Below, one piece after another: positions 1-64,000 of a DNA stretch of 64,000 nucleotides. Position 1 is the stretch's first letter. Every line of letters starts with the position of its first letter. Source of the stretch: Spartinivicinus ruber (lineage in GTDB: Bacteria; Pseudomonadota; Gammaproteobacteria; Pseudomonadales; Zooshikellaceae). The stretch spans positions 609,501 to 673,500 of the forward strand of contig NZ_CP048878.1 in assembly GCF_011009015.1 (NCBI RefSeq). Direction: 5' to 3'. Position numbers and translations under genes: made by a program. The notes under the pieces were generated by a model that worked only from the letters and a program-made list of their open reading frames with translations, was not told where the DNA came from and ran no database searches.

Positions 1-219
1 GTCCCGTAAGCCTTGCTGAATGTCGGATAGCTCTTGATCAGTTAAGATACCAACTTTATTTAACATCGCCGCATGAGCCAAAGAGCCATTGATATCTTGC
101 TGATAGAGTCGTTGGTCAAAATCAATTGAAGCAGTAAATTTAGCGACAAACTGATCTGTGGGCTCTGAAAACCGGCCACCCCACTGCTGGTTGGCTTGAT
201 TCGTTGGTTTTTCCGACAT
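1..219 (-). CDS. argH: Argininosuccinate lyase, N-terminal fragment (runs off the window)
   Basis: The first 73 codons of a minus-strand gene are present; the ATG is at 217-219 and the gene continues beyond base 1. The translation contains the N-terminal signature of argininosuccinate lyase: a W-G-G-R-F motif near residue 13, then a stretch ending in a D-Q-R-L-Y-Q-Q-D-I pattern that in this family is followed by the first substrate-binding segment. The enzyme cleaves argininosuccinate to arginine and fumarate in the cytosol (last step of arginine synthesis). In Pseudomonas-type genomes argH lies divergently next to algZR-hemCD, as here, which supports the call. It was too short for automatic ORF calling because it is cut by the window edge. 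Confidence 0.93.
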
Positions 220-440
220 TGGTTCTTCCCGATTAAAGCTGACGTATAAAAAATAAATTATACAACTATCGATCCATCATCGTTACATAAGTAGTTGTAT
301 CAATATGTATCTAAAGTTGCTGTTAGCTAAAAAGTTACAGCTTATTGATAAGTAACTGTTCAGCAATTATGAGTACTATATGAAGTGTTGCCTATTTGTA
401 TTTATTAACGGTGAATTGTTAAGGCAGTTTGGAGATATTG
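220..440. promoter_or_regulatory. Divergent intergenic region between argH and the orphan gene
   Basis: About 220 AT-rich bases separate two divergent start codons, so promoters for both directions must lie here. No specific operator was recognised. Confidence 0.4.
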
Positions 441-1619
441 ATGACTATGAGTGTAAATGGAGTCCCTGCCGCAGGGTTCACTCCTAATAGTGTAGTAGCA
501 GAGCCTGTGAGGCCGGCAGAAGGGCTGTTGGCTGGCAGAACTATTAAGCTTGAAAAAGCGAATGAAGTCGCTAAAAAAATGTTTCTGCAACTTGTTGGCC
601 AGCCATTACAGCAGGTTAAACAGGGTTTGGTAAAAGCATTTAGTCGGCTTAAACAAGTGCCCGAAATAGTAACCCAGTTTTTTCAACAGACTCAGAGCCA
701 CAGTCAGTCGAATATTAGTTTGTCTACTCAAGGTTCAGGACAAACGTCACAAGCAGCTGCTAAGACTTATTCTGTTGCTACAGACTTTAGAGGCATGTTG
801 CAAACCGGTATTGATGGATTGAACAGAGGGTGGCAAGGCCTTTTAGGACAGGCCGATGACTTAAAAGAATCAGGAATAGATAAACAAAAACAAGCTGCTT
901 TGGCTGGTGGTGCAGATACAAAAAGCAGTGGTAATGGACCTTTGAGGGCGCTTATAACTGGGCTTACAGCTTTAAAGGAGATGGATAAAATTGCAGCACT
1001 AACTCAAACAACTCTTTCTCCTGAGCTGAAGGAAGTAAGTCAAAAAGCCCAGCAACTTATAGCTGCAGAAGTATTTGATACGAAGTTTTCCAGTTGGGGA
1101 ACAACGGATGGCCAGGGGCCTTATGCTAAAGGGCTTGTAGATCCTGTAACTGAAAGAGAGCCCACCCCACAACAAGTCGCAGACAGAGTAATAGAACTGG
1201 CTGAAGAAGCAAAAGTATTAAGCGTAAAGCTTGATGGAGCATTAAATAAGCAGGACAAGGAGTCTGAAGAGTTAAACCATCAACTGCAATCAACGCAGGT
1301 ATCTGAAGCAGCTGAAACGATAACTCAACTAACCGCTCAACAGCGAGTAAACATGCTGGAAGAGCAGTATGTTGAAGGAACAGCTTTCAATGGCCGCTCA
1401 GCTACTGATGATAAGACAAAAGCATTATTGGATGTGACAAGTTATTTAAGTTCCCAGGTTAGACAAAAAGATAAATTAACCTTAACCCCTGAACTACAGA
1501 ATCAGTTACAAAAGAAGTTTCAGCAAAGTCAGCTTAATTACTATGATGTAAAAGATCTTGTTAAAACTACCGCTGATTTAAGGTGGTTAAGAGGCTTAGC
1601 TTTAGATCGATTACATTAA
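441..1619 (+). CDS. Unrecognised glutamine-rich helical protein (orphan)
   Basis: About 392 residues. I do not recognise a family. The ATG at 441 is preferred because a GGAG sits about 7 bases upstream; an in-frame TTG at 429 overlaps that Shine-Dalgarno. There is no signal peptide or membrane segment. The protein is rich in Q, K, A, L and T, with several long amphipathic helical stretches (roughly residues 45-90, 190-220 and 260-345) and a Q/S/T-rich low-complexity linker around residues 85-110. It sits alone between argH and the algZR genes and is followed by a hairpin terminator, so it is likely monocistronic. The soluble, helical, Q-rich make-up would fit a secreted effector or scaffold, but nothing in the sequence proves this. 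Confidence 0.6.
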   Translation: MTMSVNGVPAAGFTPNSVVAEPVRPAEGLLAGRTIKLEKANEVAKKMFLQLVGQPLQQVKQGLVKAFSRLKQVPEIVTQFFQQTQSHSQSNISLSTQGSGQTSQAAAKTYSVATDFRGMLQTGIDGLNRGWQGLLGQADDLKESGIDKQKQAALAGGADTKSSGNGPLRALITGLTALKEMDKIAALTQTTLSPELKEVSQKAQQLIAAEVFDTKFSSWGTTDGQGPYAKGLVDPVTEREPTPQQVADRVIELAEEAKVLSVKLDGALNKQDKESEELNHQLQSTQVSEAAETITQLTAQQRVNMLEEQYVEGTAFNGRSATDDKTKALLDVTSYLSSQVRQKDKLTLTPELQNQLQKKFQQSQLNYYDVKDLVKTTADLRWLRGLALDRLH

Positions 1620-1645
1620 AAAAATAAATCTGCTGTAACTAAGCT

Positions 1646-1680
1646 AAAGTGGAGGAGGGCCCACCTCCCTCACTTTATTT
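1646..1680 (+). terminator. Probable terminator after the orphan gene
   Basis: AAAGTG at 1646-1651 pairs with CACTTT at 1671-1676, enclosing GGAGG/CCTCC, and the hairpin is followed by a T-rich tail. It lies 26 bases after the stop codon. Confidence 0.55.
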
Positions 1681-1771
1681 CATACCAGCCTAACTCCTCC
1701 GTCCGTTATTCTTAGTTGTTATCCATTTCACATAACTAATAAGCACTTAGTCATAGTTCTCCGCTATTCTT

Positions 1772-2875
1772 GTGAGTATTTTTATACGTCTTGAAAACAA
1801 TAAAAAGACCATAGTGGCGGATACTACTTTGACAAAAGAACAACAAGATTGGCTGGATCAAGGCTTTTTCTTGCCTGACCTATGTACTACCAGGGCGGTA
1901 TTTATGCTGGTGGTGCTGGCGGAGCTATTTGTGTTAATTCTCGTGTTGGCTTTACCCAGTTCAATGGGATTCGACTGGAATCGCCTAGCATTAACATCAT
2001 TCTTTGTTCAGTGGGTGGTATTGGCCAGTGCTGGCTGCTTGTGTCGAGTTAGGCCGCTTATTCAGAAAACTCAGCTTGGGTATGCCTTAGCTGCCTGTTA
2101 TAGCGTGGTACTCATCGTTACCTTGCTATTTTCACTCATCGCGGAGTGGGTTATTTATCCTACAGATTGGGGGCAGTTTTGGCTGCAGCTGGATACCTGG
2201 CATATTGCAAAAAATTTATTGGTTGCATTGATTATTACCAGTTTATTGCTTCGCTATTTTTATATGCAGCAACAATTGCGTCAGCAGGAGCAGGCTGAAC
2301 TCAGATCTCGCTTGCAGGCATTGCAAGCCAGAATTCACCCTCATTTTCTGTTTAACAGCATGAATAGTATTGCCAGCCTAATTCAGATTTCACCTGAAAA
2401 AGCAGAGCAAGCTGTTGAAGATTTGGCTGCATTACTGCGTGCTTGCCTGGATGAGGTGGCAGCTAAAGTCACCTTAGCTGACGAGCTTGAGATTTGTAAG
2501 CAATACTTAAGGATAGAAAAACATCGTTTAGGGGAGCGGCTTCAGGTGGACTGGAAGTTAGAGGGGGTGCCAGATAGCTTGCCCATCCCACCGCTTACTC
2601 TACAGCCTATTTTAGAGAATGCGGTTTATCATGGTATTCAACCATTGGCTGAAGGAGGCACTATTAGTATCGCGGGCCAATATGACAGTCAGTATTTGAC
2701 AATTACTGTGCGGAACCCTTTGGATGCTGCTTACATTTCAGAGCCTAAACGTGGTAACCGTATGGCGATGCGAAATATTGCAGACCGACTTCAGGCGCTT
2801 TACGGCAAGCAAGCTTCTTTATCAGCTAAACAAGAAGGTGCTGGTTTTGTAACCCAGTTGAGTTACCCATGTTGA
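1772..2875 (+). CDS. algZ: AlgZ/LytS-type membrane sensor histidine kinase
   Basis: 367 residues starting at GTG 1772 (no clear Shine-Dalgarno, so the start is uncertain). Four hydrophobic segments lie between residues about 45 and 165. They are followed by the His_kinase domain (PF06580 type) with the H-P-H-F-L-F-N motif near residue 188, and a degenerate HATPase domain with the N-box pattern P-I-L-E-N-A-V-Y-H-G around residues 280-290. This is the LytS/AlgZ (FimS) class, which pairs with LytTR response regulators; the AlgR-like gene follows 74 bases downstream. In Pseudomonas this pair controls alginate, twitching and virulence genes. Here only the family and the conserved position next to hemC are visible; the regulon cannot be inferred. 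Confidence 0.88.
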   Translation: MSIFIRLENNKKTIVADTTLTKEQQDWLDQGFFLPDLCTTRAVFMLVVLAELFVLILVLALPSSMGFDWNRLALTSFFVQWVVLASAGCLCRVRPLIQKTQLGYALAACYSVVLIVTLLFSLIAEWVIYPTDWGQFWLQLDTWHIAKNLLVALIITSLLLRYFYMQQQLRQQEQAELRSRLQALQARIHPHFLFNSMNSIASLIQISPEKAEQAVEDLAALLRACLDEVAAKVTLADELEICKQYLRIEKHRLGERLQVDWKLEGVPDSLPIPPLTLQPILENAVYHGIQPLAEGGTISIAGQYDSQYLTITVRNPLDAAYISEPKRGNRMAMRNIADRLQALYGKQASLSAKQEGAGFVTQLSYPC

Positions 2876-2949
2876 ACAGAGGATTAGAGCTCATTGAAAG
2901 AGCTGGCAACCAATAGAGCAAATAGTAAGTCAGAGGGTGTGTAAATGTA

Positions 2950-3693
2950 ATGAATGTGTTGATCGTGGATGATGAGCCACTAGCCCGTGACCGATTAAGG
3001 CGAATGCTAGAACAGGTAGATGGTTGCAGCCCGTTAGAGGAGGAAGGGCGAAATGGTTTGGAGGCAGTAGAACTGGCCCAAAAGCATAACCCGGATGTAG
3101 TGCTGATGGACATTCGTATGCCCAATATGAATGGCTTGGAAGCGGCCAGACATTTGTGCGAAATGGAGTGTCCACCTGCAGTTATTTTCTGTACCGCTTA
3201 CGGTGAATACGCGCTAGAAGCATTTGATGTACAAGCTGTTGGCTATTTACTAAAGCCTGTGAAACAAAGTGCACTTGTGCAGGCGCTACAAAATGCGAAA
3301 AAAACCAATCGATCCCAGCTCAATGCGATCAATCAGTTTCGGCCAGGAGAACAACCAGGCAAGCGAAGTCATATCAGTGCCAAAACTTATAAAGGTGTCG
3401 AGTTAATACCGCTGAATGAAGTGCGCTACTTTATTGCAGATAATAAATACGTAACAGTGAATCATACAAAAGGTGAAGTATTAATTGATGAAACTTTAAA
3501 AGAGCTGGAAACGGAGTTTGAAGGTGCTTTTGTTAGAATTCATCGCAATGCTTTAGTTGCTAAAGGTGCTATTGAAGGCATGAGCCGAAATGATCAGGGA
3601 GGCTATGAAGTTCGCTTAAAAGGGGTTGATGAACCGTTACTAATAAGCCGACGGCATGTTGCGGGTATGCGTAAATTATTGCAAACGCTTTAA
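2950..3693 (+). CDS. algR: AlgR-like LytTR response regulator
   Basis: 247 residues. Receiver domain at residues 1-115, with the acidic pair D-D-E near residues 7-9 and the phospho-acceptor Asp54 in an L-M-D-I-R-M-P context. A linker follows, then a LytTR DNA-binding domain from about residue 140 to the end (pattern F-V-R-I-H-R-N-A-L-V). It is the partner of the upstream AlgZ-like kinase and lies in the conserved algZ-algR-hemC order. The last residues before the stop are typical of the family and the length matches AlgR (about 248). Confidence 0.9.
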   Translation: MNVLIVDDEPLARDRLRRMLEQVDGCSPLEEEGRNGLEAVELAQKHNPDVVLMDIRMPNMNGLEAARHLCEMECPPAVIFCTAYGEYALEAFDVQAVGYLLKPVKQSALVQALQNAKKTNRSQLNAINQFRPGEQPGKRSHISAKTYKGVELIPLNEVRYFIADNKYVTVNHTKGEVLIDETLKELETEFEGAFVRIHRNALVAKGAIEGMSRNDQGGYEVRLKGVDEPLLISRRHVAGMRKLLQTL

Positions 3694-3815
3694 CCACAGT
3701 ATATTGAAATTAACGCCTTGTTTCTGGTTATCGATGAATCTGGCAATTGAAGGTGCTAAATTAGTTTTGCTCACTTATCATTAGTTATTCAGTAATTTAG
3801 TAGCCGGATTTAGAT

Positions 3816-4760
3816 GTGAAAACCTTACGCATAGCAACCCGAAAAAGCGCTTTAGCCCTGTGGCAGGCAAACTTTGTCAAGCAGCAACTGCTCGTCCATC
3901 ACTCTAATTTAAATGTTGAGCTTGTCCCAATGACCAGCCGTGGTGATCAGTTGCTGGATTCGCCCTTAGCCAAGGTAGGTGGGAAGGGGCTGTTTGTTAA
4001 AGAGCTGGAAAATGCCATGTTAGCCAATGAGGCTGATATCGCTGTGCATTCTATGAAAGATGTGCCGATGGAATTTCCTGACGGGCTTTGCCTTCCAGTT
4101 ATTTGTGAACGAGAAGACCCTAGGGATGCTTTGGTATCTAATAAATATGCAACGATTGATGAGTTACCCAAAGGTGCTGTGGTGGGTACTTCCAGTTTGC
4201 GTCGCCAAGCTCAGTTACTGAAATTGAGGCCTGATTTAAGAGTCCAGTTTTTACGAGGCAATGTTAATACCCGGCTAGCTAAGCTGGATGAAGGCCAATA
4301 TGATGCCATTATTTTAGCCGCTGCAGGTTTAATCCGACTTGAATTTGCTGATCGTATCAAGAGCTCTCTTAGTCCAGAGCAGAGCCTTCCTTCTGGTGGG
4401 CAAGGTGCCGTAGGCATTGAGTGTCGTACAGCAGATGATGCTATTATCAAGCTATTAGCACCTTTACATCATGCAGAAACTGCTTTATGTGTAAGTGCTG
4501 AACGAGCGATGAATCGCCGTTTGGCAGGTGGTTGTCAGGTACCAATTGCTTGTTATGCGCAACTGGCAGGAGAGCAGCTGACCATGCGTGGTTTGGTGGC
4601 AGAGCCGGATGGTTCTCATTTTATATCTAGTGAGCAAAGCCAGTCAGTAATAGGCGTAACGGATCTGCAAACCGCTGAGCAATTAGGTATTAGTATGGCA
4701 GAGGACCTGCTTAAACAAGGTGCGGGGGATATCCTGAGCAAGCTATACCAGTCAAGCTAA
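3816..4760 (+). CDS. hemC: Hydroxymethylbilane synthase (porphobilinogen deaminase)
   Basis: 314 residues from a GTG at 3816 (the overlapping ATG at 3814 is out of frame and stops at once). The enzyme polymerises four porphobilinogens to hydroxymethylbilane in heme synthesis. Family motifs seen: [13 protein letters not shown] at the N-terminus, the [11 protein letters not shown] loop, H-S-M-K-D-V-P with the catalytic Asp near residue 80, the G-T-S-S-L-R-R-Q-A substrate-binding segment, and the cofactor cysteine in R-L-A-G-G-C near residue 240, which carries the dipyrromethane. hemD starts 9 bases after the stop, so the two are co-transcribed. Confidence 0.97.
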
Positions 4761-4769
4761 ACTCAAGTC

Positions 4770-5492
4770 ATGTCGATTTTAGTAACCCGACCAGAGCCTG
4801 AGGCTTCCAAGCTTGTTGCTAGCCTTCAACAACAAGGTTTACAGGCATGGGCGCTGCCAATGTTAGAGCGTCAGGATTTGCCAGAAACCCCTGAGATAAG
4901 AGAGTTAGTCCTGAATCTGGACTTATTTCAGCAGATAATTGTGGTTAGCTATCATGGTGCAATCCGTTTCGCTACATTAATAGACCATTATTGGCCACAA
5001 TGGCCCGTTAAAATTCAGTGGTTTGCTATTGGTGGTAAAACCGCTTCTGCATTAGCGGAATGGGATATTGAGTCGCTATGTTCTTCTGGCGTAGATAGCG
5101 AGGCACTATTAACGCATCCACAGTTACAACAGGTGGACAATAATAAAATATTAATAGTGAAAGGAGTGGGAGGGCGAGACCTTCTGAAGGACGTGTTGCA
5201 ACAACGGGGAGCTCAGATAACAGAGCTAGCACTTTATCAACGAGTGCCTGCACAATATAACAAAACTGAAGTACAAAACCTGCTTGCTAGTCATCAGACT
5301 GATACCATTGTGGCTACCAGTGGTGAAATTGTTACTCACTTAGCTGGCTTTTTAGACCAGCAATGGCGGAATAAGCTAAGGCTAATTGTACCCAGTGCAA
5401 GGGTTGCAGACTTGTCTGGCACGCTGGGTTTTGCTCAAGTGATTAATGCCAATGGGGCAAGTGAAGAGGCAGTGATAAAGGTGCTGGTTTAG
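4770..5492 (+). CDS. hemD: Uroporphyrinogen-III synthase
   Basis: 240 residues. Cyclises hydroxymethylbilane to uroporphyrinogen III with inversion of ring D. The fold is recognised from the N-terminal V-T-R-P-E-P motif, a central V-K-G-V-G-G-R-D-L-L segment and the C-terminal I-V-A-T-S-G-E region, in family order and at family length. Sequence conservation in HemD is always low, so the call rests partly on its position directly behind hemC and ahead of hemX. A 288-base gap separates it from hemX, unlike the tight hemC-hemD junction, so hemX may have its own promoter. Confidence 0.93.
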   Translation: MSILVTRPEPEASKLVASLQQQGLQAWALPMLERQDLPETPEIRELVLNLDLFQQIIVVSYHGAIRFATLIDHYWPQWPVKIQWFAIGGKTASALAEWDIESLCSSGVDSEALLTHPQLQQVDNNKILIVKGVGGRDLLKDVLQQRGAQITELALYQRVPAQYNKTEVQNLLASHQTDTIVATSGEIVTHLAGFLDQQWRNKLRLIVPSARVADLSGTLGFAQVINANGASEEAVIKVLV

Positions 5493-5780
5493 TTTTTAAC
5501 TTATGCTACAAGCGTCTTGCATAGTTAGCTTGTTAATAAATAATGACAACAGGTTTATATACATCTTAACTTTAAAATAGTTTAAATAGTGTAAGTAAGT
5601 TGATTGGACGTAAGTAAATACGTTAAACAGATTAAGATATATAGAAAAGAAAACACGTAAAAAGCACATAAGAAAGTGGCACAAGACTCAAAATCCCGGA
5701 TATTGCGTAAATATTATTACTTTATGAAATTTTCGGGTTAAATTACGTTTAAAAGTTGAAAGCATTTGGTATCTAGATAA

Positions 5781-7334
5781 ATGACAAACAACACGAATGG
5801 AAATAAACCCACTGACTCAAAATCGTCAGATAAGGCTAAAGACCAACAATCCAAGCATCAACAGACAAAACAAGAGCAATCTGAGCAAGCACAGCAGAAG
5901 CAAAATGAACAAACAGTTACGGAGCAACCTTCAGCAGAGTTAAAGCAAAATAATAGCCTTAACCAAGCGGAAAGTGCCTCTACAACCGCTAAAAAAAGTA
6001 AAGCAACTGTTGGTCACGAATCAGAAACATCCAGCTCAACGACACCTGAAGCACAGTCTACCCGTAAGCCGGTTACTCCGCTCTCCACTACGCCATCATC
6101 TCAAACGCAGTCAACTAACCCTGGTCAAGCGGCAGGTAATAGTTCTTCACAGTCAGCGCCTCAGTCTACGGCAACTGTTGTGAAGCGAGGGTGGAGTGGC
6201 CCTATAGCTTTGGTGATTAGTCTAGCTGCACTGGCTGGCGTGGGTGGGATTGCCTATTTAGATTACGATATCCGCTATTATATGGATAAAAAGCAGTCTT
6301 TTGATCCCATTCAGGTTAGTCAAACAGAAGCCGCCAAAGTTGAGTCAAAACTTGCAGAATCTGTTAATTCTACTGCACGACAAGTAACCAGTAAGGTAAA
6401 TGAGGTGACTGCTCAGCTTGGTCAACAACAGCAGCAGCTGAGTAATACTGAACAGAAATTAAAACAGGAAGTATTGGGTGTAGCTGAAAACGTTAGCAAC
6501 CTAAGACGACAGTTTAACCAAATGCAAGGCACTAGTCGTGATGACTGGCAATTAGCTGAGGTTGAATATATGTTGCGCCTGGCGAATCAGAGATTGTTAA
6601 TGGAAGGTGATATCCGGGGGGTAGAAGCCATATTAGTAAGTGCCGATGCTATTTTACGTGGGCTAGATAATTACTCTCTTTATAGTGTTCGAGAGGCATT
6701 AGCCAAAGATTTGGCTGCAGTCAGAGCCGTTGAGCAAATTGATGTAGAAGGCACTTATTTACAATTAGATGCTTTGGTTAATCAGATTATGGCATTACCT
6801 TTGATGCCTGTGGCTGATTATCAGAAAAGCCAGTCTGAGCCTGCCAAATCAGAACAGGAGGAGACCAACTTTTCATCTAAGCTTTCTGCCAAACTGCAAC
6901 GAACCTGGGATAATTTTAGCGACCATTTACGAATTAATATCAGCCGAGATAAACCAGTACAGGTGTTGTTAACACCTAAAGAAGAAATGTTTTTGCGGCA
7001 AAATCTTCGCATGATGCTTGAACAGGCCCAGTTAGCGTTGTTGCAACAAAATCAGGTTATTTATAGTAACAGCTTAAAAAAATCAGTAGATTGGCTGAAA
7101 GAGTTTTTTATTTACGATAGCGCCAAAGTTGCTGCTATCAATAAACAGCTACAGCAACTAACGGAAGTAAAACTTAACCCTCAATTGCCCGATATATCTG
7201 GTTCGCTGAAAGCCGCGAAACAATATATTGATGAGCTACATCGTTTACATAAAGGCAAACTGCCTCGTAAAGATGAAGTGGCTAATGCTGGAGAGCAAGC
7301 CACTAGTGCTAACCTGGATGGGGAGGCGCATTAA
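5781..7334 (+). CDS. hemX: HemX-like membrane protein of the heme locus
   Basis: 517 residues, longer than most HemX proteins because of a low-complexity N-terminal cytoplasmic tail (residues 1-135, rich in Q, S, T, K, E). A single membrane segment follows at about residues 140-160, then a large periplasmic part: a coiled coil (residues about 170-245) and a helical domain containing the W-x-L-A-E-V-E-Y-M-L-R-L-A-N-Q family signature near residue 255. HemX in gammaproteobacteria is encoded between hemD and hemY; its role is not settled (the old methyltransferase annotation is not supported by this sequence, which has no such fold). The stop overlaps the hemY start by one base, indicating translational coupling. 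Confidence 0.9.
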   Translation: MTNNTNGNKPTDSKSSDKAKDQQSKHQQTKQEQSEQAQQKQNEQTVTEQPSAELKQNNSLNQAESASTTAKKSKATVGHESETSSSTTPEAQSTRKPVTPLSTTPSSQTQSTNPGQAAGNSSSQSAPQSTATVVKRGWSGPIALVISLAALAGVGGIAYLDYDIRYYMDKKQSFDPIQVSQTEAAKVESKLAESVNSTARQVTSKVNEVTAQLGQQQQQLSNTEQKLKQEVLGVAENVSNLRRQFNQMQGTSRDDWQLAEVEYMLRLANQRLLMEGDIRGVEAILVSADAILRGLDNYSLYSVREALAKDLAAVRAVEQIDVEGTYLQLDALVNQIMALPLMPVADYQKSQSEPAKSEQEETNFSSKLSAKLQRTWDNFSDHLRINISRDKPVQVLLTPKEEMFLRQNLRMMLEQAQLALLQQNQVIYSNSLKKSVDWLKEFFIYDSAKVAAINKQLQQLTEVKLNPQLPDISGSLKAAKQYIDELHRLHKGKLPRKDEVANAGEQATSANLDGEAH

Positions 7335-8566
7335 TGAAGGCTTTCACCAAACTATTGTTATTATTTATTTTAGCAGGGCTGGTATCGCTGGGAATAGTGC
7401 ATGACAGTGGTTATGTACTGATTGCTTATGGAGATATGTCCTTTGAAACTAGTTTGTGGATGTTTTTTGCCATTATTGTCTTGGCAGTCATTATTTATAA
7501 TATAGTAAAGCGACTTACGATTACTTCTTTGCGTTCAGTTGGTTTTTTATTGCCAGTAACTACATCAAGCAGACTAAAACGAGCCAAACGGTATTCAATG
7601 AAAGGCTTGGATTTGTTGATAAATGGAGAGTGGGAACAGGCTGGTAAATTATTAGGTAAAGCAGCTGATCAAGGTGAAGCCCCATTAATTAATTATCTCA
7701 CCGCAGCCAAGGCCGCTAACGAAGTTGGCGATAGCAATACGGTTATTGAATATCTGCGTAAAGCCGATGATCAGGTACCGAATGGCAAAATTGGAATCGG
7801 TATTACCCAGGCACAAATTCAGTTGGCTAACGGGCAATGGGAACAAGCCCTTGCTACTTTAGAGGAAATTCGTCGCCATAAACCTCGTCACCAGTATGTG
7901 CTTAAGCTGCTTAAACAGGTTTATGTGAAGTTGCATGAATGGGAACAGCTGAATGCATTGCTACCAGACTTGCGAAAACGCCATGTGGTTGATGATGAGG
8001 AGTATCAAACCTTACAACAACAGGCTTCTATCTGTCAGCTGAATAAGGTCATCGCTAAAAGCTTGAATAGTGATGAAAATGTTAGCAAACGCATAGAGTT
8101 AATAGAAGAAGCATGGGCAGCCGTTCCTCGTAAACAGCGCAAATTGCCAGCAGTATTGGCTGCATATGCCAGAGGATTAATTAAAGCAGGAGCACTGGGG
8201 TATGCTGAAAAAGAGCTGCGGAAAGCCTTAGATAAGAACTATGATCCTGAGTTAGTTGAATTGTATGGTCAGGCCCAAGGGGAAGACTTAAAAGCTCAGT
8301 TAGCTTTTATGGAAGAGCTAAGAGATGAAAATGCCAAGTCGCCTGAAGTTGCACTAGCATTAGGAAGGCTATATTTGAGGGATAATCAATTAGACAAGGC
8401 AGAGCAGGTATTACGCGATAGCCTAAAACTTCATAAAACTGAATCTGTTTATATTGAATTGAGCAAGGTCTTTGCAAAAAAAGGTCGTGTCGAAGAAAGT
8501 ACTCAGTATTTAACAGAAGGCTTGGCTTTGGTAGATCAAAGTCGTCAGCTAGTTGCATTGTCCTAA
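7334..8566 (+). CDS. hemY: HemY-like TPR membrane protein
   Basis: 410 residues. Two N-terminal membrane segments (about residues 5-25 and 40-60) and then tetratricopeptide-type helical repeats to the C-terminus (for instance around residues 85-190 and 330-395). This is the HemY_N/TPR protein of the gammaproteobacterial hemCDXY operon, not the unrelated protoporphyrinogen oxidase also called HemY in Gram-positive bacteria. It is thought to act at the inner membrane in late heme or tetrapyrrole metabolism; the exact role is unsettled. Start overlaps the hemX stop (TAATG). Confidence 0.92.
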   Translation: MKAFTKLLLLFILAGLVSLGIVHDSGYVLIAYGDMSFETSLWMFFAIIVLAVIIYNIVKRLTITSLRSVGFLLPVTTSSRLKRAKRYSMKGLDLLINGEWEQAGKLLGKAADQGEAPLINYLTAAKAANEVGDSNTVIEYLRKADDQVPNGKIGIGITQAQIQLANGQWEQALATLEEIRRHKPRHQYVLKLLKQVYVKLHEWEQLNALLPDLRKRHVVDDEEYQTLQQQASICQLNKVIAKSLNSDENVSKRIELIEEAWAAVPRKQRKLPAVLAAYARGLIKAGALGYAEKELRKALDKNYDPELVELYGQAQGEDLKAQLAFMEELRDENAKSPEVALALGRLYLRDNQLDKAEQVLRDSLKLHKTESVYIELSKVFAKKGRVEESTQYLTEGLALVDQSRQLVALS

Positions 8567-8577
8567 TACTTAATTAT

Positions 8578-8606
8578 CTGCAGACTTTGTTATTCATAGT
8601 CTGCAG
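8578..8606 (+). terminator. Probable terminator of the hem operon
   Basis: A perfect 9-bp stem (CTGCAGACT at 8578-8586 with AGTCTGCAG at 8598-8606) lies 11 bases after the hemY stop. The tail is only moderately T-rich. Confidence 0.5.
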
Positions 8607-9160
8607 AGTTTCAATTCCTGCCTCGCTTGATTAAAAAATTATTTTCTTGCTTTATTTCTTTTTACTATTTTATTGCAGATTAAAAGTGCATATTTAGCTT
8701 TGTAATTATAGTGCTAATACCTATTTAAAACTGTCATAAGTTAAAACGTTGACTATCTTTTGATTATTTGTGACATTTTTACAACCAAACAAAATTGAGT
8801 TCAAGTTAATATAAATAAAACAAATATTGGTTAAGAAAAAGCATTGATGGACTGATAATTTGTAAAAGTAAACAGGAGAGCGCTATGGACAAAAAAAATA
8901 AACTTACTCTTTTTTATGAAGGCCTTTGGTGACAAAAGTTGGAAGATAGCCAGCTTGGTTATTATCAATAGAATTTAGTGTGCTAATTAAAATTTGCTAT
9001 TTGTTTGATGTAACTACTGAAAAAAAGTTGCATTGCACTATAGTGTATTCAAGAATGAAAGAGAAAGATAAGCCGGTGAAACACAGGGATATGTGAAATG
9101 AAGAAGGAGGGAATGGCCCAATAATAGAGCTAACTTAAAGCCTGCTAAGCGAGAAAGATA
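8607..9160. other. Gene-free AT-rich region before the first solute-binding protein
   Basis: About 550 bases without a convincing gene. A 15-codon ORF at 8885-8932, with an AGGAGA upstream, is the only translation-like signal. The region probably holds the promoter and leader of the gene at 9161. Confidence 0.4.
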
Positions 9161-9925
9161 ATGAAGCGTATACACTTTTTGAAGTTATTTGTGTTATTGC
9201 CCTTGCTATTTTGCCTAAGTTTTATAGCTAAAGCAGAAGTGAGCCCAAAAACGACGATTATTCTGCTTACTGAAAATTACCCTCCTTATAATATGAGTGT
9301 TAATGATAAAAACTTTGCTCGAGGTGACAATATTGATGGGTTATCTACTGATATTGTGAGGGAAATGTTTAAGCGGGCAAATATAAAATATCGCCTAAGT
9401 TTACGCTTTCCTTGGAGTAGAATTTATAAGTTAACTTTGCAGAAGCGTGATTATGGACTTTTCTCTACATCACGTACAGAAGCGAGAGAAAACTTATTTA
9501 AATGGGTCGGCCCACTTGCTTCCAGCGACTGGGTATTTTTAGCATTAAATAAGAATCCTGTTCGTGTTAATACCTTGAATGCGGCTAAAAAATTTAAGGT
9601 GGGTGGCTACAAAGGTGATGCAACAGCTAATTTTTTAGAAGAACGGGGTTTTAATCTAATTACCTCATTTAGAGATAATGAAAATGTTAAAAAACTGGTT
9701 GATGGAAGGATAGATCTATGGGCAACAGGTGATTTATCTGGTCGTTATTTAGCTCAGCTAGAGGGTGTAACTGGATTAAAAACGGTATTTACCATTAAGA
9801 AAAGTCAGCTTTATTTAGCTTTTAACAAAGACACTTCTGATGAGGTGATTAATTTATTGCAAAATGCCTTGGATGAGATGGTAAGGGATGGTTCTCATGA
9901 GCAAATGGTTAATGACTATATGTAA
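9161..9925 (+). CDS. Periplasmic solute-binding protein, SBP_bac_3 family (paralogue 1)
   Basis: 254 residues with a clear N-terminal signal peptide (K-R-I-H then a hydrophobic core to about residue 25). The mature part is the amino-acid-binding type (SBP_bac_3): L-T-E-N-Y-P-P-Y-N near residue 37, the G-L-S-T-D-I-V-R-E-M segment, an F-P-W-S-R motif, and the lobe-II pattern V-G-G-Y-K-G-D-A near residue 148. It has no linked permease or ATPase gene, so it may feed a distant transporter or act as a stand-alone sensor-type binding protein. It is clearly paralogous to the gene at 10764, sharing most motifs in order. The ligand cannot be deduced. Confidence 0.85.
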   Translation: MKRIHFLKLFVLLPLLFCLSFIAKAEVSPKTTIILLTENYPPYNMSVNDKNFARGDNIDGLSTDIVREMFKRANIKYRLSLRFPWSRIYKLTLQKRDYGLFSTSRTEARENLFKWVGPLASSDWVFLALNKNPVRVNTLNAAKKFKVGGYKGDATANFLEERGFNLITSFRDNENVKKLVDGRIDLWATGDLSGRYLAQLEGVTGLKTVFTIKKSQLYLAFNKDTSDEVINLLQNALDEMVRDGSHEQMVNDYM

Positions 9926-9937
9926 AGGATACTCTTC

Positions 9938-10066
9938 ATTTATTGCAACATAAACTCATGGGGGCAAGTCTGATACAGCAAGTCTTGCGGTAGCTACTTT
10001 AATTTACATAAAAGTGCTACTGGAACTCAAGGCCCCCTAAAAACCATTCGTTTTGATTATATACGC
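9938..10066. repeat. Dispersed intergenic repeat, copy R1
   Basis: Ends in the family terminus C-C-C-T-A-A-A-A-A-C-C-A-T-T-C-G and carries an internal module of about 60 bases (9960-10022) that is shared almost word for word with copy R8 at 49172-49233. The family is described in the findings. Confidence 0.75.
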
Positions 10067-10073
10067 TAAAACA

Positions 10074-10098
10074 AAAGCCTCGTAAATGAGGTTTTTTT
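10074..10098 (+). terminator. Rho-independent terminator after paralogue 1
   Basis: Stem AAAGCCTC / GAGGTTTT around a GTAAAT loop, followed by a run of seven T. It lies beyond repeat R1. Confidence 0.8.
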
Positions 10099-10763
10099 AT
10101 TATAAAGCCTGCTATCCGTTTCATCAGAGTTCTGCTAGTACTTGTCCTACAGCCTTACTTATTTGCTACCAATCCAACTAATCGAATGTTTTTTCAGTAT
10201 TGAGTTCCTCAGTGCTTCTAAGCACAGCTAGGGCCTATTAACCACCAATGCCATAGATGATTTTACGCCCAGCAAGACTCTAGTAATAGCGAGAAAAAAG
10301 TTTCTTATAGGAAATTTACTTGACTGCGCTAATGAATTGAAAGGTACTTGTTTGTTGAATTAGAGGTCAAGTGATGTCATTAAGTGGTTACTTGGATACT
10401 TCGTCAGACATCACTAAGGTATTAGTCTAGCTGAGCATTTTGCAGAGTTTCAATTAAGGGTAAAAAACGGTAGAGTATTTTGTTACACTATTCGGCATAT
10501 AAATAAATAATATGATTAATAACTTAATCTACTTATTTTTGTGAGTGGGTTATTACTTTTTTTGATGATTGCATAGACCTTAGTTCGCTAATTAGTGTTT
10601 AGGGGTAATATCCTGGCTAGGCTATGGACGCTCTTTAATTAAACTAAACATATAGATGCAGGCGTTTAAGTAGAGAGAGTTTTGTCTAACAATAAATTGT
10701 ATATTTGGCCAACGCAAAGGGTGTACCAATCCTGGAAGTTCGACAGTCGAGGGGGAGAAGCCA
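10099..10763. other. Gene-free region between the two binding-protein paralogues
   Basis: About 660 AT-rich bases. I see no gene, tRNA or strong inverted repeat. It must contain the promoter for the gene at 10764. Confidence 0.4.
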
Positions 10764-11522
10764 GTGAGAAAGAATTGCTGGATATGTCGTGTATTATTAA
10801 CGGTGTATATTTGCTTATTAGCTATATCTGCTAATGCAAGGCTTGAAGATAAAATAGTACTTTTAACAGAGAACTACCCGCCTTTTAACATGAGTATTAA
10901 TCAGAAAAACTTTGCAAGAGGGGGTAATATTACAGGTCTCTCGACAGAAGTTGTACGAGAGATGTTTAAGCGAGCGAACATTGATTACTCACTCACATTA
11001 CGCTTTCCCTGGAAAAGAGTATTTAGACTAACCCTGGAAAAGCCAAATTATGGGCTATTTTCAACTACGCGCACGCCAGAACGTGAAGATCTGTTTAAGT
11101 GGGTTGGGCCTCTAGTCGTTAATAAGTGGGTGTTTTTGGCAAAACCGGGTAGTGAAATTAAACTGACAAAGCTAGATGATGCTAAGCGGCTTCGAGTGGG
11201 AGGATATAAAGGAGATGCGTTGGCTAACTACCTAGAGTCTGAAGACTTTAAGATAATTACCTCTTTTCGAGATAATGAAAATGCAGTAAAACTAATGTCT
11301 GATAAAATTGATCTCTGGGCTTCTGGCCATATGTCGGGCGTTTATTTTGCCGCTCAAGAAGGAATCATGGGGTTAAAGCCATTACTAACCTTTAAAAAGA
11401 CAGAAATGTATTTAGCCTTTAATAAGGAAACATCTGATAGTGTAATAAATGCTTTACAGCAGGCCCTAGATGGAATGATGAAAGATGGAAGTTACGATCA
11501 ATTAACCAAGCGATATTTATAG
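10764..11522 (+). CDS. Periplasmic solute-binding protein, SBP_bac_3 family (paralogue 2)
   Basis: 252 residues from a GTG start; a strong GAGGGGGAG Shine-Dalgarno about 6 bases upstream decides this start. Signal peptide to about residue 25. The same motifs as the gene at 9161 follow in order: L-T-E-N-Y-P-P-F-N-M-S-I-N, N-F-A-R-G-G-N-I-T-G-L-S-T-E, F-P-W-K-R, V-G-G-Y-K-G-D-A, and I-T-S-F-R-D-N-E-N-A. The two are tandem paralogues separated by 0.8 kb and each appears to have its own promoter and terminator. No permease gene is nearby. Family-level function (binding of an amino acid or similar small polar solute in the periplasm) is as far as the sequence goes. Confidence 0.85.
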   Translation: MRKNCWICRVLLTVYICLLAISANARLEDKIVLLTENYPPFNMSINQKNFARGGNITGLSTEVVREMFKRANIDYSLTLRFPWKRVFRLTLEKPNYGLFSTTRTPEREDLFKWVGPLVVNKWVFLAKPGSEIKLTKLDDAKRLRVGGYKGDALANYLESEDFKIITSFRDNENAVKLMSDKIDLWASGHMSGVYFAAQEGIMGLKPLLTFKKTEMYLAFNKETSDSVINALQQALDGMMKDGSYDQLTKRYL

Positions 11523-11555
11523 CTTTTAATCGTTTTATAAAGAAATGATTAAAAG
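11523..11555 (+). terminator. Possible terminator after paralogue 2
   Basis: A 9-bp inverted repeat (CTTTTAATC with GATTAAAAG) starts right after the stop codon; there is no proper T tract. Confidence 0.35.
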
Positions 11556-11625
11556 TGCTGGGCCTTTATTTTGGACTTTTTATCTCAAAGTAGTTTGCTT
11601 TTATATTTGAGTTTAAGAAGCAAAT

Positions 11626-11803
11626 ACTCACCGAGACGGGTTCTTTAGGCGAGGCCGTCAAGGGCTAAAGCCCCAGGAGCTTATAGTAATAAGTGACTGG
11701 GGCGAAGAAATTTTAATGCTCCTGCATAAACGGCATTCATACCATCCTTCCTAGGTGCTCAGCGATGACAACAAAGCCTAAAGACTATTCGCGAAGAGTA
11801 TAT
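11626..11803. repeat. Dispersed intergenic repeat, copy R2 (near full length)
   Basis: About 178 bases running from a GGTTCTTTAGG-type end to a CCTAAAGACTATTCGCGAAG-type end, with the internal G-C-C-C-C-A-G-G-A-G-C-T-T-A-T and C-A-T-A-A-A-C-G-G-C-A-T-T-C blocks of the family. It fills the gap up to the stop codon of the flavin reductase. Confidence 0.75.
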
Positions 11804-12523
11804 TTATCTGGGGGCGTAATCAAATACATCAGAATGCACATGATTTTCCGCTATCCCTTCAGCCGTTAGTCTATCTAAACTGGCATACACCATTTGTGGT
11901 GAGCCACTAATATAATAGTGGGCTTCAGGAAAGTTACTTAAATCTTCAATGACAGCATTAACTAATAAACCAGCTCGTTGCACTACCCCTGAAATATCGT
12001 CTTCACTAACAACAGGGTGAAACTCTACTTTGCTTTGTTGAGCCCAGCGATTGGGAACATCTAGCAGGTAAAAATCGCTCATTTTCCTTACTCCCCAATA
12101 AAGAAATAATGGCTGGTTATACTGGCAGTTAAGACAATACTCAATCATGCTTTTAGCTTGGGCGAACCCAGTTCCTGCTGCCATAAACACTAAAGGGGAA
12201 GTGGGAGTTTGGCACAAGTAGCAGTTACCTTTAGCAATGTTCACAGTCATTTCATCCTGACTATTAATCAAGTGAACAAGCTGGTTGGATAAGTCGCTGG
12301 TAAACTGGTGCTGAATGTGCAGTTCAAGCAGTTGATTGGTATGCATAGTACTGGGTGCACTAGCAATTGATAATGGGCAGCGGCTTTGGTCAGGCAAAAT
12401 AGCTTCTAAATATTGGCCAGGGAAGAACTCAATATTCGAATGAGCTGAGGTATCCAGCTCAACTCGGTAGATATTGTTATGTGGCTGGTGGACTTGAAGA
12501 ATAGGAAGGGTGTGAATTGTCAC
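11804..12523 (-). CDS. NAD(P)H-flavin reductase, Fre/LuxG-like
   Basis: 239 residues from a GTG start at 12523. A ferredoxin-reductase-type protein: an N-terminal flavin-binding beta barrel with the R-C-P-L-S-I-A-S motif (the family R-x-Y/P-S-I-A-S signature) and a C-terminal NAD(P)-binding domain with M-A-A-G-T-G-F-A-Q near residue 120. There is no 2Fe-2S cysteine cluster, so it is a simple flavin reductase. It lies 38 bases downstream of ubiD on the same strand, as in Pseudomonas, so the two are probably co-transcribed. A role in supplying reduced FMN to the UbiX/UbiD prenyl-FMN system is plausible but is inference from position. Confidence 0.88.
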   Translation of the reverse strand: MTIHTLPILQVHQPHNNIYRVELDTSAHSNIEFFPGQYLEAILPDQSRCPLSIASAPSTMHTNQLLELHIQHQFTSDLSNQLVHLINSQDEMTVNIAKGNCYLCQTPTSPLVFMAAGTGFAQAKSMIEYCLNCQYNQPLFLYWGVRKMSDFYLLDVPNRWAQQSKVEFHPVVSEDDISGVVQRAGLLVNAVIEDLSNFPEAHYYISGSPQMVYASLDRLTAEGIAENHVHSDVFDYAPR

Positions 12524-12561
12524 TACTTATGCACTCCAAACTTTTTTGCTTGCTTTTCCCG

Positions 12562-14028
12562 TTAGTCTATACCAAGTTCAGGCCATAACTCATCAACCCG
12601 ACGTTTGACATCAGTAGACATTGTGATTGCTGCGCCCCATTCCCGGTTAGTTTCTCCAGGCCATTTATTTGTTGCATCAAGACCCACTTTGGAACCAAGA
12701 CCAGATACAGGTGAAGCAAAGTCCAGATAATCAATAGGGGTATTCTCAATGAAAGTCATATCTCGCTTCGGATCCATACGGGTGGTCATAGCCCAGATAA
12801 CATCTTGCCAGCTTCTAATATTAATATCGTCATCAGTAACAATAACGAATTTAGTATACATAAACTGTCTTAGGAATGACCAAATACCCAGCATTACCCG
12901 TTTGGCATGTCCAGGATATTGTTTTTTCATTGATATGACAGCAAGCCGGTAGGAACAGCCCTCTGGGGGTAAATAAAAATCGACAATTTCTGGAAACTGT
13001 TTTTTCAGAATAGGGACAAATACTTCATTTAGTGCAACACCTAAAATAGCGGGCTCATCCGGTGGACGGCCAGTGTAGGTGCTATGATAAATAGGCTGCT
13101 TACGATGGGTAATTGTTTCAACCGTAAAAACTGGAAACTGATCAACTTCATTGTAATAACCCGTATGGTCACCAAATGGACCTTCATCGGCCATCTCATT
13201 TGGATAAATATAGCCCTCTAAAATAATTTCGGCAGAGGCTGGCACTTCTAAATCATGGGTCATGCAGCTAACTAGCTCTGTTTTACTACCCCTTAACAAA
13301 CCAGCAAATGCATACTCTGAGAGAGTATCAGGTATTGGTGTCACTGCACCTAGAATAGTGGCTGGGTCTGCACCTAAAGCAACCGCTACTGGGAATGGCT
13401 CACCTGGGTGAGCTGCTTGCCATTCTTTAAAATCCAAGGCGCCACCGCGATGGGATAGCCAGCGCATAATGACTTTATTCCGGCCAATCACTTGTTGGCG
13501 ATAAATACCTAAATTTTGCCGTGTTTTATGGGGGCCTTTAGTGACAACCAGGGGCCAGGTAATTAATGGGCCGGCATCATCGGGCCAGCAAGTTTGAACT
13601 GGTAAGGTACTTAAATCAACGTCTTCCTTGGTGATAATGACCTGCTGGCAAGGTGCCGACTTAACTTGCTTGGGACCCATATTCATTACCTGGCGAAAAA
13701 TAGGTAATTTTTCCCAGGCATCTTTCATTCCTTTAGGTGGCTCTGGTTCTTTTAAAAATGCTAATAATTCACCTATTTCGGTAAGTGCTTTGGTATTTTC
13801 TGCTCCCATTCCCATGGCCACTCGGTCAGCAGTACCAAATAAGTTAGCCAAAACAGGAATGTTAAAACCTTTAGGATTTTCAAATAATAATGCTGGCCCC
13901 CCTTTCTGTAGAGTGCGATCAGCAATTTCAGTCATTTCCAAATAGGGATCAACTGGCGTATTGATTCGTTTTAATTCGCCTTTTTTTTCTAGTTGGGAAA
14001 TGAAGTCTCGCAGGTCTTTATATTTCAT
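12562..14028 (-). CDS. ubiD: 4-hydroxy-3-polyprenylbenzoate decarboxylase
   Basis: 488 residues, the usual UbiD length. It decarboxylates the polyprenyl-hydroxybenzoate intermediate of ubiquinone synthesis using prenylated FMN made by UbiX. Recognised from the N-terminal M-K-Y-K-D-L-R-D-F segment, the R-Q-N-L-G-I-Y-R prenyl-FMN-binding motif, H-R-G-G-A, the [11 protein letters not shown] motif around residue 280, and the C-terminal D-A-T-N-K-W segment. It starts close to repeat R3 and is followed by the flavin reductase gene. Confidence 0.97.
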
Positions 14029-14045
14029 TAATACCCCTGACGATA

Positions 14046-14173
14046 GCTATATCCTTCTCGAATGATATTTAGGGTTTGCTGTTTTCGCTCTTAAAAACAT
14101 AAACTTATGGAGCTTCATTGCTCGACGGCCTCCCCTAAAAACCATTCGCTTTGGCTATATAGATATACCCTTC
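14046..14173. repeat. Dispersed intergenic repeat, copy R3
   Basis: About 128 bases between ubiD and rho. The left end reads CCTTCTCGAATGATATTTAG and the right end CCTAAAAACCATTCGCTTTG; these ends are imperfect inverted repeats of each other, which makes this copy a good reference for the family. Confidence 0.8.
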
Positions 14174-14213
14174 GAAAATTTACTTGATATTAATTAGGGG
14201 AGGGAAATTAGAA

Positions 14214-14240
14214 AGGAGAAGCTTTGAGGCTTCTCCTTTT
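14214..14240 (-). terminator. Terminator of rho
   Basis: GGAGAAGC and GCTTCTCC form a perfect 8-bp stem just after the rho stop, with short T runs on both sides, so it could work in either direction. Confidence 0.7.
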
Positions 14241-14247
14241 TGAAAAA

Positions 14248-15507
14248 TTACTTCCGCTTCATTGACTGGAAGAATTCATCATTAGTTTTGGTGTCTTTCA
14301 TGCGATCTAATAAAAACTCAACCGCAGAAATTTCATCCATGGGGTGAAGGATTTTGCGTAAAATCCACATTCTTTGCAATTCTTCTTCGGTTGTTAGTAA
14401 GTCTTCACGACGAGTGCCTGAACGAGTAATACCAATTGCAGGGAATACGCGTTTTTCTGATATTTTCCGGTCCAGGTGTAATTCCATGTTACCGGTTCCC
14501 TTAAATTCCTCAAAAATAACTTCATCCATTTTTGAACCGGTATCAACCAGTGCAGTAGCAATGATTGTTAAACTGCCACCTTCTTCAATGTTACGAGCAG
14601 CACCAAAGAAGCGTTTTGGTCTTTCTAGTGCGTGTGCATCAACACCACCAGTTAATACTTTTCCTGATGAAGGAATTACGGTGTTATAAGCACGTGCTAA
14701 ACGAGTAATGGAGTCAAGTAAAATAACGACATCTTTTTTATGTTCAACCAGTCGTTTAGCTTTTTCTATAACCATCTCTGCTACTTGAACATGACGAGCA
14801 GGTGGTTCGTCGAAGGTACTGGCAACCACTTCTCCACGCACTGAGCGAGCCATTTCAGTTACCTCTTCAGGACGCTCGTCAATCAATAGCACAATTAAGT
14901 GGCACTCAGGATTGTTGCGGGCAATATTAGAAGCAATATTTTGCAGCATTAATGTTTTACCCGCTTTTGGTGGTGACACGATCAAGCCACGCTGGCCTTT
15001 ACCAAAAGGCGCTACCAAGTCAATTATACGGGCAGTGAGGTCTTCTGTTGAGCCATTGCCTGCTTCCATTGTCAGTCGTTCTTGAGGGAACAATGGAGTG
15101 AGGTTTTCAAAAAGAATTTTATTTTTTGCATTTTCAGGTTTGTCGAAATTGATTTCGTTAACCTTCAGCAGTGCAAAATAGCGCTCGCCATCTTTCGGAG
15201 GACGGATTTTACCTGATACGGTATCACCGGTACGTAGATTAAAACGACGAATTTGGCTCGGTGAAACATAGATATCGTCAGGGCCTGCAAGATAGGAGCT
15301 ATCAGAAGAGCGCAAGAAACCAAAACCGTCTTGCAGAATTTCTAATACCCCATCGCCATAGATATCTTCACCGCTACGTGCATGGCGTTTTAATATAGTG
15401 AAGATAACATCCTGTTTTCGAGAACGGGCTAAGTTATCAAGCCCCATCTCGGCGGCTACTCTTAATAATTCAGGAACGGATTTTTGCTTTAGCTCAGTAA
15501 GGTTCAT
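14248..15507 (-). CDS. rho: Transcription termination factor Rho
   Basis: 419 residues, standard length. N-terminal Rho_N helix bundle (M-N-L-T-E-L-K), then the cold-shock-type RNA-binding domain (G-F-G-F-L-R-S near residue 65, [10 protein letters not shown]), then the RecA-like ATPase with Walker A P-P-K-A-G-K-T near residue 183, Walker B V-V-I-L-L-D-S-I, and the R-loop/Q-loop region. It acts as a hexameric RNA-dependent ATPase that ends transcription. A 0.6-kb gene-free region separates it from trxA, leaving room for a long regulated leader. Confidence 0.98.
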
Positions 15508-16134
15508 AGTAAACTAAGATACGTTGATGAAAGGTGACTCTCTGTGGGTGCTGAATGCAGCGGAGGAACTGGTCTCTGGGTAGTGTTAAGATTAATTTAC
15601 CTGGATTGCTTGGGATAACCCCTACCTTTATCTATTACCTGATTATCTGACAGCTGCCGAGTTATCTACTGGCTATTGTCGAGTGGTAGTTGCTTGCCGT
15701 TATCATTCTTGAAGTTACTCGGGTTTTTGATCACTGTAGTTTTTATAAGCAGACTTTTATAAGTGTTTATTTACAAACCACTTTTTATTGACAACTACTT
15801 ATAAACAGCTAAGTGATGAGTAACCATCTATAAGACGGTTTAAATATAATGAGAGTAACTCATCCATAGATCGCTATTTATATACGATTATCATCTGTAT
15901 GTGAATATTGAACGACTATAGACTTATGAGTAACGGTGGTTATCAAGGTTAATCTAACACTGAATAATAGAAACTGTCGAGTTTTAAGTCCAGTATTAAT
16001 TGGAAAATAATCAAATTAATATCAAAAATTGAAGCTAATGCCCAGAATTGATAGGGGTTATAGCTCAATAGGTTACGGGTACTGCAAGGGGGAGTTTCCC
16101 CTTGCTTACAGTTGGGTGCTACAAGGTGCTCGTT
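15508..16134. other. Gene-free region between trxA and rho (rho leader)
   Basis: About 630 bases with no convincing ORF on either strand. It would contain the rho promoter and untranslated leader; in other gammaproteobacteria the rho leader is autoregulated, but no defined element could be assigned here. At 16084-16105 a perfect GCAAGGGG/CCCCTTGC hairpin lies about 30 bases past the trxA stop and may help end trxA transcription, although a T tract is missing. Confidence 0.45.
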
Positions 16135-16461
16135 CTAAAGGTTACCTTCAAGAAAAGCAACAAGTTGAGTTTTTGAAAGAGCACCCACTTTGGTGGCTTC
16201 TACATTACCATTCTTAAACAGCATAAGGGTTGGAATACCACGAACACCGTACTTTGGAGGTGTTGCTTCGTTATCATCGATGTTTAATTTACACACCTTC
16301 AAGCGGTCTTTATATTCGTTAGCAATTTCATCAAGAATGGGAGTAATCATCTTGCATGGGCCACACCATTCTGCCCAATAATCAACCAGTACAGGTCCTT
16401 CTGCGTTGAGTACTTCTTGATCAAAGTTTTCATCCGTTACATTCAAGATATGTTCGCTCAT
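16135..16461 (-). CDS. trxA: Thioredoxin 1
   Basis: 108 residues. The ATG at 16461 is preferred over an upstream in-frame ATG at 16479 because GGAG lies at the right distance and the protein then begins M-S-E-H like other thioredoxins. The redox-active site W-C-G-P-C is at residues 32-36, with the cis-proline segment G-I-P-T-L near residue 75 and the C-terminal helix intact. A cytosolic disulfide reductase, reduced by thioredoxin reductase. Position next to rho and divergent from ppx is as in Pseudomonas. Confidence 0.97.
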
Positions 16462-16700
16462 TATTGAAATCTCCAGCATTTATTACAAGTCAGTTGATTG
16501 ATTCTATCATAGCACTGTGTCACAACGGCTGAGAAGCTATACGGTTGATAAGCTATGAGGACAATCTGTATTCGACAGTTGCCTTACTTTGCAACTATTT
16601 TGCATTATTAGAGGCAACAAAATATGCCGAAACTATCCCTAACCAGTGGTTTATTTTGTTAAGCTATATCACTTTGTCATTGAAATTATTGGCATAGCTA

Positions 16701-18215
16701 ATGACCGCAAGGATATCTCGCTCAAACCACTCTGACCAGTGTTTAATTGCTGCAATTGATCTTGGTTCAAATAGCTTCCACATGATAGTGGCTCGTTTGG
16801 ATCAAGGAGAAATAAGACCACTGGAGCGGCTGGGAGAAAAAATCCAGCTAGCTGCAGGGCTTGATGAAAACGATTGCTTAAGTGAAGAGGCTCAGCAACG
16901 GGGCCTTGACTGCTTAAGGCGATTTGCTCAATACACTACACATCTGAATGTTGGCAAAGTACGTGTGGTGGGAACAAATGCTCTACGGACTGCTCATAAT
17001 CGCGATGATTTTATTAAGCGCGCTCAAGAAATTTTGAGCCATCCAATTGATGTGATTTCAGGTAGAGAGGAGGCTCGCTTAATTTACTTAGGTGTTTCCC
17101 ATACTCAAGCCGATGACTTTGGTCGGCGTTTGGTGGTGGATATTGGGGGCGGGAGTACCGAATTTATCATTGGTCAGCGCTTTGAGCCTCAATTGCTCGA
17201 AAGCTTGCATATGGGTTGTGTTGTTTACAGTCAGCAATTTTTTCCAGACGGTGTGATTACTAGCAGGCAGTTCCAGGAGGCTTATTATGCAGCTCGCCTG
17301 GAGTTGTTGAATATCGCTGCGCCTTATAAAGAAGCTGGCTGGGAAGATGTTATAGGCTCATCAGGGACTGTTAAGTCTATTCAAAATGTCTTGATTGCTA
17401 AAGGCTTGACCAGCTCGGGTATTACAGCTGAAGGGATGGAAGAGCTGCGTAAGCAAATTATTAACCTAGGTCATGTGGATAAAGTTGAGTTGGAAGGCCT
17501 AAAACCTGAGCGAGCCAATATCTTTCCAGCAGGTTTGGCAATTTTAATGGCAGTGTTTGATGCTTTTAAAGTTGATCGGATGTGTTACTCAGAAGGTGCT
17601 CTACGGGAAGGCTTACTGTATGACATGGTTGGACGCTTACAGCATGAGGATGTAAGGGAGCGAACCATCACTGCATTAATGAAGCGTTATCACGTTGACA
17701 AACAACATGCTCGCCGGGTGGCTCGCCATGCACTAATGTGTTTTGACTATGTAGCTGACCAGTGGCATTTGGAAAAGGAAGATCGTGAGCTACTGAACTG
17801 GGCTGCATTAGTCCATGAAATTGGTTTGGATATTTCCCATTCTCAGTTTCATAAGCATGGTGCTTATGTTATCAGTCATTCTGACCTGCTTGGCTTTTCC
17901 AAAGATTATCAGCATCAACTGGCAGTTTTGGTTAGAGGTCACCGTCGCTCATTTCCACTCGACCTTATGGCAGGTTTTCCGCCAGGACTAGCTACCCGAT
18001 TGAAAAAGCTTTGTATGTTATTGCGGCTTTCTATTGTGTTAAACCATATTCGTTTAGACGAAGTGCTACCGGAATATACTGTAACTGCGGGTGCTGACTG
18101 GCTCAAGGTATCATTAGGTGCTGGCTGGTTGGAGCAACACCCACTAACTGAAGCAGACTTTGAGAGAGAACAGAAGTACTTTGCTAAGGCAGGGTATCAG
18201 TTAATAGCGGAGTAG
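16701..18215 (+). CDS. ppx: Exopolyphosphatase
   Basis: 504 residues, Ppx/GppA family. N-terminal ASKHA fold with A-A-I-D-L-G-S-N-S-F-H near residue 18 and V-V-D-I-G-G-G-S-T-E-F near residue 148 (phosphate-binding loops), then a C-terminal HD-like helical domain (H-E-I-G-L-D-I near residue 372). Hydrolyses terminal phosphates of long-chain polyphosphate. It is convergent with ppk, the polyphosphate-making enzyme, with only 12 bases between the stop codons. Length and the ppk neighbour favour Ppx over GppA. Confidence 0.94.
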   Translation: MTARISRSNHSDQCLIAAIDLGSNSFHMIVARLDQGEIRPLERLGEKIQLAAGLDENDCLSEEAQQRGLDCLRRFAQYTTHLNVGKVRVVGTNALRTAHNRDDFIKRAQEILSHPIDVISGREEARLIYLGVSHTQADDFGRRLVVDIGGGSTEFIIGQRFEPQLLESLHMGCVVYSQQFFPDGVITSRQFQEAYYAARLELLNIAAPYKEAGWEDVIGSSGTVKSIQNVLIAKGLTSSGITAEGMEELRKQIINLGHVDKVELEGLKPERANIFPAGLAILMAVFDAFKVDRMCYSEGALREGLLYDMVGRLQHEDVRERTITALMKRYHVDKQHARRVARHALMCFDYVADQWHLEKEDRELLNWAALVHEIGLDISHSQFHKHGAYVISHSDLLGFSKDYQHQLAVLVRGHRRSFPLDLMAGFPPGLATRLKKLCMLLRLSIVLNHIRLDEVLPEYTVTAGADWLKVSLGAGWLEQHPLTEADFEREQKYFAKAGYQLIAE

Positions 18216-18230
18216 AGGCTTAAGCCTCTA
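18213..18230. terminator. 18-bp perfect palindrome holding both stop codons of ppx and ppk
   Basis: TAGAGGCTTAAGCCTCTA reads the same on both strands. Its first three bases are the TAG stop of ppx and its last three, read on the other strand, are the TAG stop of ppk. It may act as a bidirectional terminator or transcript-end hairpin, although only the plus-strand side has a T run nearby (18241-18245). Confidence 0.6.
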
Positions 18231-20396
18231 ACTCCCTAGTTTTTCTAATAGTTTTTGTTGTACATTAATTGGTTCTTCCTCTTCACCTGGTGTATTCAGT
18301 AAATAGCTACCATCGGTTTGTAGCTGCCAGCTCATACTGTTATCAGTAAGGTAAATGTCTAACTCACGCTTAACCCGAGCAACCAGTTTTGGGTTTTCGA
18401 TTGGGAAACAGGTCTCGATCCGATTGTCCAGATTACGCTCCATCCAGTCAGCACTCGCACAATAAACTTTAGGTGAGTCGTCGTTCTGAAAGTAATAAAC
18501 CCGAGTGTGCTCTAAAAAGCGACCAACAATGGAGCGAACTCTTATATTTTCAGATAGACCGGGGATACCTGGGCGAAGGCAGCAGATGCCACGAATAATC
18601 AAATCAACCTTAACGCCTACTTGAGAGGCTCGGAATAATGCCTTCATGACTTTAGTTTCAGTAAGCGCATTGACCTTAATAATGATATGGGCAGGCTTAC
18701 CTTCTTTAGCATTATGGGCTTCTTTGTAAATGAGCTCTACCAGGCTTTTTTTCAGAGTGAATGGGGCATGTAGTAGCTTTTTCAGCTGAACCACTTTACC
18801 CATTCCGGTGAGCTGCTGAAAAATTTTGTGCACATCTTCTGTTAAGCACTTATCACAGGTGAGCAAGCTGTAGTCGGTATAGATTCGGGCATTACCAGCA
18901 TGGTAGTTGCCAGTACCTAAATGCACATAACGTTGCATTTTTTTACCTTCACGCCTAACGATTAGTAGCATTTTTGCGTGGGTCTTGTAACCAACCACCC
19001 CATATACTATAACAGCGCCTGCCTCCTGAAGCCGACTAGCTAATAGCAGGTTGTCTTCTTCATCAAAGCGGGCTCTGATTTCAATAACTACAGTGATTTC
19101 TTTACCGTTTCTAGCGGCTTCAACCAAAGCATCGACCAGCTCCGAGTTTGAGCCAGTGCGATACAAAGTTTGTTTGATGGCCAGTACTTCTGGGTCTTTC
19201 GCTGCTTGTCGTACTAAGTCAACAATGGGGGTGAATGACTCAAAAGGGTGAAGCAATAAAATATCACTGCGCCGAATCGCTTGAAGCATGTCGGCATTTT
19301 TTTTCTGGATAATTTTAGGAAACCCTGGACTAAAGGGGACATACAACAAATCAGGGTGATCTTTTGCATTACAGATATCCATTAGCCGAGTGAGGTTAAC
19401 TGGGCCTTGAATTTCATATAGCTCATCTTCCGAAAGACCAAAGTGTTCCAGCAAAAAGGTAGATAGCTTTTTGGGACAGTTAGCGGCTATTTCTAAGCGG
19501 ACGGCATCGCCATAACGTCGGGCCAGTAGTTCACCTTGTAATGCACGAGCTAAATCTTCCACTTCTTCAGATTCAACACTTAAATCACTGTTGCGAGTCA
19601 GCCGGAACTGATAACAGCCAGTTACAGTCATTCCTGGGAATAAGTCTTCTACATGGTGATGAATAATAGATGAAAGAAAGATGTAGTTATCGCCACCGTT
19701 ACAGACTTCATCAGGTAGTCTGATTAGCCTGGGTAGTGATCGGGGCGCAGGGATAATTGCCATCCCTGTTTCCCGGCCAAAAGCATCCTTGCCTTCAAGA
19801 GAAACGATAAAGTTTAAGATTTTATTGACCAAACGTGGAAAGGGGTGAGCAGGGTCTAAGCCAATTGGGCTGATGACAGGCATGATTTGTTGATAGAAAT
19901 ACTCGCTCACCCAGGCAGCTTGTTTAGCGTTGAGCTGACTGCGGCGTAAGAAGCGAATATCCTGCTCTGCGAGAGCCGGTAATAAGACCTGATTTAAAAT
20001 TTCATATTGATGTTGCACCATCTGATGGCAAGTACGACTAATTTCGTCTAATGCCTGTTGTGGCTGTAATCCATCAATGCTGGACTTCTCTCTGGCAAAG
20101 GTAATTTGCTGTTTGAGTCCGGCTACCCGAATTTCAAAAAACTCATCTAAATTACTGCTAAAAATTAATAGAAAGCGTAATCGTTCTAGCAGTGGGTAGT
20201 CATCATTAAGGGCCTGCTCTAATACCCTTGCATTAAACTGTAAATGACTAAGCTCTCGATTTATGTAGTATTCAGGGTTAGACAAGTCTGTGACTTTTTG
20301 TGGCTCGTCTCCATTGTTGGAGTTGTCTAGTTCAGGTGGAATTGGCTCCTCTTTCGTTTGTAGAGAGGCATTATCTGTGGGTTGGGTTAGGCTCAT
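18228..20396 (-). CDS. ppk1: Polyphosphate kinase 1
   Basis: 722 residues. Makes polyphosphate reversibly from ATP; membrane-associated. N-terminal PPK1 domain after a non-conserved acidic tail (residues 1-40), with the R-E-L-S-H-L-Q-F-N signature, the middle domain, and two phospholipase-D-like C-terminal domains containing the autophosphorylated His in G-Y-K-T-H-A-K-M near residue 465 and the L-G-T-G-N-Y-H segment downstream. It is convergent with ppx and is followed at its 5-prime side by hemB on the same strand (17 bases), a Pseudomonas-type arrangement. Confidence 0.97.
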
Positions 20397-20413
20397 AGTG
20401 GTCCTTGCTTAAA

Positions 20414-21430
<1,017 letters not shown>

Positions 21431-21525
21431 TTACTGAATAAACGGCAGTGATTATATAAGATCACGGCTTCAGTATATAGGGCTTAAGGACACCTCTAAA
21501 ATACTACAGAACATGAGTAACTGGG

Positions 21526-21906
21526 TTATAAAAAGGTTTGCTGGGTTGTACAATGACCTTGAAAAATTGTTGAACTATCTTCGCCGAGTAGTGTGATATT
21601 TTTTACATGATAGGATAGCCCATTTTCTTTTATAGTCGTGACATGAGATAACTGAGAACTTTTATCAGTTAAAATAAACGTTTTTTGTTGGTTAGCTGTT
21701 ACTTTTTCAACAATTGCTTCCCCCTTGTCATCCACTACAAAGGCGCCGATGCTCGTGTCTACATAAAAAAGCACTGTCTCTTGTAACAAAGGGGTATATT
21801 GTTGATTTTCAATAAGTGTCGTGAATCGGCAATCATATAATGTTGAATCAGCATTACAGCTGACATAAGTTATCAACCAGGTTAATGGAACAGTTATAGG
21901 CCGCAT
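21526..21906 (-). CDS. Small probable exported protein, unrecognised
   Basis: 126 residues; no family recognised. A short hydrophobic N-terminus (R-P-I-T-V-P-L-T-W-L-I-T-Y-V) followed by a small-residue/Cys region may be a weak signal sequence or lipoprotein-like start. The mature part is beta-rich and contains three cysteines, two of them near the ends (positions about 17 and 26, and 119). It sits alone between hemB and repeat R4. The codon pattern looks coding and there is no better ORF on the other strand, but evidence beyond the open frame is thin. Confidence 0.5.
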   Translation of the reverse strand: MRPITVPLTWLITYVSCNADSTLYDCRFTTLIENQQYTPLLQETVLFYVDTSIGAFVVDDKGEAIVEKVTANQQKTFILTDKSSQLSHVTTIKENGLSYHVKNITLLGEDSSTIFQGHCTTQQTFL

Positions 21907-22132
21907 TAATCACTTGTCCTGTAGTACTCTACTAGTACATTCCTTCATAACTATAGTTGGTTTTAGGTAAATCAGATCAAATCAGTTTTATTGAGTTAGC
22001 TGCTTAATGGTAAAACCGTTGCAGAGACTTATTTTTGTGGTTTTTCAAGTTAAGGCAGTCATGATAAAGTAAAACCTTGACTGAACTCATTGTTAAAAAA
22101 TAATCACCAGAGAAAATGGAATTTTTTACAAA

Positions 22133-22295
22133 GTATACCCAGTAAGAATGGTTTTTAGGGGGGGCCTTCGAGTGACGAGGCCCCATGAGCCTATAAGTAA
22201 TAGATGATTGGGGTGAGGAATGAAGACAGTTAAAAACTGCATTCCCACCTACATGGTGGTCATAACAAAACTTAGAAATCATTCGTGAGGGGTAA
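22133..22295. repeat. Dispersed intergenic repeat, copy R4 (near full length)
   Basis: About 163 bases upstream of the cytochrome c gene: left end GTATACCC...GAATGGTTTTTAGG, right end AGAAATCATTCGTGAGGGGTA, with the G-A-C-G-A-G-G-C-C-C-C-A-T-G-A-G-C-C-T-A block near the left end. Confidence 0.8.
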
Positions 22296-22338
22296 AAGAC
22301 TTTGAATAACGAAGCCTGATAACATGAGGAGATATTAA

Positions 22339-22650
22339 GTGAAAAAAGCAGCTCTATTAGCCCTGGTAAGTATGTTGTTACCTGCAGTATCTGTTGCAGG
22401 AGGTGATGCAGAAAAGGGTAAAGCAAAGTCTGCAGTGTGTGCTGCTTGTCATGGTAAAAATGGCGTCGCCATGGTGCCAATTTATCCCAATCTGGCAGGA
22501 CAAAATCAAGCGTATTTAGAAAGTTCACTCAAAGCCTATCGTGCTAAACAACGGCAAGGTGGGCAGGCAGTTGTTATGCAAGCTCAAGCGGCTAGTTTGT
22601 CGGATGAAGATATTACTAATTTGTCGGCTTATTATAGTGGCTTGAAGTAG
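22339..22650 (+). CDS. Small periplasmic monoheme cytochrome c
   Basis: 103 residues from a GTG start with AGGAG about 9 bases upstream. Signal peptide to about residue 20 (A-V-S-V-A), then one heme-binding C-A-A-C-H at residues 34-38 and a candidate distal Met ligand in V-V-M-Q-A-Q near residue 80. It is a class I cytochrome c of the c4/c5-half type, a soluble periplasmic electron carrier. It is intact while the diheme cytochrome 2.5 kb downstream on the other strand is broken. It lies just before the terminal part of the broken PAS kinase (convergent). Confidence 0.9.
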
Positions 22651-22658
22651 TAATAAGT

Positions 22659-22694
22659 ATATTCCCCCTCCAATTTTTAAAATATGGGGGAATA
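22659..22694 (+). terminator. Hairpin after the cytochrome c gene
   Basis: TATTCCCCC at 22659-22668 (one-base bulge allowed) pairs with GGGGGAATA at 22686-22694, 8 bases after the stop. No T tract follows; on the other strand it also lies just past the end of the broken kinase, so it could serve both. Confidence 0.45.
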
Positions 22695-23292
22695 CAATGT
22701 CAGGTTAATTTATTCATTTTTTAAAATTGCTTAGAGTCATTAAATTCTTTTTTTACTTTAATTATCACGCTGCGTTTAGAGGTAGGTAGAATATAAGTTG
22801 CTTGAATAGCATTCGCCAATAGGTTTTGTAATATTCTGCGAAACTTTGTTATGTCAGCAAATACATGGGGCAAGTTATTTCCTATAATTGATGAAATAAC
22901 ATCGTTACTTTCTTTGACTAATTTATGCTGGCAAGATAAAGTGCTCTCAATCACTTGCTTTATTGGTATCCACTCAGGATTAAGTTTTTCTGGTCGACTA
23001 AATGACAATAAATCATCTAATGTCTTTTCCATATAGCTAATTTGTTCCAGTGCTATAGAAAACAGTTCATTATTTTGGGTTTCTTGCTTTACATAATGGC
23101 GTTGGCTCATTTGTAGGGCCATTTTAATTGAGTAAAGTGGGTTGTGTAAATTATGTACAATTGTTGTAGAGGCTTGGCCAATAGCAGCCAGCTTTTCACT
23201 AGCTTGCCGCTTTTGGCTTTCTTTTTGTACTTGTTTGGCGAGTATTTTTTCTTCATTAATGTCTTGCAATAACAGTACAATATATAATAATT

Positions 23293-24310
23293 CCTAATTA
23301 TCATCATACCTAAGCTATATTTAGTAGCTTACCTGGTAGTGGAGGTGTTCTCAGTGCTACAAATGCTAGCCTAGGAATAAATTCTACTAAGCTAAATCTT
23401 CGATTAAATCGATACTGAAATTCAGCAAGATAACGTTGTGCATATTTAGCGCGAATAGCATGATAAGTGCTACGTAAAGCACTTTTTAAGTTTCCAAGGA
23501 TGGTGTTAACCCAATAAAATTCAGGTTCCTCTACTGATGCACGACCACCACCGCATACAATTTTATCATGAAGACAACCTGCTTAAAACAGGCCAGTCCA
23601 TCGGAGATTACGGTACTGCCCTTGGCCAAATTCTGCCTACTCCAAGCCGTTATCTCTTCTTTATTAAACCCTTTTAAAATGCTCAGTTTAATTCGTGTCG
23701 GTTGACCTTGTTTTGTTGTTTCTACGGCTGCTACAAAAGGTATTTTCCCATCTGCTCCCCTACCTCTTTTGCAACCTGTACGCTCACCACCAAGATAGGC
23801 ATCATCAATTTCAATAAAACCCGACAATTGCTTGGTGCCTTCTCTTTCTTGCATCACTTTCATGAGCTTATGTTTCATTCTCCAGGCAGCTTGATAGGAA
23901 ATACCTAAATGGCGATGTAATTCTATGGCTGATATACCTTTTTTGTCTTGGGAGATCAAATACATCCCTTGGAACCAAGTCCTTAATGGTAATTTGGTTG
24001 ATTCAAAGATAGTACCTGCAGTTACAGATGTTTGCTGGTGACATTTATAGCACTGCTGAAGCTTTCTAGTAGTGAGTTGACAGCATTTGTCGTATCCACA
24101 ATTGGGGCACTGAAAACCTTCTGGCCATCGCAATTTGTATAAGGTATTAAAGCATTGTTCTTCTGTACCATATTGTTTGAGAAACTCGTTTAAACTCAGG
24201 CCTTTTTGAAATTGAACTTTGTTGATAGCCATTATTTATACCTTCTCAATTAAGTTTCCATGCTGTTCAAATATACAGCAGTTAATGGCTTAGGTATAGT
24301 GATAATTAGG
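23293..24310 (-). mobile_element. IS1595-family insertion sequence, copy 1 (1018 bp, defective)
   Basis: Ends are 23-base imperfect inverted repeats starting CCTAATTATCA and closing in ACCTAAGC, with two mismatches between ends. It is flanked by the 8-bp duplication TAATAATT (23285-23292 and 24311-24318). It is 13 bases shorter than the other two copies because of a deletion inside the transposase gene near 23580. Otherwise it differs by only a few bases. Confidence 0.95.
23310..24232 (-). pseudogene. IS1595-family transposase, frameshifted by a 13-bp deletion
   Basis: The first 223 or so residues match the intact 311-residue transposase of copies 2 and 3 (zinc-ribbon C-P-N-C...C-Y-K-C-H, then the ISXO2-like DDE domain with E-I-D-D-A-Y-L-G-G). 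Then the deletion of the bases that read CTATGACACCATT in the other copies changes the frame, so the end of the catalytic domain (including the final N-rich segment) is lost. It could only move using transposase from the other copies. Confidence 0.93.
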
Positions 24311-25098
24311 TAATAATTTGTCTTGCTCTTTAATGACTGAAACTGCCAAACGAATCCAAGCTGGCTGAGCTGACTTAACTAAGTTCAGCTTGAGTTCACC
24401 AGTCCAGGACTGATTATTTTTTACGTTATGAACAAATAGCTTCCTTTAGCGCTGGGTCAAGACCGGATTTAAATAATTGAGCAGGTTTGTTCAGAATTTT
24501 TGTCGCAGGCATTGTTGTTATTTTTTTGTAGGTTTGATTTACATAAACGACAAATCCTTCTGGATTTGTCAAGATTACTCCAAATGGGCTTTGATCAACT
24601 ATATGACTTAACCTTAATAGTTGATCTTCATTAAGCACTTGACTAGTAATATCTTCTCCAACCAAAGTTACGGAATGAGAATGATGGGTTAGAGCAGGGC
24701 TGTAAGTTATTGTCCAGTTAATTATTTTGACTGAGTTTTCGTTGCATTGTAGTAACGTAGTATAACAGCGGAAACTCTTCTGCTGCATAAAAGCCTGGTT
24801 AATTTTACTCTGAAGCTGGTGACGTAACTTTTCAGGAATGAAAATTTTCATAAAAGATTTGCTAACAACTTGCTCTTTACTAAAATTGGTTAAAGATAAG
24901 AAAAAGTTATTACAAAATTCAATAATACCATTCTGGTCGACAGTAACTGCTACAAGCTGAATTTTTTAAAACTTGTCTATAACTTTCTGCATACTGATGT
25001 AAGGTTTGTATTTGCTTGTTCTTTTTATGAAAATAGGCAAGTACAGTTGCAGCAAAAAATGCTAATACACAAATTGAGCTATATAAAGAAAGATATCT

Positions 25099-25114
25099 CG
25101 GGAGCTTGCTCCCG
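25099..25114. repeat. GC-rich perfect hairpin inside the broken kinase
   Basis: CGGGAGCTTGCTCCCG, within a roughly 35-base GC-rich patch (25096-25130) in otherwise AT-rich DNA. It resembles REP-type palindromes and encodes the odd I-P-S-A-R-L-R-G-S-K-L-P-R stretch just before the kinase membrane helix, as if inserted there. Confidence 0.5.
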
Positions 25115-25221
25115 CGAAGTCGAGCTGAAGGAATTTTTTTAATAAGAACTAACTTTATGTTATTAGATCTATAGAATGAATAATGTATTGCCATTTGTAC
25201 ATCCTATACTAGCAATGTAAA

Positions 25222-25860
25222 TTAGCTATCCTCTTCAGGCATCCTTGATATATAGGCTGCTAAGGCTTCTATATCATTACGAGACAGCTTTTTTGCTATA
25301 TCAAACATAGGAGAATGTGGCCGATAGCTGTTATTTGTTTTGAATTCTAATAAAGTGTCAGTCAGATATTGTTCTTTTTGTTTAGATAGCATAGGTATGT
25401 TTTTGTTACCTTGCCCTTGCTTGCCATGGCATATAAAGCAGGCAGTATCAAAAATTTTTTTGCCTCGTCTACTTAGTTTAGAGTATTTTTTTGCGTTTAT
25501 TTTTTATTTCAGATTTTGAATAAAATATAGCAATATCAACTTTCTCTTCCAGAGAAAGATCTGCAGATACTTTCCCCATGGATTGACTTTTTCTCTTGTC
25601 TAGGGAGTAATTAATGAGCTGTGTAATAGTATACTCAGGGTTTTGAGAAGCAAGACTGGGAATGTTGCCTTTTTGGCTATTTCCATCAATTCCATGACAA
25701 TAAGAGCATATGAATACTTTGTCTTTTGCAGAGGATATTGCATTGTGTAAAGCAGTTGGGTTATTAAGTTTCTGCTTTAAAATTTCATTAAACTGCTCAT
25801 TGCTCGCATTTGCTAACTGAAAAAAAATATATTAATGATTGTCAATGTGAGCATTTTCAT
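25222..25860 (-). pseudogene. Diheme cytochrome c (c4-like), frameshifted
   Basis: From an ATG at 25858-25860 downward: a signal peptide (M-K-M-L-T-L-T-I-I-N-I-F-F) that runs into a frameshift in a T8 run, then Q-L-A-N-A-S-N-E-Q, a first heme motif C-S-Y-C-H-G, a segment with P-S-L-A-S-Q-N-P-E-Y, a second frameshift in an A-rich run near 25500, then G-K-K-I-F-D-T-A-C-F-I-C-H-G with the second heme site, and a C-terminus ending P-E-E-D-S before TAA at 25222. Two C-x-x-C-H sites about 90 residues apart, each followed by an L/I-A-A-Y/F-Y/I helix, fit cytochrome c4. With two frame errors it cannot be made as one protein. It lies in the same direction between the dCache protein and the kinase, suggesting a former operon. 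Confidence 0.8.
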
Positions 25861-26377
25861 AGATACCACCACCTTACCATCCGTTGAGAATATACCGTCC
25901 ATGTTTTCTTAGGCAGTAACAGCGCTTGGTTTTGATAAACTGCTGGGTTGTCTTCTTTTAACATCGATGATCAGAGCCACAATAACTGCTAGAACAAGTG
26001 ATACTATTAGTGAGGCTAAGTACATTAAGACAGTTGAGTTGGAAGATTCAGTGATAGGTATTAAGTCTTGTTTTTTTACGAGCCATATTGTTGAATATGA
26101 ATTATTATTTATCTCACTAAATAAAATTTTTTCGTATTTGAATTTATGATTGGAGTTTGTAAAGATGCCTTGGTTATTGCTTTGCATGACTTGCCAAAGC
26201 TCAGGATATTTATGATTAAAAAGGTGGTCAGAGTCCAATAGGCTGGCTGCATTTGGATTAAAAGCTGTTACGCCGTCCTGGCTGATAACTAGATACTCTT
26301 CTCCTTTGATGGGATTTAAATTATTAACTAGTCCTGCTGCCAAGTAATTTATTAATAATACCCCTTGTCTATTAGTA

Positions 26378-27787
26378 CTGAAGTTTCACCATTCCAGTAA
26401 CAAAAAAGCCCCTTTTTTGATATGTTAGTTTTCGCCAAAAAACAACACCCAAAAAAGAGGCTTCAGTGCAAAGTTTAATCGATCTTCTTAAGGAATTGCA
26501 AACTCAAATTAAGCAAAATGGAGAAAGAAAGGCACTATTTGTTTATACTTTGATCGCCATTATGCTACCAGTAATAGGTTCCAGAGCTTCACATATCTAC
26601 CGAGCAATAACAAAGCTCTTTAAATATAACGTCACCCTCCGTCGATTCTATGGATTTATGGCTTCTCCTAAGTTAGCTTGGGATAAATTATGGCCAATTG
26701 TCTGGCAAAAAATATTACCCTTAAATCAGACAGAAGGACCTATTCTGCTTGCCACAGATGATTCTATGTTGCCTAAAACTGGAAGAAACATATTTGCTTG
26801 TGGCAAACACTTTGATCATGCAGCTAAACAAAATCAGTCGCGTTATATCTGGGGGCAAAATATTGTCAAACTGAGCTGCTTAAAAAATATTCACGGTCGT
26901 TGGGCTAGTTTACCTCTAAACTTTCGTTTTTATCAGCTGAATAAAGATGTCGCTAAAAAAGACTTTCAAACACGGATTGATCAAGCAATTACCATGATAT
27001 TACGTGTAGTTAAAGTATGTGGCCATCGCTCAGTATTGTTAGTCTGTGATAACTGGTTTGGTAACGGGTCATTATATTTGCCTTTGAAAAAAGCACTTGG
27101 CGAACAGTTTCATCTCCTCTCTCGATTGCGTTCGAATAGTGTCTTATATGATCAGCCTACTCAACCCAAGAAAAGAAAAAGAGGAGCGCCTAGAAAGTAC
27201 GGCAAGCGTCGTGGCAATGTAGCAACTCTGGCAAGGCGACATAAAAGAAATGCAACAACGTATCAGGTTAAGCTCTACGGTAAGACCCGCGCGGTACAGG
27301 CTTATACTGAGCTAGTGATGAGTCAATCGTTAAAAACACAGATTAGAGTCGTGTGGATTTATTCCGGACGAGCTTCTTGGGTTGCTCTCTACTCAACAGA
27401 TACCTCTTTAACGGTGACTCAAATAATTGAATGGTACGGTGCACGCTGGAAGATTGAAGCTGGGTTTAAAGAGTTAAAACAGGAATTAGGGAGCTTATCT
27501 TGTCAGGCTAGAACAGAGCATGCCGTGACGAACCATCTCCATTTTTGTATGATGGCCATGTCATTGCTTTGGTTTTATGTGGCACAACAGTCTAGTAAAC
27601 CTACTCGTCGCCACTCTGTTGCAAACCGGAGCTCTTTCGCTTTTTCTGATATCCGCCGTCTCTTTGCGGAAGAAACTGAACAGGAAAAATTCAGCAAGGG
27701 TTTGGGGATATTTACCAAAACCCATGATAATAATTTAATTAGTACTATGCTTCAGTTAGTGGCTTAAATGTTTTGGTGAAACTTTAG
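26378..27787 (+). mobile_element. IS4-family insertion sequence (1410 bp)
   Basis: Ends CTGAAGTTTCACC and, on the other strand, CTAAAGTTTCACC (terminal inverted repeats with one mismatch over 13 bases), flanked by the 8-bp duplication TATTAGTA at 26370-26377 and 27788-27795. Single transposase gene inside. Confidence 0.93.
26466..27767 (+). CDS. IS4-family transposase
   Basis: 433 residues from a GTG start. DDE transposase: first Asp in A-T-D-D-S-M-L-P-K near residue 97, second in L-V-C-D-N-W-F-G-N near residue 195, and the C-terminal Y-G-A-R-W-K-I-E-A-G-F-K-E-L-K segment, which matches the IS4 signature Y-(2)-R-(3)-E-(6)-K exactly. A basic stretch (K-K-R-K-R-G-A-P-R-K) lies in the middle insertion domain. 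The frame is complete, so the element may be active. An 8-bp target duplication is compatible with some IS4 subgroups. Confidence 0.95.
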   Translation: MQSLIDLLKELQTQIKQNGERKALFVYTLIAIMLPVIGSRASHIYRAITKLFKYNVTLRRFYGFMASPKLAWDKLWPIVWQKILPLNQTEGPILLATDDSMLPKTGRNIFACGKHFDHAAKQNQSRYIWGQNIVKLSCLKNIHGRWASLPLNFRFYQLNKDVAKKDFQTRIDQAITMILRVVKVCGHRSVLLVCDNWFGNGSLYLPLKKALGEQFHLLSRLRSNSVLYDQPTQPKKRKRGAPRKYGKRRGNVATLARRHKRNATTYQVKLYGKTRAVQAYTELVMSQSLKTQIRVVWIYSGRASWVALYSTDTSLTVTQIIEWYGARWKIEAGFKELKQELGSLSCQARTEHAVTNHLHFCMMAMSLLWFYVAQQSSKPTRRHSVANRSSFAFSDIRRLFAEETEQEKFSKGLGIFTKTHDNNLISTMLQLVA

Positions 27788-28364
27788 TATTAGTAGTAAG
27801 GTCAAGTTTTATAGGTATACCAATACGAATGGTTGCTTTTAAAGGTAGCTCAACTGCATCAGCTTCTATATTCCAGTCTAATTTAGATATATAAAACTTA
27901 TCTGGAGGGCTTGAGTATATGTCTGTGAAGTAATAACGATTCGACTTGTCTTGTAATTTGTCATCTGTGACTTTAACTGCACTATTTTCATTTTTATTTA
28001 GGCGTAAAATTTCTTTTCCTTTGGTATTAAGTATTCTAACTTGATCGTAAAATCCTCTTGTCTCAATCATAGACTCAAATAGCTCAATGATTGTCTTATC
28101 TTTTGCTACATTGCTACTATCAGTGGTGTTATGAATGATGTTTGCAATAAGTCGTATATCTTTTTTTATGTTATTTATACGGTCTAGTATTGCAATTTTA
28201 ACGTAAGAAAAGTCATTGGTAGTTTCTTTTTTTTGGTTGTTTTTATTTTTTATAAGATTATTATTTATGGCTATAATGGTTGCGGCAATGATAAAATGTG
28301 AAAAAAATATTATTACTAAAATTGTGGTAAAATTTAGTTTTTGTCTTTCGTTGATTCCCTTCAT

Positions 28365-28612
28365 ATTGACTCACCATTTATTATGTTAAGGCTATCTGTC
28401 CATGTAGCCTGTATGGTAGCTCTTGTATTTTTTTATATGTATTTAGAGTAATTTTAGCTTAAAAATCCTTATAGTGGTTAGGTGAGTAAGCAATTGATTT
28501 GTTTTAATAGTTGTAAACCATTAATAGCATTTGTTATTTTTCATATGAATGATTTTCTGTTAGTTGTTGTAAGCAGTTGTTGTTTATTAGAAAATTATTC
28601 TTAGTATGTCAT
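28365..28612. other. Gene-free AT-rich gap
   Basis: About 250 very AT-rich bases between the DUF4166 gene end and the start of the split sensor gene; it probably carries the promoter for the sensor/cytochrome/kinase remnant. No specific site recognised. Confidence 0.35.
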
Positions 28613-29125
28613 TTAAATTAGCTTTAGGTCGCCATTATAACTGATAAGCAAGCCAATAATAGGTAAGCTTATAGAAACATGGAATCTATATAATTCATTA
28701 TATTCCATTTCATATGCAGTGAGTGTTGGACTGAATACTTTAGGAATTGGTATACCAAACACTGATGTTTTTACAACATGGTAAGAAAGCTTATTATCTT
28801 TAATGTTTAGTTTAAGCAGTAAACTGATAGGACCTAACTGTTCAGTTAAAAATTCTCCCGCTATTTTAAAGTTGCTGGTCATTATATGGTTTTCAAAATG
28901 TCTTTGCCATTTCATACTGTCTTCTGTATGGTTGCCATACACCTGTAAATTACAATCAGTACTAGCTGGTGGCATTTTTAGTATATTGGCGATTATATTT
29001 CCAAGTCTGTTACCTCGTTTAACGATTGCCTTTCCTTTTAAATATATGTCCCCTCTGTGAGCTTGCTCTAGCAAGGGTGGTAGATTGTTGTAAGATTCGC
29101 CTAAATGTTTCTGTAAAATATTCAT
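28613..29125 (-). CDS. DUF4166 domain-containing protein
   Basis: 170 residues. The pattern of the first 45 residues (Y-N-N-L-P-P-L-L-E-Q-A-H-R-G, then G-x-A-x-V-x-R-G-N-R-L-G-N-I-I-A) and the W-x-R-H-F-E/N segment near residue 75 fit the DUF4166 family, whose members are often found as stand-alone proteins or fused to saccharopine-dehydrogenase-like proteins. The function is unknown. There is no signal peptide. The start codon abuts a solo end of the dispersed repeat (R5), and cydB ends 32 bases upstream on the same strand, so it may be transcribed as the last gene of the cyd operon. Confidence 0.7.
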   Translation of the reverse strand: MNILQKHLGESYNNLPPLLEQAHRGDIYLKGKAIVKRGNRLGNIIANILKMPPASTDCNLQVYGNHTEDSMKWQRHFENHIMTSNFKIAGEFLTEQLGPISLLLKLNIKDNKLSYHVVKTSVFGIPIPKVFSPTLTAYEMEYNELYRFHVSISLPIIGLLISYNGDLKLI

Positions 29126-29150
29126 ATACTCTTCTCGAATGATTTTTAGG
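29124..29150. repeat. Solo terminus of the dispersed repeat, copy R5
   Basis: CTTCTCGAATGATTTTTAGG only; the rest of the element is absent. It lies between cydB and the DUF4166 start codon. Confidence 0.6.
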
Positions 29151-29157
29151 CTAATTT

Positions 29158-30144
29158 TTAGTAAGCTCCTGCGCTGTCTGGTTTGCCGGAAAATACTTTA
29201 TAACTGTAAACCGTATAAACAAGCACTATAGGTAGTAATAGTGCAACCCCAACTAAGGCAAACTGTAAACTATTTTCATTACCCATTGCTTCCCAAATGG
29301 TAAGTTGTTCTGGAATAATGTAGGGGAAGACAAGGTTTAACAGGCCTAGATATAAAATCAATAAATAACCACAAAACAATAAGAAGGTCTTTTTAGATTG
29401 GTTATGAGTACTGATATTGCTTCTTATCGTAATAAAGCTAAAAAATCCTGTGACAACAAGAACTATCCATTTGTAGCTAATAAAAGCAGCAACAAACGCC
29501 TCTTCCGCCCAGGTAAAACCACCAAAAAAGCTATATACAACAATCAGACAAAGAATACTGAATAAGACAATCATTTTATTCGCGATAGAGTTACATTTTT
29601 TCTCAAGCATAGACTCAGTATTAATTTGTAACCATAAGCTACCTAGTGTGCAATAAGTGATGGCTATTAAAGATCCCATGGCTAGGGAAAAAGGATGTAA
29701 CCATATAGGAATCAGTTGCTCGGTATTTGCCTGTAAGCCAAGTAGAACTGAGCCCAATATAGTACCCTGGCTAAATGCGGCGATGGTTGATCCGGCAAAG
29801 AAGCTAAAGTCCCACCATACACTACTTCGGTCTGCCTTAAAACGATACTCAAAAACAACGCCACGAAAAATTAGAGCGAAGAGCATGAGGAAAACTGGGA
29901 TATATAGAGTCCCTAAAACCAGGCTATAAACTTTAGGGAATGCAACCAACAAACAAACACCAGCAAATACCATCCAGGTTTCATTACCATCCCATACATG
30001 TTTGATGGAATGCAGGGCTGTCATTCGTTCTTGTTTACTTAGCCATGGATAAAGAATTCCAATACCAAGGTCAAACCCATCCAGGATAGCGTAAACAAAT
30101 ATGCCGAAAACAATCACTAATAACCATACTATTGCTAAGTCCAT
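29158..30144 (-). CDS. cydB: Cytochrome bd-type quinol oxidase subunit II
   Basis: 328 residues with about eight membrane helices. Family motif Y-A-I-L-D-G-F-D-L-G-I-G near residue 18, W-D-G-N-E-T-W near residue 50 and F-R-G-V-V-F-E-Y-R near residue 95, all typical of CydB/CioB. With CydA it forms the membrane oxidase that passes electrons from quinol to oxygen without pumping protons. It follows cydA with a 108-base gap that contains a shortened copy of the dispersed repeat (R6). Confidence 0.95.
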   Translation of the reverse strand: MDLAIVWLLVIVFGIFVYAILDGFDLGIGILYPWLSKQERMTALHSIKHVWDGNETWMVFAGVCLLVAFPKVYSLVLGTLYIPVFLMLFALIFRGVVFEYRFKADRSSVWWDFSFFAGSTIAAFSQGTILGSVLLGLQANTEQLIPIWLHPFSLAMGSLIAITYCTLGSLWLQINTESMLEKKCNSIANKMIVLFSILCLIVVYSFFGGFTWAEEAFVAAFISYKWIVLVVTGFFSFITIRSNISTHNQSKKTFLLFCGYLLILYLGLLNLVFPYIIPEQLTIWEAMGNENSLQFALVGVALLLPIVLVYTVYSYKVFSGKPDSAGAY

Positions 30145-30212
30145 AAAGTTTTACCTTCAGCTTAAAATTCTCTCTTTATATTTACACACTTTTATGCAGG
30201 TTTAACTTGCTT

Positions 30213-30280
30213 GGTATGCCCTTCTCGAATGATTTTTTAGGACCTGTTGTCACTAAAAGCCATTCGCTTTGGCTATATTG
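30213..30280. repeat. Dispersed repeat, copy R6 (68 bp, deleted core) overlapping the end of cydA
   Basis: Left end CCCTTCTCGAATGATTTTTT, right end AAAGCCATTCGCTTTGGCTA, only about 12 bases between them. The right end lies inside cydA: its reverse strand encodes the last residues S-N-I-A-K-A-N-G-F and the stop of CydA. Confidence 0.75.
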
Positions 30281-31623
30281 CTGGTGGCGACTTCTGTAGT
30301 ATTTCCTGAGCTAATAACTTCTGGCCCTTGACGTATTAGCTTCTTGAAAAAATACAAGTAAACTCCAAATAGCAAGGTGTAAATGATCACGAAACCGATT
30401 AAGCTGATGAGAATTCTTTCAGCAGGTAAAGGGGTTACTAAGTCACTAGTGCGGAATAAGCCTTGAATTAACCAGGGTTGTCGACCCACTTCTACAACAT
30501 ACCAGCCGGCTAGTGTGGCGATAAAACCTAATGGTGCTGACCATTTCAGAATTGTTAAATAATAGCGGTTACTAAATAGAGAGCCTTTTTGGGCCAGCCA
30601 TAGACCTAAGTAAGCTACGGTTAGTAAAAAGACGCCAATGCCCAGCATCAGACGAAAGCTGTAAAAAACCACTGCAACGGGAGGATGTTCATCAGCTGGC
30701 ACTGCATTGAGGCCTTTTACAGTACCTTCAGTGTCGTGGGTTAAAATTAAACTTGCCAGCTTTGGAATAACTATTTCATAATCGTTTTTCGCTTGGGCTT
30801 GATCAGGAATAGCAAACAACCGCAGACCTGCTCCCTGTTCTGTTTCCCAAATGCCTTCCATTGCAGCAACTTTGACAGGTTGGTGTTCTAATGTGTTAAG
30901 ACCATGTAGATCACCCACAAAGGCTTGAATAGGAGTCAGTACCACAAGCCCTGCAACCGCGATCCCTAAGCTTTTTTTAGCAAATGGTTGATGGTGTTTT
31001 TTTAGCAAGTAATAACTGGAAACGCTGGCTATCACCACCAAAGTGGTGATAAAGCTGGCAATTAACATATGAGCAAAGCGATAGGGAAATGAAGGGTTAA
31101 ATATCACTTTTAGCCAGCTGGTTACTAGAATTTGATTATTATCAATAATGACGCCAGCAGGAGTATGCATCCATGAATTAGCCGCCAAAATCCAAAAAGC
31201 AGATAGGATGGTACCCACGGCTACTACCACGGAAGCACCAAAATGGATTTTCTCGCTTACTCTATTCCAGCCAAATAGCATTATGCCTAAAAAACCAGCT
31301 TCTAAGAAAAAAGCGGTGAGTACTTCATAGTTAAGTAAAGGGCCTATCACAGGTGATGCTAGTTCAGAAAATTTATTAAAGTTGGTACCGAACTGATAAG
31401 AAAGTACCAGGCCAGATACGACCCCCATCCCGAAAGTAATTGCAAAGGGTTTTATCCAGAATTTTGCTTGTTGTAAATAAACTGGCTTTCGGAGCTTTAA
31501 CCAGAGCCCTTCCATGATGGCAATATAACAAGCTAAGCCAATAGATAAAGTTGGAAAAATAATATGGAAACTAATGGTTAAGGCAAACTGAATACGGGAA
31601 AGTACGGCGGGGTCTAATTCCAT
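30253..31623 (-). CDS. cydA: Cytochrome bd-type quinol oxidase subunit I (CioA-like)
   Basis: 456 residues, nine-helix subunit that carries hemes b558, b595 and d. Seen: the N-terminal heme ligand His in I-S-F-H-I-I-F-P (about residue 18), A-V-T/A-A-M-E-G-x-W-E-T quinol-site segment near residue 240, and a short Q-loop followed by P-P-V-A-V-V-F-Y-S-F-R-L-M. The short Q-loop and length match the CioA (cyanide-insensitive) branch rather than E. coli CydA. The C-terminal nine codons come from repeat R6. It gives the cell an oxygen-scavenging, inhibitor-tolerant oxidase beside the iodate locus. Confidence 0.94.
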   Translation of the reverse strand: MELDPAVLSRIQFALTISFHIIFPTLSIGLACYIAIMEGLWLKLRKPVYLQQAKFWIKPFAITFGMGVVSGLVLSYQFGTNFNKFSELASPVIGPLLNYEVLTAFFLEAGFLGIMLFGWNRVSEKIHFGASVVVAVGTILSAFWILAANSWMHTPAGVIIDNNQILVTSWLKVIFNPSFPYRFAHMLIASFITTLVVIASVSSYYLLKKHHQPFAKKSLGIAVAGLVVLTPIQAFVGDLHGLNTLEHQPVKVAAMEGIWETEQGAGLRLFAIPDQAQAKNDYEIVIPKLASLILTHDTEGTVKGLNAVPADEHPPVAVVFYSFRLMLGIGVFLLTVAYLGLWLAQKGSLFSNRYYLTILKWSAPLGFIATLAGWYVVEVGRQPWLIQGLFRTSDLVTPLPAERILISLIGFVIIYTLLFGVYLYFFKKLIRQGPEVISSGNTTEVATSNIAKANGF

Positions 31624-31634
31624 GATGCTATCCC

Positions 31635-31745
31635 CTAGCTGGCATTACGTTGATTTTGCGCTAATTGAATTAAACCAGGAAGCAACGCTATAGTGATGAT
31701 CAATCCAGCAGATAGTAAGTCCATCATAAGAACGCTATTATTCAT
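31635..31745 (-). CDS. 36-residue membrane protein in front of cydA
   Basis: A short ORF 11 bases upstream of cydA in the same direction, too short for usual ORF calling. It starts M-N-N-S-V-L-M-M and has a single hydrophobic helix (L-L-S-A-G-L-I-I-T-I-A-L-L-P-G-L-I) ending in a polar Q-N-Q-R-N-A-S tail. Small single-helix subunits (CydX, CydH/CydY, CydS, the DUF2474 group) accompany bd oxidases, usually downstream of cydB. I cannot assign this one to any of them; position and shape suggest a bd accessory subunit. An AGAGG lies about 11 bases before the ATG. Confidence 0.55.
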   Translation of the reverse strand: MNNSVLMMDLLSAGLIITIALLPGLIQLAQNQRNAS

Positions 31746-31943
31746 CTCAGCCTACCTCTCAACATGCTTTAGTTATGATTACTGCTTGTGCTTGTACTAG
31801 TTACACTACAAAGAACATGCCAGTTTTAAACGTCAAGTAAATTGCAATGATTTAGCGCAATGTAACTGGCTTTGGTAGAATAACTGTAAACGTCATTTAC
31901 AGATTAATGAGAAGCAACTATCAACACTGTTAACACTGAAGCA
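31746..31943. promoter_or_regulatory. Divergent cyd / histidine kinase promoter region with sigma54-like element and repeated operator motif
   Basis: On the minus strand TGGCATGTTCTTTGTA (31807-31822) matches the sigma54 -24/-12 consensus apart from GT in place of the -12 GC. TAAACGTCA occurs twice in direct orientation, 60 bases apart (31827-31835 and 31887-31895); the second copy lies inside the inverted repeat TGTAAACGTCATTTACA (31885-31901, TGTAAA-N5-TTTACA). These sit upstream of the sigma54-like element, where an enhancer-binding regulator would bind, and the gene pair starting at 31944 encodes exactly such a regulator. Confidence 0.45.
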
Positions 31944-33836
31944 ATGGCTTTAATGACCGCTTTTTATGCTTCCATGAGCTTGACAGTCATTACGGCTGTA
32001 TTGGCAGGAGCCTGGTTAATTGCTAAGTCTGCCCAGCATAAAGTACTGCAACCTTTGGCAGGGTTTTGTTTGGCCATGGCGGGCTGGTGCGCAGGGCACT
32101 TATTGGTGCAGTTTGATGCTGGAGGCTGCCAACAAGTCGGTTTAGCTTTATTATTAGCTAATCCATTTATACCTACTTTTTTTCTGCATTTCACGCTTCG
32201 TTTTATAGGTGACACCAGTAAGCCACAAACTTCACCAGCACTTATAAAAACCATGCAGCACCGGATAACGATTTGGTATTGGTTAGCTGCGGTAATTTCT
32301 CTTATTAGCTGGCTGGTTGCTGATGACGACTGGTTGCAGCCCTGGCTATCATTTAATGAATTTGTTCGGTTGGAGGGGTTTGGCTGGGTAAATTTAGCAT
32401 ATACAGTACTTGTTGGGTTAGAAGCGCACTCGTTACTGGTTTGGGGATGGCAAGTCAGTTCAGCAAATAAACGGCGATCAATTGTTGCCATGTTTATTGC
32501 TGGGGGCTGGGGATTACTGTTAGCCACTAGTTTCGTGTTTCCTTCGGTGAATATTAATGTGTTTCCCTATCCAATGCTGCTATTGCCAAGTTATGCTGTC
32601 TTGTTGGTTTATGGCGTAACTCGTTATCAGCTGGTGGAAGTCAACCACTGGGCTAGAAAAGCCATTAACTGGCTAGCTTTAGTGACGGGGCTTTTTATTG
32701 CTATCGCACTTTTTAGTGCTGTTGCGGGTTCAATAGGGATAACGGCTTTTGCTGAGGTACCACTCATACAACTCTGGCTTTACTCATTGTTTGTTTTAGC
32801 TGTAGCCTGGATGTTAAGCCAGCCAGCTCACTTATTAGCGGATCGAATTATTTATCCAGGGGCGCACCTGGATCAGGGAACTATAGATCAGTGGCTAGCC
32901 ACCATGCAGCAATGCCAGAGCTGGCAATTGTTAAAAACAACAGCTGAAGAATTATTACAACAGCATGTGGGTCGATTATTGAGAGTGGAATTTGTCGTAA
33001 CAGAAAAGCATCATGAGCCAACCATCTATTGTTTAAATGAGTCAGATTGGGAAATAAAGTTAGTTGGTTGGGAAGATCTAACACCTAGTTTGCGTCATGT
33101 AGGTGAAGTTTTTGCTGCTTTATTATTAAGTAGTGCCCGTTTACTTGAACAACGTTTTCAAATAGCTAAACAAGAAAAACAGCGGCTTGCTGAGCAGCAT
33201 TTAGTTGAACTTGGTAGTTTATCTGCAGCAATGGCTCATGAACTGCGTAATCCGCTTAATATCATTTCAATGGCAGCGGTTCAAACAGATAAAACCACCC
33301 GTAGTTATATTCAGGCACAAGTAGCAAGAGCAGATCAATTAGTGAGCGATATGCTCAGTTATTCTGGTAAGTTGGAACTTAACTGTGAGATAAATAAGCT
33401 TGCATTGATTATTTCAACTGTCGCCAGTTATATAGAACAAAATTACCAAGTGAAGATATCAATAGATATTGAAAGTGATCTAGCTATCTATGGCGACTGC
33501 GGAAAAATACAGCAAGTGCTAACTAATTTATTGGAGAACGCAGCTGCTTTTACACGTAACCAGCAAAATCCACATATTTTAGTGAGCGCAAATAGCATCC
33601 AAAAAAATAATAGAAATATCTGTTGTGAAATCGTTGTGCATAATAATGGGCCTGCAATCACTGAAGAGATGAAAAAGCAGTTATTCACACCCTTTGTGAG
33701 TAAACGAGCAGGTGGTAGCGGTCTTGGGCTGGCAATAATTAAGCGCATTATGGATGCGCATGATGGTTATATTTATCACTCAGATTCCATGGGTTGGAAC
33801 TGTAGTTTCATCTGTCAGTTTCCATTTCCTGATTGA
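31944..33836 (+). CDS. Membrane sensor histidine kinase (partner of the sigma54-type regulator)
   Basis: 630 residues. The N-terminal half has about eight to nine membrane helices (residues 5-300). A GAF-like linker follows (about 310-400), then the HisKA domain with G-S-L-S-A-A-M-A-H-E-L-R-N-P-L (His near residue 432) and an HATPase domain with N-box N-L-L-E-N-A-A and G-box G-G-S-G-L-G-L-A-I. The architecture resembles PrsK-type kinases but no EPS/PEP-CTERM genes are nearby. It is divergent from cydA and its stop is 12 bases before the response regulator, so the two form an operon and a phosphorelay pair. The signal is unknown; the neighbourhood suggests respiration or redox state. Confidence 0.9.
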   Translation: MALMTAFYASMSLTVITAVLAGAWLIAKSAQHKVLQPLAGFCLAMAGWCAGHLLVQFDAGGCQQVGLALLLANPFIPTFFLHFTLRFIGDTSKPQTSPALIKTMQHRITIWYWLAAVISLISWLVADDDWLQPWLSFNEFVRLEGFGWVNLAYTVLVGLEAHSLLVWGWQVSSANKRRSIVAMFIAGGWGLLLATSFVFPSVNINVFPYPMLLLPSYAVLLVYGVTRYQLVEVNHWARKAINWLALVTGLFIAIALFSAVAGSIGITAFAEVPLIQLWLYSLFVLAVAWMLSQPAHLLADRIIYPGAHLDQGTIDQWLATMQQCQSWQLLKTTAEELLQQHVGRLLRVEFVVTEKHHEPTIYCLNESDWEIKLVGWEDLTPSLRHVGEVFAALLLSSARLLEQRFQIAKQEKQRLAEQHLVELGSLSAAMAHELRNPLNIISMAAVQTDKTTRSYIQAQVARADQLVSDMLSYSGKLELNCEINKLALIISTVASYIEQNYQVKISIDIESDLAIYGDCGKIQQVLTNLLENAAAFTRNQQNPHILVSANSIQKNNRNICCEIVVHNNGPAITEEMKKQLFTPFVSKRAGGSGLGLAIIKRIMDAHDGYIYHSDSMGWNCSFICQFPFPD

Positions 33837-33848
33837 GCAAAAAATACA

Positions 33849-35207
33849 ATGATTAATGAGCATATCCTAGTGGTTGATGATGAGCCGGCATTTTGCGAGT
33901 TATGCAAATTATGGCTGACTCAGCAGGGTTATGAGGTATCGGTTGCTGCAGATACTGAACAAGCTAAACAGGTTTTAGCACAGCAATCGATAGACCTTAT
34001 TTTACTTGATCTTGCATTACCACCTTCTTTTACTCCAGAAGAAGGGCTACGTTTAATTCCTGAGTGTAAGGCTCCTGTTATTGTAATGACAGGGCATGCT
34101 GATAGAGAGTTGGCTTTAACGGCTATTAAAAATGGTGCCTGGGATTTTTTAGCCAAACCGTTAGACCCAGAAATGTTAGCAGTTGTAGTAAAGCGCGCGT
34201 TGGTTAAGCATGAGTTAGAACAACAACTAAACCAGTTACGTCAGCAATTAGTAAAAGATGATGATATGGGGCTGGTAGGGGGTAGTGAAAATATTCAAGT
34301 TACCAGGCAATTAATTGCGCGTATTGCACCGACTGATGTACCCGTATTAATTACTGGTCCTTCAGGTACAGGAAAAGAAATCATTGCGAAAGCGGTTCAT
34401 CAACATAGTAACCGAAAAAAACAGCCCTTTATTTCAGTGCATTGTGGTGCTATTCCAGCAGATTTATTAGAGAGCGAGTTATTTGGCTATAAAAAAGGGG
34501 CATTTACTGGCGCAGATAAAGATCGCGATGGCTTGATTACCTTAGCAGATAATGGAACCTTATTTTTAGATGAAATAGGTGAAATGCCCAGTGCTATGCA
34601 GGTTAAGCTGCTAAGAGTGCTGCAAGAAGGGAGTTTTTATCCTGTAGGTGGTAGAGACTTGATTAAAGTGAATATCCGTATAGTTAGTGCAACAAACCGT
34701 GATTTACCGAGTGCTGTAGCTGTTGGTGATTTTCGAGATGATTTATTTTATCGAATCAAAGGTATAACCATTCAAACCTTAAGTTTACAGCAACGTAAAC
34801 AGGATATTCCCGCGCTTATCCAACATTTTTTACTTCGTTACAATGTAAAAAATCAAACAGCAATTACTATCCAGGCAGATGCATTGGCTTGGCTGACTAA
34901 CCATCATTGGCAAGGTAATATTCGAGAATTAAAAAATACAGTAGAAAGCCTAGCTGCTATTTCTCAGGGAAAGCATGTCACCTCTGAGGAAATTAATTTC
35001 CTGTTTGCTGCGGATAAAGTAACACCAGCAAAAATGACTGATGAGTCATTAGATCGGCAAGTGAAACAATTGGAAATCCGTTTGATTACAGCAGCACTTG
35101 AGCAAAGCAATGGTAATAGAACGCATGCAGCACAAAAACTAGGGTTATCAAGACAGGGATTACTAAAGAAAATTGATCGGTATGGTTTGAATACTCATCG
35201 GGAATAA
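33849..35207 (+). CDS. NtrC-family sigma54-dependent response regulator
   Basis: 452 residues. Receiver domain with phospho-acceptor Asp54 (L-L-D-L-A-L-P), AAA+ domain with Walker A G-P-S-G-T-G-K-E near residue 170, the sigma54-contacting G-A-F-T-G-A loop near residue 218 and Walker B L-F-L-D-E-I-G, and a C-terminal Fis-type helix-turn-helix ([16 protein letters not shown]). All functional parts are intact. It is encoded directly behind its kinase. Candidate targets from sequence are the sigma54-like elements in front of the cyd genes and in front of the iodate reductase operon. Confidence 0.94.
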
Positions 35208-35263
35208 TTTTAAATTGCTGGTTGAAATGCAGCCAGCTATTATCATTAGTAAACATCGTGCAT

Positions 35264-35743
35264 ATGAAATTAGTTACAATTCTAAAACTTGGCTGGTTGG
35301 TTATATCTGTCCTGATTGTATGTGGTATGTTTTTGCCTTTATTTACCTTGGAAAGGTTCTATTTTTTAGAAAATCAAGTGTCGCTTGCTTCAATCGTTAT
35401 CGAGCTGCTCAGTGAAAAACAACTGATTTTGTTTCTGGCGGTCTTTATTTTTAGTATTGTTATTCCTGTTTTTAAGCTGTCGCTAATTTTTATTATTCTA
35501 TTTGGAAGTCAATCTTTGCAAAAAAATAAAAGATATATCAAAATCCTCCAAACCTTGGGCAAATGGTCAATGTTAGATGTATTTATTGTGGCGATTATGC
35601 TGGTTACAATTAAGTTTGGTGTTATCGCTAATGTGACAGTGCACATCGGTCTTTATCTTTTCACTTTTGGTGTACTTGGTAGTATGTTACTTACCCAGTT
35701 GTTGTCAGCATGTTCTGAACAATTGCAATGCCACTCAGAATAG
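35264..35743 (+). CDS. PqiA-like (paraquat-inducible protein A family) membrane protein
   Basis: About 159 residues from ATG 35264; a TTG at 35222 in the same frame would add 14 residues but has no Shine-Dalgarno. Four membrane helices. The K-W-S-M-L-D-V-F-I-V-A segment near residue 103 is the hallmark of the PqiA domain. A single-domain version, half the size of classic PqiA and without the zinc-finger cysteines. PqiA proteins belong to lipid-transport (MCE) systems, but no mce gene is adjacent. It follows the response regulator by about 55 bases and may share its transcript. Confidence 0.8.
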   Translation: MKLVTILKLGWLVISVLIVCGMFLPLFTLERFYFLENQVSLASIVIELLSEKQLILFLAVFIFSIVIPVFKLSLIFIILFGSQSLQKNKRYIKILQTLGKWSMLDVFIVAIMLVTIKFGVIANVTVHIGLYLFTFGVLGSMLLTQLLSACSEQLQCHSE

Positions 35744-35793
35744 ACACACCAGAAACAAATTGTGACTTATTTCAAACTTAAGCATTGATCGTT

Positions 35794-35825
35794 CACAACC
35801 ACAACCACAACCACAACCACAACCA
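35794..35825 (+). repeat. Hexanucleotide tandem repeat, (CACAAC)5
   Basis: Five perfect CACAAC units in a row just after the PqiA-like gene. It is outside any ORF. Confidence 0.9.
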
Positions 35826-36884
35826 GGGCTATTCTTCCAGCTCTTTCCACCCTATGTAGAACCTAGGGTGCTGTTGGAACAGTGAATGAACTGCTAGAGG
35901 CCAATATCGAGCGAACATCTAAAAAATATCTTAAACTTCAATAAGTTATGTTTAGCTGGTAAGTAATGAGAAGCTGTAGGTAGATATACAGAATTAGTAA
36001 GTCTTTTTACATAAAGTAGCACTAAAAAGGTATTAGTGTCGTGATATGTTAAAACATGACGTAAAAAGTTGGTTCAAGAGTGGTATTTAAGCCTCATTTT
36101 GGCTTCAAAAAATAGCTTAATGAAGATACGATAAACTTTAATAGTGAGTAGTTATTCTATTAGTTTTATTTATCAGTACGATAGCTTTTTTTTGGTGGTT
36201 TTTAGTCAAAGGTGCAAGACATAATGGAATAACACAAAACAGTTCTATTGAATTTTATATGTATAGAAGGATATTTACCCATAATTTACTTCGGTTAATA
36301 CATATATTGGAACTAAAAAATACTTTTATTGGCTATGTGACCAACAACTCAAAGTAAACAACTTGCTAATGTAAGTAGTGATCTAAGAAAAAGCCTTAAC
36401 TTATAAAGGTTTTTAAAAAGAGCACATATGATAAATAAACACCTTCAAGTTACACTTTGATGAAATGCGTCAATTTAAGTGTTTTATTGAACTTTGCCTA
36501 TAAAACATCCAATGTAGGACAAGGTACTTCTAAGTTATACAGTGTTTAGATGTAGCTTCAGCATTTTTTAGTGTAATTAGGCTGTTTGAAAGTTATATAT
36601 AATCTTTCAAATAAAATATAAGAAAAATTTTAGTTTGGTTGAAAGTTTAAACTAGTTAGCTGTGTCCTATAGATCAAGTGGGCTGTCACTAGTTGATGGA
36701 CAACTGTAAAAGAACAGCAATTAGTACAATAGGCCAATAGATTTTTATGGTTCAAGGTTTATTGACGAGGGGAGAAACAGGGAATTTTGTACAGGAAGTT
36801 AAAAAAAGGCTAGAAGTCTTTGTGGAACTTTCTAGCAGGGTAGTAATCGATGATAGGCAAATAAGAGGAATCCCATAAGGTGGT

Positions 36885-36898
36885 TTGATTGTGATCAA
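36885..36898. promoter_or_regulatory. FNR/Anr-type box
   Basis: TTGATTGTGATCAA is a perfect match to the TTGAT-N4-ATCAA consensus of the oxygen-sensing regulator FNR/Anr. It lies 175 bases before the start of the IS630-derived gene, with a possible -10 (TAGTAT at 36911-36916) downstream. No Shine-Dalgarno or other gene competes for it. Confidence 0.6.
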
Positions 36899-37072
36899 CT
36901 ATGTTATGAATAGTATTTTTAGACAGTAAGTTGAAAGCAACAAATTTTAATTTTGGTGAAATACAAGCTAACATTGCTTAGTTAATAATATTAATCCTCT
37001 TCATTCATTATAAAAAAGCAGCCTTTCGATTATAAGTTTTTATATGCTATTAACCATGGGTGCGTTGTAGAT

Positions 37073-37882
37073 ATGACTAAGATTGATGGTAGAAAGCTGT
37101 CACATGAAGAGCTAGAAAAAATCAGAATTGCTGCAGTAAAGCGTGTATTGGCAGGAGAAAGTCCTGAGCTAGTAATCAAGTCAGTTGGTTTTCATCGTTC
37201 ATGTATTTACGATTGGCTTTCTCAGTATCAAAAGCACGGTGAAGAAGGCTTGAAAGCAAAGCCTATTACTGGGCGTCCACCAAAATTGACTGAAGAGCAT
37301 TTGAATCAACTGGTGTCAGTGCTGCAAAAAAAACCAACTGAGTTTGGTATTGAAAAAGCACTTTGGGACAGAGAGTCTTTTAAGCTGGTCATCGAGCAAA
37401 CCTTTCAAGTGAAAATCAGTAAAACTGGAGTAAGTCGCTTACTGGCAAAGCTAGGCATTTACAGTAAAGAAGATTATGACTTTTCTGCTAATGACTCTCT
37501 TCGTGAACGGGTTGCTGTGATCAAGATGGAAGCTAAAAAAAGTAGAGAAGTTTTATATTTTATTAGCAATCATCCGATAACTAATGATATTGACAATTCC
37601 CCAACTGCTATTTGCTTGTGTGCAGTCACAGCAAAAGGCGACTTACGGTTTATACTAGCAACGCAAGAGCAGGCTGAGTTGGTAGGCAATCAATTTACTG
37701 AGAGCTTAACATTAACAGTGCAAAAACCAGTTAAGTTGGTCGAGTTAGATGAGCTAAAACAATTTAGTTATGTCACGGGTACTGACGGAGCAACTGCAAC
37801 TGATGTCAATACGGATAGTGTGAATAACCAAGACCCAATGAGTACCTCATTTTATTCTGCAAGTCACACACAATACCTATAA
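37073..37882 (+). CDS. IS630-derived DNA-binding protein without catalytic domain (possibly domesticated)
   Basis: 269 residues. Residues about 10-60 are a homeodomain-like HTH of the IS630 transposase type (V-K-R-V-L-A-G-E-S-P-E-L-V-I-K-S-V-G-F-H then Y-D-W-L), followed by G-R-P-P-K-L-T and a winged-helix HTH_33-type segment (residues 75-145: W-D-R-E-S-F-K-L-V-I-E...F-Q-V-K-I-S-K-T-G-V-S-R-L-L-A-K-L-G). In IS630 elements a DDE domain with D-E-S/A and a C-terminal G-x-N/D...Y-x-P-x-L-N-P-I-E follows; here the remaining 120 residues have none of these and end in a S/T/D/N-rich tail. No terminal inverted repeats were seen around the gene. An FNR box upstream and a hairpin downstream suggest a normal cellular gene, perhaps a regulator; function unproven. 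Confidence 0.65.
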   Translation: MTKIDGRKLSHEELEKIRIAAVKRVLAGESPELVIKSVGFHRSCIYDWLSQYQKHGEEGLKAKPITGRPPKLTEEHLNQLVSVLQKKPTEFGIEKALWDRESFKLVIEQTFQVKISKTGVSRLLAKLGIYSKEDYDFSANDSLRERVAVIKMEAKKSREVLYFISNHPITNDIDNSPTAICLCAVTAKGDLRFILATQEQAELVGNQFTESLTLTVQKPVKLVELDELKQFSYVTGTDGATATDVNTDSVNNQDPMSTSFYSASHTQYL

Positions 37883-37975
37883 GCAAGTAATTCACTGATA
37901 GACTACCTAAAAATAAAAGTTACCCTACGTTGTTAACCTCTGGGGTGATTTTACCCATTGATACTCTCCTCATTA

Positions 37976-38005
37976 GATGCCCTAATTTTTCCAGGGCATC
38001 ATTTC
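37976..38005 (+). terminator. Hairpin after the IS630-derived gene
   Basis: Perfect 8-bp stem GATGCCCT / AGGGCATC with a 9-base loop, followed by ATTT. It lies about 95 bases after the stop. Confidence 0.5.
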
Positions 38006-38114
38006 CAAATTACTTCTTAGCTTAAGTCTCTTTAACATTAACCCTGCCTGATAAGCAAGGTTGCTTTATCCAGGTTCTCAAAGGTCAATAGAAAACAGAA
38101 AAAGGAGACTAATT

Positions 38115-38417
38115 ATGGCAAGTTGCAGCCCATTTGATGTAGCATTTAAAAGTGAACCTGAAGTACTTTTTGAAAAAGTAAAAACAATGCTGGCTCAGTA
38201 TAATGGTACTGTCACAGGTAATGAGAAAAAAGCATCTTTTCAGCTTACAATTCCAGTAATTGGCCAAATTAAAGGTAAATATGTTGTCAACGGTAAAGTA
38301 GCAACTATTACGATAACTGATCGACCCTGGTTATTGGCTTGTTCTACTGTAGAGAAGTTTTTACGGGATAAAATTGCTGAAATGGAAAACTTAGATTTAC
38401 ACGAGCTGCTGGTGTAA
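38115..38417 (+). CDS. Small uncharacterised protein with a strong ribosome site
   Basis: 100 residues from ATG 38115, which has AAAAAGGAG about 8 bases upstream; an in-frame upstream start at 38061 lacks this. No signal peptide or membrane helix. The make-up is alpha-beta: an N-terminal helix (P-E-V-L-F-E-K-V-K-T-M-L), three or four beta strands rich in V/I/T (F-Q-L-T-I-P-V-I-G-Q-I-K-G-K-Y-V-V) and a C-terminal helix (V-E-K-F-L-R-D-K-I-A-E-M). This shape resembles small polyhydroxyalkanoate-system-type or START-like proteins, but I cannot name a family. The strong ribosome site suggests high expression. Confidence 0.7.
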   Translation: MASCSPFDVAFKSEPEVLFEKVKTMLAQYNGTVTGNEKKASFQLTIPVIGQIKGKYVVNGKVATITITDRPWLLACSTVEKFLRDKIAEMENLDLHELLV

Positions 38418-38430
38418 ATAATTAGTAACT

Positions 38431-38460
38431 AAGGCTTACCTGGGTAACTAGGTAGGCTTT
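38431..38460 (+). terminator. Possible terminator after the small protein gene
   Basis: AAGGCTTACCT pairs imperfectly with AGGTAGGCTTT around a short loop, 13 bases after the stop; ends in TTT. Confidence 0.45.
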
Positions 38461-38745
38461 ACAGCTACTCATTTTCTATACAGTCTCAAATTTTTACAAC
38501 TTTTCCCTTCTCTAAAATTACATTTTATTAAAATGAGTTTCTCTCCAGTTGTAATATAAATTACTCTGTTAACACACCCTAAATAAACTAAACAGTAACA
38601 AGTTGGTTAAGTGGATAGCTGAAAACCAAAATCTGTTATATGATTTGTTTAATGCTTGTGATTTATTTAACGTTCTGTTTGTTGGGTACATATATGTATA
38701 TTTAGTAAAATACTTTACTTTCAATTAGTTGTGAAAAAATGTAAC

Positions 38746-38761
38746 TGGCTTAGGTTTTGCC
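38746..38761 (+). promoter_or_regulatory. Sigma54-like -24/-12 element before the iodate reductase operon
   Basis: TGGCTTAGGTTTTGCC has the invariant GG and GC dinucleotides separated by exactly 10 bases and the TTGC of the -12 box. It lies about 80-95 bases upstream of the first peroxidase gene, on the correct strand. The rest of the 412-base gap (38418-38829) shows no other gene or clear site. Confidence 0.45.
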
Positions 38762-38841
38762 TTATATGATTTTTAGAGGTACAAAATTTACTAGTAACAG
38801 AATCTACTTTAATTCATGCAAAGACAAGGATGTCACATACC

Positions 38842-39948
38842 ATGAGGCTTATAGTACAGGCCAAAAAATTTAAAATTGTTGTATTATTAGTATTGATAAT
38901 AAACAGTACATTGATAACAGCTGATAATACTAAAAGTCTCAAAGCTAATAGCGATACTGATATTGCTTTGGTTGAATTAGGTAAGCGGTTGTTTTTTGAT
39001 AAACGTCTCTCGGGCGATAGTAGTATTGCTTGTAGTGATTGTCATCAGCCACAGCATGGCTTTACCCACAACTCACCCTTGTCACCAGGATATCCTGGTA
39101 ACAAGCACTTTCGCAATGCTCCTACGTTAATTAATACTGCGTTAAAAACCCGTTGGTTTCATGATGGTAGAATTGCAACTAATTTAAATGATGTAGTCAG
39201 GGAAATGTTGACAGAAGACTATATCATGAATATGGATATGCGCTTAATGCAAGAGCGATTGAAACAAGACCCGATTTATCCAACACTATTTGATCAAGCA
39301 GGACTGGGTGAGCCCAGTAATGGTGGAGTCAGAAAAGCACTGCCTGCGTTTTTGGCCTCTCTAACATCTTTGCAAAATGCTTATGATACAGACGAACTAA
39401 CAGTACAAGCGAAACAAGGTAAAAAATTATTTTTTGGTAAAGCTGGCTGTAGTCAATGCCATAGGGGCATTTTATTTACAGATGAATTACCCCATAACAC
39501 AGGAGTGCCTGAAAATTTATCAGTATTTCTTGATCCCCTAAGGCATCAGGCCTTTCTTGCCTTTAACATGTTTATGGGAGTATCTGATTATATGTCACTT
39601 AAGCGCGATGTAGGTGCACATGTTTTAACTCATAAGGCAGACGGTAGCGATAGAGAGCAGTTTATTACCCCAACTCTTAAAGAACTAAAATATACAGCAC
39701 CTTATATGCATAATGGAGTTTTTAATACCCTTAATGAAGTGATATCATTTTATAACAAAGGTGGTGGTAAAGATCGCAACCTTGATAAAAGGATTAAGCC
39801 ATTAAACTTAACAAAAGTAGAACAAAAGTCACTTGTTGCTTTTCTTGAATCATTATCATCACCTACGAATGTAGCTAAACAATATAGCGATCTAAAACAA
39901 CAGTATAGCTATCATTTAATTGAAAAATGGCAGGAAAAAGTGAATTAA
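38842..39948 (+). CDS. idrP1: Diheme cytochrome c peroxidase-like subunit of the iodate reductase locus (IdrP1-type)
   Basis: About 368 residues; ATG 38842 is chosen because the ATG at 38830 directly abuts the AAGG ribosome site. Signal peptide with hydrophobic core V-V-L-L-V-L-I-I. Two heme sites, C-S-D-C-H near residue 64 and C-S-Q-C-H near residue 203, with the family pattern L-G-K-R-L-F-F-D-K-R-L-S-G-D before the first and Y-M-H-N-G-V-F near residue 298: the CcpA/MauG family. In iodate reducers two such proteins, P1 and P2, accompany IdrAB and are thought to remove hydrogen peroxide formed during iodate reduction. First gene of the operon; which of the two is P1 is arbitrary here. Confidence 0.82.
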   Translation: MRLIVQAKKFKIVVLLVLIINSTLITADNTKSLKANSDTDIALVELGKRLFFDKRLSGDSSIACSDCHQPQHGFTHNSPLSPGYPGNKHFRNAPTLINTALKTRWFHDGRIATNLNDVVREMLTEDYIMNMDMRLMQERLKQDPIYPTLFDQAGLGEPSNGGVRKALPAFLASLTSLQNAYDTDELTVQAKQGKKLFFGKAGCSQCHRGILFTDELPHNTGVPENLSVFLDPLRHQAFLAFNMFMGVSDYMSLKRDVGAHVLTHKADGSDREQFITPTLKELKYTAPYMHNGVFNTLNEVISFYNKGGGKDRNLDKRIKPLNLTKVEQKSLVAFLESLSSPTNVAKQYSDLKQQYSYHLIEKWQEKVN

Positions 39949-40048
39949 TTATTTATTAGTTATTAAGGTTGGAGAGGTAAGTGTTGTGTAAAATAATTTA
40001 AAAGAGGCTGCATACGTAAAATAGATTTATAGTAAGCAGGGATTGCTA

Positions 40049-41230
40049 ATGAAACGATTAAAATACTTGTGGTTCAAGGTTGCTACGTTTACTCTGCTAT
40101 TGTTATGGGCACAACAAGTCTTATTTCAGCAAGCTAAAGCCAGTCAATTTCCACCATTAAGTCCTTTAGGTAAAGTACCTGAGCCTAATGATAATAAAAC
40201 AACAGAACAAAAGGTAGCATTAGGAAAACTGCTTTTCTTTGATGGTCGTTTAGGTGGTGACGGCTCAACAGCATGTGCTTCCTGCCATGTACCAGAAATG
40301 GGGTGGGATTGGCCAGGTAAATTGTCATTAGGCTACCCTGGTACAATTCACTGGCGAAATGCTCAAACAATAATTAATGCAGCTTATTATGATAAGTTAT
40401 TTTGGGCGGGTTCTGCTAAATCCTTAGAGGGACAAGCTCGATCTGCTGCTAAAGGAGCGGTTGCGGGTAATGGTGAAGATGACATTATGGAAGCCAGGTT
40501 GGCATTAATTCCTGAATATCGTGAGCAATTTAAAAAAGTCTTTGGTGATGAATGGCCTAAAATTAATAATGCATGGAATGCAATTGCAGCATTTGAGCGT
40601 ACCTTAATTCAAACTGATACTCCTCTCGATCGTTTTTTAATAGGAGATAAGGCAGCACTAACAACAGAGCAAATCGCTGGCAAAAAATTATTTGAAGGTA
40701 AAGCTGGCTGTATTCAGTGTCATAATGGTGCTTTAGCTTCAGATCAATCCTATCATAATGTTGGTGTCCCACCTAGCAGTGAATGGTTAACTAACCCATT
40801 GGCTCAAATAACCATGCGTTATGAACTGTATGCTAAGGGAATAAATGAACAGCAATATCGTCATACTAAGGCTGATCCTGGGGCTTATTTTCGTACCAAA
40901 CATTCTGCTATGAAAGGTAAATTCAGAACACCGTCTTTACGTTATACCCTTTATACAGCACCTTACATGCATAATGGTGAACTAGCTGACTTGAAAGAAG
41001 TGATTAATTTTTATGATAGAGGTGGATTTACTAAGGATGGAAGAACCACAGCGTATCCAGCAACCAAGAGCCAACTCATTAAGCCACTTGGCCTGACAAA
41101 GAAGGAAAAACAGCAATTGTTATTATTTTTAAAAGCATTTTCTGGAGAAAAAATTACCATAGAACGTCCTAAACTACCTGCCTATCAGCCGTTGTTCAGT
41201 AAAAATGAATTAAAGGAGGCAAAGAAATGA
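40049..41230 (+). CDS. idrP2: Diheme cytochrome c peroxidase-like subunit of the iodate reductase locus (IdrP2-type)
   Basis: 393 residues from ATG 40049 (a TTG at 40043 is in frame). Signal peptide to about residue 32 (Q-Q-A-K-A-S). Two heme sites, C-A-S-C-H near residue 76 and C-I-Q-C-H near residue 221, the G-K-L-L-F-F-D-G-R-L-G-G-D motif before the first, and the Y-T-A-P-Y-M-H-N-G-E-L segment near residue 305. It is a paralogue of the preceding gene, and both belong to the CcpA/MauG family. The stop overlaps the start of the Rieske gene by 4 bases (ATGA), so translation is coupled to it. Paired peroxidase genes beside AioBA-like genes are the diagnostic context of Idr. Confidence 0.84.
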   Translation: MKRLKYLWFKVATFTLLLLWAQQVLFQQAKASQFPPLSPLGKVPEPNDNKTTEQKVALGKLLFFDGRLGGDGSTACASCHVPEMGWDWPGKLSLGYPGTIHWRNAQTIINAAYYDKLFWAGSAKSLEGQARSAAKGAVAGNGEDDIMEARLALIPEYREQFKKVFGDEWPKINNAWNAIAAFERTLIQTDTPLDRFLIGDKAALTTEQIAGKKLFEGKAGCIQCHNGALASDQSYHNVGVPPSSEWLTNPLAQITMRYELYAKGINEQQYRHTKADPGAYFRTKHSAMKGKFRTPSLRYTLYTAPYMHNGELADLKEVINFYDRGGFTKDGRTTAYPATKSQLIKPLGLTKKEKQQLLLFLKAFSGEKITIERPKLPAYQPLFSKNELKEAKK

Positions 41231-41814
41231 TCCCTACTAATATAGCAATGGATGCTGAAAATAAAAAAGCCTCTTGTTTAATGAATCGTCGGCAGTTTTT
41301 GCTTAATTCAAGTAAAGCGGCAGTGGCTTCTTTGGTCCCATTGGTCGTCTATAACCAAGCTGGTGAAGCACAGTCATTAACTGCCAAAATGGTTAAGTAC
41401 CCTAATAAGCAGGTAGCTAATGTTAATAACTTGAGAGTTAATGAGCCGATTAATATCCATTATCCGGATGAAGGAGTAAATACAGCTTCCATTTTAGTAA
41501 AGCTAGGGGTATCAGCAGGAGGGGGCGTTGGCTCTGAAGCCGATATTGTGGCGTTTAGTTATTATTGCAGCCACCAGGGAGGTCCATTACAAGGTACTTA
41601 TAAGGCAGTTGATGGACATAGGGTATTAGGCCCTTGTCCATTTCACTTGTCGCTATTTGATTTAACCCGCCATGGTATTTTAGTTGCTGGGCAAGCATAT
41701 CAAAGCTTGCCACAAATTGTTTTGGAAATACAAAATGAAGCAATAATTGCTACAGGCATCATGGGGTTGTTGTTTGGACGTACTGATAATTTAATTGCAT
41801 CAGCAGGAGGTTAG
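41227..41814 (+). CDS. idrB: Rieske iron-sulfur subunit of iodate reductase (AioB/IdrB family)
   Basis: 195 residues from ATG 41227, with AAGGAGG 7 bases upstream. A Tat signal is visible: N-R-R-Q-F-L-L at residues 20-26 followed by a hydrophobic stretch, so the protein is exported folded, probably carrying IdrA with it. The 2Fe-2S ligands are C-S-H at residues 114-116 and C-P-F-H at residues 137-140. The two extra cysteines that form the disulfide in high-potential Rieske proteins are absent (Gly and Phe at the usual places). It passes electrons between the periplasmic cytochromes and the molybdenum subunit. idrA starts 5 bases after its stop with GGAGG overlapping the end of this gene. Confidence 0.87.
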   Translation: MIPTNIAMDAENKKASCLMNRRQFLLNSSKAAVASLVPLVVYNQAGEAQSLTAKMVKYPNKQVANVNNLRVNEPINIHYPDEGVNTASILVKLGVSAGGGVGSEADIVAFSYYCSHQGGPLQGTYKAVDGHRVLGPCPFHLSLFDLTRHGILVAGQAYQSLPQIVLEIQNEAIIATGIMGLLFGRTDNLIASAGG

Positions 41815-42170
41815 TGCAATGGCCAGGCATATGTGTTCACAGGAAGATCATATTCCATTACCGCCACCAACTGCTGAAGTAATTACCACTGCTTGTGATT
41901 ATTGTGTAGTTGCCTGTGGGTTTAAAGTTTATCGTTGGCCAATTAGAGAACCAAGTGGTGGGATGAAAGCTAATGAAAATGCTTTTGGCATAGACTTTCC
42001 GAGTTTTCCTTTGCAGGCTTGGGTGGCACCTGCTCAATATAATGTAATTATGCATAACGGAGAGCCTCATCACATCGTGATTGTGCCCGATAAACAGACG
42101 AAAGTGGTAAATAAATCAGGTGATTCCAGTATGCGTGGAGGGTTATTGGCGCAAAAAGTTTATAATCCTT

Positions 42171-43201
42171 CCTAATTATCATCATACCTAAGCTATATTT
42201 AGTAGCTTACCTGGTAGTGGAGGTGTTCTCAGTGCTACAAATGCTAGCCTAGGAATAAATTCTACTAAGCTAAATCTTCGATTAAATCGATACTGAAATT
42301 CAGCAAGATAACGTTGTGCATATTTAGCGCGAATAGCATGATAAGTGCTACGTAAAGCACTTTTTAAGTTTCCAAGGATGGTGTTAACCCAATAAAATTC
42401 AGGTTCCTCTACTGATGCACGACCACCACCGCATACAATTTTATCATGAAGACAACCTGCTTCTATGACACCATTAAAACAGGCCAGTCCATCGGAGATT
42501 ACGGTACTGCCCTTGGCCAAATTCTGCCTACTCCAAGCCGTTATCTCTTCTTTATTAAACCCTTTTAAAATGCTCAGTTTAATTCGTGTCGGTTGACCTT
42601 GTTTTGTTGTTTCTACGGCTGCTACAAAAGGTATTTTCCCATCTGCTCCCCTACCTCTTTTGCAACCTGTACGCTCGCCACCAAGATAGGCATCATCAAT
42701 TTCAATAAAACCCGACAATTGCTTGGTGCCTTCTCTTTCTTGCATCACTTTCATGAGCTTATGTTTCATTCTCCAGGCAGCTTGATAGGAAATACCTAAA
42801 TGGCGATGTAATTCTATGGCTGATATACCTTTTTTGTCTTGGGAGATCAAATACATCCCTTGGAACCAAGTCTTTAATGGTAATTTGGTTGATTCAAAGA
42901 TAGTACCTGCAGTTACAGATGTTTGCTGGTGACATTTATAGCACTGCTGAAGCTTTCTAGTAGTGAGTTGACAGCATTTGTCGTATCCACAATTGGGGCA
43001 CTGAAAACCTTCTGGCCATCGCAATTTGTATAAGGTATTAAAGCATTGTTCTTCTGTACCATATTGTTTGAGAAACTCGTTTAAACTCAGGCCTTTTTGA
43101 AATTGAACTTTGTTGATAGCCATTATTTATACCTTCTCAATTAAGTTTCCATGCTGTTCAAATATACAGCAGTTAATGGCTTAGGTATAGTGATAATTAG
43201 G
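42171..43201 (-). mobile_element. IS1595-family insertion sequence, copy 2 (1031 bp, intact)
   Basis: Same ends as copies 1 and 3 (CCTAATTATCA... on both sides, two mismatches in 23 bases). Target duplication TAATCCTT at 42163-42170 and 43202-43209. Transposase points opposite to idrA. Confidence 0.97.
42188..43123 (-). CDS. IS1595-family (ISXO2-like) transposase, intact
   Basis: 311 residues. N-terminal zinc ribbon (C-P-N-C-G-Y ... C-Y-K-C-H), a helix-turn-helix around residues 100-130 (I-S-A-I-E-L-H-R-H-L-G-I-S-Y-Q-A-A-W-R-M-K-H), then the ISXO2-like DDE domain with E-I-D-D-A-Y-L-G-G near residue 145, V-I-S-D-G-L-A near residue 209 and the C-terminal N-T-I-L-G-N-L-K-S and E-F-Q-Y-R-F-N-R-R-F segments. 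All catalytic pieces are present, so this copy and copy 3 can supply transposase to all three. Confidence 0.97.
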   Translation of the reverse strand: MAINKVQFQKGLSLNEFLKQYGTEEQCFNTLYKLRWPEGFQCPNCGYDKCCQLTTRKLQQCYKCHQQTSVTAGTIFESTKLPLKTWFQGMYLISQDKKGISAIELHRHLGISYQAAWRMKHKLMKVMQEREGTKQLSGFIEIDDAYLGGERTGCKRGRGADGKIPFVAAVETTKQGQPTRIKLSILKGFNKEEITAWSRQNLAKGSTVISDGLACFNGVIEAGCLHDKIVCGGGRASVEEPEFYWVNTILGNLKSALRSTYHAIRAKYAQRYLAEFQYRFNRRFSLVEFIPRLAFVALRTPPLPGKLLNIA

Positions 43202-45588
43202 TAATCCTTTGACTGCAACGAAAGATAGATTGTTACAACCATTAATTCGTGTAGGTGGGATTCTACAGCCCGTCAACTGGGATTTTGCAATGGATGTAGC
43301 AAGTGAAATTGCTGTTTATGTAAGGGATAAATTTGGAGCTAATGCTTATTGTGTAAAAACTTACTCGTATCAATATATTGAAAATACTTATGCAATTACT
43401 AAATACGCCTTGCGTCATTTAAATACGGCAAATTTTACCTTTCATGATACGCCTTCTGATGTCACTTCTACACCTGGCTTTCGTGATGCTGGGTTTGATA
43501 ACTTTGGGCCAAGCTACGATGACTGGGGTGCTGCTGATGTATTAATGATTTGTGGTACAGACCCTTATGAAACGAAAACTATACTATTTACCCAGTATAT
43601 AATGCCAGCCATTCAAAAAGGGATGCAAACTATTACGCTTAATCCCCGAGAAACTTCTGGGATTGCTTATATGAAAAAAATGGGAGGTTTACATATAGAC
43701 TTATATCCAGGTACCGATACGTTAGTATTGGGCGCTATTGCAAGAGTTATTATGGAAAATGGTTGGGAAGACGGTGAGTGGCTAAAGCAATGGGTTAACA
43801 ATAAGTGGGAGTCAAACTCTGGCTTTGGCCAGGGGACTCGCAATACCCCATGGCAATGGCGTACTACCTGGAAAAAGTTTCAAACAGATGGTTTTGATGA
43901 TTATAAAAAATGGAATTTCTCTCAACCTGAATATGAGCCGGAATATGCAGCTAAAATTGCTGGAATTAATGTAGAAAAGATTTATAAAGCAGCGGTTATG
44001 CTGGCAAAGCCAAATATTGATGGGTCTAGAAAAAAAGCTTCTTTTGGCATTGAAAAAGGCTTCTACTGGAGTAATAACACGGGTAATACCAATGCAATTG
44101 CAAGTTTGGCTACTATTTGTGGGACTGGTGGCCGTGAGGGAAGAGTGATAGGTCGATTTGGTGGGCATCAACGGGGAGGAGTTTGGGGAGGTAAATTACC
44201 AAGAAATAAATCGCCTGAAAAACTGCCTGGTAGAAGGCGTAGGGCGTTGGATGTTGATCGCTGGTTAGTTTCAGGTCATACCCGATTAGCCCATGTGATA
44301 GGTACCACTTGGATTCAGTCAATGACAGGATCACAAGGGCTATACAGCAAATTTCGTGAGTTAACTCAAAACAATCCCCATCAGGTGGATAGTTTTGATA
44401 AAGCTAAAATAATCGCAACTTTAAAAAAACGAGTTGAATCTGGAGGGATGGTTGTTTTTAACCAGGATATTTATTTACGTGACCCTATAGGTGCTCGGTT
44501 TGCTGATATTATTTTTCCTGCTGCTACCTGGGGAGAGGAAAACTTCACCCGTGCTAATGGTGAACGACGATTAAGGCTGTATCAAAAATTTTATGATTCA
44601 CCCGGTGATGCAAAACCCGACTGGTGGATTATTGCTAGGCTTGCACGCAAAATGGGTTATGATGGATTTGACTGGCAAGACTCAAATAGTGTTGCTGAAG
44701 AAGCTGCTCGTTTTAGCCGTGGCTCAAGAAAAGATTTTTACATGGTTAAAATAGCGGCTAACAAAGCTGGAATAAACTTGCATGAACAATTGAGGCGAAT
44801 GGGAACAAATGGTATCCAAGCACCAGTCTTTTATAATTATAAAACTGACCAGTTAATTGGTACCAAACGATTGCATGATACTGAAATGTCGGAACAAGCA
44901 TTGGCAGAAAAAGGCTTAGAAAATGGTCCACAAGGCGCTAATATTATACCTAAAACATTGTTAGCATTTAATACCCATACAGGAAAAGTTAATTTACAAA
45001 AGCATCCATGGAGTTTATTTGCTGATTTTCATCAATGGATGCAACCGAAAGAAGATGAACTTTGGTTTACTAACGGACGCATTAATGAAATATGGCAGTC
45101 GGGTTTTGATGACACTCAGCGCCGGGCTTTTACCATGCAGCGTTGGCCAGAAAATTGGGTAGAAATTCATCCAATAGATGCTAAAGCCAGAGGTATTGAG
45201 TCCGGTGATCGGGTAATTTTGTATTCTGATCGAGTGCCCTGTTTTAAAGACACTCTGCATGGCAGCTATGAAGATCAATTTCAGTTTACTGAGCTGTTAG
45301 CCAAGGGGCATATAGAGCTAGAACAGGCCGCGGTAACAGCCATTGCTATGGTTACCCCAGCAATTAAGCAAGGTGTGTTGTATTCAAATATGCTCGACAT
45401 GCGGCAGCCAACCAATGCTTTAACTGCCAGAGTTGTTGATAATATCAGTGGTAATTACAACTTTAAAATGGGAGTTGCCAGGGCTAAAAAAATGAGTGAA
45501 TCACCCTATAAACGTCAGTTTCGTAACTTTTCTTTCGTACCGAGGAATATCGTTTAGATTGGATGCCCGTTAATCTAACCACTTTGAG

Positions 45589-45679
45589 TAGATATAATAG
45601 CCACAACGAATGGTTTTTTGACCTCAAGATTAGCGATAGTGACAACAAACACTAAAAACCATTAGGGAAGGGTATATAA
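45589..45679. repeat. Dispersed intergenic repeat, copy R7 (91 bp, short form)
   Basis: GATATAATAGCCACAACGAA-type left end and CTAAAAACCATTAGGGAAGG right end, with the core mostly deleted. Lies between idrA and its terminator. Confidence 0.7.
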
Positions 45680-45738
45680 GCACTGTAGTTGACTGGTAGC
45701 AATAACCCTAGAGTTTGCTGATGTTCTCTGCAATCATT

Positions 45739-45764
45739 TGGAGCTACTTAGGCTCCATTTTTTT
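45739..45764 (+). terminator. Rho-independent terminator of the idr operon
   Basis: Stem TGGAGC / GCTCCA with a short loop followed by seven T. About 180 bases after the idrA stop, beyond repeat R7. Confidence 0.85.
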
Positions 45765-45961
45765 GTTCTGTATTATTAACTCAAGTTGCTATGATGTGGG
45801 TTATAACGATGCCTGTCGGACAAGTTTAGGCATCATTTGTGAGTAATGCATATTAAAGGACATCTATAGGTTGCATTGTTAGTAAGTATAATGAAATAAA
45901 TTTATCTATATCAGGTTCTATAAGATAATGACCTAACAAACACTCTATATAAGGTTTGGTT

Positions 45962-46771
45962 ATGACAGAGCTTGATATAGTTAATATATCTAGATTACTC
46001 ATATTTTTGGTAACCATCGTGCTAATAGGCTATTTTGAGCATCGGTTTCCATGTCGATTAATTACAAAGAAATGGCGGCACTTATTAGGCAACTTTGCAC
46101 TAATCATTATATCCACAGGAATTCTCAGGTTATTTTTTAAATTATTATTACCATTTTCAGTCGCTATAGTTACTAGTCAAAATCAATGGGGATTGTCCTA
46201 TTGGTTAGGCTTCACAGATCTGACAGAAAATGTCTTAATGATTATAGGTTGGGTCATTCTATTAGATTGTGCTATTTATTGGCAGCACCGGTTGATGCAT
46301 AAAATACCGATTTTGTGGCGATTCCATAAAATACATCATGCTGACCGAGAGTTTGATTTTTCTACCGGTTTTCGTTTCCATCCGATTGAAATGATTATTT
46401 CAGTATTATTCAAGTCACTTTTAATAATACTGTTAGGTATACCGACTATTGCTGTCATTGTTTTTGAAATTTTGCTAAGTACATCCTCTCTCTTTGAGCA
46501 TGCAAACTTTCGTTTGCCAGCAAAAGTTGATCTACTATTGCGGAAAGTGATTGTAACTCCCAGTATGCATAGGATTCATCACTCTGTTATCCCTACAGAA
46601 ACCAATGCTAATTTTGGATTTAACCTAAGCTGGTGGGATTATCTATTTGGAAGTTATCGAGAGGAGCCCGCAACAAATGAAGTGGTTATGCCGATTGGCT
46701 TAACAGAATATCAAAAGAGTGATACATCATCTATTCGTTGGATGATAGCCTTACCATTCAAACAACAATAG
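45962..46771 (+). CDS. Fatty acid hydroxylase / sterol desaturase family membrane protein
   Basis: 269 residues from ATG 45962, preceded by AAGG; a TTG at 45956 is also in frame. Four or five membrane helices. The di-iron histidine clusters are present: H-R-L-M-H near residue 108, H-K-I-H-H near residue 121 and H-R-I-H-H near residue 204 in S-M-H-R-I-H-H. This superfamily uses a di-iron centre and oxygen to hydroxylate or desaturate lipids; the substrate is unknown. The TVP38 gene follows 8 bases after its stop, so they form an operon. Confidence 0.9.
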   Translation: MTELDIVNISRLLIFLVTIVLIGYFEHRFPCRLITKKWRHLLGNFALIIISTGILRLFFKLLLPFSVAIVTSQNQWGLSYWLGFTDLTENVLMIIGWVILLDCAIYWQHRLMHKIPILWRFHKIHHADREFDFSTGFRFHPIEMIISVLFKSLLIILLGIPTIAVIVFEILLSTSSLFEHANFRLPAKVDLLLRKVIVTPSMHRIHHSVIPTETNANFGFNLSWWDYLFGSYREEPATNEVVMPIGLTEYQKSDTSSIRWMIALPFKQQ

Positions 46772-46779
46772 GGCAAGTT

Positions 46780-47484
46780 ATGTCTAAATCAAAGTTAATA
46801 GTATTAGCCATAGTAATAATTGGGATTGGGTTGTTTTTTGCCTTTGGTTTTCATCAGCACTTAACGGTGGATGGTATAAAAAACCTTTATGCTGAACAAA
46901 TAGGTCCAATGAAAGAAAACAATCCATTTATGCTAATTGCTATATTCTTTGTGGTATATGTATTTGTAACAGCCCTTTCTTTACCGGGTGCAGCAATAAT
47001 GACGATTATTGCTGGCTTAATATTTGGGTTGTTAACTGGTGTGATTATTGTTTCATTCGCCAGTACTATAGGAGCAACATTAGCATTTTTAATTTCAAGA
47101 ACCCTACTAGGTGATTGGGTACAGCATAAATTTGCTAGTCACTTGAAAACAATAAATGAAGGGATTGAGCAAGAAGGTGGTTTTTATTTGTTTACTTTAA
47201 GATTAATTCCTGCAATACCTTTTTTTATAATTAATCTAGTCATGGGGCTAACACCAATTAGAGTATTACAATTCTTTTTGGTTAGCCAAGTTGGCATGCT
47301 GCCCGGAACCATTGTTTATGTAAATGCAGGAGCTAGCCTGTCAAATGTAGAAGAACTTTCTGTTACAGGGCTATTTACTCCTGGAATCATTATTTCATTT
47401 TTATTATTAGCAGCATTCCCTTGGATTGCAAAAGGTATTGTTAAATTGATTAAGGTTAAACAGTCGGATCAAGATATAGAATAA
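46780..47484 (+). CDS. TVP38/TMEM64 (VTT-domain) membrane protein
   Basis: 234 residues from ATG 46780 (an in-frame start at 46738 would overlap the upstream gene). About six membrane segments. The family motif is F-V-T-A-L-S-L-P-G-A-A near residue 66, with G-L-I-F-G near residue 83 and R-L-I-P-A-I-P-F-F-I-I-N near residue 143. VTT proteins are thought to move or scramble lipids. A TVP38 gene beside a pyridine-nucleotide disulfide reductase, as here, is a recurrent pair in bacteria; some genomes fuse the two. Confidence 0.9.
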   Translation: MSKSKLIVLAIVIIGIGLFFAFGFHQHLTVDGIKNLYAEQIGPMKENNPFMLIAIFFVVYVFVTALSLPGAAIMTIIAGLIFGLLTGVIIVSFASTIGATLAFLISRTLLGDWVQHKFASHLKTINEGIEQEGGFYLFTLRLIPAIPFFIINLVMGLTPIRVLQFFLVSQVGMLPGTIVYVNAGASLSNVEELSVTGLFTPGIIISFLLLAAFPWIAKGIVKLIKVKQSDQDIE

Positions 47485-47570
47485 TTTAGAGGTACCTTTT
47501 AGGTGTTTCTAATAGGTGCCGCTTAGTTACTTTTAATAAAATAGTAGGGCTTTATAGTAAGGTTTCTCGT

Positions 47571-49040
47571 ATGAACAATCCTCAAAGATCTTTTACCAAG
47601 CCAAAACAATTTGATACAAATATTATTGCAATTGGTGCAGGCTCTGCTGGTTTGGTAACATCTTATATTGCTGCTGCCGTTAAAGCCAAGGTAGCCTTGA
47701 TTGAACGTCATAAAATGGGTGGGGATTGCTTAAATACAGGGTGTGTTCCATCAAAAGCGCTTATTCGCTCAGCAAAAATTAAACACTATATTGATCGAGC
47801 AGCTGAATTTGGGCTAGAGCAGACAGCAGTAACAGTGAACTTTGCTAAAGTAATGGAGCGAGTACAACGTATTATAAAAAAGGTAGAGCCGCATGACTCC
47901 ATCGAGCGTTATACTGGATTAGGAGTTGAGTGTGTTACTGGAAGTGCTAAAATAAAGTCCCCCTATGAAGTGGAAGTCGATGATAAAGTCATTACAACTA
48001 AAAATATTGTAATTGCAACTGGTGCTAGGCCTTTTGTTCCCCCTATTTCTGGAATAGAAAACATTGACTATTATACATCAGATACTATTTGGGAAATTCG
48101 TGAACAGCCAAAAAGGCTACTGGTATTAGGCGGTGGTCCAATTGGTTGTGAGTTGGCTCAGGCTTTTTCCAGGCTGGGTTCTGAGGTCATTCAGTTGGAT
48201 ATGGCTGAACGTGTTTTACCTAGAGAAGATGAAGATGTCGCTAAATTTGTGACTAATAAATTTCAAGCTGAAGGTATTGATGTTCGAGTAAATCATAAAG
48301 CAATAGAGTTTAAGCAACAAAATGATAAGAAAATATTGATTGCTGAATACCAGGGAGAAAATATTGAAGTTGAGTGTGATACTGTTTTATTAGCTGTAGG
48401 ACGTCAGGCTAATTCTAAAGGACTTGGCTTAGAAGAGCTAGGGATAGAATTAAATCCACAGGGCACAATAAAAGTAAATGAATATCTGCAAACCAACTAT
48501 AAAAATATTTATGCCTGTGGTGATGTGGCAGGCCCTTATCAGTTTACCCATACAGCGGCTCATCAGGCATGGTATGCTTGTGTTAATGCACTTTTTGGTA
48601 AATTAAAAAAATTCAAAGTTGATTATTCGGTAATTCCGTGGGCAACTTTTACTGATCCTGAAGTCGCTAGAGTAGGATTGAATGAGCAAGATGCTAAAGA
48701 TCAAGGGATTCCCTATGAAGTCACTTATTATGGTATTGATGATTTAGATCGAGCAATTGCTGATGAAGAAGACCATGGATTTGTCAAAGTACTCACTCAG
48801 CCTGGAAAAGATAAAATCTTAGGTGTGACAATAGTTGGTTATCACGCAGCAGAACTGATTGCTGAGTTCGTTAGTGCTATGAAGCATGGTTTAGGTTTAA
48901 ATAAAATCCTTGGAACCATTCATATTTATCCCACATTAGCAGAAGCGAATAAATATGCTGCAGGTATGTGGAAAAAAGCCAATGTATCACCCACTATATT
49001 AGCTTGGCTGGAAAAATTTCATAGATGGATGCGGAAGTAA
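47571..49040 (+). CDS. FAD-dependent pyridine nucleotide-disulfide oxidoreductase (mercuric-reductase-like)
   Basis: 489 residues. FAD site G-A-G-S-A-G near residue 22, redox-active pair C53-L-N-T-G-C58-V-P-S-K, NAD(P) site G-G-G-P-I-G-C-E near residue 187, second FAD motif Y-A-C-G-D-V-A near residue 310, and a C-terminal dimerisation domain with H-I-Y-P-T-L-A-E containing the active-site base His. There is no N-terminal heavy-metal domain and no C-terminal Cys pair, so it is not a true mercuric reductase; it also lacks any link to lipoamide-enzyme genes. It lies 86 bases after the TVP38 gene and probably shares its operon. Confidence 0.9.
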   Translation: MNNPQRSFTKPKQFDTNIIAIGAGSAGLVTSYIAAAVKAKVALIERHKMGGDCLNTGCVPSKALIRSAKIKHYIDRAAEFGLEQTAVTVNFAKVMERVQRIIKKVEPHDSIERYTGLGVECVTGSAKIKSPYEVEVDDKVITTKNIVIATGARPFVPPISGIENIDYYTSDTIWEIREQPKRLLVLGGGPIGCELAQAFSRLGSEVIQLDMAERVLPREDEDVAKFVTNKFQAEGIDVRVNHKAIEFKQQNDKKILIAEYQGENIEVECDTVLLAVGRQANSKGLGLEELGIELNPQGTIKVNEYLQTNYKNIYACGDVAGPYQFTHTAAHQAWYACVNALFGKLKKFKVDYSVIPWATFTDPEVARVGLNEQDAKDQGIPYEVTYYGIDDLDRAIADEEDHGFVKVLTQPGKDKILGVTIVGYHAAELIAEFVSAMKHGLGLNKILGTIHIYPTLAEANKYAAGMWKKANVSPTILAWLEKFHRWMRK

Positions 49041-49119
49041 ATGATTTTTATAAATTCCATCCTAATATTTACCTAGCGTCCAGCTAAAGCGGTACCAGTT
49101 TGATCTCTTTAAATTGGTA

Positions 49120-49270
49120 GGATTTGTTGTCTTCGTTGAACTCTACGGATGGTGCGAATACAGCTTATGCATGGAGGCAAGTCTGATGCAGCAAGACTTG
49201 CGGTAGCTACTTTAATTTTCTTAAGAGTGCTATTGAAAACCATCAATTGATGGTTGCACCTAAAAACCAT
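49120..49270. repeat. Dispersed intergenic repeat, copy R8
   Basis: Starts GTAGGATTTGTTGTCTTCGT and ends CACCTAAAAACCAT; it includes the extra internal module of about 60 bases (49172-49233) that R1 also has. Confidence 0.75.
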
Positions 49271-49273
49271 ATA

Positions 49274-49702
49274 TTATTCAATAATAAGACTGCCATCTTC
49301 ATTGAACTCCCAACAGTCCCCATAAGCAACTTCCCATAAATAACCATCTGGATCTGAGAAGTAGCCACTATAACCACCCCAAAATACGTCTTGGGCTGGC
49401 TTTTCTATTGTGCCCCCTGCTTGCTGGGCTAGCTCCAGAACTGTGTTCACTTCAGCTTTGGATTTGGTGTTATGTGCTAAGGTGATTCCAGAAAAACTTG
49501 ATCGATTGATTATAAACTCTGAAGATACATCTTTAGCTAGCTCATTCAGAGGGTAAAGAGCCAAACACACACCACTTGTTTTGAAAAAGATGATACCATC
49601 TTCAGGTTTTTTAGAAGTAGGAAACCCAAGAGTAGTATAGAATTGATAGGACTTTTCTAGGTTTGACACTCCTAATGTGATAATGCTAATACGTGGTTCC
49701 AT
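49274..49702 (-). CDS. VOC-superfamily (glyoxalase/bleomycin-resistance fold) protein
   Basis: 142 residues. Beta-alpha-beta-beta-beta modules with the typical start I-S-I-I-T-L-G-V-S-N-L-E-K-S-Y-Q-F-Y and the second-module motif G-G-Y-S-G-Y-F-S-D-P-D-G-Y-L-W-E-V-A. A Glu in the last motif and a possible metal ligand set are retained, but substrate cannot be read from sequence. Single gene, convergent with the disulfide reductase, with repeat R8 between them. Confidence 0.88.
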   Translation of the reverse strand: MEPRISIITLGVSNLEKSYQFYTTLGFPTSKKPEDGIIFFKTSGVCLALYPLNELAKDVSSEFIINRSSFSGITLAHNTKSKAEVNTVLELAQQAGGTIEKPAQDVFWGGYSGYFSDPDGYLWEVAYGDCWEFNEDGSLIIE

Positions 49703-50426
49703 TGATTAATAATCCTGTTGTAAAGTAAGCATGGTCAATACCATATATAATGATACTGTAAAAGCAGCAAGAGTGTAATGATACTTTAGTTCTAATAAAA
49801 GGCTAAAGTATAAGATTGTGTAAATTTAGTAAGTATTATCAAAATAACTAATAGTTTGATAGTATCTTATTATATAGTTACTTAGTTATATAAAAGTTGA
49901 AACAGTTAAACTTTTATAGTCTCATTAAAAAAATAATATATGAAATTTTAAATGCTGCTAGTCTATATTATTTTTATCCTAGTAGGTTGTAATATTGGTT
50001 GATACTTCGGAGCAAGCTATTATTACTAGTGTATAGTATACAACATATTGAGTTGATTAATGACATATTGCAATGACTGACTATTTTGATTGATAGGTCT
50101 TTTAGTTCCATTGGTTGAGATGTTTTTTATTTAGGATAGATGTGATTGATATGCTAAAGGATGAAAATGTAAAAAATTTTCATATGCATATAAATATGCC
50201 TCGGATTAACACCTGCCATAACTGGTAAGTCCTTCATTATCAGTTTGTGCAAAGCAAAGTCAAGCTTGACGCCTAATACCTATTATATTGCTGATGTTGG
50301 TTTTAAGTTTTTTGCTCATGGCTAGTAGCTCTGATCTTTAAAAACTAAACAGTCAAATAGTAAAGAATCCTTTTGTCATTTAAATAAAAGTTAACTTCTT
50401 CTTAGGGAGTATTAAGTTTTTTAAGG
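49703..50426. other. Gene-free AT-rich region
   Basis: About 720 bases of very AT-rich sequence. I see no ORF, RNA gene, repeat-family copy or clear hairpin in it. Confidence 0.4.
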
Positions 50427-51213
50427 CTACCAAAGATAAGAGCTTGTTTTTATCTTGGATACATTAAAGGTGAAAACCTGTTTAGCTGGTGACTTTGCTA
50501 AACCATAGCAAACGTGTAATGGTAATAAGTGTTCTTCTCTCGGATGGCAATAAAAAGCTGCTGGAGCAGAGTGCCAGTTAATCAGTTTATTTTCTCTTTC
50601 AGCTTCTGTAAGCTTCTGACTTATACAGGTATCTATAAGCCATTTCTGCTTCTGGAAATACTCCAAAAAATGCTTTGAGATTGTGAAATGAAAAACCTGA
50701 GCCAATAACCATTACTTTTTCTTTTCTCAACTCAGAAAGTGCCTTACCGACTTGAATATGTTGTTCAGGATTTAATGTATTTAACAGGGATACTTGGACG
50801 CAGGGGATATTAGCATCTGGATACATTATTTTAAGTGGTATAAATAATCCATGATCAAAGCCTCTATCTTCATTAAGGTTTTCCTCAATACCTTTGTTTT
50901 TTAATAAATTAAATATTTTTTTTGCTAGGATTGGGTGACCTGGGGCAGGGTATTGGATATTATAGGATTCTTCTGGAAAACCATAAGAATCATATATTAG
51001 TGAAGGTGATTCACCACTAGTAATGGTTGGGATGGCTTCCTCCCAGTGAGCACTAATAACCACAATTGCCTGTGGTTTTTCGACGATAGAAGCAATTTTT
51101 TTAAGATTGTCTACTAATTTTATGTGTCCTTTATCATTTAATAGTGATAAAGGCCCACCACCATGAGATATATATAGCACTTCACTAAGAGAAGTATTTG
51201 ATCTGCTATTCAA
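50427..51213 (-). pseudogene. DODA-type extradiol aromatic ring-opening dioxygenase, frameshifted
   Basis: Two overlapping frames together make one LigB/DODA-like protein of about 260 residues. The first frame (51213-50640) has Y-I-S-H-G-G-G-P (metal His near residue 17), V-I-S-A-H-W-E, F-D-H-G-L-F-I-P-L and G-S-G-F-S-F-H-N; the second supplies the C-terminal W-L-I-D-T-C ... Y-C-H-P-R-E-E-H-L-L-P-L-H-V-C. The break is a one-base change near 50640, close to a GAAAT run. All metal ligands and the C-terminal signature survive, so this is either a very recent mutation or a sequencing error. These enzymes open catechol-type rings (4,5-DOPA-type) using non-heme metal. Confidence 0.82.
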
Positions 51214-51471
51214 GGAAACCTCCTACTATTATGGACTCTTAGTAATTATAGTGTAAGAATTTCTACTTTGAATATAAAAATTAGGAAAATAAATGTAGAG
51301 GTTAAACTAATCTGGTTTACTAATTAAATTTATATAATATTTTTTATGGAATGCTATTCAGTATATTTATATAATAATGATTAGGTTTGATTGGTAACAT
51401 AAAGGGATAAAAGCTGAAAGTAGTTGGCAGATAATACTATATTATTGATAATCCATTTGGTGTTTAACTAC

Positions 51472-52347
51472 CTAGTCCTTAAAAAAAGGATAGCGCTTTA
51501 CAAAATCTAGAAAGCACTTTAATGCTTTAGGTTGTTGGTTTCTACTTAGGTAAATAGCATAATATCTATTGTCAGGTACTTTGAGTGTGTCAATAGTTAT
51601 TAATTTTTGTTCCCTGATTGACTCTTTACAGAAAAATATAGGTAGAAGTGCTAACCCTTGTCCATTAATACTGGCTTCCTTAATAAATAACAAGCTGTTA
51701 CTACTCACTGTACCATTGACGTCAATATTAACTGTTTTATTAGTGCTTGTAAGTGGCCACTTAGGTAATGAGTCATGAATAATACAGTTATGTTTCTGTA
51801 GTGTCTGGATATCTGGTACACCAAACTGCTTAATGTAGTCAGGGCTGGCAACAACTACTCGTTTCAGGTTGGAAATTTTTTTACAAATCAAGTTAGAATC
51901 TTGTAATCGGCCAGTACGAAAGGCCACATCAATGCTATTGCTAACAATATCCATTGTTGTATCTGATACAAGCATTTCAATAGAGATATTTGGATATAGT
52001 TGTTGAAATTGTGTAATAACTTTTCCATGTATTGTCGTGCCTGAAGCTTCAGGAGCAGTAATCCGTAATTTACCCGTAGGTTGATCTCGCCACTCATTTA
52101 AAGCCAAGTTAGCTTCCTCAGCAGCTGTTAGCATATGCATACAGTACTTAACATACACTTCGCCTGCTGCTGTTAAACTGAGTTTTCGCGTGTTACGCGA
52201 CAATAGCTTTACATCAAGCTGATTTTCTAATGAAGATATGTGCTGAGACACTGTTGATCTTGGTACTTCTAATGCTTTGGCCGCTGCTGTAAAGCTGCCA
52301 TGCTTAACGACCAATGCAAAGCTGGCCATTTTCGTTAGCGGTATCAT
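51472..52347 (-). CDS. LysR-family transcriptional regulator
   Basis: 291 residues. N-terminal winged HTH (F-A-L-V-V-K-H-G-S-F-T-A-A-A-K-A-L-E-V-P-R-S-T-V-S-Q-H, split here for length: residues 9-35) and a C-terminal effector-binding domain. It is divergent from the quinone-reductase-like gene at 52552, the usual LysR-target arrangement, and a perfect inverted repeat lies 14 bases before its start. Probably regulates itself and that gene, perhaps also the dioxygenase behind it. Confidence 0.92.
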   Translation of the reverse strand: MIPLTKMASFALVVKHGSFTAAAKALEVPRSTVSQHISSLENQLDVKLLSRNTRKLSLTAAGEVYVKYCMHMLTAAEEANLALNEWRDQPTGKLRITAPEASGTTIHGKVITQFQQLYPNISIEMLVSDTTMDIVSNSIDVAFRTGRLQDSNLICKKISNLKRVVVASPDYIKQFGVPDIQTLQKHNCIIHDSLPKWPLTSTNKTVNIDVNGTVSSNSLLFIKEASINGQGLALLPIFFCKESIREQKLITIDTLKVPDNRYYAIYLSRNQQPKALKCFLDFVKRYPFFKD

Positions 52348-52360
52348 AATGACTTCTCAT

Positions 52361-52378
52361 TGTTCATATTTATGAACA
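52361..52378. promoter_or_regulatory. Probable LysR operator
   Basis: TGTTCATATTTATGAACA, a perfect 7-bp inverted repeat with a 4-base spacer containing the T-N11-A core, immediately upstream of the lysR-type gene in the divergent region (52348-52551). Confidence 0.6.
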
Positions 52379-52551
52379 CTATTGTTTGATAATATAGTCT
52401 AATCACTATTAATGTATCTGTCTATAATGCTGATAAAGACCTGAACTAAGTTAATGTATAAAGGTTGTAAGTGAGTTGCCTGGTCATTAAATAATAAAGT
52501 TGGCAATAAAATATATTATTAATGTTTATAACGTAAATGAGATAAACTAAT

Positions 52552-53565
52552 ATGAAAGCAATAGGTTTTACTGAATCAAGATCAATTACTGATGAACAGA
52601 GTTTATTAGAGATTTCGCTTGATAGACCTGAGCCTGGTCCACGAGATTTATTGGTCAAAGTTTCTGCTGTTTCGCTTAATCCCGTTGATGTGAAGGTACG
52701 TCAACGTGCTGCAGTGCAAACTCAATTAGCGGAACCTAGAATTTTAGGTTTTGATGCTGTGGGTGAAGTGGTTGCAGTTGGGCAAGATGTGAGTTTATTT
52801 AAAGTAGGTGATAGGGTTTTTTACGCAGGAGACATTAGTCGTCCAGGTAGTAATGCTGAATTTCAGCTGGTGGATGAGCGAATAGTAGGTCATAAGCCCA
52901 CTCAACTGTCTATTGAAGAAGCGGCGGCATTACCTTTAACTTCATTGACAGCTTGGGAGGCTTTGTTTGACCGTCTCTCTATACAAACAGAAGAAGGAAA
53001 AAACAAGACAATATTAATTATTGGGGGAGCTGGTGGTGTCGGTTCTATAGCTATTCAACTGGCTAAGCAAGTTGGAAAGCTTAATGTGATTGCAACAGCT
53101 TCAAGGTCAGAAACAGAACAGTGGGTGAAGGAGCTGGGAGCAGATACAGTGGTTAACCATCACCAATTAGTGGAAGATGTTAAAGCTCAGGGGATAGAAC
53201 AAGTCGATTATATTTTTAATACGGCTGATACTTATAATCATTGGGAAGCAATGGTGCAGCTTATTAAACCACAAGGTGGAATTGTGGGGATTGTAGAAAG
53301 TAAGGAGCCAATTAATCTTTCACAATTACAGGGGAAATCAGCCTCTTTTCATTGGGAATTAATGTTTACTCGGCCAATGTTTAATACGCTAGATATGGTT
53401 CAGCAACATCATATTTTACAGCAAATTAGCAAGTTAACTGATGAAGGTATTATTCGATCAACTTTAACAGAAACGATGAATGGGCTAAATGTAGATACAT
53501 TCAAGCTGGCCCATCAGAAAATAGAAAGCGGGAAAATGATAGGTAAGCTGGTAGTTACTTATTAG
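52552..53565 (+). CDS. Zinc-type alcohol dehydrogenase / quinone oxidoreductase family protein
   Basis: 337 residues, medium-chain dehydrogenase fold. N-terminal GroES-like domain (S-L-N-P-V-D-V-K-V-R, then G-F-D-A-V-G-E-V-V-A-V-G) and a Rossmann domain with I-I-G-G-A-G-G-V-G-S near residue 158. The catalytic and structural zinc cysteines are absent, so it is of the quinone-reductase (QOR) type using NADPH rather than a true zinc enzyme. Divergent from the LysR gene, which probably controls it in response to an electrophile or quinone. Confidence 0.9.
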   Translation: MKAIGFTESRSITDEQSLLEISLDRPEPGPRDLLVKVSAVSLNPVDVKVRQRAAVQTQLAEPRILGFDAVGEVVAVGQDVSLFKVGDRVFYAGDISRPGSNAEFQLVDERIVGHKPTQLSIEEAAALPLTSLTAWEALFDRLSIQTEEGKNKTILIIGGAGGVGSIAIQLAKQVGKLNVIATASRSETEQWVKELGADTVVNHHQLVEDVKAQGIEQVDYIFNTADTYNHWEAMVQLIKPQGGIVGIVESKEPINLSQLQGKSASFHWELMFTRPMFNTLDMVQQHHILQQISKLTDEGIIRSTLTETMNGLNVDTFKLAHQKIESGKMIGKLVVTY

Positions 53566-53625
53566 ATTGATTAAAAGTGCTACATTTCTTTATACTGGGG
53601 CATTAATATAATTGTTGAATAATAG

Positions 53626-54231
53626 CTATAATGGTTTTGAAAATAAATAAATCTCTAGCTTCGTTCCTTGGATAAAAATGTCAGAAAGACTATCCAGATT
53701 ATAATTGATCAAACCTGTCAATGAGATATGAAATGGCAGTAACATTGAGTCACTTGGTTGTTCAAGCTCTGGCAATAAGGTATTTAAAGTAAGTGTATAG
53801 TGCTCTTTATCCAAGGGCTGCAGTTCATTACTAATGCTGCTTGTATAGGTCTTAGAAGTAAAATCTGTTGCTCGCTGATTATGATAGCCGACAAGTAATT
53901 TGGAGGTGATTCTATCGCCTTCATGGGTCATTTGTCCTAAGAAGTCTACTATCACTTTTGAATGGCGATAGTCAATAGCGTAGCCTTCTGGTACAAAAAC
54001 TTCCCCTGTGATACGGCATTTTGTTATTGGTTGGGTATTTTCACGATCGACTTTTAGTGAACGTATATCAAAAACTATTTTAGTTGTACCCACTTGTTCT
54101 ACTATATAGGCCCCTTTACACTGACTAACATCAACATTCAATAGTTCAATGACGTCCTGCTGTTGTGAGGCAATAATAAAGCTACAATGACAAAGTAGCC
54201 AGCCATAAGTTAAGTGGCAGTATCGCATCAC
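53626..54231 (-). CDS. Secreted DUF4360-like protein, divergent paralogue
   Basis: 201 residues with an N-terminal signal peptide (hydrophobic to about residue 21). Layout follows the two neighbouring DUF4360 proteins: an early Cys (D-V-S-Q-C-K-G), a beta-rich body with K-C-R-I-T-G-E-V-F-V-P-E-G-Y-A-I-D near residue 78 (compare R-C-T-M-N-Y-K-V-N-L-P-R-G-Y-R-L-D in the next gene), and then beta strands. The C-terminal Cys pair of the neighbours is missing. It is 73 bases downstream of the next gene in the same direction, with a terminator between them. Confidence 0.6.
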   Translation of the reverse strand: MMRYCHLTYGWLLCHCSFIIASQQQDVIELLNVDVSQCKGAYIVEQVGTTKIVFDIRSLKVDRENTQPITKCRITGEVFVPEGYAIDYRHSKVIVDFLGQMTHEGDRITSKLLVGYHNQRATDFTSKTYTSSISNELQPLDKEHYTLTLNTLLPELEQPSDSMLLPFHISLTGLINYNLDSLSDIFIQGTKLEIYLFSKPL

Positions 54232-54251
54232 ATATCCTCATTCTAATTAAA

Positions 54252-54280
54252 AGAGAGCAGCAGTTTAGTTGCTACTCTCT
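54252..54280 (-). terminator. Terminator after the DUF4360 gene
   Basis: AGAGAGCAGCA with TTGCTACTCTCT form a long stem with one mismatch; read on the minus strand it is followed by TTTTA. Confidence 0.65.
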
Positions 54281-54304
54281 ACTATTTATATTAATAGTCT
54301 TATT

Positions 54305-54943
54305 TTAAAGTGTAGAGTCAGCTCCCTGTTGGCAAGGGCTAAACTGAATTCTACAAAGTTTTACATAACCAGCATCTGAAACACCTTCATCTAAAGAAAC
54401 GAGTGTAATGCCGCTTCTGTCAGTTTTGGGTTGAGTTGTTGATACATATAAACTGGTGGTTAAAGGAACTGAAGTTCCATAGCAACTTTGATGCTGTGGT
54501 GATAACTGGCTTCGGGAAATAGTGCCAACATAGTCATTGATATCTCCTGCTCCACCATCTTCTTCTTTATTTAAAAAACGAGTATTACGAACAGAAGGTG
54601 CATTTGCAACGCGATGGGAAACAGTTACACGACCAGAGCCCTGTTCTGATAGTTGGTATATACCATCAACTGCAAATACAAATGAATCAAGTCGATAGCC
54701 TCTTGGCAGATTAACTTTATAATTCATTGTGCAGCGGCGCTTTGAATATACACCTTCCGTGCTATTGGCTGTCATATCATTAAAAAAGGCGGCAATATAG
54801 GTTTTACCTCCTTCGTTAACAATTCTAATATCATCTCCAATGCAATCGCCAGATAGTTGTGGTTGACTAATATGCAACGGGTTCGCAGATGCTGTTGCTG
54901 CTATAAATGAAAGAGATAATGCTGTAAGTGCTTTTTTAAACAT
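54305..54943 (-). CDS. Secreted DUF4360 protein
   Basis: 212 residues with a signal peptide ending near A-T-A-S-A-N (residues 16-21). The mature part fits DUF4360: G-D-C-I-G-D-D-I-R-I-V, I-A-A-F-F-N-D-M-T-A, R-R-C-T-M-N-Y-K-V-N-L-P-R-G-Y-R-L-D-S-F, Y-Q-L-S-E-Q-G-S-G, then two more cysteines (H-Q-S-C-Y-G-T and K-L-C-R-I). The even set of conserved Cys suggests two disulfides in an exported protein. DUF4360 proteins are of unknown role and are found as secreted proteins in fungi and bacteria. Closest local relative is the divergent gene at 55195. Confidence 0.8.
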   Translation of the reverse strand: MFKKALTALSLSFIAATASANPLHISQPQLSGDCIGDDIRIVNEGGKTYIAAFFNDMTANSTEGVYSKRRCTMNYKVNLPRGYRLDSFVFAVDGIYQLSEQGSGRVTVSHRVANAPSVRNTRFLNKEEDGGAGDINDYVGTISRSQLSPQHQSCYGTSVPLTTSLYVSTTQPKTDRSGITLVSLDEGVSDAGYVKLCRIQFSPCQQGADSTL

Positions 54944-55194
54944 GAATCACTCCTTTGATTCAGATATAGTTAGATTTATTATTTGAAAGGCAGTTTTTGC
55001 CATACTTAAAATAAAATAGCAAGCTAAAGACTAATAAGATTTTAATTGAATATCTAGGCTTAATTAGTCATATGCTAATAGGAATACAGTACTCATTTTG
55101 GTGTTGGTGGTTGTTTATCGTATAACTTAGTTGATTTAATAATTATATTGATTTTTTATTTTGAGTCTCTTTTCACTGTGATAAGGTCATAAAT

Positions 55195-55803
55195 ATGAAA
55201 TGCAAAGTAATTGCTTTTATTATACTTTTTATAAGTATGGTTACAGTAACAGCTTCTGTTTCCGCCTTTGATAATATTGAATTTGATAGTTTGTCATTAG
55301 AAGGGAATTGTATTAATGATGATATTCAAGTAATTAAAGAGTTAGGAGGTGCTTATATAAAGGCATATTTTAATGATATGACAACCACTACAATGGTAAC
55401 AAGTCCTGAAATACGTAAATGTATTATTCAATATAATGTCACAATTCCGCGAGATTATCGATTAAGTAGCTTAAAATTTGCTATGGATAGTATCTATAAA
55501 TTTTCAATAGGAGGGTCTGCTTGGTTATCTATTGCTCACGGTGTAGGTAATGCAGCCCCTTATCGTTCGAGTAAACTTTACCACTATAAAAGAGATGGCG
55601 AAAATGGTGAAATAAATGACTATAATGTGACAATTCCATGGAATAAACTACCTCAGGAATATCAAGGATGTGGCGCAACTAAAATACCAGTTAAAACTGA
55701 GTTAATGATAGTTGCATCTCAATTCACCAATGCTGGGCCTACAGTTATTACCTTGGATGAAGCTGTATCAAGAGTAAAATTGCAGTACTGTAGTGATAGA
55801 TAA
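55195..55803 (+). CDS. Secreted DUF4360 protein (paralogue, divergent)
   Basis: 202 residues, signal peptide to about residue 25 (V-S-A-F-D). Same motifs and four cysteines in the same order as the gene at 54305: G-N-C-I-N-D-D-I-Q-V, Y-F-N-D-M-T-T, R-K-C-I-I-Q-Y-N-V-T-I-P-R-D-Y-R-L, E-I-N-D-Y-N-V-T-I-P-W, Q-G-C-G-A-T and L-Q-Y-C. Divergent from its paralogue with about 250 bases between, so the pair probably arose by inverted local duplication. The coiled-coil gene follows 57 bases downstream. Confidence 0.78.
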   Translation: MKCKVIAFIILFISMVTVTASVSAFDNIEFDSLSLEGNCINDDIQVIKELGGAYIKAYFNDMTTTTMVTSPEIRKCIIQYNVTIPRDYRLSSLKFAMDSIYKFSIGGSAWLSIAHGVGNAAPYRSSKLYHYKRDGENGEINDYNVTIPWNKLPQEYQGCGATKIPVKTELMIVASQFTNAGPTVITLDEAVSRVKLQYCSDR

Positions 55804-55859
55804 TGTATACACTTTCATAGCAGGCTAACTATATATTGCAAATTATAAAGGAAAAAATT

Positions 55860-56147
55860 ATGAGTATGAAAGAATCCTATGAAAAGAAGCTAGAGGCTAA
55901 ACTTGATGAGCTAAGTGCTGAAATTGATAAGTTAAAGGCAAAAGCAAAGCAAACTGAAGCAGATACTGAGCTTGAGTATTATAAACATATTGAAGAGCTT
56001 AAAACTATGCAAGAAAATGCTCGTACTAAGTTAAATGAATTAAAAGTAGCAAGTAACGATGCTTGGGAAGACCTTAAAACCGGTCTTGATCATGCAAAGG
56101 ATTCACTCAATGATGCTTTAAAATCAGTAGCATCTAGATTTAAATAG
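55860..56147 (+). CDS. Small coiled-coil protein (sll1863-type)
   Basis: 95 residues from ATG 55860, with AAAGGA about 8 bases upstream; an in-frame start at 55836 overlaps it. Almost entirely one charged heptad coiled coil (K-L-E-A-K-L-D-E-L-S-A-E-I-D-K-L-K-A-K-A ...) with no membrane segment or signal peptide and a C-terminal amphipathic helix (D-A-L-K-S-V-A-S-R-F-K). It resembles the small coiled-coil stress-response proteins known from cyanobacteria and gammaproteobacteria. Function unknown. It may be co-transcribed with the DUF4360 gene upstream. Confidence 0.75.
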   Translation: MSMKESYEKKLEAKLDELSAEIDKLKAKAKQTEADTELEYYKHIEELKTMQENARTKLNELKVASNDAWEDLKTGLDHAKDSLNDALKSVASRFK

Positions 56148-56497
56148 CTAGGGTATGTGGATCAAACCTTCTTTCTTTATTAACAGTATTTTGTTTATTC
56201 ATGTTAGGTGAAGTAATTTGATCACTAAAGTTGCAGGTATACGCTGCATTTTTACTCGTGCTGCGACTGGTTTATCCTTGACTCCTATTTGTAGGGATAA
56301 CGAGGTCGTAATTATGGATATGGATTCCCTTAGGTTGACGTTTGTGTAAATTACTTTCAGTGATATTACCGAAGTAATTAAATTGATTATACTTATTGAA
56401 GTTTGATTTTTTGTTATGTATAAAATACTGACGGGTATAAGTTTACCCGTGCAAAAATTGTTAAAACATATTTTTATTGTTTATCTTTGCATTATTG
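56148..56497. other. Gene-free region with a short hairpin
   Basis: No ORF. A perfect 7-bp hairpin, ACGGGTA / TACCCGT, at 56431-56450 may terminate the minus-strand gene ending at 56498. Confidence 0.4.
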
Positions 56498-56800
56498 TTA
56501 GACGAAAGTTTCAAGCTCAACCTGTTGGGTAACTGAGTAAGATAAGCTGGAATAAGATTTAACTGTAAATAATAATAGCTCCTCAAAGTTGTCATGAGGC
56601 AGATTGTATAAGGATGCTATTAGCATAGCTTCAAGTACAGTGAACCATGCCCATTTGGAAAAAGTTGTTTGGTTTCTATTTGGTTGCAATTCGAAATGTT
56701 TTTGCAGGAACTTCTCATGCTTGCTGAGAAGTAATAATGCCATTTCAGTTTCACTATCACTACAACCATTATGACATAAAGAAGTATTTTGTGTATTCAT
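56498..56800 (-). CDS. Small uncharacterised protein
   Basis: 100 residues. No family recognised, no signal peptide. Begins M-N-T-Q-N-T-S-L-C-H-N-G-C-S with two cysteines 4 residues apart; the middle is helical (E-T-E-M-A-L-L-L-L-S-K-H-E-K-F-L-Q-K-H) and there is one moderately hydrophobic segment (W-F-T-V-L-E-A-M-L-I-A-S-L-Y). An A-rich GGAGAT sequence precedes the start. Coding status rests on the open frame and ribosome site. Confidence 0.5.
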   Translation of the reverse strand: MNTQNTSLCHNGCSDSETEMALLLLSKHEKFLQKHFELQPNRNQTTFSKWAWFTVLEAMLIASLYNLPHDNFEELLLFTVKSYSSLSYSVTQQVELETFV

Positions 56801-56943
56801 TATATCTCCAAAACATCTTGTTTGCTAACTGACTTAAAATATGCAGCAAAAAATTAGCCATAATTACTAAATGATTATTATTTTTTGGCTGCATATTTTA
56901 AAAACGAACAAATGGTGTTTTTCTAAAATTGAATGGTTTAGAA

Positions 56944-57153
56944 TTAGCCTGAGCGCTTACGTGGTCTTGCAACCTTTGGTTTAATTTTAGCAATAATAGT
57001 TACATCTGTGATAAAACTCGGCATTGTAACATTCGCTATATAGTCAACGTATGAAGTGGTTTCGTAAATATATATTATTGCATTAGATACTGGTGATAAA
57101 ATTACTGAAGATACTAATGACAGCATGCAAATCCAACTAGGCACCTTTTCCAT
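56944..57153 (-). CDS. Possible small exported protein
   Basis: 69 residues. N-terminus M-E-K-V-P-S-W-I-C-M-L-S-L-V-S-S-V-I-L-S-P-V-S-N-A looks like a signal peptide with a cleavage site near A25; the remainder ends in a basic R-P-R-K-R-S-G tail. GGAAGAGG lies about 9 bases before the ATG. No family recognised. Real but unassigned, or fortuitous. Confidence 0.4.
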   Translation of the reverse strand: MEKVPSWICMLSLVSSVILSPVSNAIIYIYETTSYVDYIANVTMPSFITDVTIIAKIKPKVARPRKRSG

Positions 57154-57590
57154 GGCTTGTACCTCTTCCTATTTTAAGTTTAATGATCTTTTATATAAAT
57201 TTCCTTTTTAGGAACAACGAAATAAGAATTTGTAAAGCATCTTATACATTGATTTGCTATATTAGGTGTGAAGTTTATTAATTGAAATGTAGCTTTATGT
57301 GAAAAAAATATAAATAAATATATTGTGATGTTGGTTTTTGTTGAGAATATACTGAAATAGCAGATGAACTGAAAGGATGTTGTGTAAGTGTAAAGAGCTA
57401 AAGTAAAGAAAATTAATAGCTTAGGACGATGTTTTTAATTCTGTTGTAAGTATGTCTTTGTTGGTGGAATAAATAGCTGATTTGAATGTTGAAATTCCTT
57501 GTATGTGGAAATTAATTGAAGTAAGTTTCTACATAGGTAATTTGTTATGAAGAAAAATTTTACTACAGCTTTTAATGTTTTTTTTTGTCT
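57154..57590. other. Gene-free AT-rich region
   Basis: About 440 bases; nothing recognised apart from the A/T-rich tract leading into the hairpin at 57591. Confidence 0.35.
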
Positions 57591-57629
57591 AATGTTTACT
57601 CCATCCTCTCGAAGGGTGGAGTAAACATT
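57591..57629 (-). terminator. Long hairpin after the subtilisin-like gene
   Basis: A 17-bp stem (57591-57607 with 57613-57629, one G-U pair) around a 5-base loop, 19 bases beyond the protease stop. A run of nine T lies on the plus strand before it, so on the minus strand the hairpin is followed by A rather than U. Confidence 0.55.
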
Positions 57630-57647
57630 GGGTTATATAAGTAGGTA

Positions 57648-59099
57648 TTAAAGCTTAAGGCCTGATTTTACCTTTTGTAGAGCATTATCTCCATCTACTA
57701 ATCCTAAGCCAAACTCTTCACTGGGTTTTATCTGGCTATTTGCCGTTTGCTTAATTGCATGGGTAGTTTGCCAAAGATGAAATTGTTTAATGTGATTGGG
57801 ATAATATTTAGTAGATGCTTGGTAGAGTAAAGCGCTGATGGCTGCAAGTTGGGGAGCAGCAAAAGAGCTACCAGACTCAAAGTTATCAGTAATTGCAGTA
57901 TAAACACCTTCTGCAGGAACAGCCAGGCTATGCAGTTGAGCTAATGGAAAATTGCCAGGAACAGTAGCAGTTAGCGCGGTTTGATCTGCGAAGGGGGCTG
58001 TATTTATAGCATAAAGTATATGTTGTTGATGCTTACTTGAAACAGGATCTACTAAAAAGCTATTAATTAGTTTGGTATCATAACAGGTAATGGCACCTAC
58101 TTTACCTAAGCCAAGTTGTTGGCGGATAGGAGATAAGTTTTCATATAGATCAGTACCACAGTTTCCTAATGATTTGGTAACAATTGCTTGTCTTGTTAAT
58201 GCAATTAATTGATCTCTAAAATTAGAATCTAAGTGACCTTCTTTTTCCAGAAATGTTCTACTCATATTGACGATAGTAATGTCTTTTCTAGTAAGTATAT
58301 ATCGTAGGGTTTTATTATAATTTTGGGTGTCAGTGCTGATTGGTATAATTTTAGATTTTGGGGCTATGGAAAGAATTATATCAATTACTGCATTGCCATG
58401 GCTCATGGAAACAGGGTCACCAAATTTTTTGATAGATTCGATAGTAGTGGTTTTATGCTTTTTTCTTTGTGTGGTTATGAGTGATTCTTCAAATACATCA
58501 AATACTGCTATTGTTGCACCTTCTCCAGTAAACTGCTTTTGTAGCTGTTTGATATTTATTTTATTAAACCTAGGGTGGGCAATCAAAATGGTTGATTTAA
58601 TGTTTTTATTTAGAGAGTCTAACGTTGTTATAGCTTCATCAAACTTAGGTTGATAATATTCTTGCTGCTCTTGAGGTAAGAAAGAATATATTAACTGAGC
58701 TAGACTCTTAAACTCATTAATTGTATTTGTCCATTTGTAAGCTTTATATTTTTTAATTAATGATAAATTATATTTTTTTTGCTTAATGTGTAGTAGTTGA
58801 ATATTGAGTGGGTGTAAATTAAGCAACTCACTAGTTTGAGCTATATCAACAGCGTAGTAGCTTTCAATAGCAGCCACTATGTCGTTGTTATCAGACTCCA
58901 TGCCAATAATAGACATTAAGGTTTTGATTGATTTCAAATCATTATGTAGTTGATTGTTAAACTGTTTATCAAGTTCTAGTAGATACTTGTTTATGTCACT
59001 TTGTTTTTGTATCTGTACTTCAAGCTCTGCAAATGGAAAGCCATATCCTAGGCAAGGTAGTATAAATAGTAAACAAAATAAAGTGGTGCTTCTTATCAT
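57648..59099 (-). CDS. Subtilisin-like (S8 family) serine protease
   Basis: 483 residues with a signal peptide (hydrophobic to about residue 20, P-F-A). Residues about 25-185 are a helical propeptide-like region with no recognised fold. The S8 catalytic domain follows: Asp in A-T-I-A-V-F-D-V-F near residue 200, His in S-M-S-H-G-N-A-V near residue 238, Asn region K-S-L-G-N-C-G near residue 312, and Ser in S-G-S-S-F-A-A-P-Q near residue 414. The triad appears complete. Exported protease, substrate unknown. It is transcribed away from repeat R9. Confidence 0.87.
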   Translation of the reverse strand: MIRSTTLFCLLFILPCLGYGFPFAELEVQIQKQSDINKYLLELDKQFNNQLHNDLKSIKTLMSIIGMESDNNDIVAAIESYYAVDIAQTSELLNLHPLNIQLLHIKQKKYNLSLIKKYKAYKWTNTINEFKSLAQLIYSFLPQEQQEYYQPKFDEAITTLDSLNKNIKSTILIAHPRFNKINIKQLQKQFTGEGATIAVFDVFEESLITTQRKKHKTTTIESIKKFGDPVSMSHGNAVIDIILSIAPKSKIIPISTDTQNYNKTLRYILTRKDITIVNMSRTFLEKEGHLDSNFRDQLIALTRQAIVTKSLGNCGTDLYENLSPIRQQLGLGKVGAITCYDTKLINSFLVDPVSSKHQQHILYAINTAPFADQTALTATVPGNFPLAQLHSLAVPAEGVYTAITDNFESGSSFAAPQLAAISALLYQASTKYYPNHIKQFHLWQTTHAIKQTANSQIKPSEEFGLGLVDGDNALQKVKSGLKL

Positions 59100-59117
59100 G
59101 TGATAGTCCCTTCTTAA

Positions 59118-59300
59118 AGTATACTCTTGTTAAATAAATTTTAGGGTTTGTTGTCGTCCTTAAGCTCCAAGGATGGTGTGAATGCAGTTTATGCAGGAGA
59201 AATAAACTGTCTTCACTCTAATCATTTATTGAAATATAAACTCATAGGGCTTCATCGCTCGATGGCTGTCCCTGAAAACCATTCGCTTTGACTATATGTA
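59118..59300. repeat. Dispersed intergenic repeat, copy R9 (near full length)
   Basis: About 183 bases with TTTTAGGGTTTGTTGTCGTC at one end and CCTGAAAACCATTCGCTTTG at the other; the core matches the reverse complement of R4, which shows the element is inserted in both orientations. Confidence 0.8.
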
Positions 59301-60213
59301 TTGACTACAGCTTGATGAAAAAATAAATGCTAGAAACCACCTATACTCTGATAGCTCGACAGGCTATTCAAGCTGTATTAGCTTGAAAAAATTGGTTGGT
59401 AAGTCAGTTTAATAAAAATAAAGACAAGGAGGTCAAAAAGTGGCTTTACGACTATCAAGGGTTAAAAATTTTAGTGTTCTGTTGGTATTGACTCTACTAA
59501 TAGGCCATACGCAGGCTAACTCTTCAATGGAGCAGTATGCTAAACAGCAATTAACTTCGTTAAACAAAATAAACAAGCTAACTGAGACTGAGAAACAGGG
59601 GAGTTTTCCATTAATACCCAACCCAACAAGTTTTAATGATGGTTTTGACCCTAGGCGATTTGGCAAATGGCAACAAGTTGAGTTGCATCCTTATACAGGG
59701 GCTACTTGTGGTAATGGGTCTCCCTATAAGTTCTATGTAAATTTGGCCCGAGGAACGACTAATTTAAGTATTAACTTTGAACCTGGTGGTGCTTGTTGGG
59801 ATTATGCTAGTTGCAAAGGTGAAAAAGGTATTAGTGGAGCGCGTAATATCAATGGTATTCCAGATAACTACATGAATAAATTGGAGACTGCTTATTTAAC
59901 GCCTTTTCTATATCGTGATCATTATCGGGACGAATTTCCAGCACAAGACTGGATTCAGGTTTTTTTACCTTATTGTACAGGTGATGTACATGCAGGAGAT
60001 CGGACTGTTGTTTATAAAGACTCAAACGGACAAGGAAAGTCTTATGTATGGCATCACCGAGGAGTCAGAAACTCTCGTGCAGTGGTTGCTTGGTTAAGAG
60101 AAAACCTTAGTCAGCCGGAGCAATGCTAACAACCGGTTGTAGTGCAGGTGGTAATGGTGCAATTATGAATTACCATTATCTAAGGAGAGATTTGCAGCCT
60201 ACAAATAGTTATT

Positions 60214-61244
60214 CCTAATTATCATCATACCTAAGCTATATTTAGTAGCTTACCTGGTAGTGGAGGTGTTCTCAGTGCTACAAATGCTAGCCTAGGAATA
60301 AATTCTACTAAGCTAAATCTTCGATTAAATCGATACTGAAATTCAGCAAGATAACGTTGTGCATATTTAGCGCGAATAGCATGATAAGTACTACGTAAAG
60401 CACTTTTTAAGTTTCCAAGGATGGTGTTAACCCAATAAAATTCAGGTTCCTCTACTGATGCACGACCACCACCGCATACAATTTTATCATGAAGACAACC
60501 TGCTTCTATGACACCATTAAAACAGGCCAGTCCATCGGAGATTACGGTACTGCCCTTGGCCAAATTCTGCCTACTCCAAGCCGTTATCTCTTCTTTATTA
60601 AACCCTTTTAAAATGCTCAGTTTAATTCGTGTCGGTTGACCTTGTTTTGTTGTTTCTACGGCTGCTACAAAAGGTATTTTCCCATCTGCTCCCCTACCTC
60701 TTTTGCAACCTGTACGCTCACCACCAAGATAGGCATCATCAATTTCAATAAAACCCGACAATTGCTTGGTGCCTTCTCTTTCTTGCATCACTTTCATGAG
60801 CTTATGTTTCATTCTCCAGGCAGCTTGATAGGAAATACCTAAATGGCGATGTAATTCTATGGCTGATATACCTTTTTTGTCTTGGGAGATCAAATACATC
60901 CCTTGGAACCAAGTCTTTAATGGTAATTTGGTTGATTCAAAGATAGTACCTGCAGTTACAGATGTTTGCTGGTGACATTTATAGCACTGCTGAAGCTTTC
61001 TAGTAGTGAGTTGACAGCATTTGTCGTATCCACAATTGGGGCACTGAAAACCTTCTGGCCATCGCAATTTGTATAAGGTATTAAAGCATTGTTCTTCTGT
61101 ACCATATTGTTTGAGAAACTCGTTTAAACTCAGGCCTTTTTGAAATTGAACTTTGTTGATAGCCATTATTTATACCTTCTCAATTAAGTTTCCATGCTGT
61201 TCAAATATACAGCAGTTAATGGCTTAGGTATAGTGATAATTAGG
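60214..61244 (-). mobile_element. IS1595-family insertion sequence, copy 3 (1031 bp, intact)
   Basis: Identical ends and length to copy 2; target duplication TAGTTATT at 60206-60213 and 61245-61252. Confidence 0.97.
60231..61166 (-). CDS. IS1595-family (ISXO2-like) transposase, intact
   Basis: 311 residues, the same protein as in copy 2 (DNA differs at only a few positions, for example an A for G near 60725 and an A near 60390). Zinc ribbon, HTH and the ISXO2-like DDE domain are all complete. Confidence 0.97.
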   Translation of the reverse strand: MAINKVQFQKGLSLNEFLKQYGTEEQCFNTLYKLRWPEGFQCPNCGYDKCCQLTTRKLQQCYKCHQQTSVTAGTIFESTKLPLKTWFQGMYLISQDKKGISAIELHRHLGISYQAAWRMKHKLMKVMQEREGTKQLSGFIEIDDAYLGGERTGCKRGRGADGKIPFVAAVETTKQGQPTRIKLSILKGFNKEEITAWSRQNLAKGSTVISDGLACFNGVIEAGCLHDKIVCGGGRASVEEPEFYWVNTILGNLKSALRSTYHAIRAKYAQRYLAEFQYRFNRRFSLVEFIPRLAFVALRTPPLPGKLLNIA

Positions 61245-61902
61245 TAGTTATTTACTAAATGACTCTGGGCCAGTATTTAATGCATTGAATAACTCTGGTG
61301 ATTGGAAATCTTATCCAGGGCATTTAGCCATTCGTAAGGCTTGGGGGCTTGATCCTTTAATAGAAGAACTGGGGCAGGACTTAGTTGGCTTAACTAAAGA
61401 GAATTTAGGTAGTTTTTATGGTGCTTTAGCTAATTATTATACTGAAGACAGATTAGCTTATAGTCACTTCAGAGAGGATTTAATTTACTCATCTTATTCT
61501 TATGAAAGATTTTATCCTGAAATCTATAATCAGCCAGATAAAAACAAGCGTAAGCAGCTAATTCATCAATATTGGTACCAAGATACTGATAACTTAATTA
61601 GTGAGTTGGATAAATACGGCAATTGGGGATATTTTTTTCCTCAGTATCGTGGCCTAGCAGGCAGCCACTGTACAACAGTTCTGGAGTTTGCCTCAAGAGG
61701 AAGGGCTTGAGTTTAACGATTTTGTCGATAACTTATTCAATCAGTCGTCGCCGCTTTTAAAGAAAGTAGAGTATGACAGCACGAGAGATTTTCAGCGCCC
61801 GGTAAGTTGGTTGTATCGTATCATCAATATGATGATGGGTATAAATAACTAACATGGTATATTGTAAGTAATAAGATACTATTGTAATAGTCAAGGTGAT
61901 TG

Positions 61903-61931
61903 ATTTACAGGATAAGGCTTGTCCTGTAAAT
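61903..61931. terminator. Hairpin between the esterase remnant and the next gene
   Basis: Perfect 10-bp inverted repeat ATTTACAGGA / TCCTGTAAAT. It lies between two convergent genes and may serve both. Confidence 0.6.
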
Positions 61932-61950
61932 TACTCACTAAGGATAAATA

Positions 61951-62889
61951 TTATTGGTTACTTGGTCTATTTGACTCAGCTGGATAATATATTTTTGCTC
62001 TGAGCTCGGCTAGTTTTTTGGCAATAAGCCGTTGTTTCTCTGTTTCTAGAAGGTTAGGATATTGTTGATCTATAGCGGCTAATAAAATAAGTTCTTGTTG
62101 TTGATATTCCTTGTGAAGCTTTTGTTGTTGACTGTTTTGTACAGAGCTGTTGCTAGCATAATATTTCGCTTGAATTGCTTTTGCTTGTTTAAATAGTTCT
62201 TGTTCATCTTTATTAGCAGATTGCTCTAGTAGTTTTAGCTCTGCAGCTAAGGACTCTTGTTTAGATAAAGATTCATCTAACAAGCTTTCTATTTTTGTTA
62301 AGGTCTGTTGATATTGCTCACTTTCCAATGATTGATCTTCTAAGTGTCGAAACAGTGATGTTAACTGACTGCTTGTTTGTGGTGCTTGAAAAGACTGGGT
62401 TAACTCATCACCTAAAATTTCTTCCAGGCTATTAGCAATGAGCGGTTTTTTTTTTGGAGATTGGTCTGCGTTTAGTAACTGGTCAGCGAGATAGAATCGA
62501 TAAAGGTTAACCAATAAGTTTTTTAGCTCTGATGGATGTTTTTTGGGTATCAAATTGCTGAATAACTTAATACAGGCTTGTACTTGGGTGCTTGGGCACT
62601 GTTTCATGATTAATGCAAAGCTTGCTGTTAATTGTGGTTGAGCCTCAACAGCTGCTTGTAATAAAGAGCTTTTATCATAAGACAGTAATCTCTGGATTGT
62701 ATGATGACTGACAGTTATTTTTTTTATGATATTGGGTTGTGATGATAATTGGTTTGACAGGCTGGCTTCATTATTGACTACAGTTTCTACTAGTTTAGTA
62801 TGGGTTCTGTTGTTCAGTAGTAAAGTGAAAAAATAGCCAATTAAAATTCCGGTTGCTATAGCAATAACAGCTAGTTTATATTTGGTCAT
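61951..62889 (-). CDS. Membrane-anchored helical protein, unrecognised
   Basis: 312 residues. One N-terminal membrane helix (residues 6-26: L-A-V-I-A-I-A-T-G-I-L-I-G-Y-F-F), then an all-helical periplasmic part rich in L, Q, K, E and S with coiled-coil stretches (residues about 195-285). Topology and composition recall lipase-specific foldases (LifO/Lif), but the characteristic family motifs could not be identified and no lipase gene is adjacent, so the name is not assigned. The start follows an AAGGATAGC ribosome site. Confidence 0.55.
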   Translation of the reverse strand: MTKYKLAVIAIATGILIGYFFTLLLNNRTHTKLVETVVNNEASLSNQLSSQPNIIKKITVSHHTIQRLLSYDKSSLLQAAVEAQPQLTASFALIMKQCPSTQVQACIKLFSNLIPKKHPSELKNLLVNLYRFYLADQLLNADQSPKKKPLIANSLEEILGDELTQSFQAPQTSSQLTSLFRHLEDQSLESEQYQQTLTKIESLLDESLSKQESLAAELKLLEQSANKDEQELFKQAKAIQAKYYASNSSVQNSQQQKLHKEYQQQELILLAAIDQQYPNLLETEKQRLIAKKLAELRAKIYYPAESNRPSNQ

Positions 62890-62989
62890 GCTATCCTTGG
62901 TGGTTGTGATTAATCACACCTATAACCACTAATCGTTATTTTTATCTTCTGGTATAGGTGAGAATGGTTGATAATAGTGTGAGTAATTA

Positions 62990-63505
62990 TTAATTCATAT
63001 TAATTTCAACTATTAACTCGTTTGCTAATGACTCTAAATCTTGTGCTAGTTTTTCTTTATTTATATTCATAGGGACTTGCAGGATAGCCTCTGCTTTAAA
63101 TAACATATCGTTGGACATGGGGGCAGGGCTGCATTCAGAATGTAAGTCTATAACATTAATATGACGTTGAGCTAACGCTGCCGAAATTTCTTTAATAATG
63201 CCAGGATGGTCATTGCCGACGAGATGTAATGTTATTTGGTAGGTTGTTTCTGGCTTAGAGGATTGGTTGCTGATTTCAAAGTGGATATGACAGTTGTCTG
63301 AATTACTGCGTTTTAGCTGTTTAACCAATAGATCAACGTTTTGTTCGGGTACTTCAATTCGAACGATGCCTGCAAATTTACCTGCCATTTGGCTCATTCT
63401 GCTTTCTAACCAGTTGCCTTGGTGTTGACTAATGATATTCGATAGGTTTCCTACTAGACCAGGTTTGTCGTCGGCAATAATCGATAATATAAGACTTGTT
63501 TGCAT
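62990..63505 (-). CDS. gcvR: GcvR-like ACT-domain protein
   Basis: 171 residues from ATG 63505, which has GAGGAA 7 bases upstream; an in-frame start at 63616 would add 37 residues lacking similarity. Two ACT domains: residues 4-75 (I-I-A-D-D-K-P-G-L-V-G-N-L-S) and 88-165 (L-V-G-N-D-H-P-G-I-I-K-E-I-S). This layout is that of the glycine cleavage system transcriptional repressor GcvR, a glycine-sensing partner of GcvA. Some ACT-ACT relatives have other roles and no gcv gene is nearby, so the specific name is moderately sure. Confidence 0.8.
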   Translation of the reverse strand: MQTSLILSIIADDKPGLVGNLSNIISQHQGNWLESRMSQMAGKFAGIVRIEVPEQNVDLLVKQLKRSNSDNCHIHFEISNQSSKPETTYQITLHLVGNDHPGIIKEISAALAQRHINVIDLHSECSPAPMSNDMLFKAEAILQVPMNINKEKLAQDLESLANELIVEINMN

Positions 63506-64000
63506 CAATAATTCCTCTGAGGTACTGTCGTTTATTTTGTTTCTGCGGTTTTTTAGGGTATAAGTTGGTATTGCCAGCGTGATGGGTATATTTAATGACA
63601 TTACACAGTAATCCAATTATGGCAAATTGAAAAGTAGTTAGCTTTAACGATAGGCCTGAATATTTTGTTAGTTTGGGGAAATATTTAGATCAGTCTCTGG
63701 CTGATAAGGATGAATATGATATATAAGGACTCTATACCCAATGCGAAGGATTTTTAGTTAAGGCCATCAAGTGACGAAGCCTCATGAGCCTATATAAATA
63801 GGTGATTAGGGTGAGGAGCGATGATAACAAAACCTAGAAATGATTCATGACGGGTATACTAAGCAAAGCCAAAGTATGGCAGTATGTAACCAGAAACGAT
63901 TGTATTACCGTTAACTAGCCAAACTTTAAAGGAGCATTGGTTATACCTTTTGAGCGAAATCGCAATCAATATTGAAGCTTTGGGTATATTTATCCTTTAA
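63506..64000. other. End of window: no further gene seen
   Basis: Holds the promoter side of the GcvR-like gene and repeat R10. No ORF or RNA gene was recognised in the remaining bases. Confidence 0.4.
63732..63859. repeat. Dispersed intergenic repeat, copy R10
   Basis: About 128 bases from CTATACCCAATGCGAAGGAT to GATTCATGACGGGTATAC, with the G-A-C-G-A-A-G-C-C-T-C-A-T-G-A-G-C-C-T-A block of R4. The ends are inverted repeats of each other. Confidence 0.78.

Follow-up and report, generated by a model that had tools for sequence, protein, structure and literature searches.

A probable iodate reductase gene cluster in Spartinivicinus ruber with its catalytic gene split by an IS1595-family element

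The iodate reductase (Idr) systems of Pseudomonas sp. SCT, Denitromonas sp. IR-12, Azoarcus sp. DN11 and Roseovarius azorensis have the same gene content as the Spartinivicinus ruber locus described here, and an excerpt of PMC10989891 gives the order idrP2, idrP1, idrB, idrA for strains SCT and IR-12, again as in S. ruber. The DN11 proteins comprise an IdrA with a CX2CX3CX70S motif, a Tat-signalled IdrB and two peroxidases with two CX2CH motifs each (PMC10149662), all of which are matched in S. ruber. In the mechanism proposed in print for relatives, which we infer for S. ruber as well, an intact system would export the molybdenum enzyme IdrA together with its Tat-signalled Rieske subunit IdrB; IdrA would then use electrons from a periplasmic cytochrome c to reduce iodate to hypoiodous acid, which in turn would yield iodide and iodate by disproportionation. 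Peroxide formed as a by-product would be cleared by the two diheme peroxidases. Carriers of idr given in 2021 are Endozoicomonas sp. OPT23, Vibrio and Moritella (PMC8692401). Arsenite oxidase (AioBA) has in common with the S. ruber proteins the fold family, the Fe-S and molybdenum cofactor motifs, and His199, Lys413, Arg447 and His451 (NT-26 numbering here and below, with residues compared by alignment at motif positions).

S. ruber is a red marine bacterium. The window analysed is a 64,000-nucleotide stretch of its genome (NZ_CP048878.1, positions 609,501 to 673,500), in which the open reading frame list and family profile searches delineate a plus-strand run of the form peroxidase-peroxidase-B-A, corresponding to idrP2-idrP1-idrB-idrA (Table 1). 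We regard this locus as very probably an idr cluster of a known family, likely ancestral to the three Spartinivicinus species compared, whose S. ruber copy lost its function recently when an IS1595-family element entered idrA.

Table 1. Features of the S. ruber idr locus (positions within the window)
Feature	Position	Strand	Evidence or remark
idrP2-type diheme cytochrome c peroxidase-like protein	38830..39948	+	PF03150 E 2.5e-35; two CXXCH; first gene of the cluster, cf. other Idr loci
idrP1-type diheme cytochrome c peroxidase-like protein	40049..41230	+	PF03150 E 1.5e-42; two CXXCH
idrB, Rieske [2Fe-2S] small subunit	41227..41814	+	TIGR02694 above cut-off; C-X-H-X20-C-X2-H
idrA first piece, [3Fe-4S] domain, 118 codons	41819..42175	+	PF18465 E 1.2e-36; CX2CX3CX70S
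Target-site duplication, left copy	42163..42170	.	8-mer identical to right copy
IS1595-family insertion element, 1031 bp	42171..43201	-	NF033547, PF12762
Transposase of IS1595-family element	42188..43123	-	ORF list, NF033547, PF12762
Target-site duplication, right copy	43202..43209	.	8-mer identical to left copy
idrA second piece, molybdopterin and substrate-pocket domains, 782 codons as listed	43209..45557	+	PF00384, PF01568
Terminator-like hairpin with T run	45739..45757	+	~180 bases past idrA

A preliminary description of this DNA had recognised two diheme CCP/MauG-type cytochromes, a Tat Rieske protein and an AioA-like molybdenum enzyme in one run, which our searches confirm. It had also called the run a tight operon, a fair term in view of the 4-base overlap between the second peroxidase gene and idrB, the 4 bases between idrB and idrA and the 100 bases between the peroxidase genes. 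The terminator that it assigned to the operon is weakly supported: a terminator-like hairpin does follow idrA, but the 6 such sites found in the region compare with 5.0 expected by chance. A promoter scan of the region returned 20 sites against 23.2 by chance, and we draw no conclusion from it. The idrP2 label follows position in the published order, with an ATG at 38842 as an alternative start, and the two peroxidases are 38% identical over 315 residues. IdrP1 and IdrP2 are expected to be diheme and Sec-exported; here each has two CXXCH motifs, and putative signal peptides were judged by eye only. IdrB carries a twin-arginine motif (NRRQFL) at residue 20 and its Rieske motif at residue 114, the latter spaced X20 as against X18 in DN11 (PMC10149662); among the 95 loci on the Idr side that gave an IdrB match, S. 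ruber included, the spacing is X20 in 53 and X18 in 42. The CX2CX3CX70S motif begins at residue 26 of the first idrA piece and does not discriminate between the families, since it is matched by 90/97 Idr-like and 6/10 AioA proteins.

The locus differs from the characterised Idr systems in its split idrA, and in that a sigma-54 two-component pair (31944-35207) lies 3.6 kb upstream rather than adjoining. This pair was considered as a dedicated idr regulator and no link was concluded: it is kept in one sister species (locus L121), full-length matches to its regulator near other Idr loci reach only 33-40% identity, no closer than the AioR proteins at two arsenite oxidase loci (36%), and the family that fits it best is the PEP-CTERM regulator, below cut-off. 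Profile searches recognised no cytochrome c or moaA gene beside S. ruber idr. An Azonexus plasmid neighbourhood, containing a sigma-54 two-component system, cytochrome c and moaA, recalls the descriptions of DN11 and SCT; its catalytic protein is only 48% identical to that of S. ruber and has Asp at position 207, where S. ruber has Ser, which speaks against the assignment made here.

The element in idrA agrees with the IS1595 family in transposase type (212.5 bits to NF033547 against a cut-off of 75), in its 23-bp terminal inverted repeats (21/23 matching, by eye) and in its target duplication, 8 bp being typical of that family. It breaks IdrA after residue 117, between the Fe-S and molybdenum domains, and itself forms part of the last codon of the first piece. 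An Idr system is expected to have an intact catalytic gene, and that of S. ruber is split. The preliminary description spoke of a 'rejoined' protein, and thus implied the break, yet its title and reasoning left it unstated and presented the locus as a working system. Because IdrA is cut at this point and a search of the S. ruber genome found no second idrA copy, no working Idr would be expected in S. ruber, even with the peroxidases and IdrB still encoded.

In two sister Spartinivicinus species idrA is one open frame of 906 and 909 codons, and the second S. ruber piece is 92% identical to the uninterrupted gene of both. The gene order of the flanks is conserved with the sister loci (L121 and L122). 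As synteny in both species covers the operon as well as its surroundings, we rejected the idea that the locus is an island acquired by S. ruber alone. No idrA match was found in two genomes of a neighbouring genus. Most likely the locus was already present in the last ancestor shared by these three Spartinivicinus species. No further lesion occurs in either idrA piece; their dN/dS ratios against the sisters range between 0.024 and 0.036, compared with 0.043 between the two sister genes, and these values are rough because dS against the sisters (0.9-1.8) is near saturation. The ratio near 0.03 and the lack of a second lesion make the break look recent.

The same two observations would also fit an insertion that is not fixed, with an uninterrupted gene persisting in some S. 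ruber cells or in other strains, such that the species still reduces iodate. The behaviour of the element points the same way: the S. ruber genome contains 47 copies, an expansion of near-identical sequences, against 0 in each of four other genomes (G001-G004) that include the two sisters. We nonetheless consider an unfixed insertion unlikely, as the genome is complete, reported from short and PacBio long reads in an excerpt of PMC7484904, and contains only the interrupted form, with the search for a second copy likewise negative.

Disruption of idrA by insertion remains our preferred reading. The locus was assigned to Idr by reference to named taxa and to neighbourhood criteria taken from the literature. 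A quick tree, to be read with long-branch attraction in mind, was built from the second idrA piece with 53 rows (43 Idr-like and 10 AioA; the characterised IdrA proteins of Pseudomonas SCT, Denitromonas, Azoarcus DN11 and Roseovarius azorensis lie outside these rows). One branch with SH-aLRT support of 100 parts the Idr-like from the AioA rows, so that the catalytic protein, with its pieces kept apart, does not fall inside AioA. S. ruber groups with its two sister species (support 100) inside a 16-row set (97) that also includes Vibrio, Moritella and Oceanospirillaceae. Proteins of Vibrio, Moritella and Oceanospirillales are among the nearest outside the genus (71-76% identity), with the same gene order, and in the loci fetched their idrA is, unlike that of S. 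ruber, in one open frame. The second piece is 48-92% identical to the 97 Idr-like proteins compared and 27-32% identical to the 10 AioA proteins, a gap whose width is partly built in because the AioA set, which is small, was picked by low Idr similarity or annotation apart from the NT-26 locus.

Neighbourhoods divide in the same way. Both peroxidases are present at 83/97 Idr-like loci, and at 13 of the remaining 14 the available sequence stops within 2 kb upstream, leaving one (L135) without peroxidases within 8.5 kb; none of the 10 AioA loci carries the pair, as the preliminary description had stated of aio loci. The S. ruber peroxidases have their matches next to Idr enzymes elsewhere, so that they did not prove unrelated to IdrP1 and IdrP2. 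The peroxidase-peroxidase-B-A order, which that description had pointed out, is not unusual: it is the published one (excerpt of PMC10989891) and, of 80 genome-contig loci, it occurs at 68/68 that offer 3 kb or more of upstream sequence. Nor is the host range widened, as had been suggested: Endozoicomonas, Vibrio and Moritella have been known since 2021 (PMC8692401), and four loci of our genome scan (L012, L017, L020, L023) carry Oceanospirillales-type names. The S. ruber locus is a member of a known, widespread iodate reductase family, and the claimed novelty fails.

A comparison of pocket residues with AioA, proposed as a check at the outset, supports the same assignment. Four second-sphere residues of AioA, Asp169, Arg201, Glu207 and Glu453 (named in an excerpt of PMC10448176), are invariant in 10/10 AioA and replaced in S. 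ruber by Ser, Thr, Ser and Arg, respectively. Each of Asp169, Glu207 and Glu453 is absent from 97/97 Idr-like proteins; position 453 is Arg in 96/97, position 207 is Ser in 90/97, and in 80/97 AioA Ala203 is replaced by a Ser that might be a molybdenum ligand.

Within the Idr family, the natural substrate of the marine branch could be an oxidised anion other than iodate. Position 207, Ser in most Idr-like proteins including S. ruber and Asp in the Azonexus-type branch, is consistent with this, as is the statement in an excerpt of PMC8801600 that, as of 2022, all experimentally confirmed iodate respirers were within one small clade. Against it, marine aerobic Alphaproteobacteria with idr reduce iodate, idrA being iodate-induced in one of them (PMC11445184), and alphaproteobacterial proteins, those of Ruegeria, Labrenzia and Pelagibius, fall with S. 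ruber in one supported 37-row set. We judge another anion very unlikely, and iodate the probable substrate of an intact enzyme. That the locus is instead an AioBA arsenite oxidase with two unrelated neighbouring peroxidase genes is scarcely credible and was rejected: NCBI models do call both subunits arsenite oxidase/azurin reductase (the small subunit passes the cut-off of TIGR02694, and both catalytic pieces match TIGR02693 best, each scoring below its cut-off) and the best PDB matches are solved AioA chains, but the fully supported branch, the identity of only 27-32% to AioA, the four replaced pocket residues and the peroxidase pair, regular on the Idr side and absent at 10/10 AioA loci, together bear out the earlier call of Idr over arsenite oxidase.

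Since three acidic AioA residues (Asp169, Glu207 and Glu453) are lost and the last has become Arg in nearly all Idr-like proteins, we tentatively suggest that the charge of the substrate funnel may set whether an enzyme of this family oxidises arsenite or reduces iodate, and that S. ruber could serve as a natural knockout for asking what purpose marine Idr serves. The changed charge would suit an anion over neutral arsenous acid. The charge-reversed pocket signature is worth testing.

In the literature searched, Spartinivicinus and iodate were not found together, and no report was found that brought together at least three of the subjects iodate, idrA, insertion sequence and pseudogene. The public label 'arsenate reductase (azurin)' can sit on Idr-type loci, for example that of the Azonexus plasmid, and Idr is told from arsenite oxidase by a few residues of the pocket together with the neighbouring genes. 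Carrying an idr cluster is not proof of the trait, as the Spartinivicinus type strain, S. ruber S2-4-1H, has the whole operon with a split idrA; for this reason counts of gene fragments can overestimate iodate reducers. The same strain would be a natural idrA knockout, to be set against two sister species that keep the gene uninterrupted.

The window carries a single plus-strand cluster in which open reading frames and family matches identify two diheme peroxidase-like cytochromes, a Tat-type Rieske protein and an AioA-like molybdopterin enzyme, as the preliminary description had it; signal peptides were assessed by eye. Each peroxidase has two CXXCH motifs, and the pair shares 38% identity across 315 residues. 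The idrA gene lies in two pieces, the first holding the [3Fe-4S] domain with CX2CX3CX70S and the second the molybdopterin domains. Excerpts of PMC7484904 give coastal sediment of cordgrass as the origin of Spartinivicinus ruber S2-4-1H; the assembly holding the window comprises 6,687,090 bases in 4 contigs, the window's contig being 6,361,125 bases.

Features of the interrupted idr cluster (window positions)
Feature	Position	Strand	Basis
Diheme peroxidase-like gene, first (idrP2)	38830-39948	+	ORF and family matches
Diheme peroxidase-like gene, second (idrP1)	40049-41230	+	ORF and family matches
Tat-type Rieske protein (idrB)	41227-41814	+	ORF and family matches
AioA-like molybdopterin enzyme (idrA), first piece	41819-42175	+	ORF and family matches
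Identical 8-base flanking copy, left of element	42163-42170		
IS1595-family element, 1031 bp	42171-43201	transposase on -	Family matches, ends
Identical 8-base flanking copy, right of element	43202-43209		
AioA-like molybdopterin enzyme (idrA), second piece	43209-45557	+	ORF and family matches

Five uninterrupted relatives, aligned, served as the query of a genome scan that gave at least 595 stretches, at least 560 of them confirmed, and the best 80 were kept; these were aligned with 3 loci from plasmids and 14 from further genomes to make 97 Idr-like loci, one duplicate (L129) being dropped. Among the best 80 of the at least 560 confirmed, all 68 loci that extend 3 kb or more upstream of idrA have the order P-P-B-A (idrP2-idrP1-idrB-idrA) on one strand. 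The pairing of peroxidases supports the earlier reading of the locus as an iodate reductase rather than an arsenite oxidase: both are present in 83 of the 97 Idr-like loci, against peroxidase genes beside none of 10 AioA loci. These ten, selected independently of neighbourhood, are the locus of the crystallised NT-26 enzyme, six other plasmid loci chosen by annotation and low similarity, and three genomic loci chosen by low similarity alone. Thirteen of the 14 Idr-like loci without both peroxidases end less than 2 kb upstream. In the other, L135 (genome G437), Idr-like A and B genes form a pair, the 8.5 kb upstream lacks peroxidase genes, and the pocket is unusual (Thr at AioA position 203, Asp at 207).

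The catalytic protein falls on the same side. In a quick tree of the second-piece region, made without bootstrap from the window piece and 52 of 107 distinct rows, the 43 Idr-like and 10 AioA rows (no characterised IdrA among them) separate with an SH-aLRT of 100, and the window row groups with its sister species within a set containing Vibrio, Moritella and Oceanospirillaceae. Long branches are flagged for five AioA-side rows and for L135, a deep branch whose placement is unsure. Second-piece identity is 0.48-0.92 to the 97 Idr-like sequences and 0.27-0.32 to the 10 AioA, which, with the split and the neighbourhoods, argues against arsenite oxidase. The link from the window locus to proven iodate reductases runs through published neighbourhood rules and named taxa.

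Comparison of the substrate pocket, proposed earlier as a check, used the eight second-sphere AioA residues given as highly conserved in excerpts of PMC10448176 (Asp169, His199, Arg201, Glu207, Lys413, Arg447, His451 and Glu453, NT-26 numbering). Positions 199, 207, 447 and 451 were checked against 4aay chain numbers, and equivalents against 1g8k. All eight are invariant in the 10 AioA rows; His199, Lys413, Arg447 and His451 are retained in the window and in all 97 Idr-like rows, a non-independent set collected for its similarity to Idr. The other four are replaced in the window by Ser, Thr, Ser and Arg, as on the Idr side (Asp169: Ser 91, Gly 5, Leu 1; Arg201: Thr 91, Lys 3, His 2, Gln 1; Glu207: Ser 90, Asp 4, Ala 3; Glu453: Arg 96, Cys 1), changes that we infer may suit an anionic substrate. 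Position 203, which we take to be the usual Mo-ligand position, is Ser in 80 Idr-side rows, Ala in 15, Ile in 1 and Thr in 1. Serine as a Mo ligand there is spoken against by PMC10100899, which in excerpt lists IdrA without an amino-acid ligand.

The P-P-B-A order is the order already published (excerpts of PMC10989891), and the suggested widening of host range does not hold because passages of PMC8692401 already name Endozoicomonas sp. OPT23, Vibrio and Moritella among the carriers. Six of 95 relatives' genomes, the window's own included, gave matches, and five carry Idr, since the match in G063 is an AioA; in a class-wide draw of 369, again including the window's own and with at most 2 candidates scored per genome, 16 matched at 1e-60 and 15 are Idr-like, since G204 has only an AioA. 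Within the literature searched, no publication joins Spartinivicinus and iodate, which suggests that neither the window locus nor its split idrA has been described there. Elsewhere, G005 (same taxonomic order) has two Idr operons, L123 and L124, 73% and 63% identical to window IdrA, and G320 (same class) combines an AioA-type locus with an Idr-like one (L128, L132). P-P-B-A Idr-like clusters also occur on a 1.72-Mb plasmid record of Vibrio sp. THAF190c (L111) and on an Azonexus hydrophilus plasmid (L112), the latter flanked by an adjoining sigma-54 two-component system, cytochrome c, moaA and transposition genes.

Positions 31944-35207, 3.6 kb upstream of the window cluster, encode a sensor kinase paired with a sigma-54 response regulator; sister locus L121 retains both (84-85%). 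A sigma-54 pair also adjoins the DN11 idr cluster (excerpts of PMC10149662). Similarity is only at family level, leaving any link of the window pair to idr tentative. Downstream, 47571-49040 encodes a lipoamide dehydrogenase/MerA-type disulfide oxidoreductase that depends on FAD; the dihydrolipoyl dehydrogenase model scores just above its cut-off, and those for MerA and RclA fall short of theirs.

The element interrupts IdrA after residue 117 and is bounded by terminal inverted repeats that match at 21 of 23 positions, counted by eye. A 34-base pattern of the element occurs 47 times in the S. ruber genome, 45 without mismatch, and is absent from G001 and G002 (same genus) and G003 and G004 (neighbouring genus). 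Both sister species have the same gene order and neighbours, and their idrA genes are uninterrupted (909 and 906 codons) and share 92% identity with the second piece. The second piece found a single match in the S. ruber genome at E 1e-20, with no second idrA copy, and the five-row alignment matched only the two pieces at 1e-60. Between window and sisters, dN/dS over the two pieces is 0.024-0.036 (0.043 between the sister genes), rough values because dS, at 0.9-1.8, is close to saturation. Together, the single copy, the sisters' open frames, the element's absence there and dN/dS indicate strong constraint on idrA until a recent insertion.

A second copy of the element (60214-61244, 99.8% identical), between ORFs 59440-60129 and 61285-61710, splits what by eye is an apparent pectinacetylesterase-type gene, in a region contiguous in sister locus L122; a third, slightly shortened (23293-24310, 98.5%), lies between minus-strand ORFs that by eye resemble parts of a sensor-kinase gene. 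A different transposase-like ORF (26466-27767, by eye) sits between two minus-strand ORFs, perhaps parts of sensor-like genes, and, taken together with the IS1595 copies, suggests that IS elements drive gene loss in the S. ruber genome. In a MAG locus (L063), a stop divides idrA into two frames, which may reflect another broken copy or an assembly error.

For the relatives, excerpts of PMC8692401, PMC10149662 and PMC11445184 describe a periplasmic IdrAB for which cytochrome c is the proposed electron donor and hypoiodous acid the proposed product of iodate reduction; the acid then disproportionates (a rival model invokes a chlorite-dismutase-like enzyme). IdrP1 and IdrP2 are proposed to remove peroxide; in Denitromonas, idrA deletion abolishes growth on iodate. 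In S. ruber, idrP2, idrP1 and idrB are still encoded upstream, and because the insertion parts the Fe-S domain of IdrA from its Mo domain, no working IdrA is expected.
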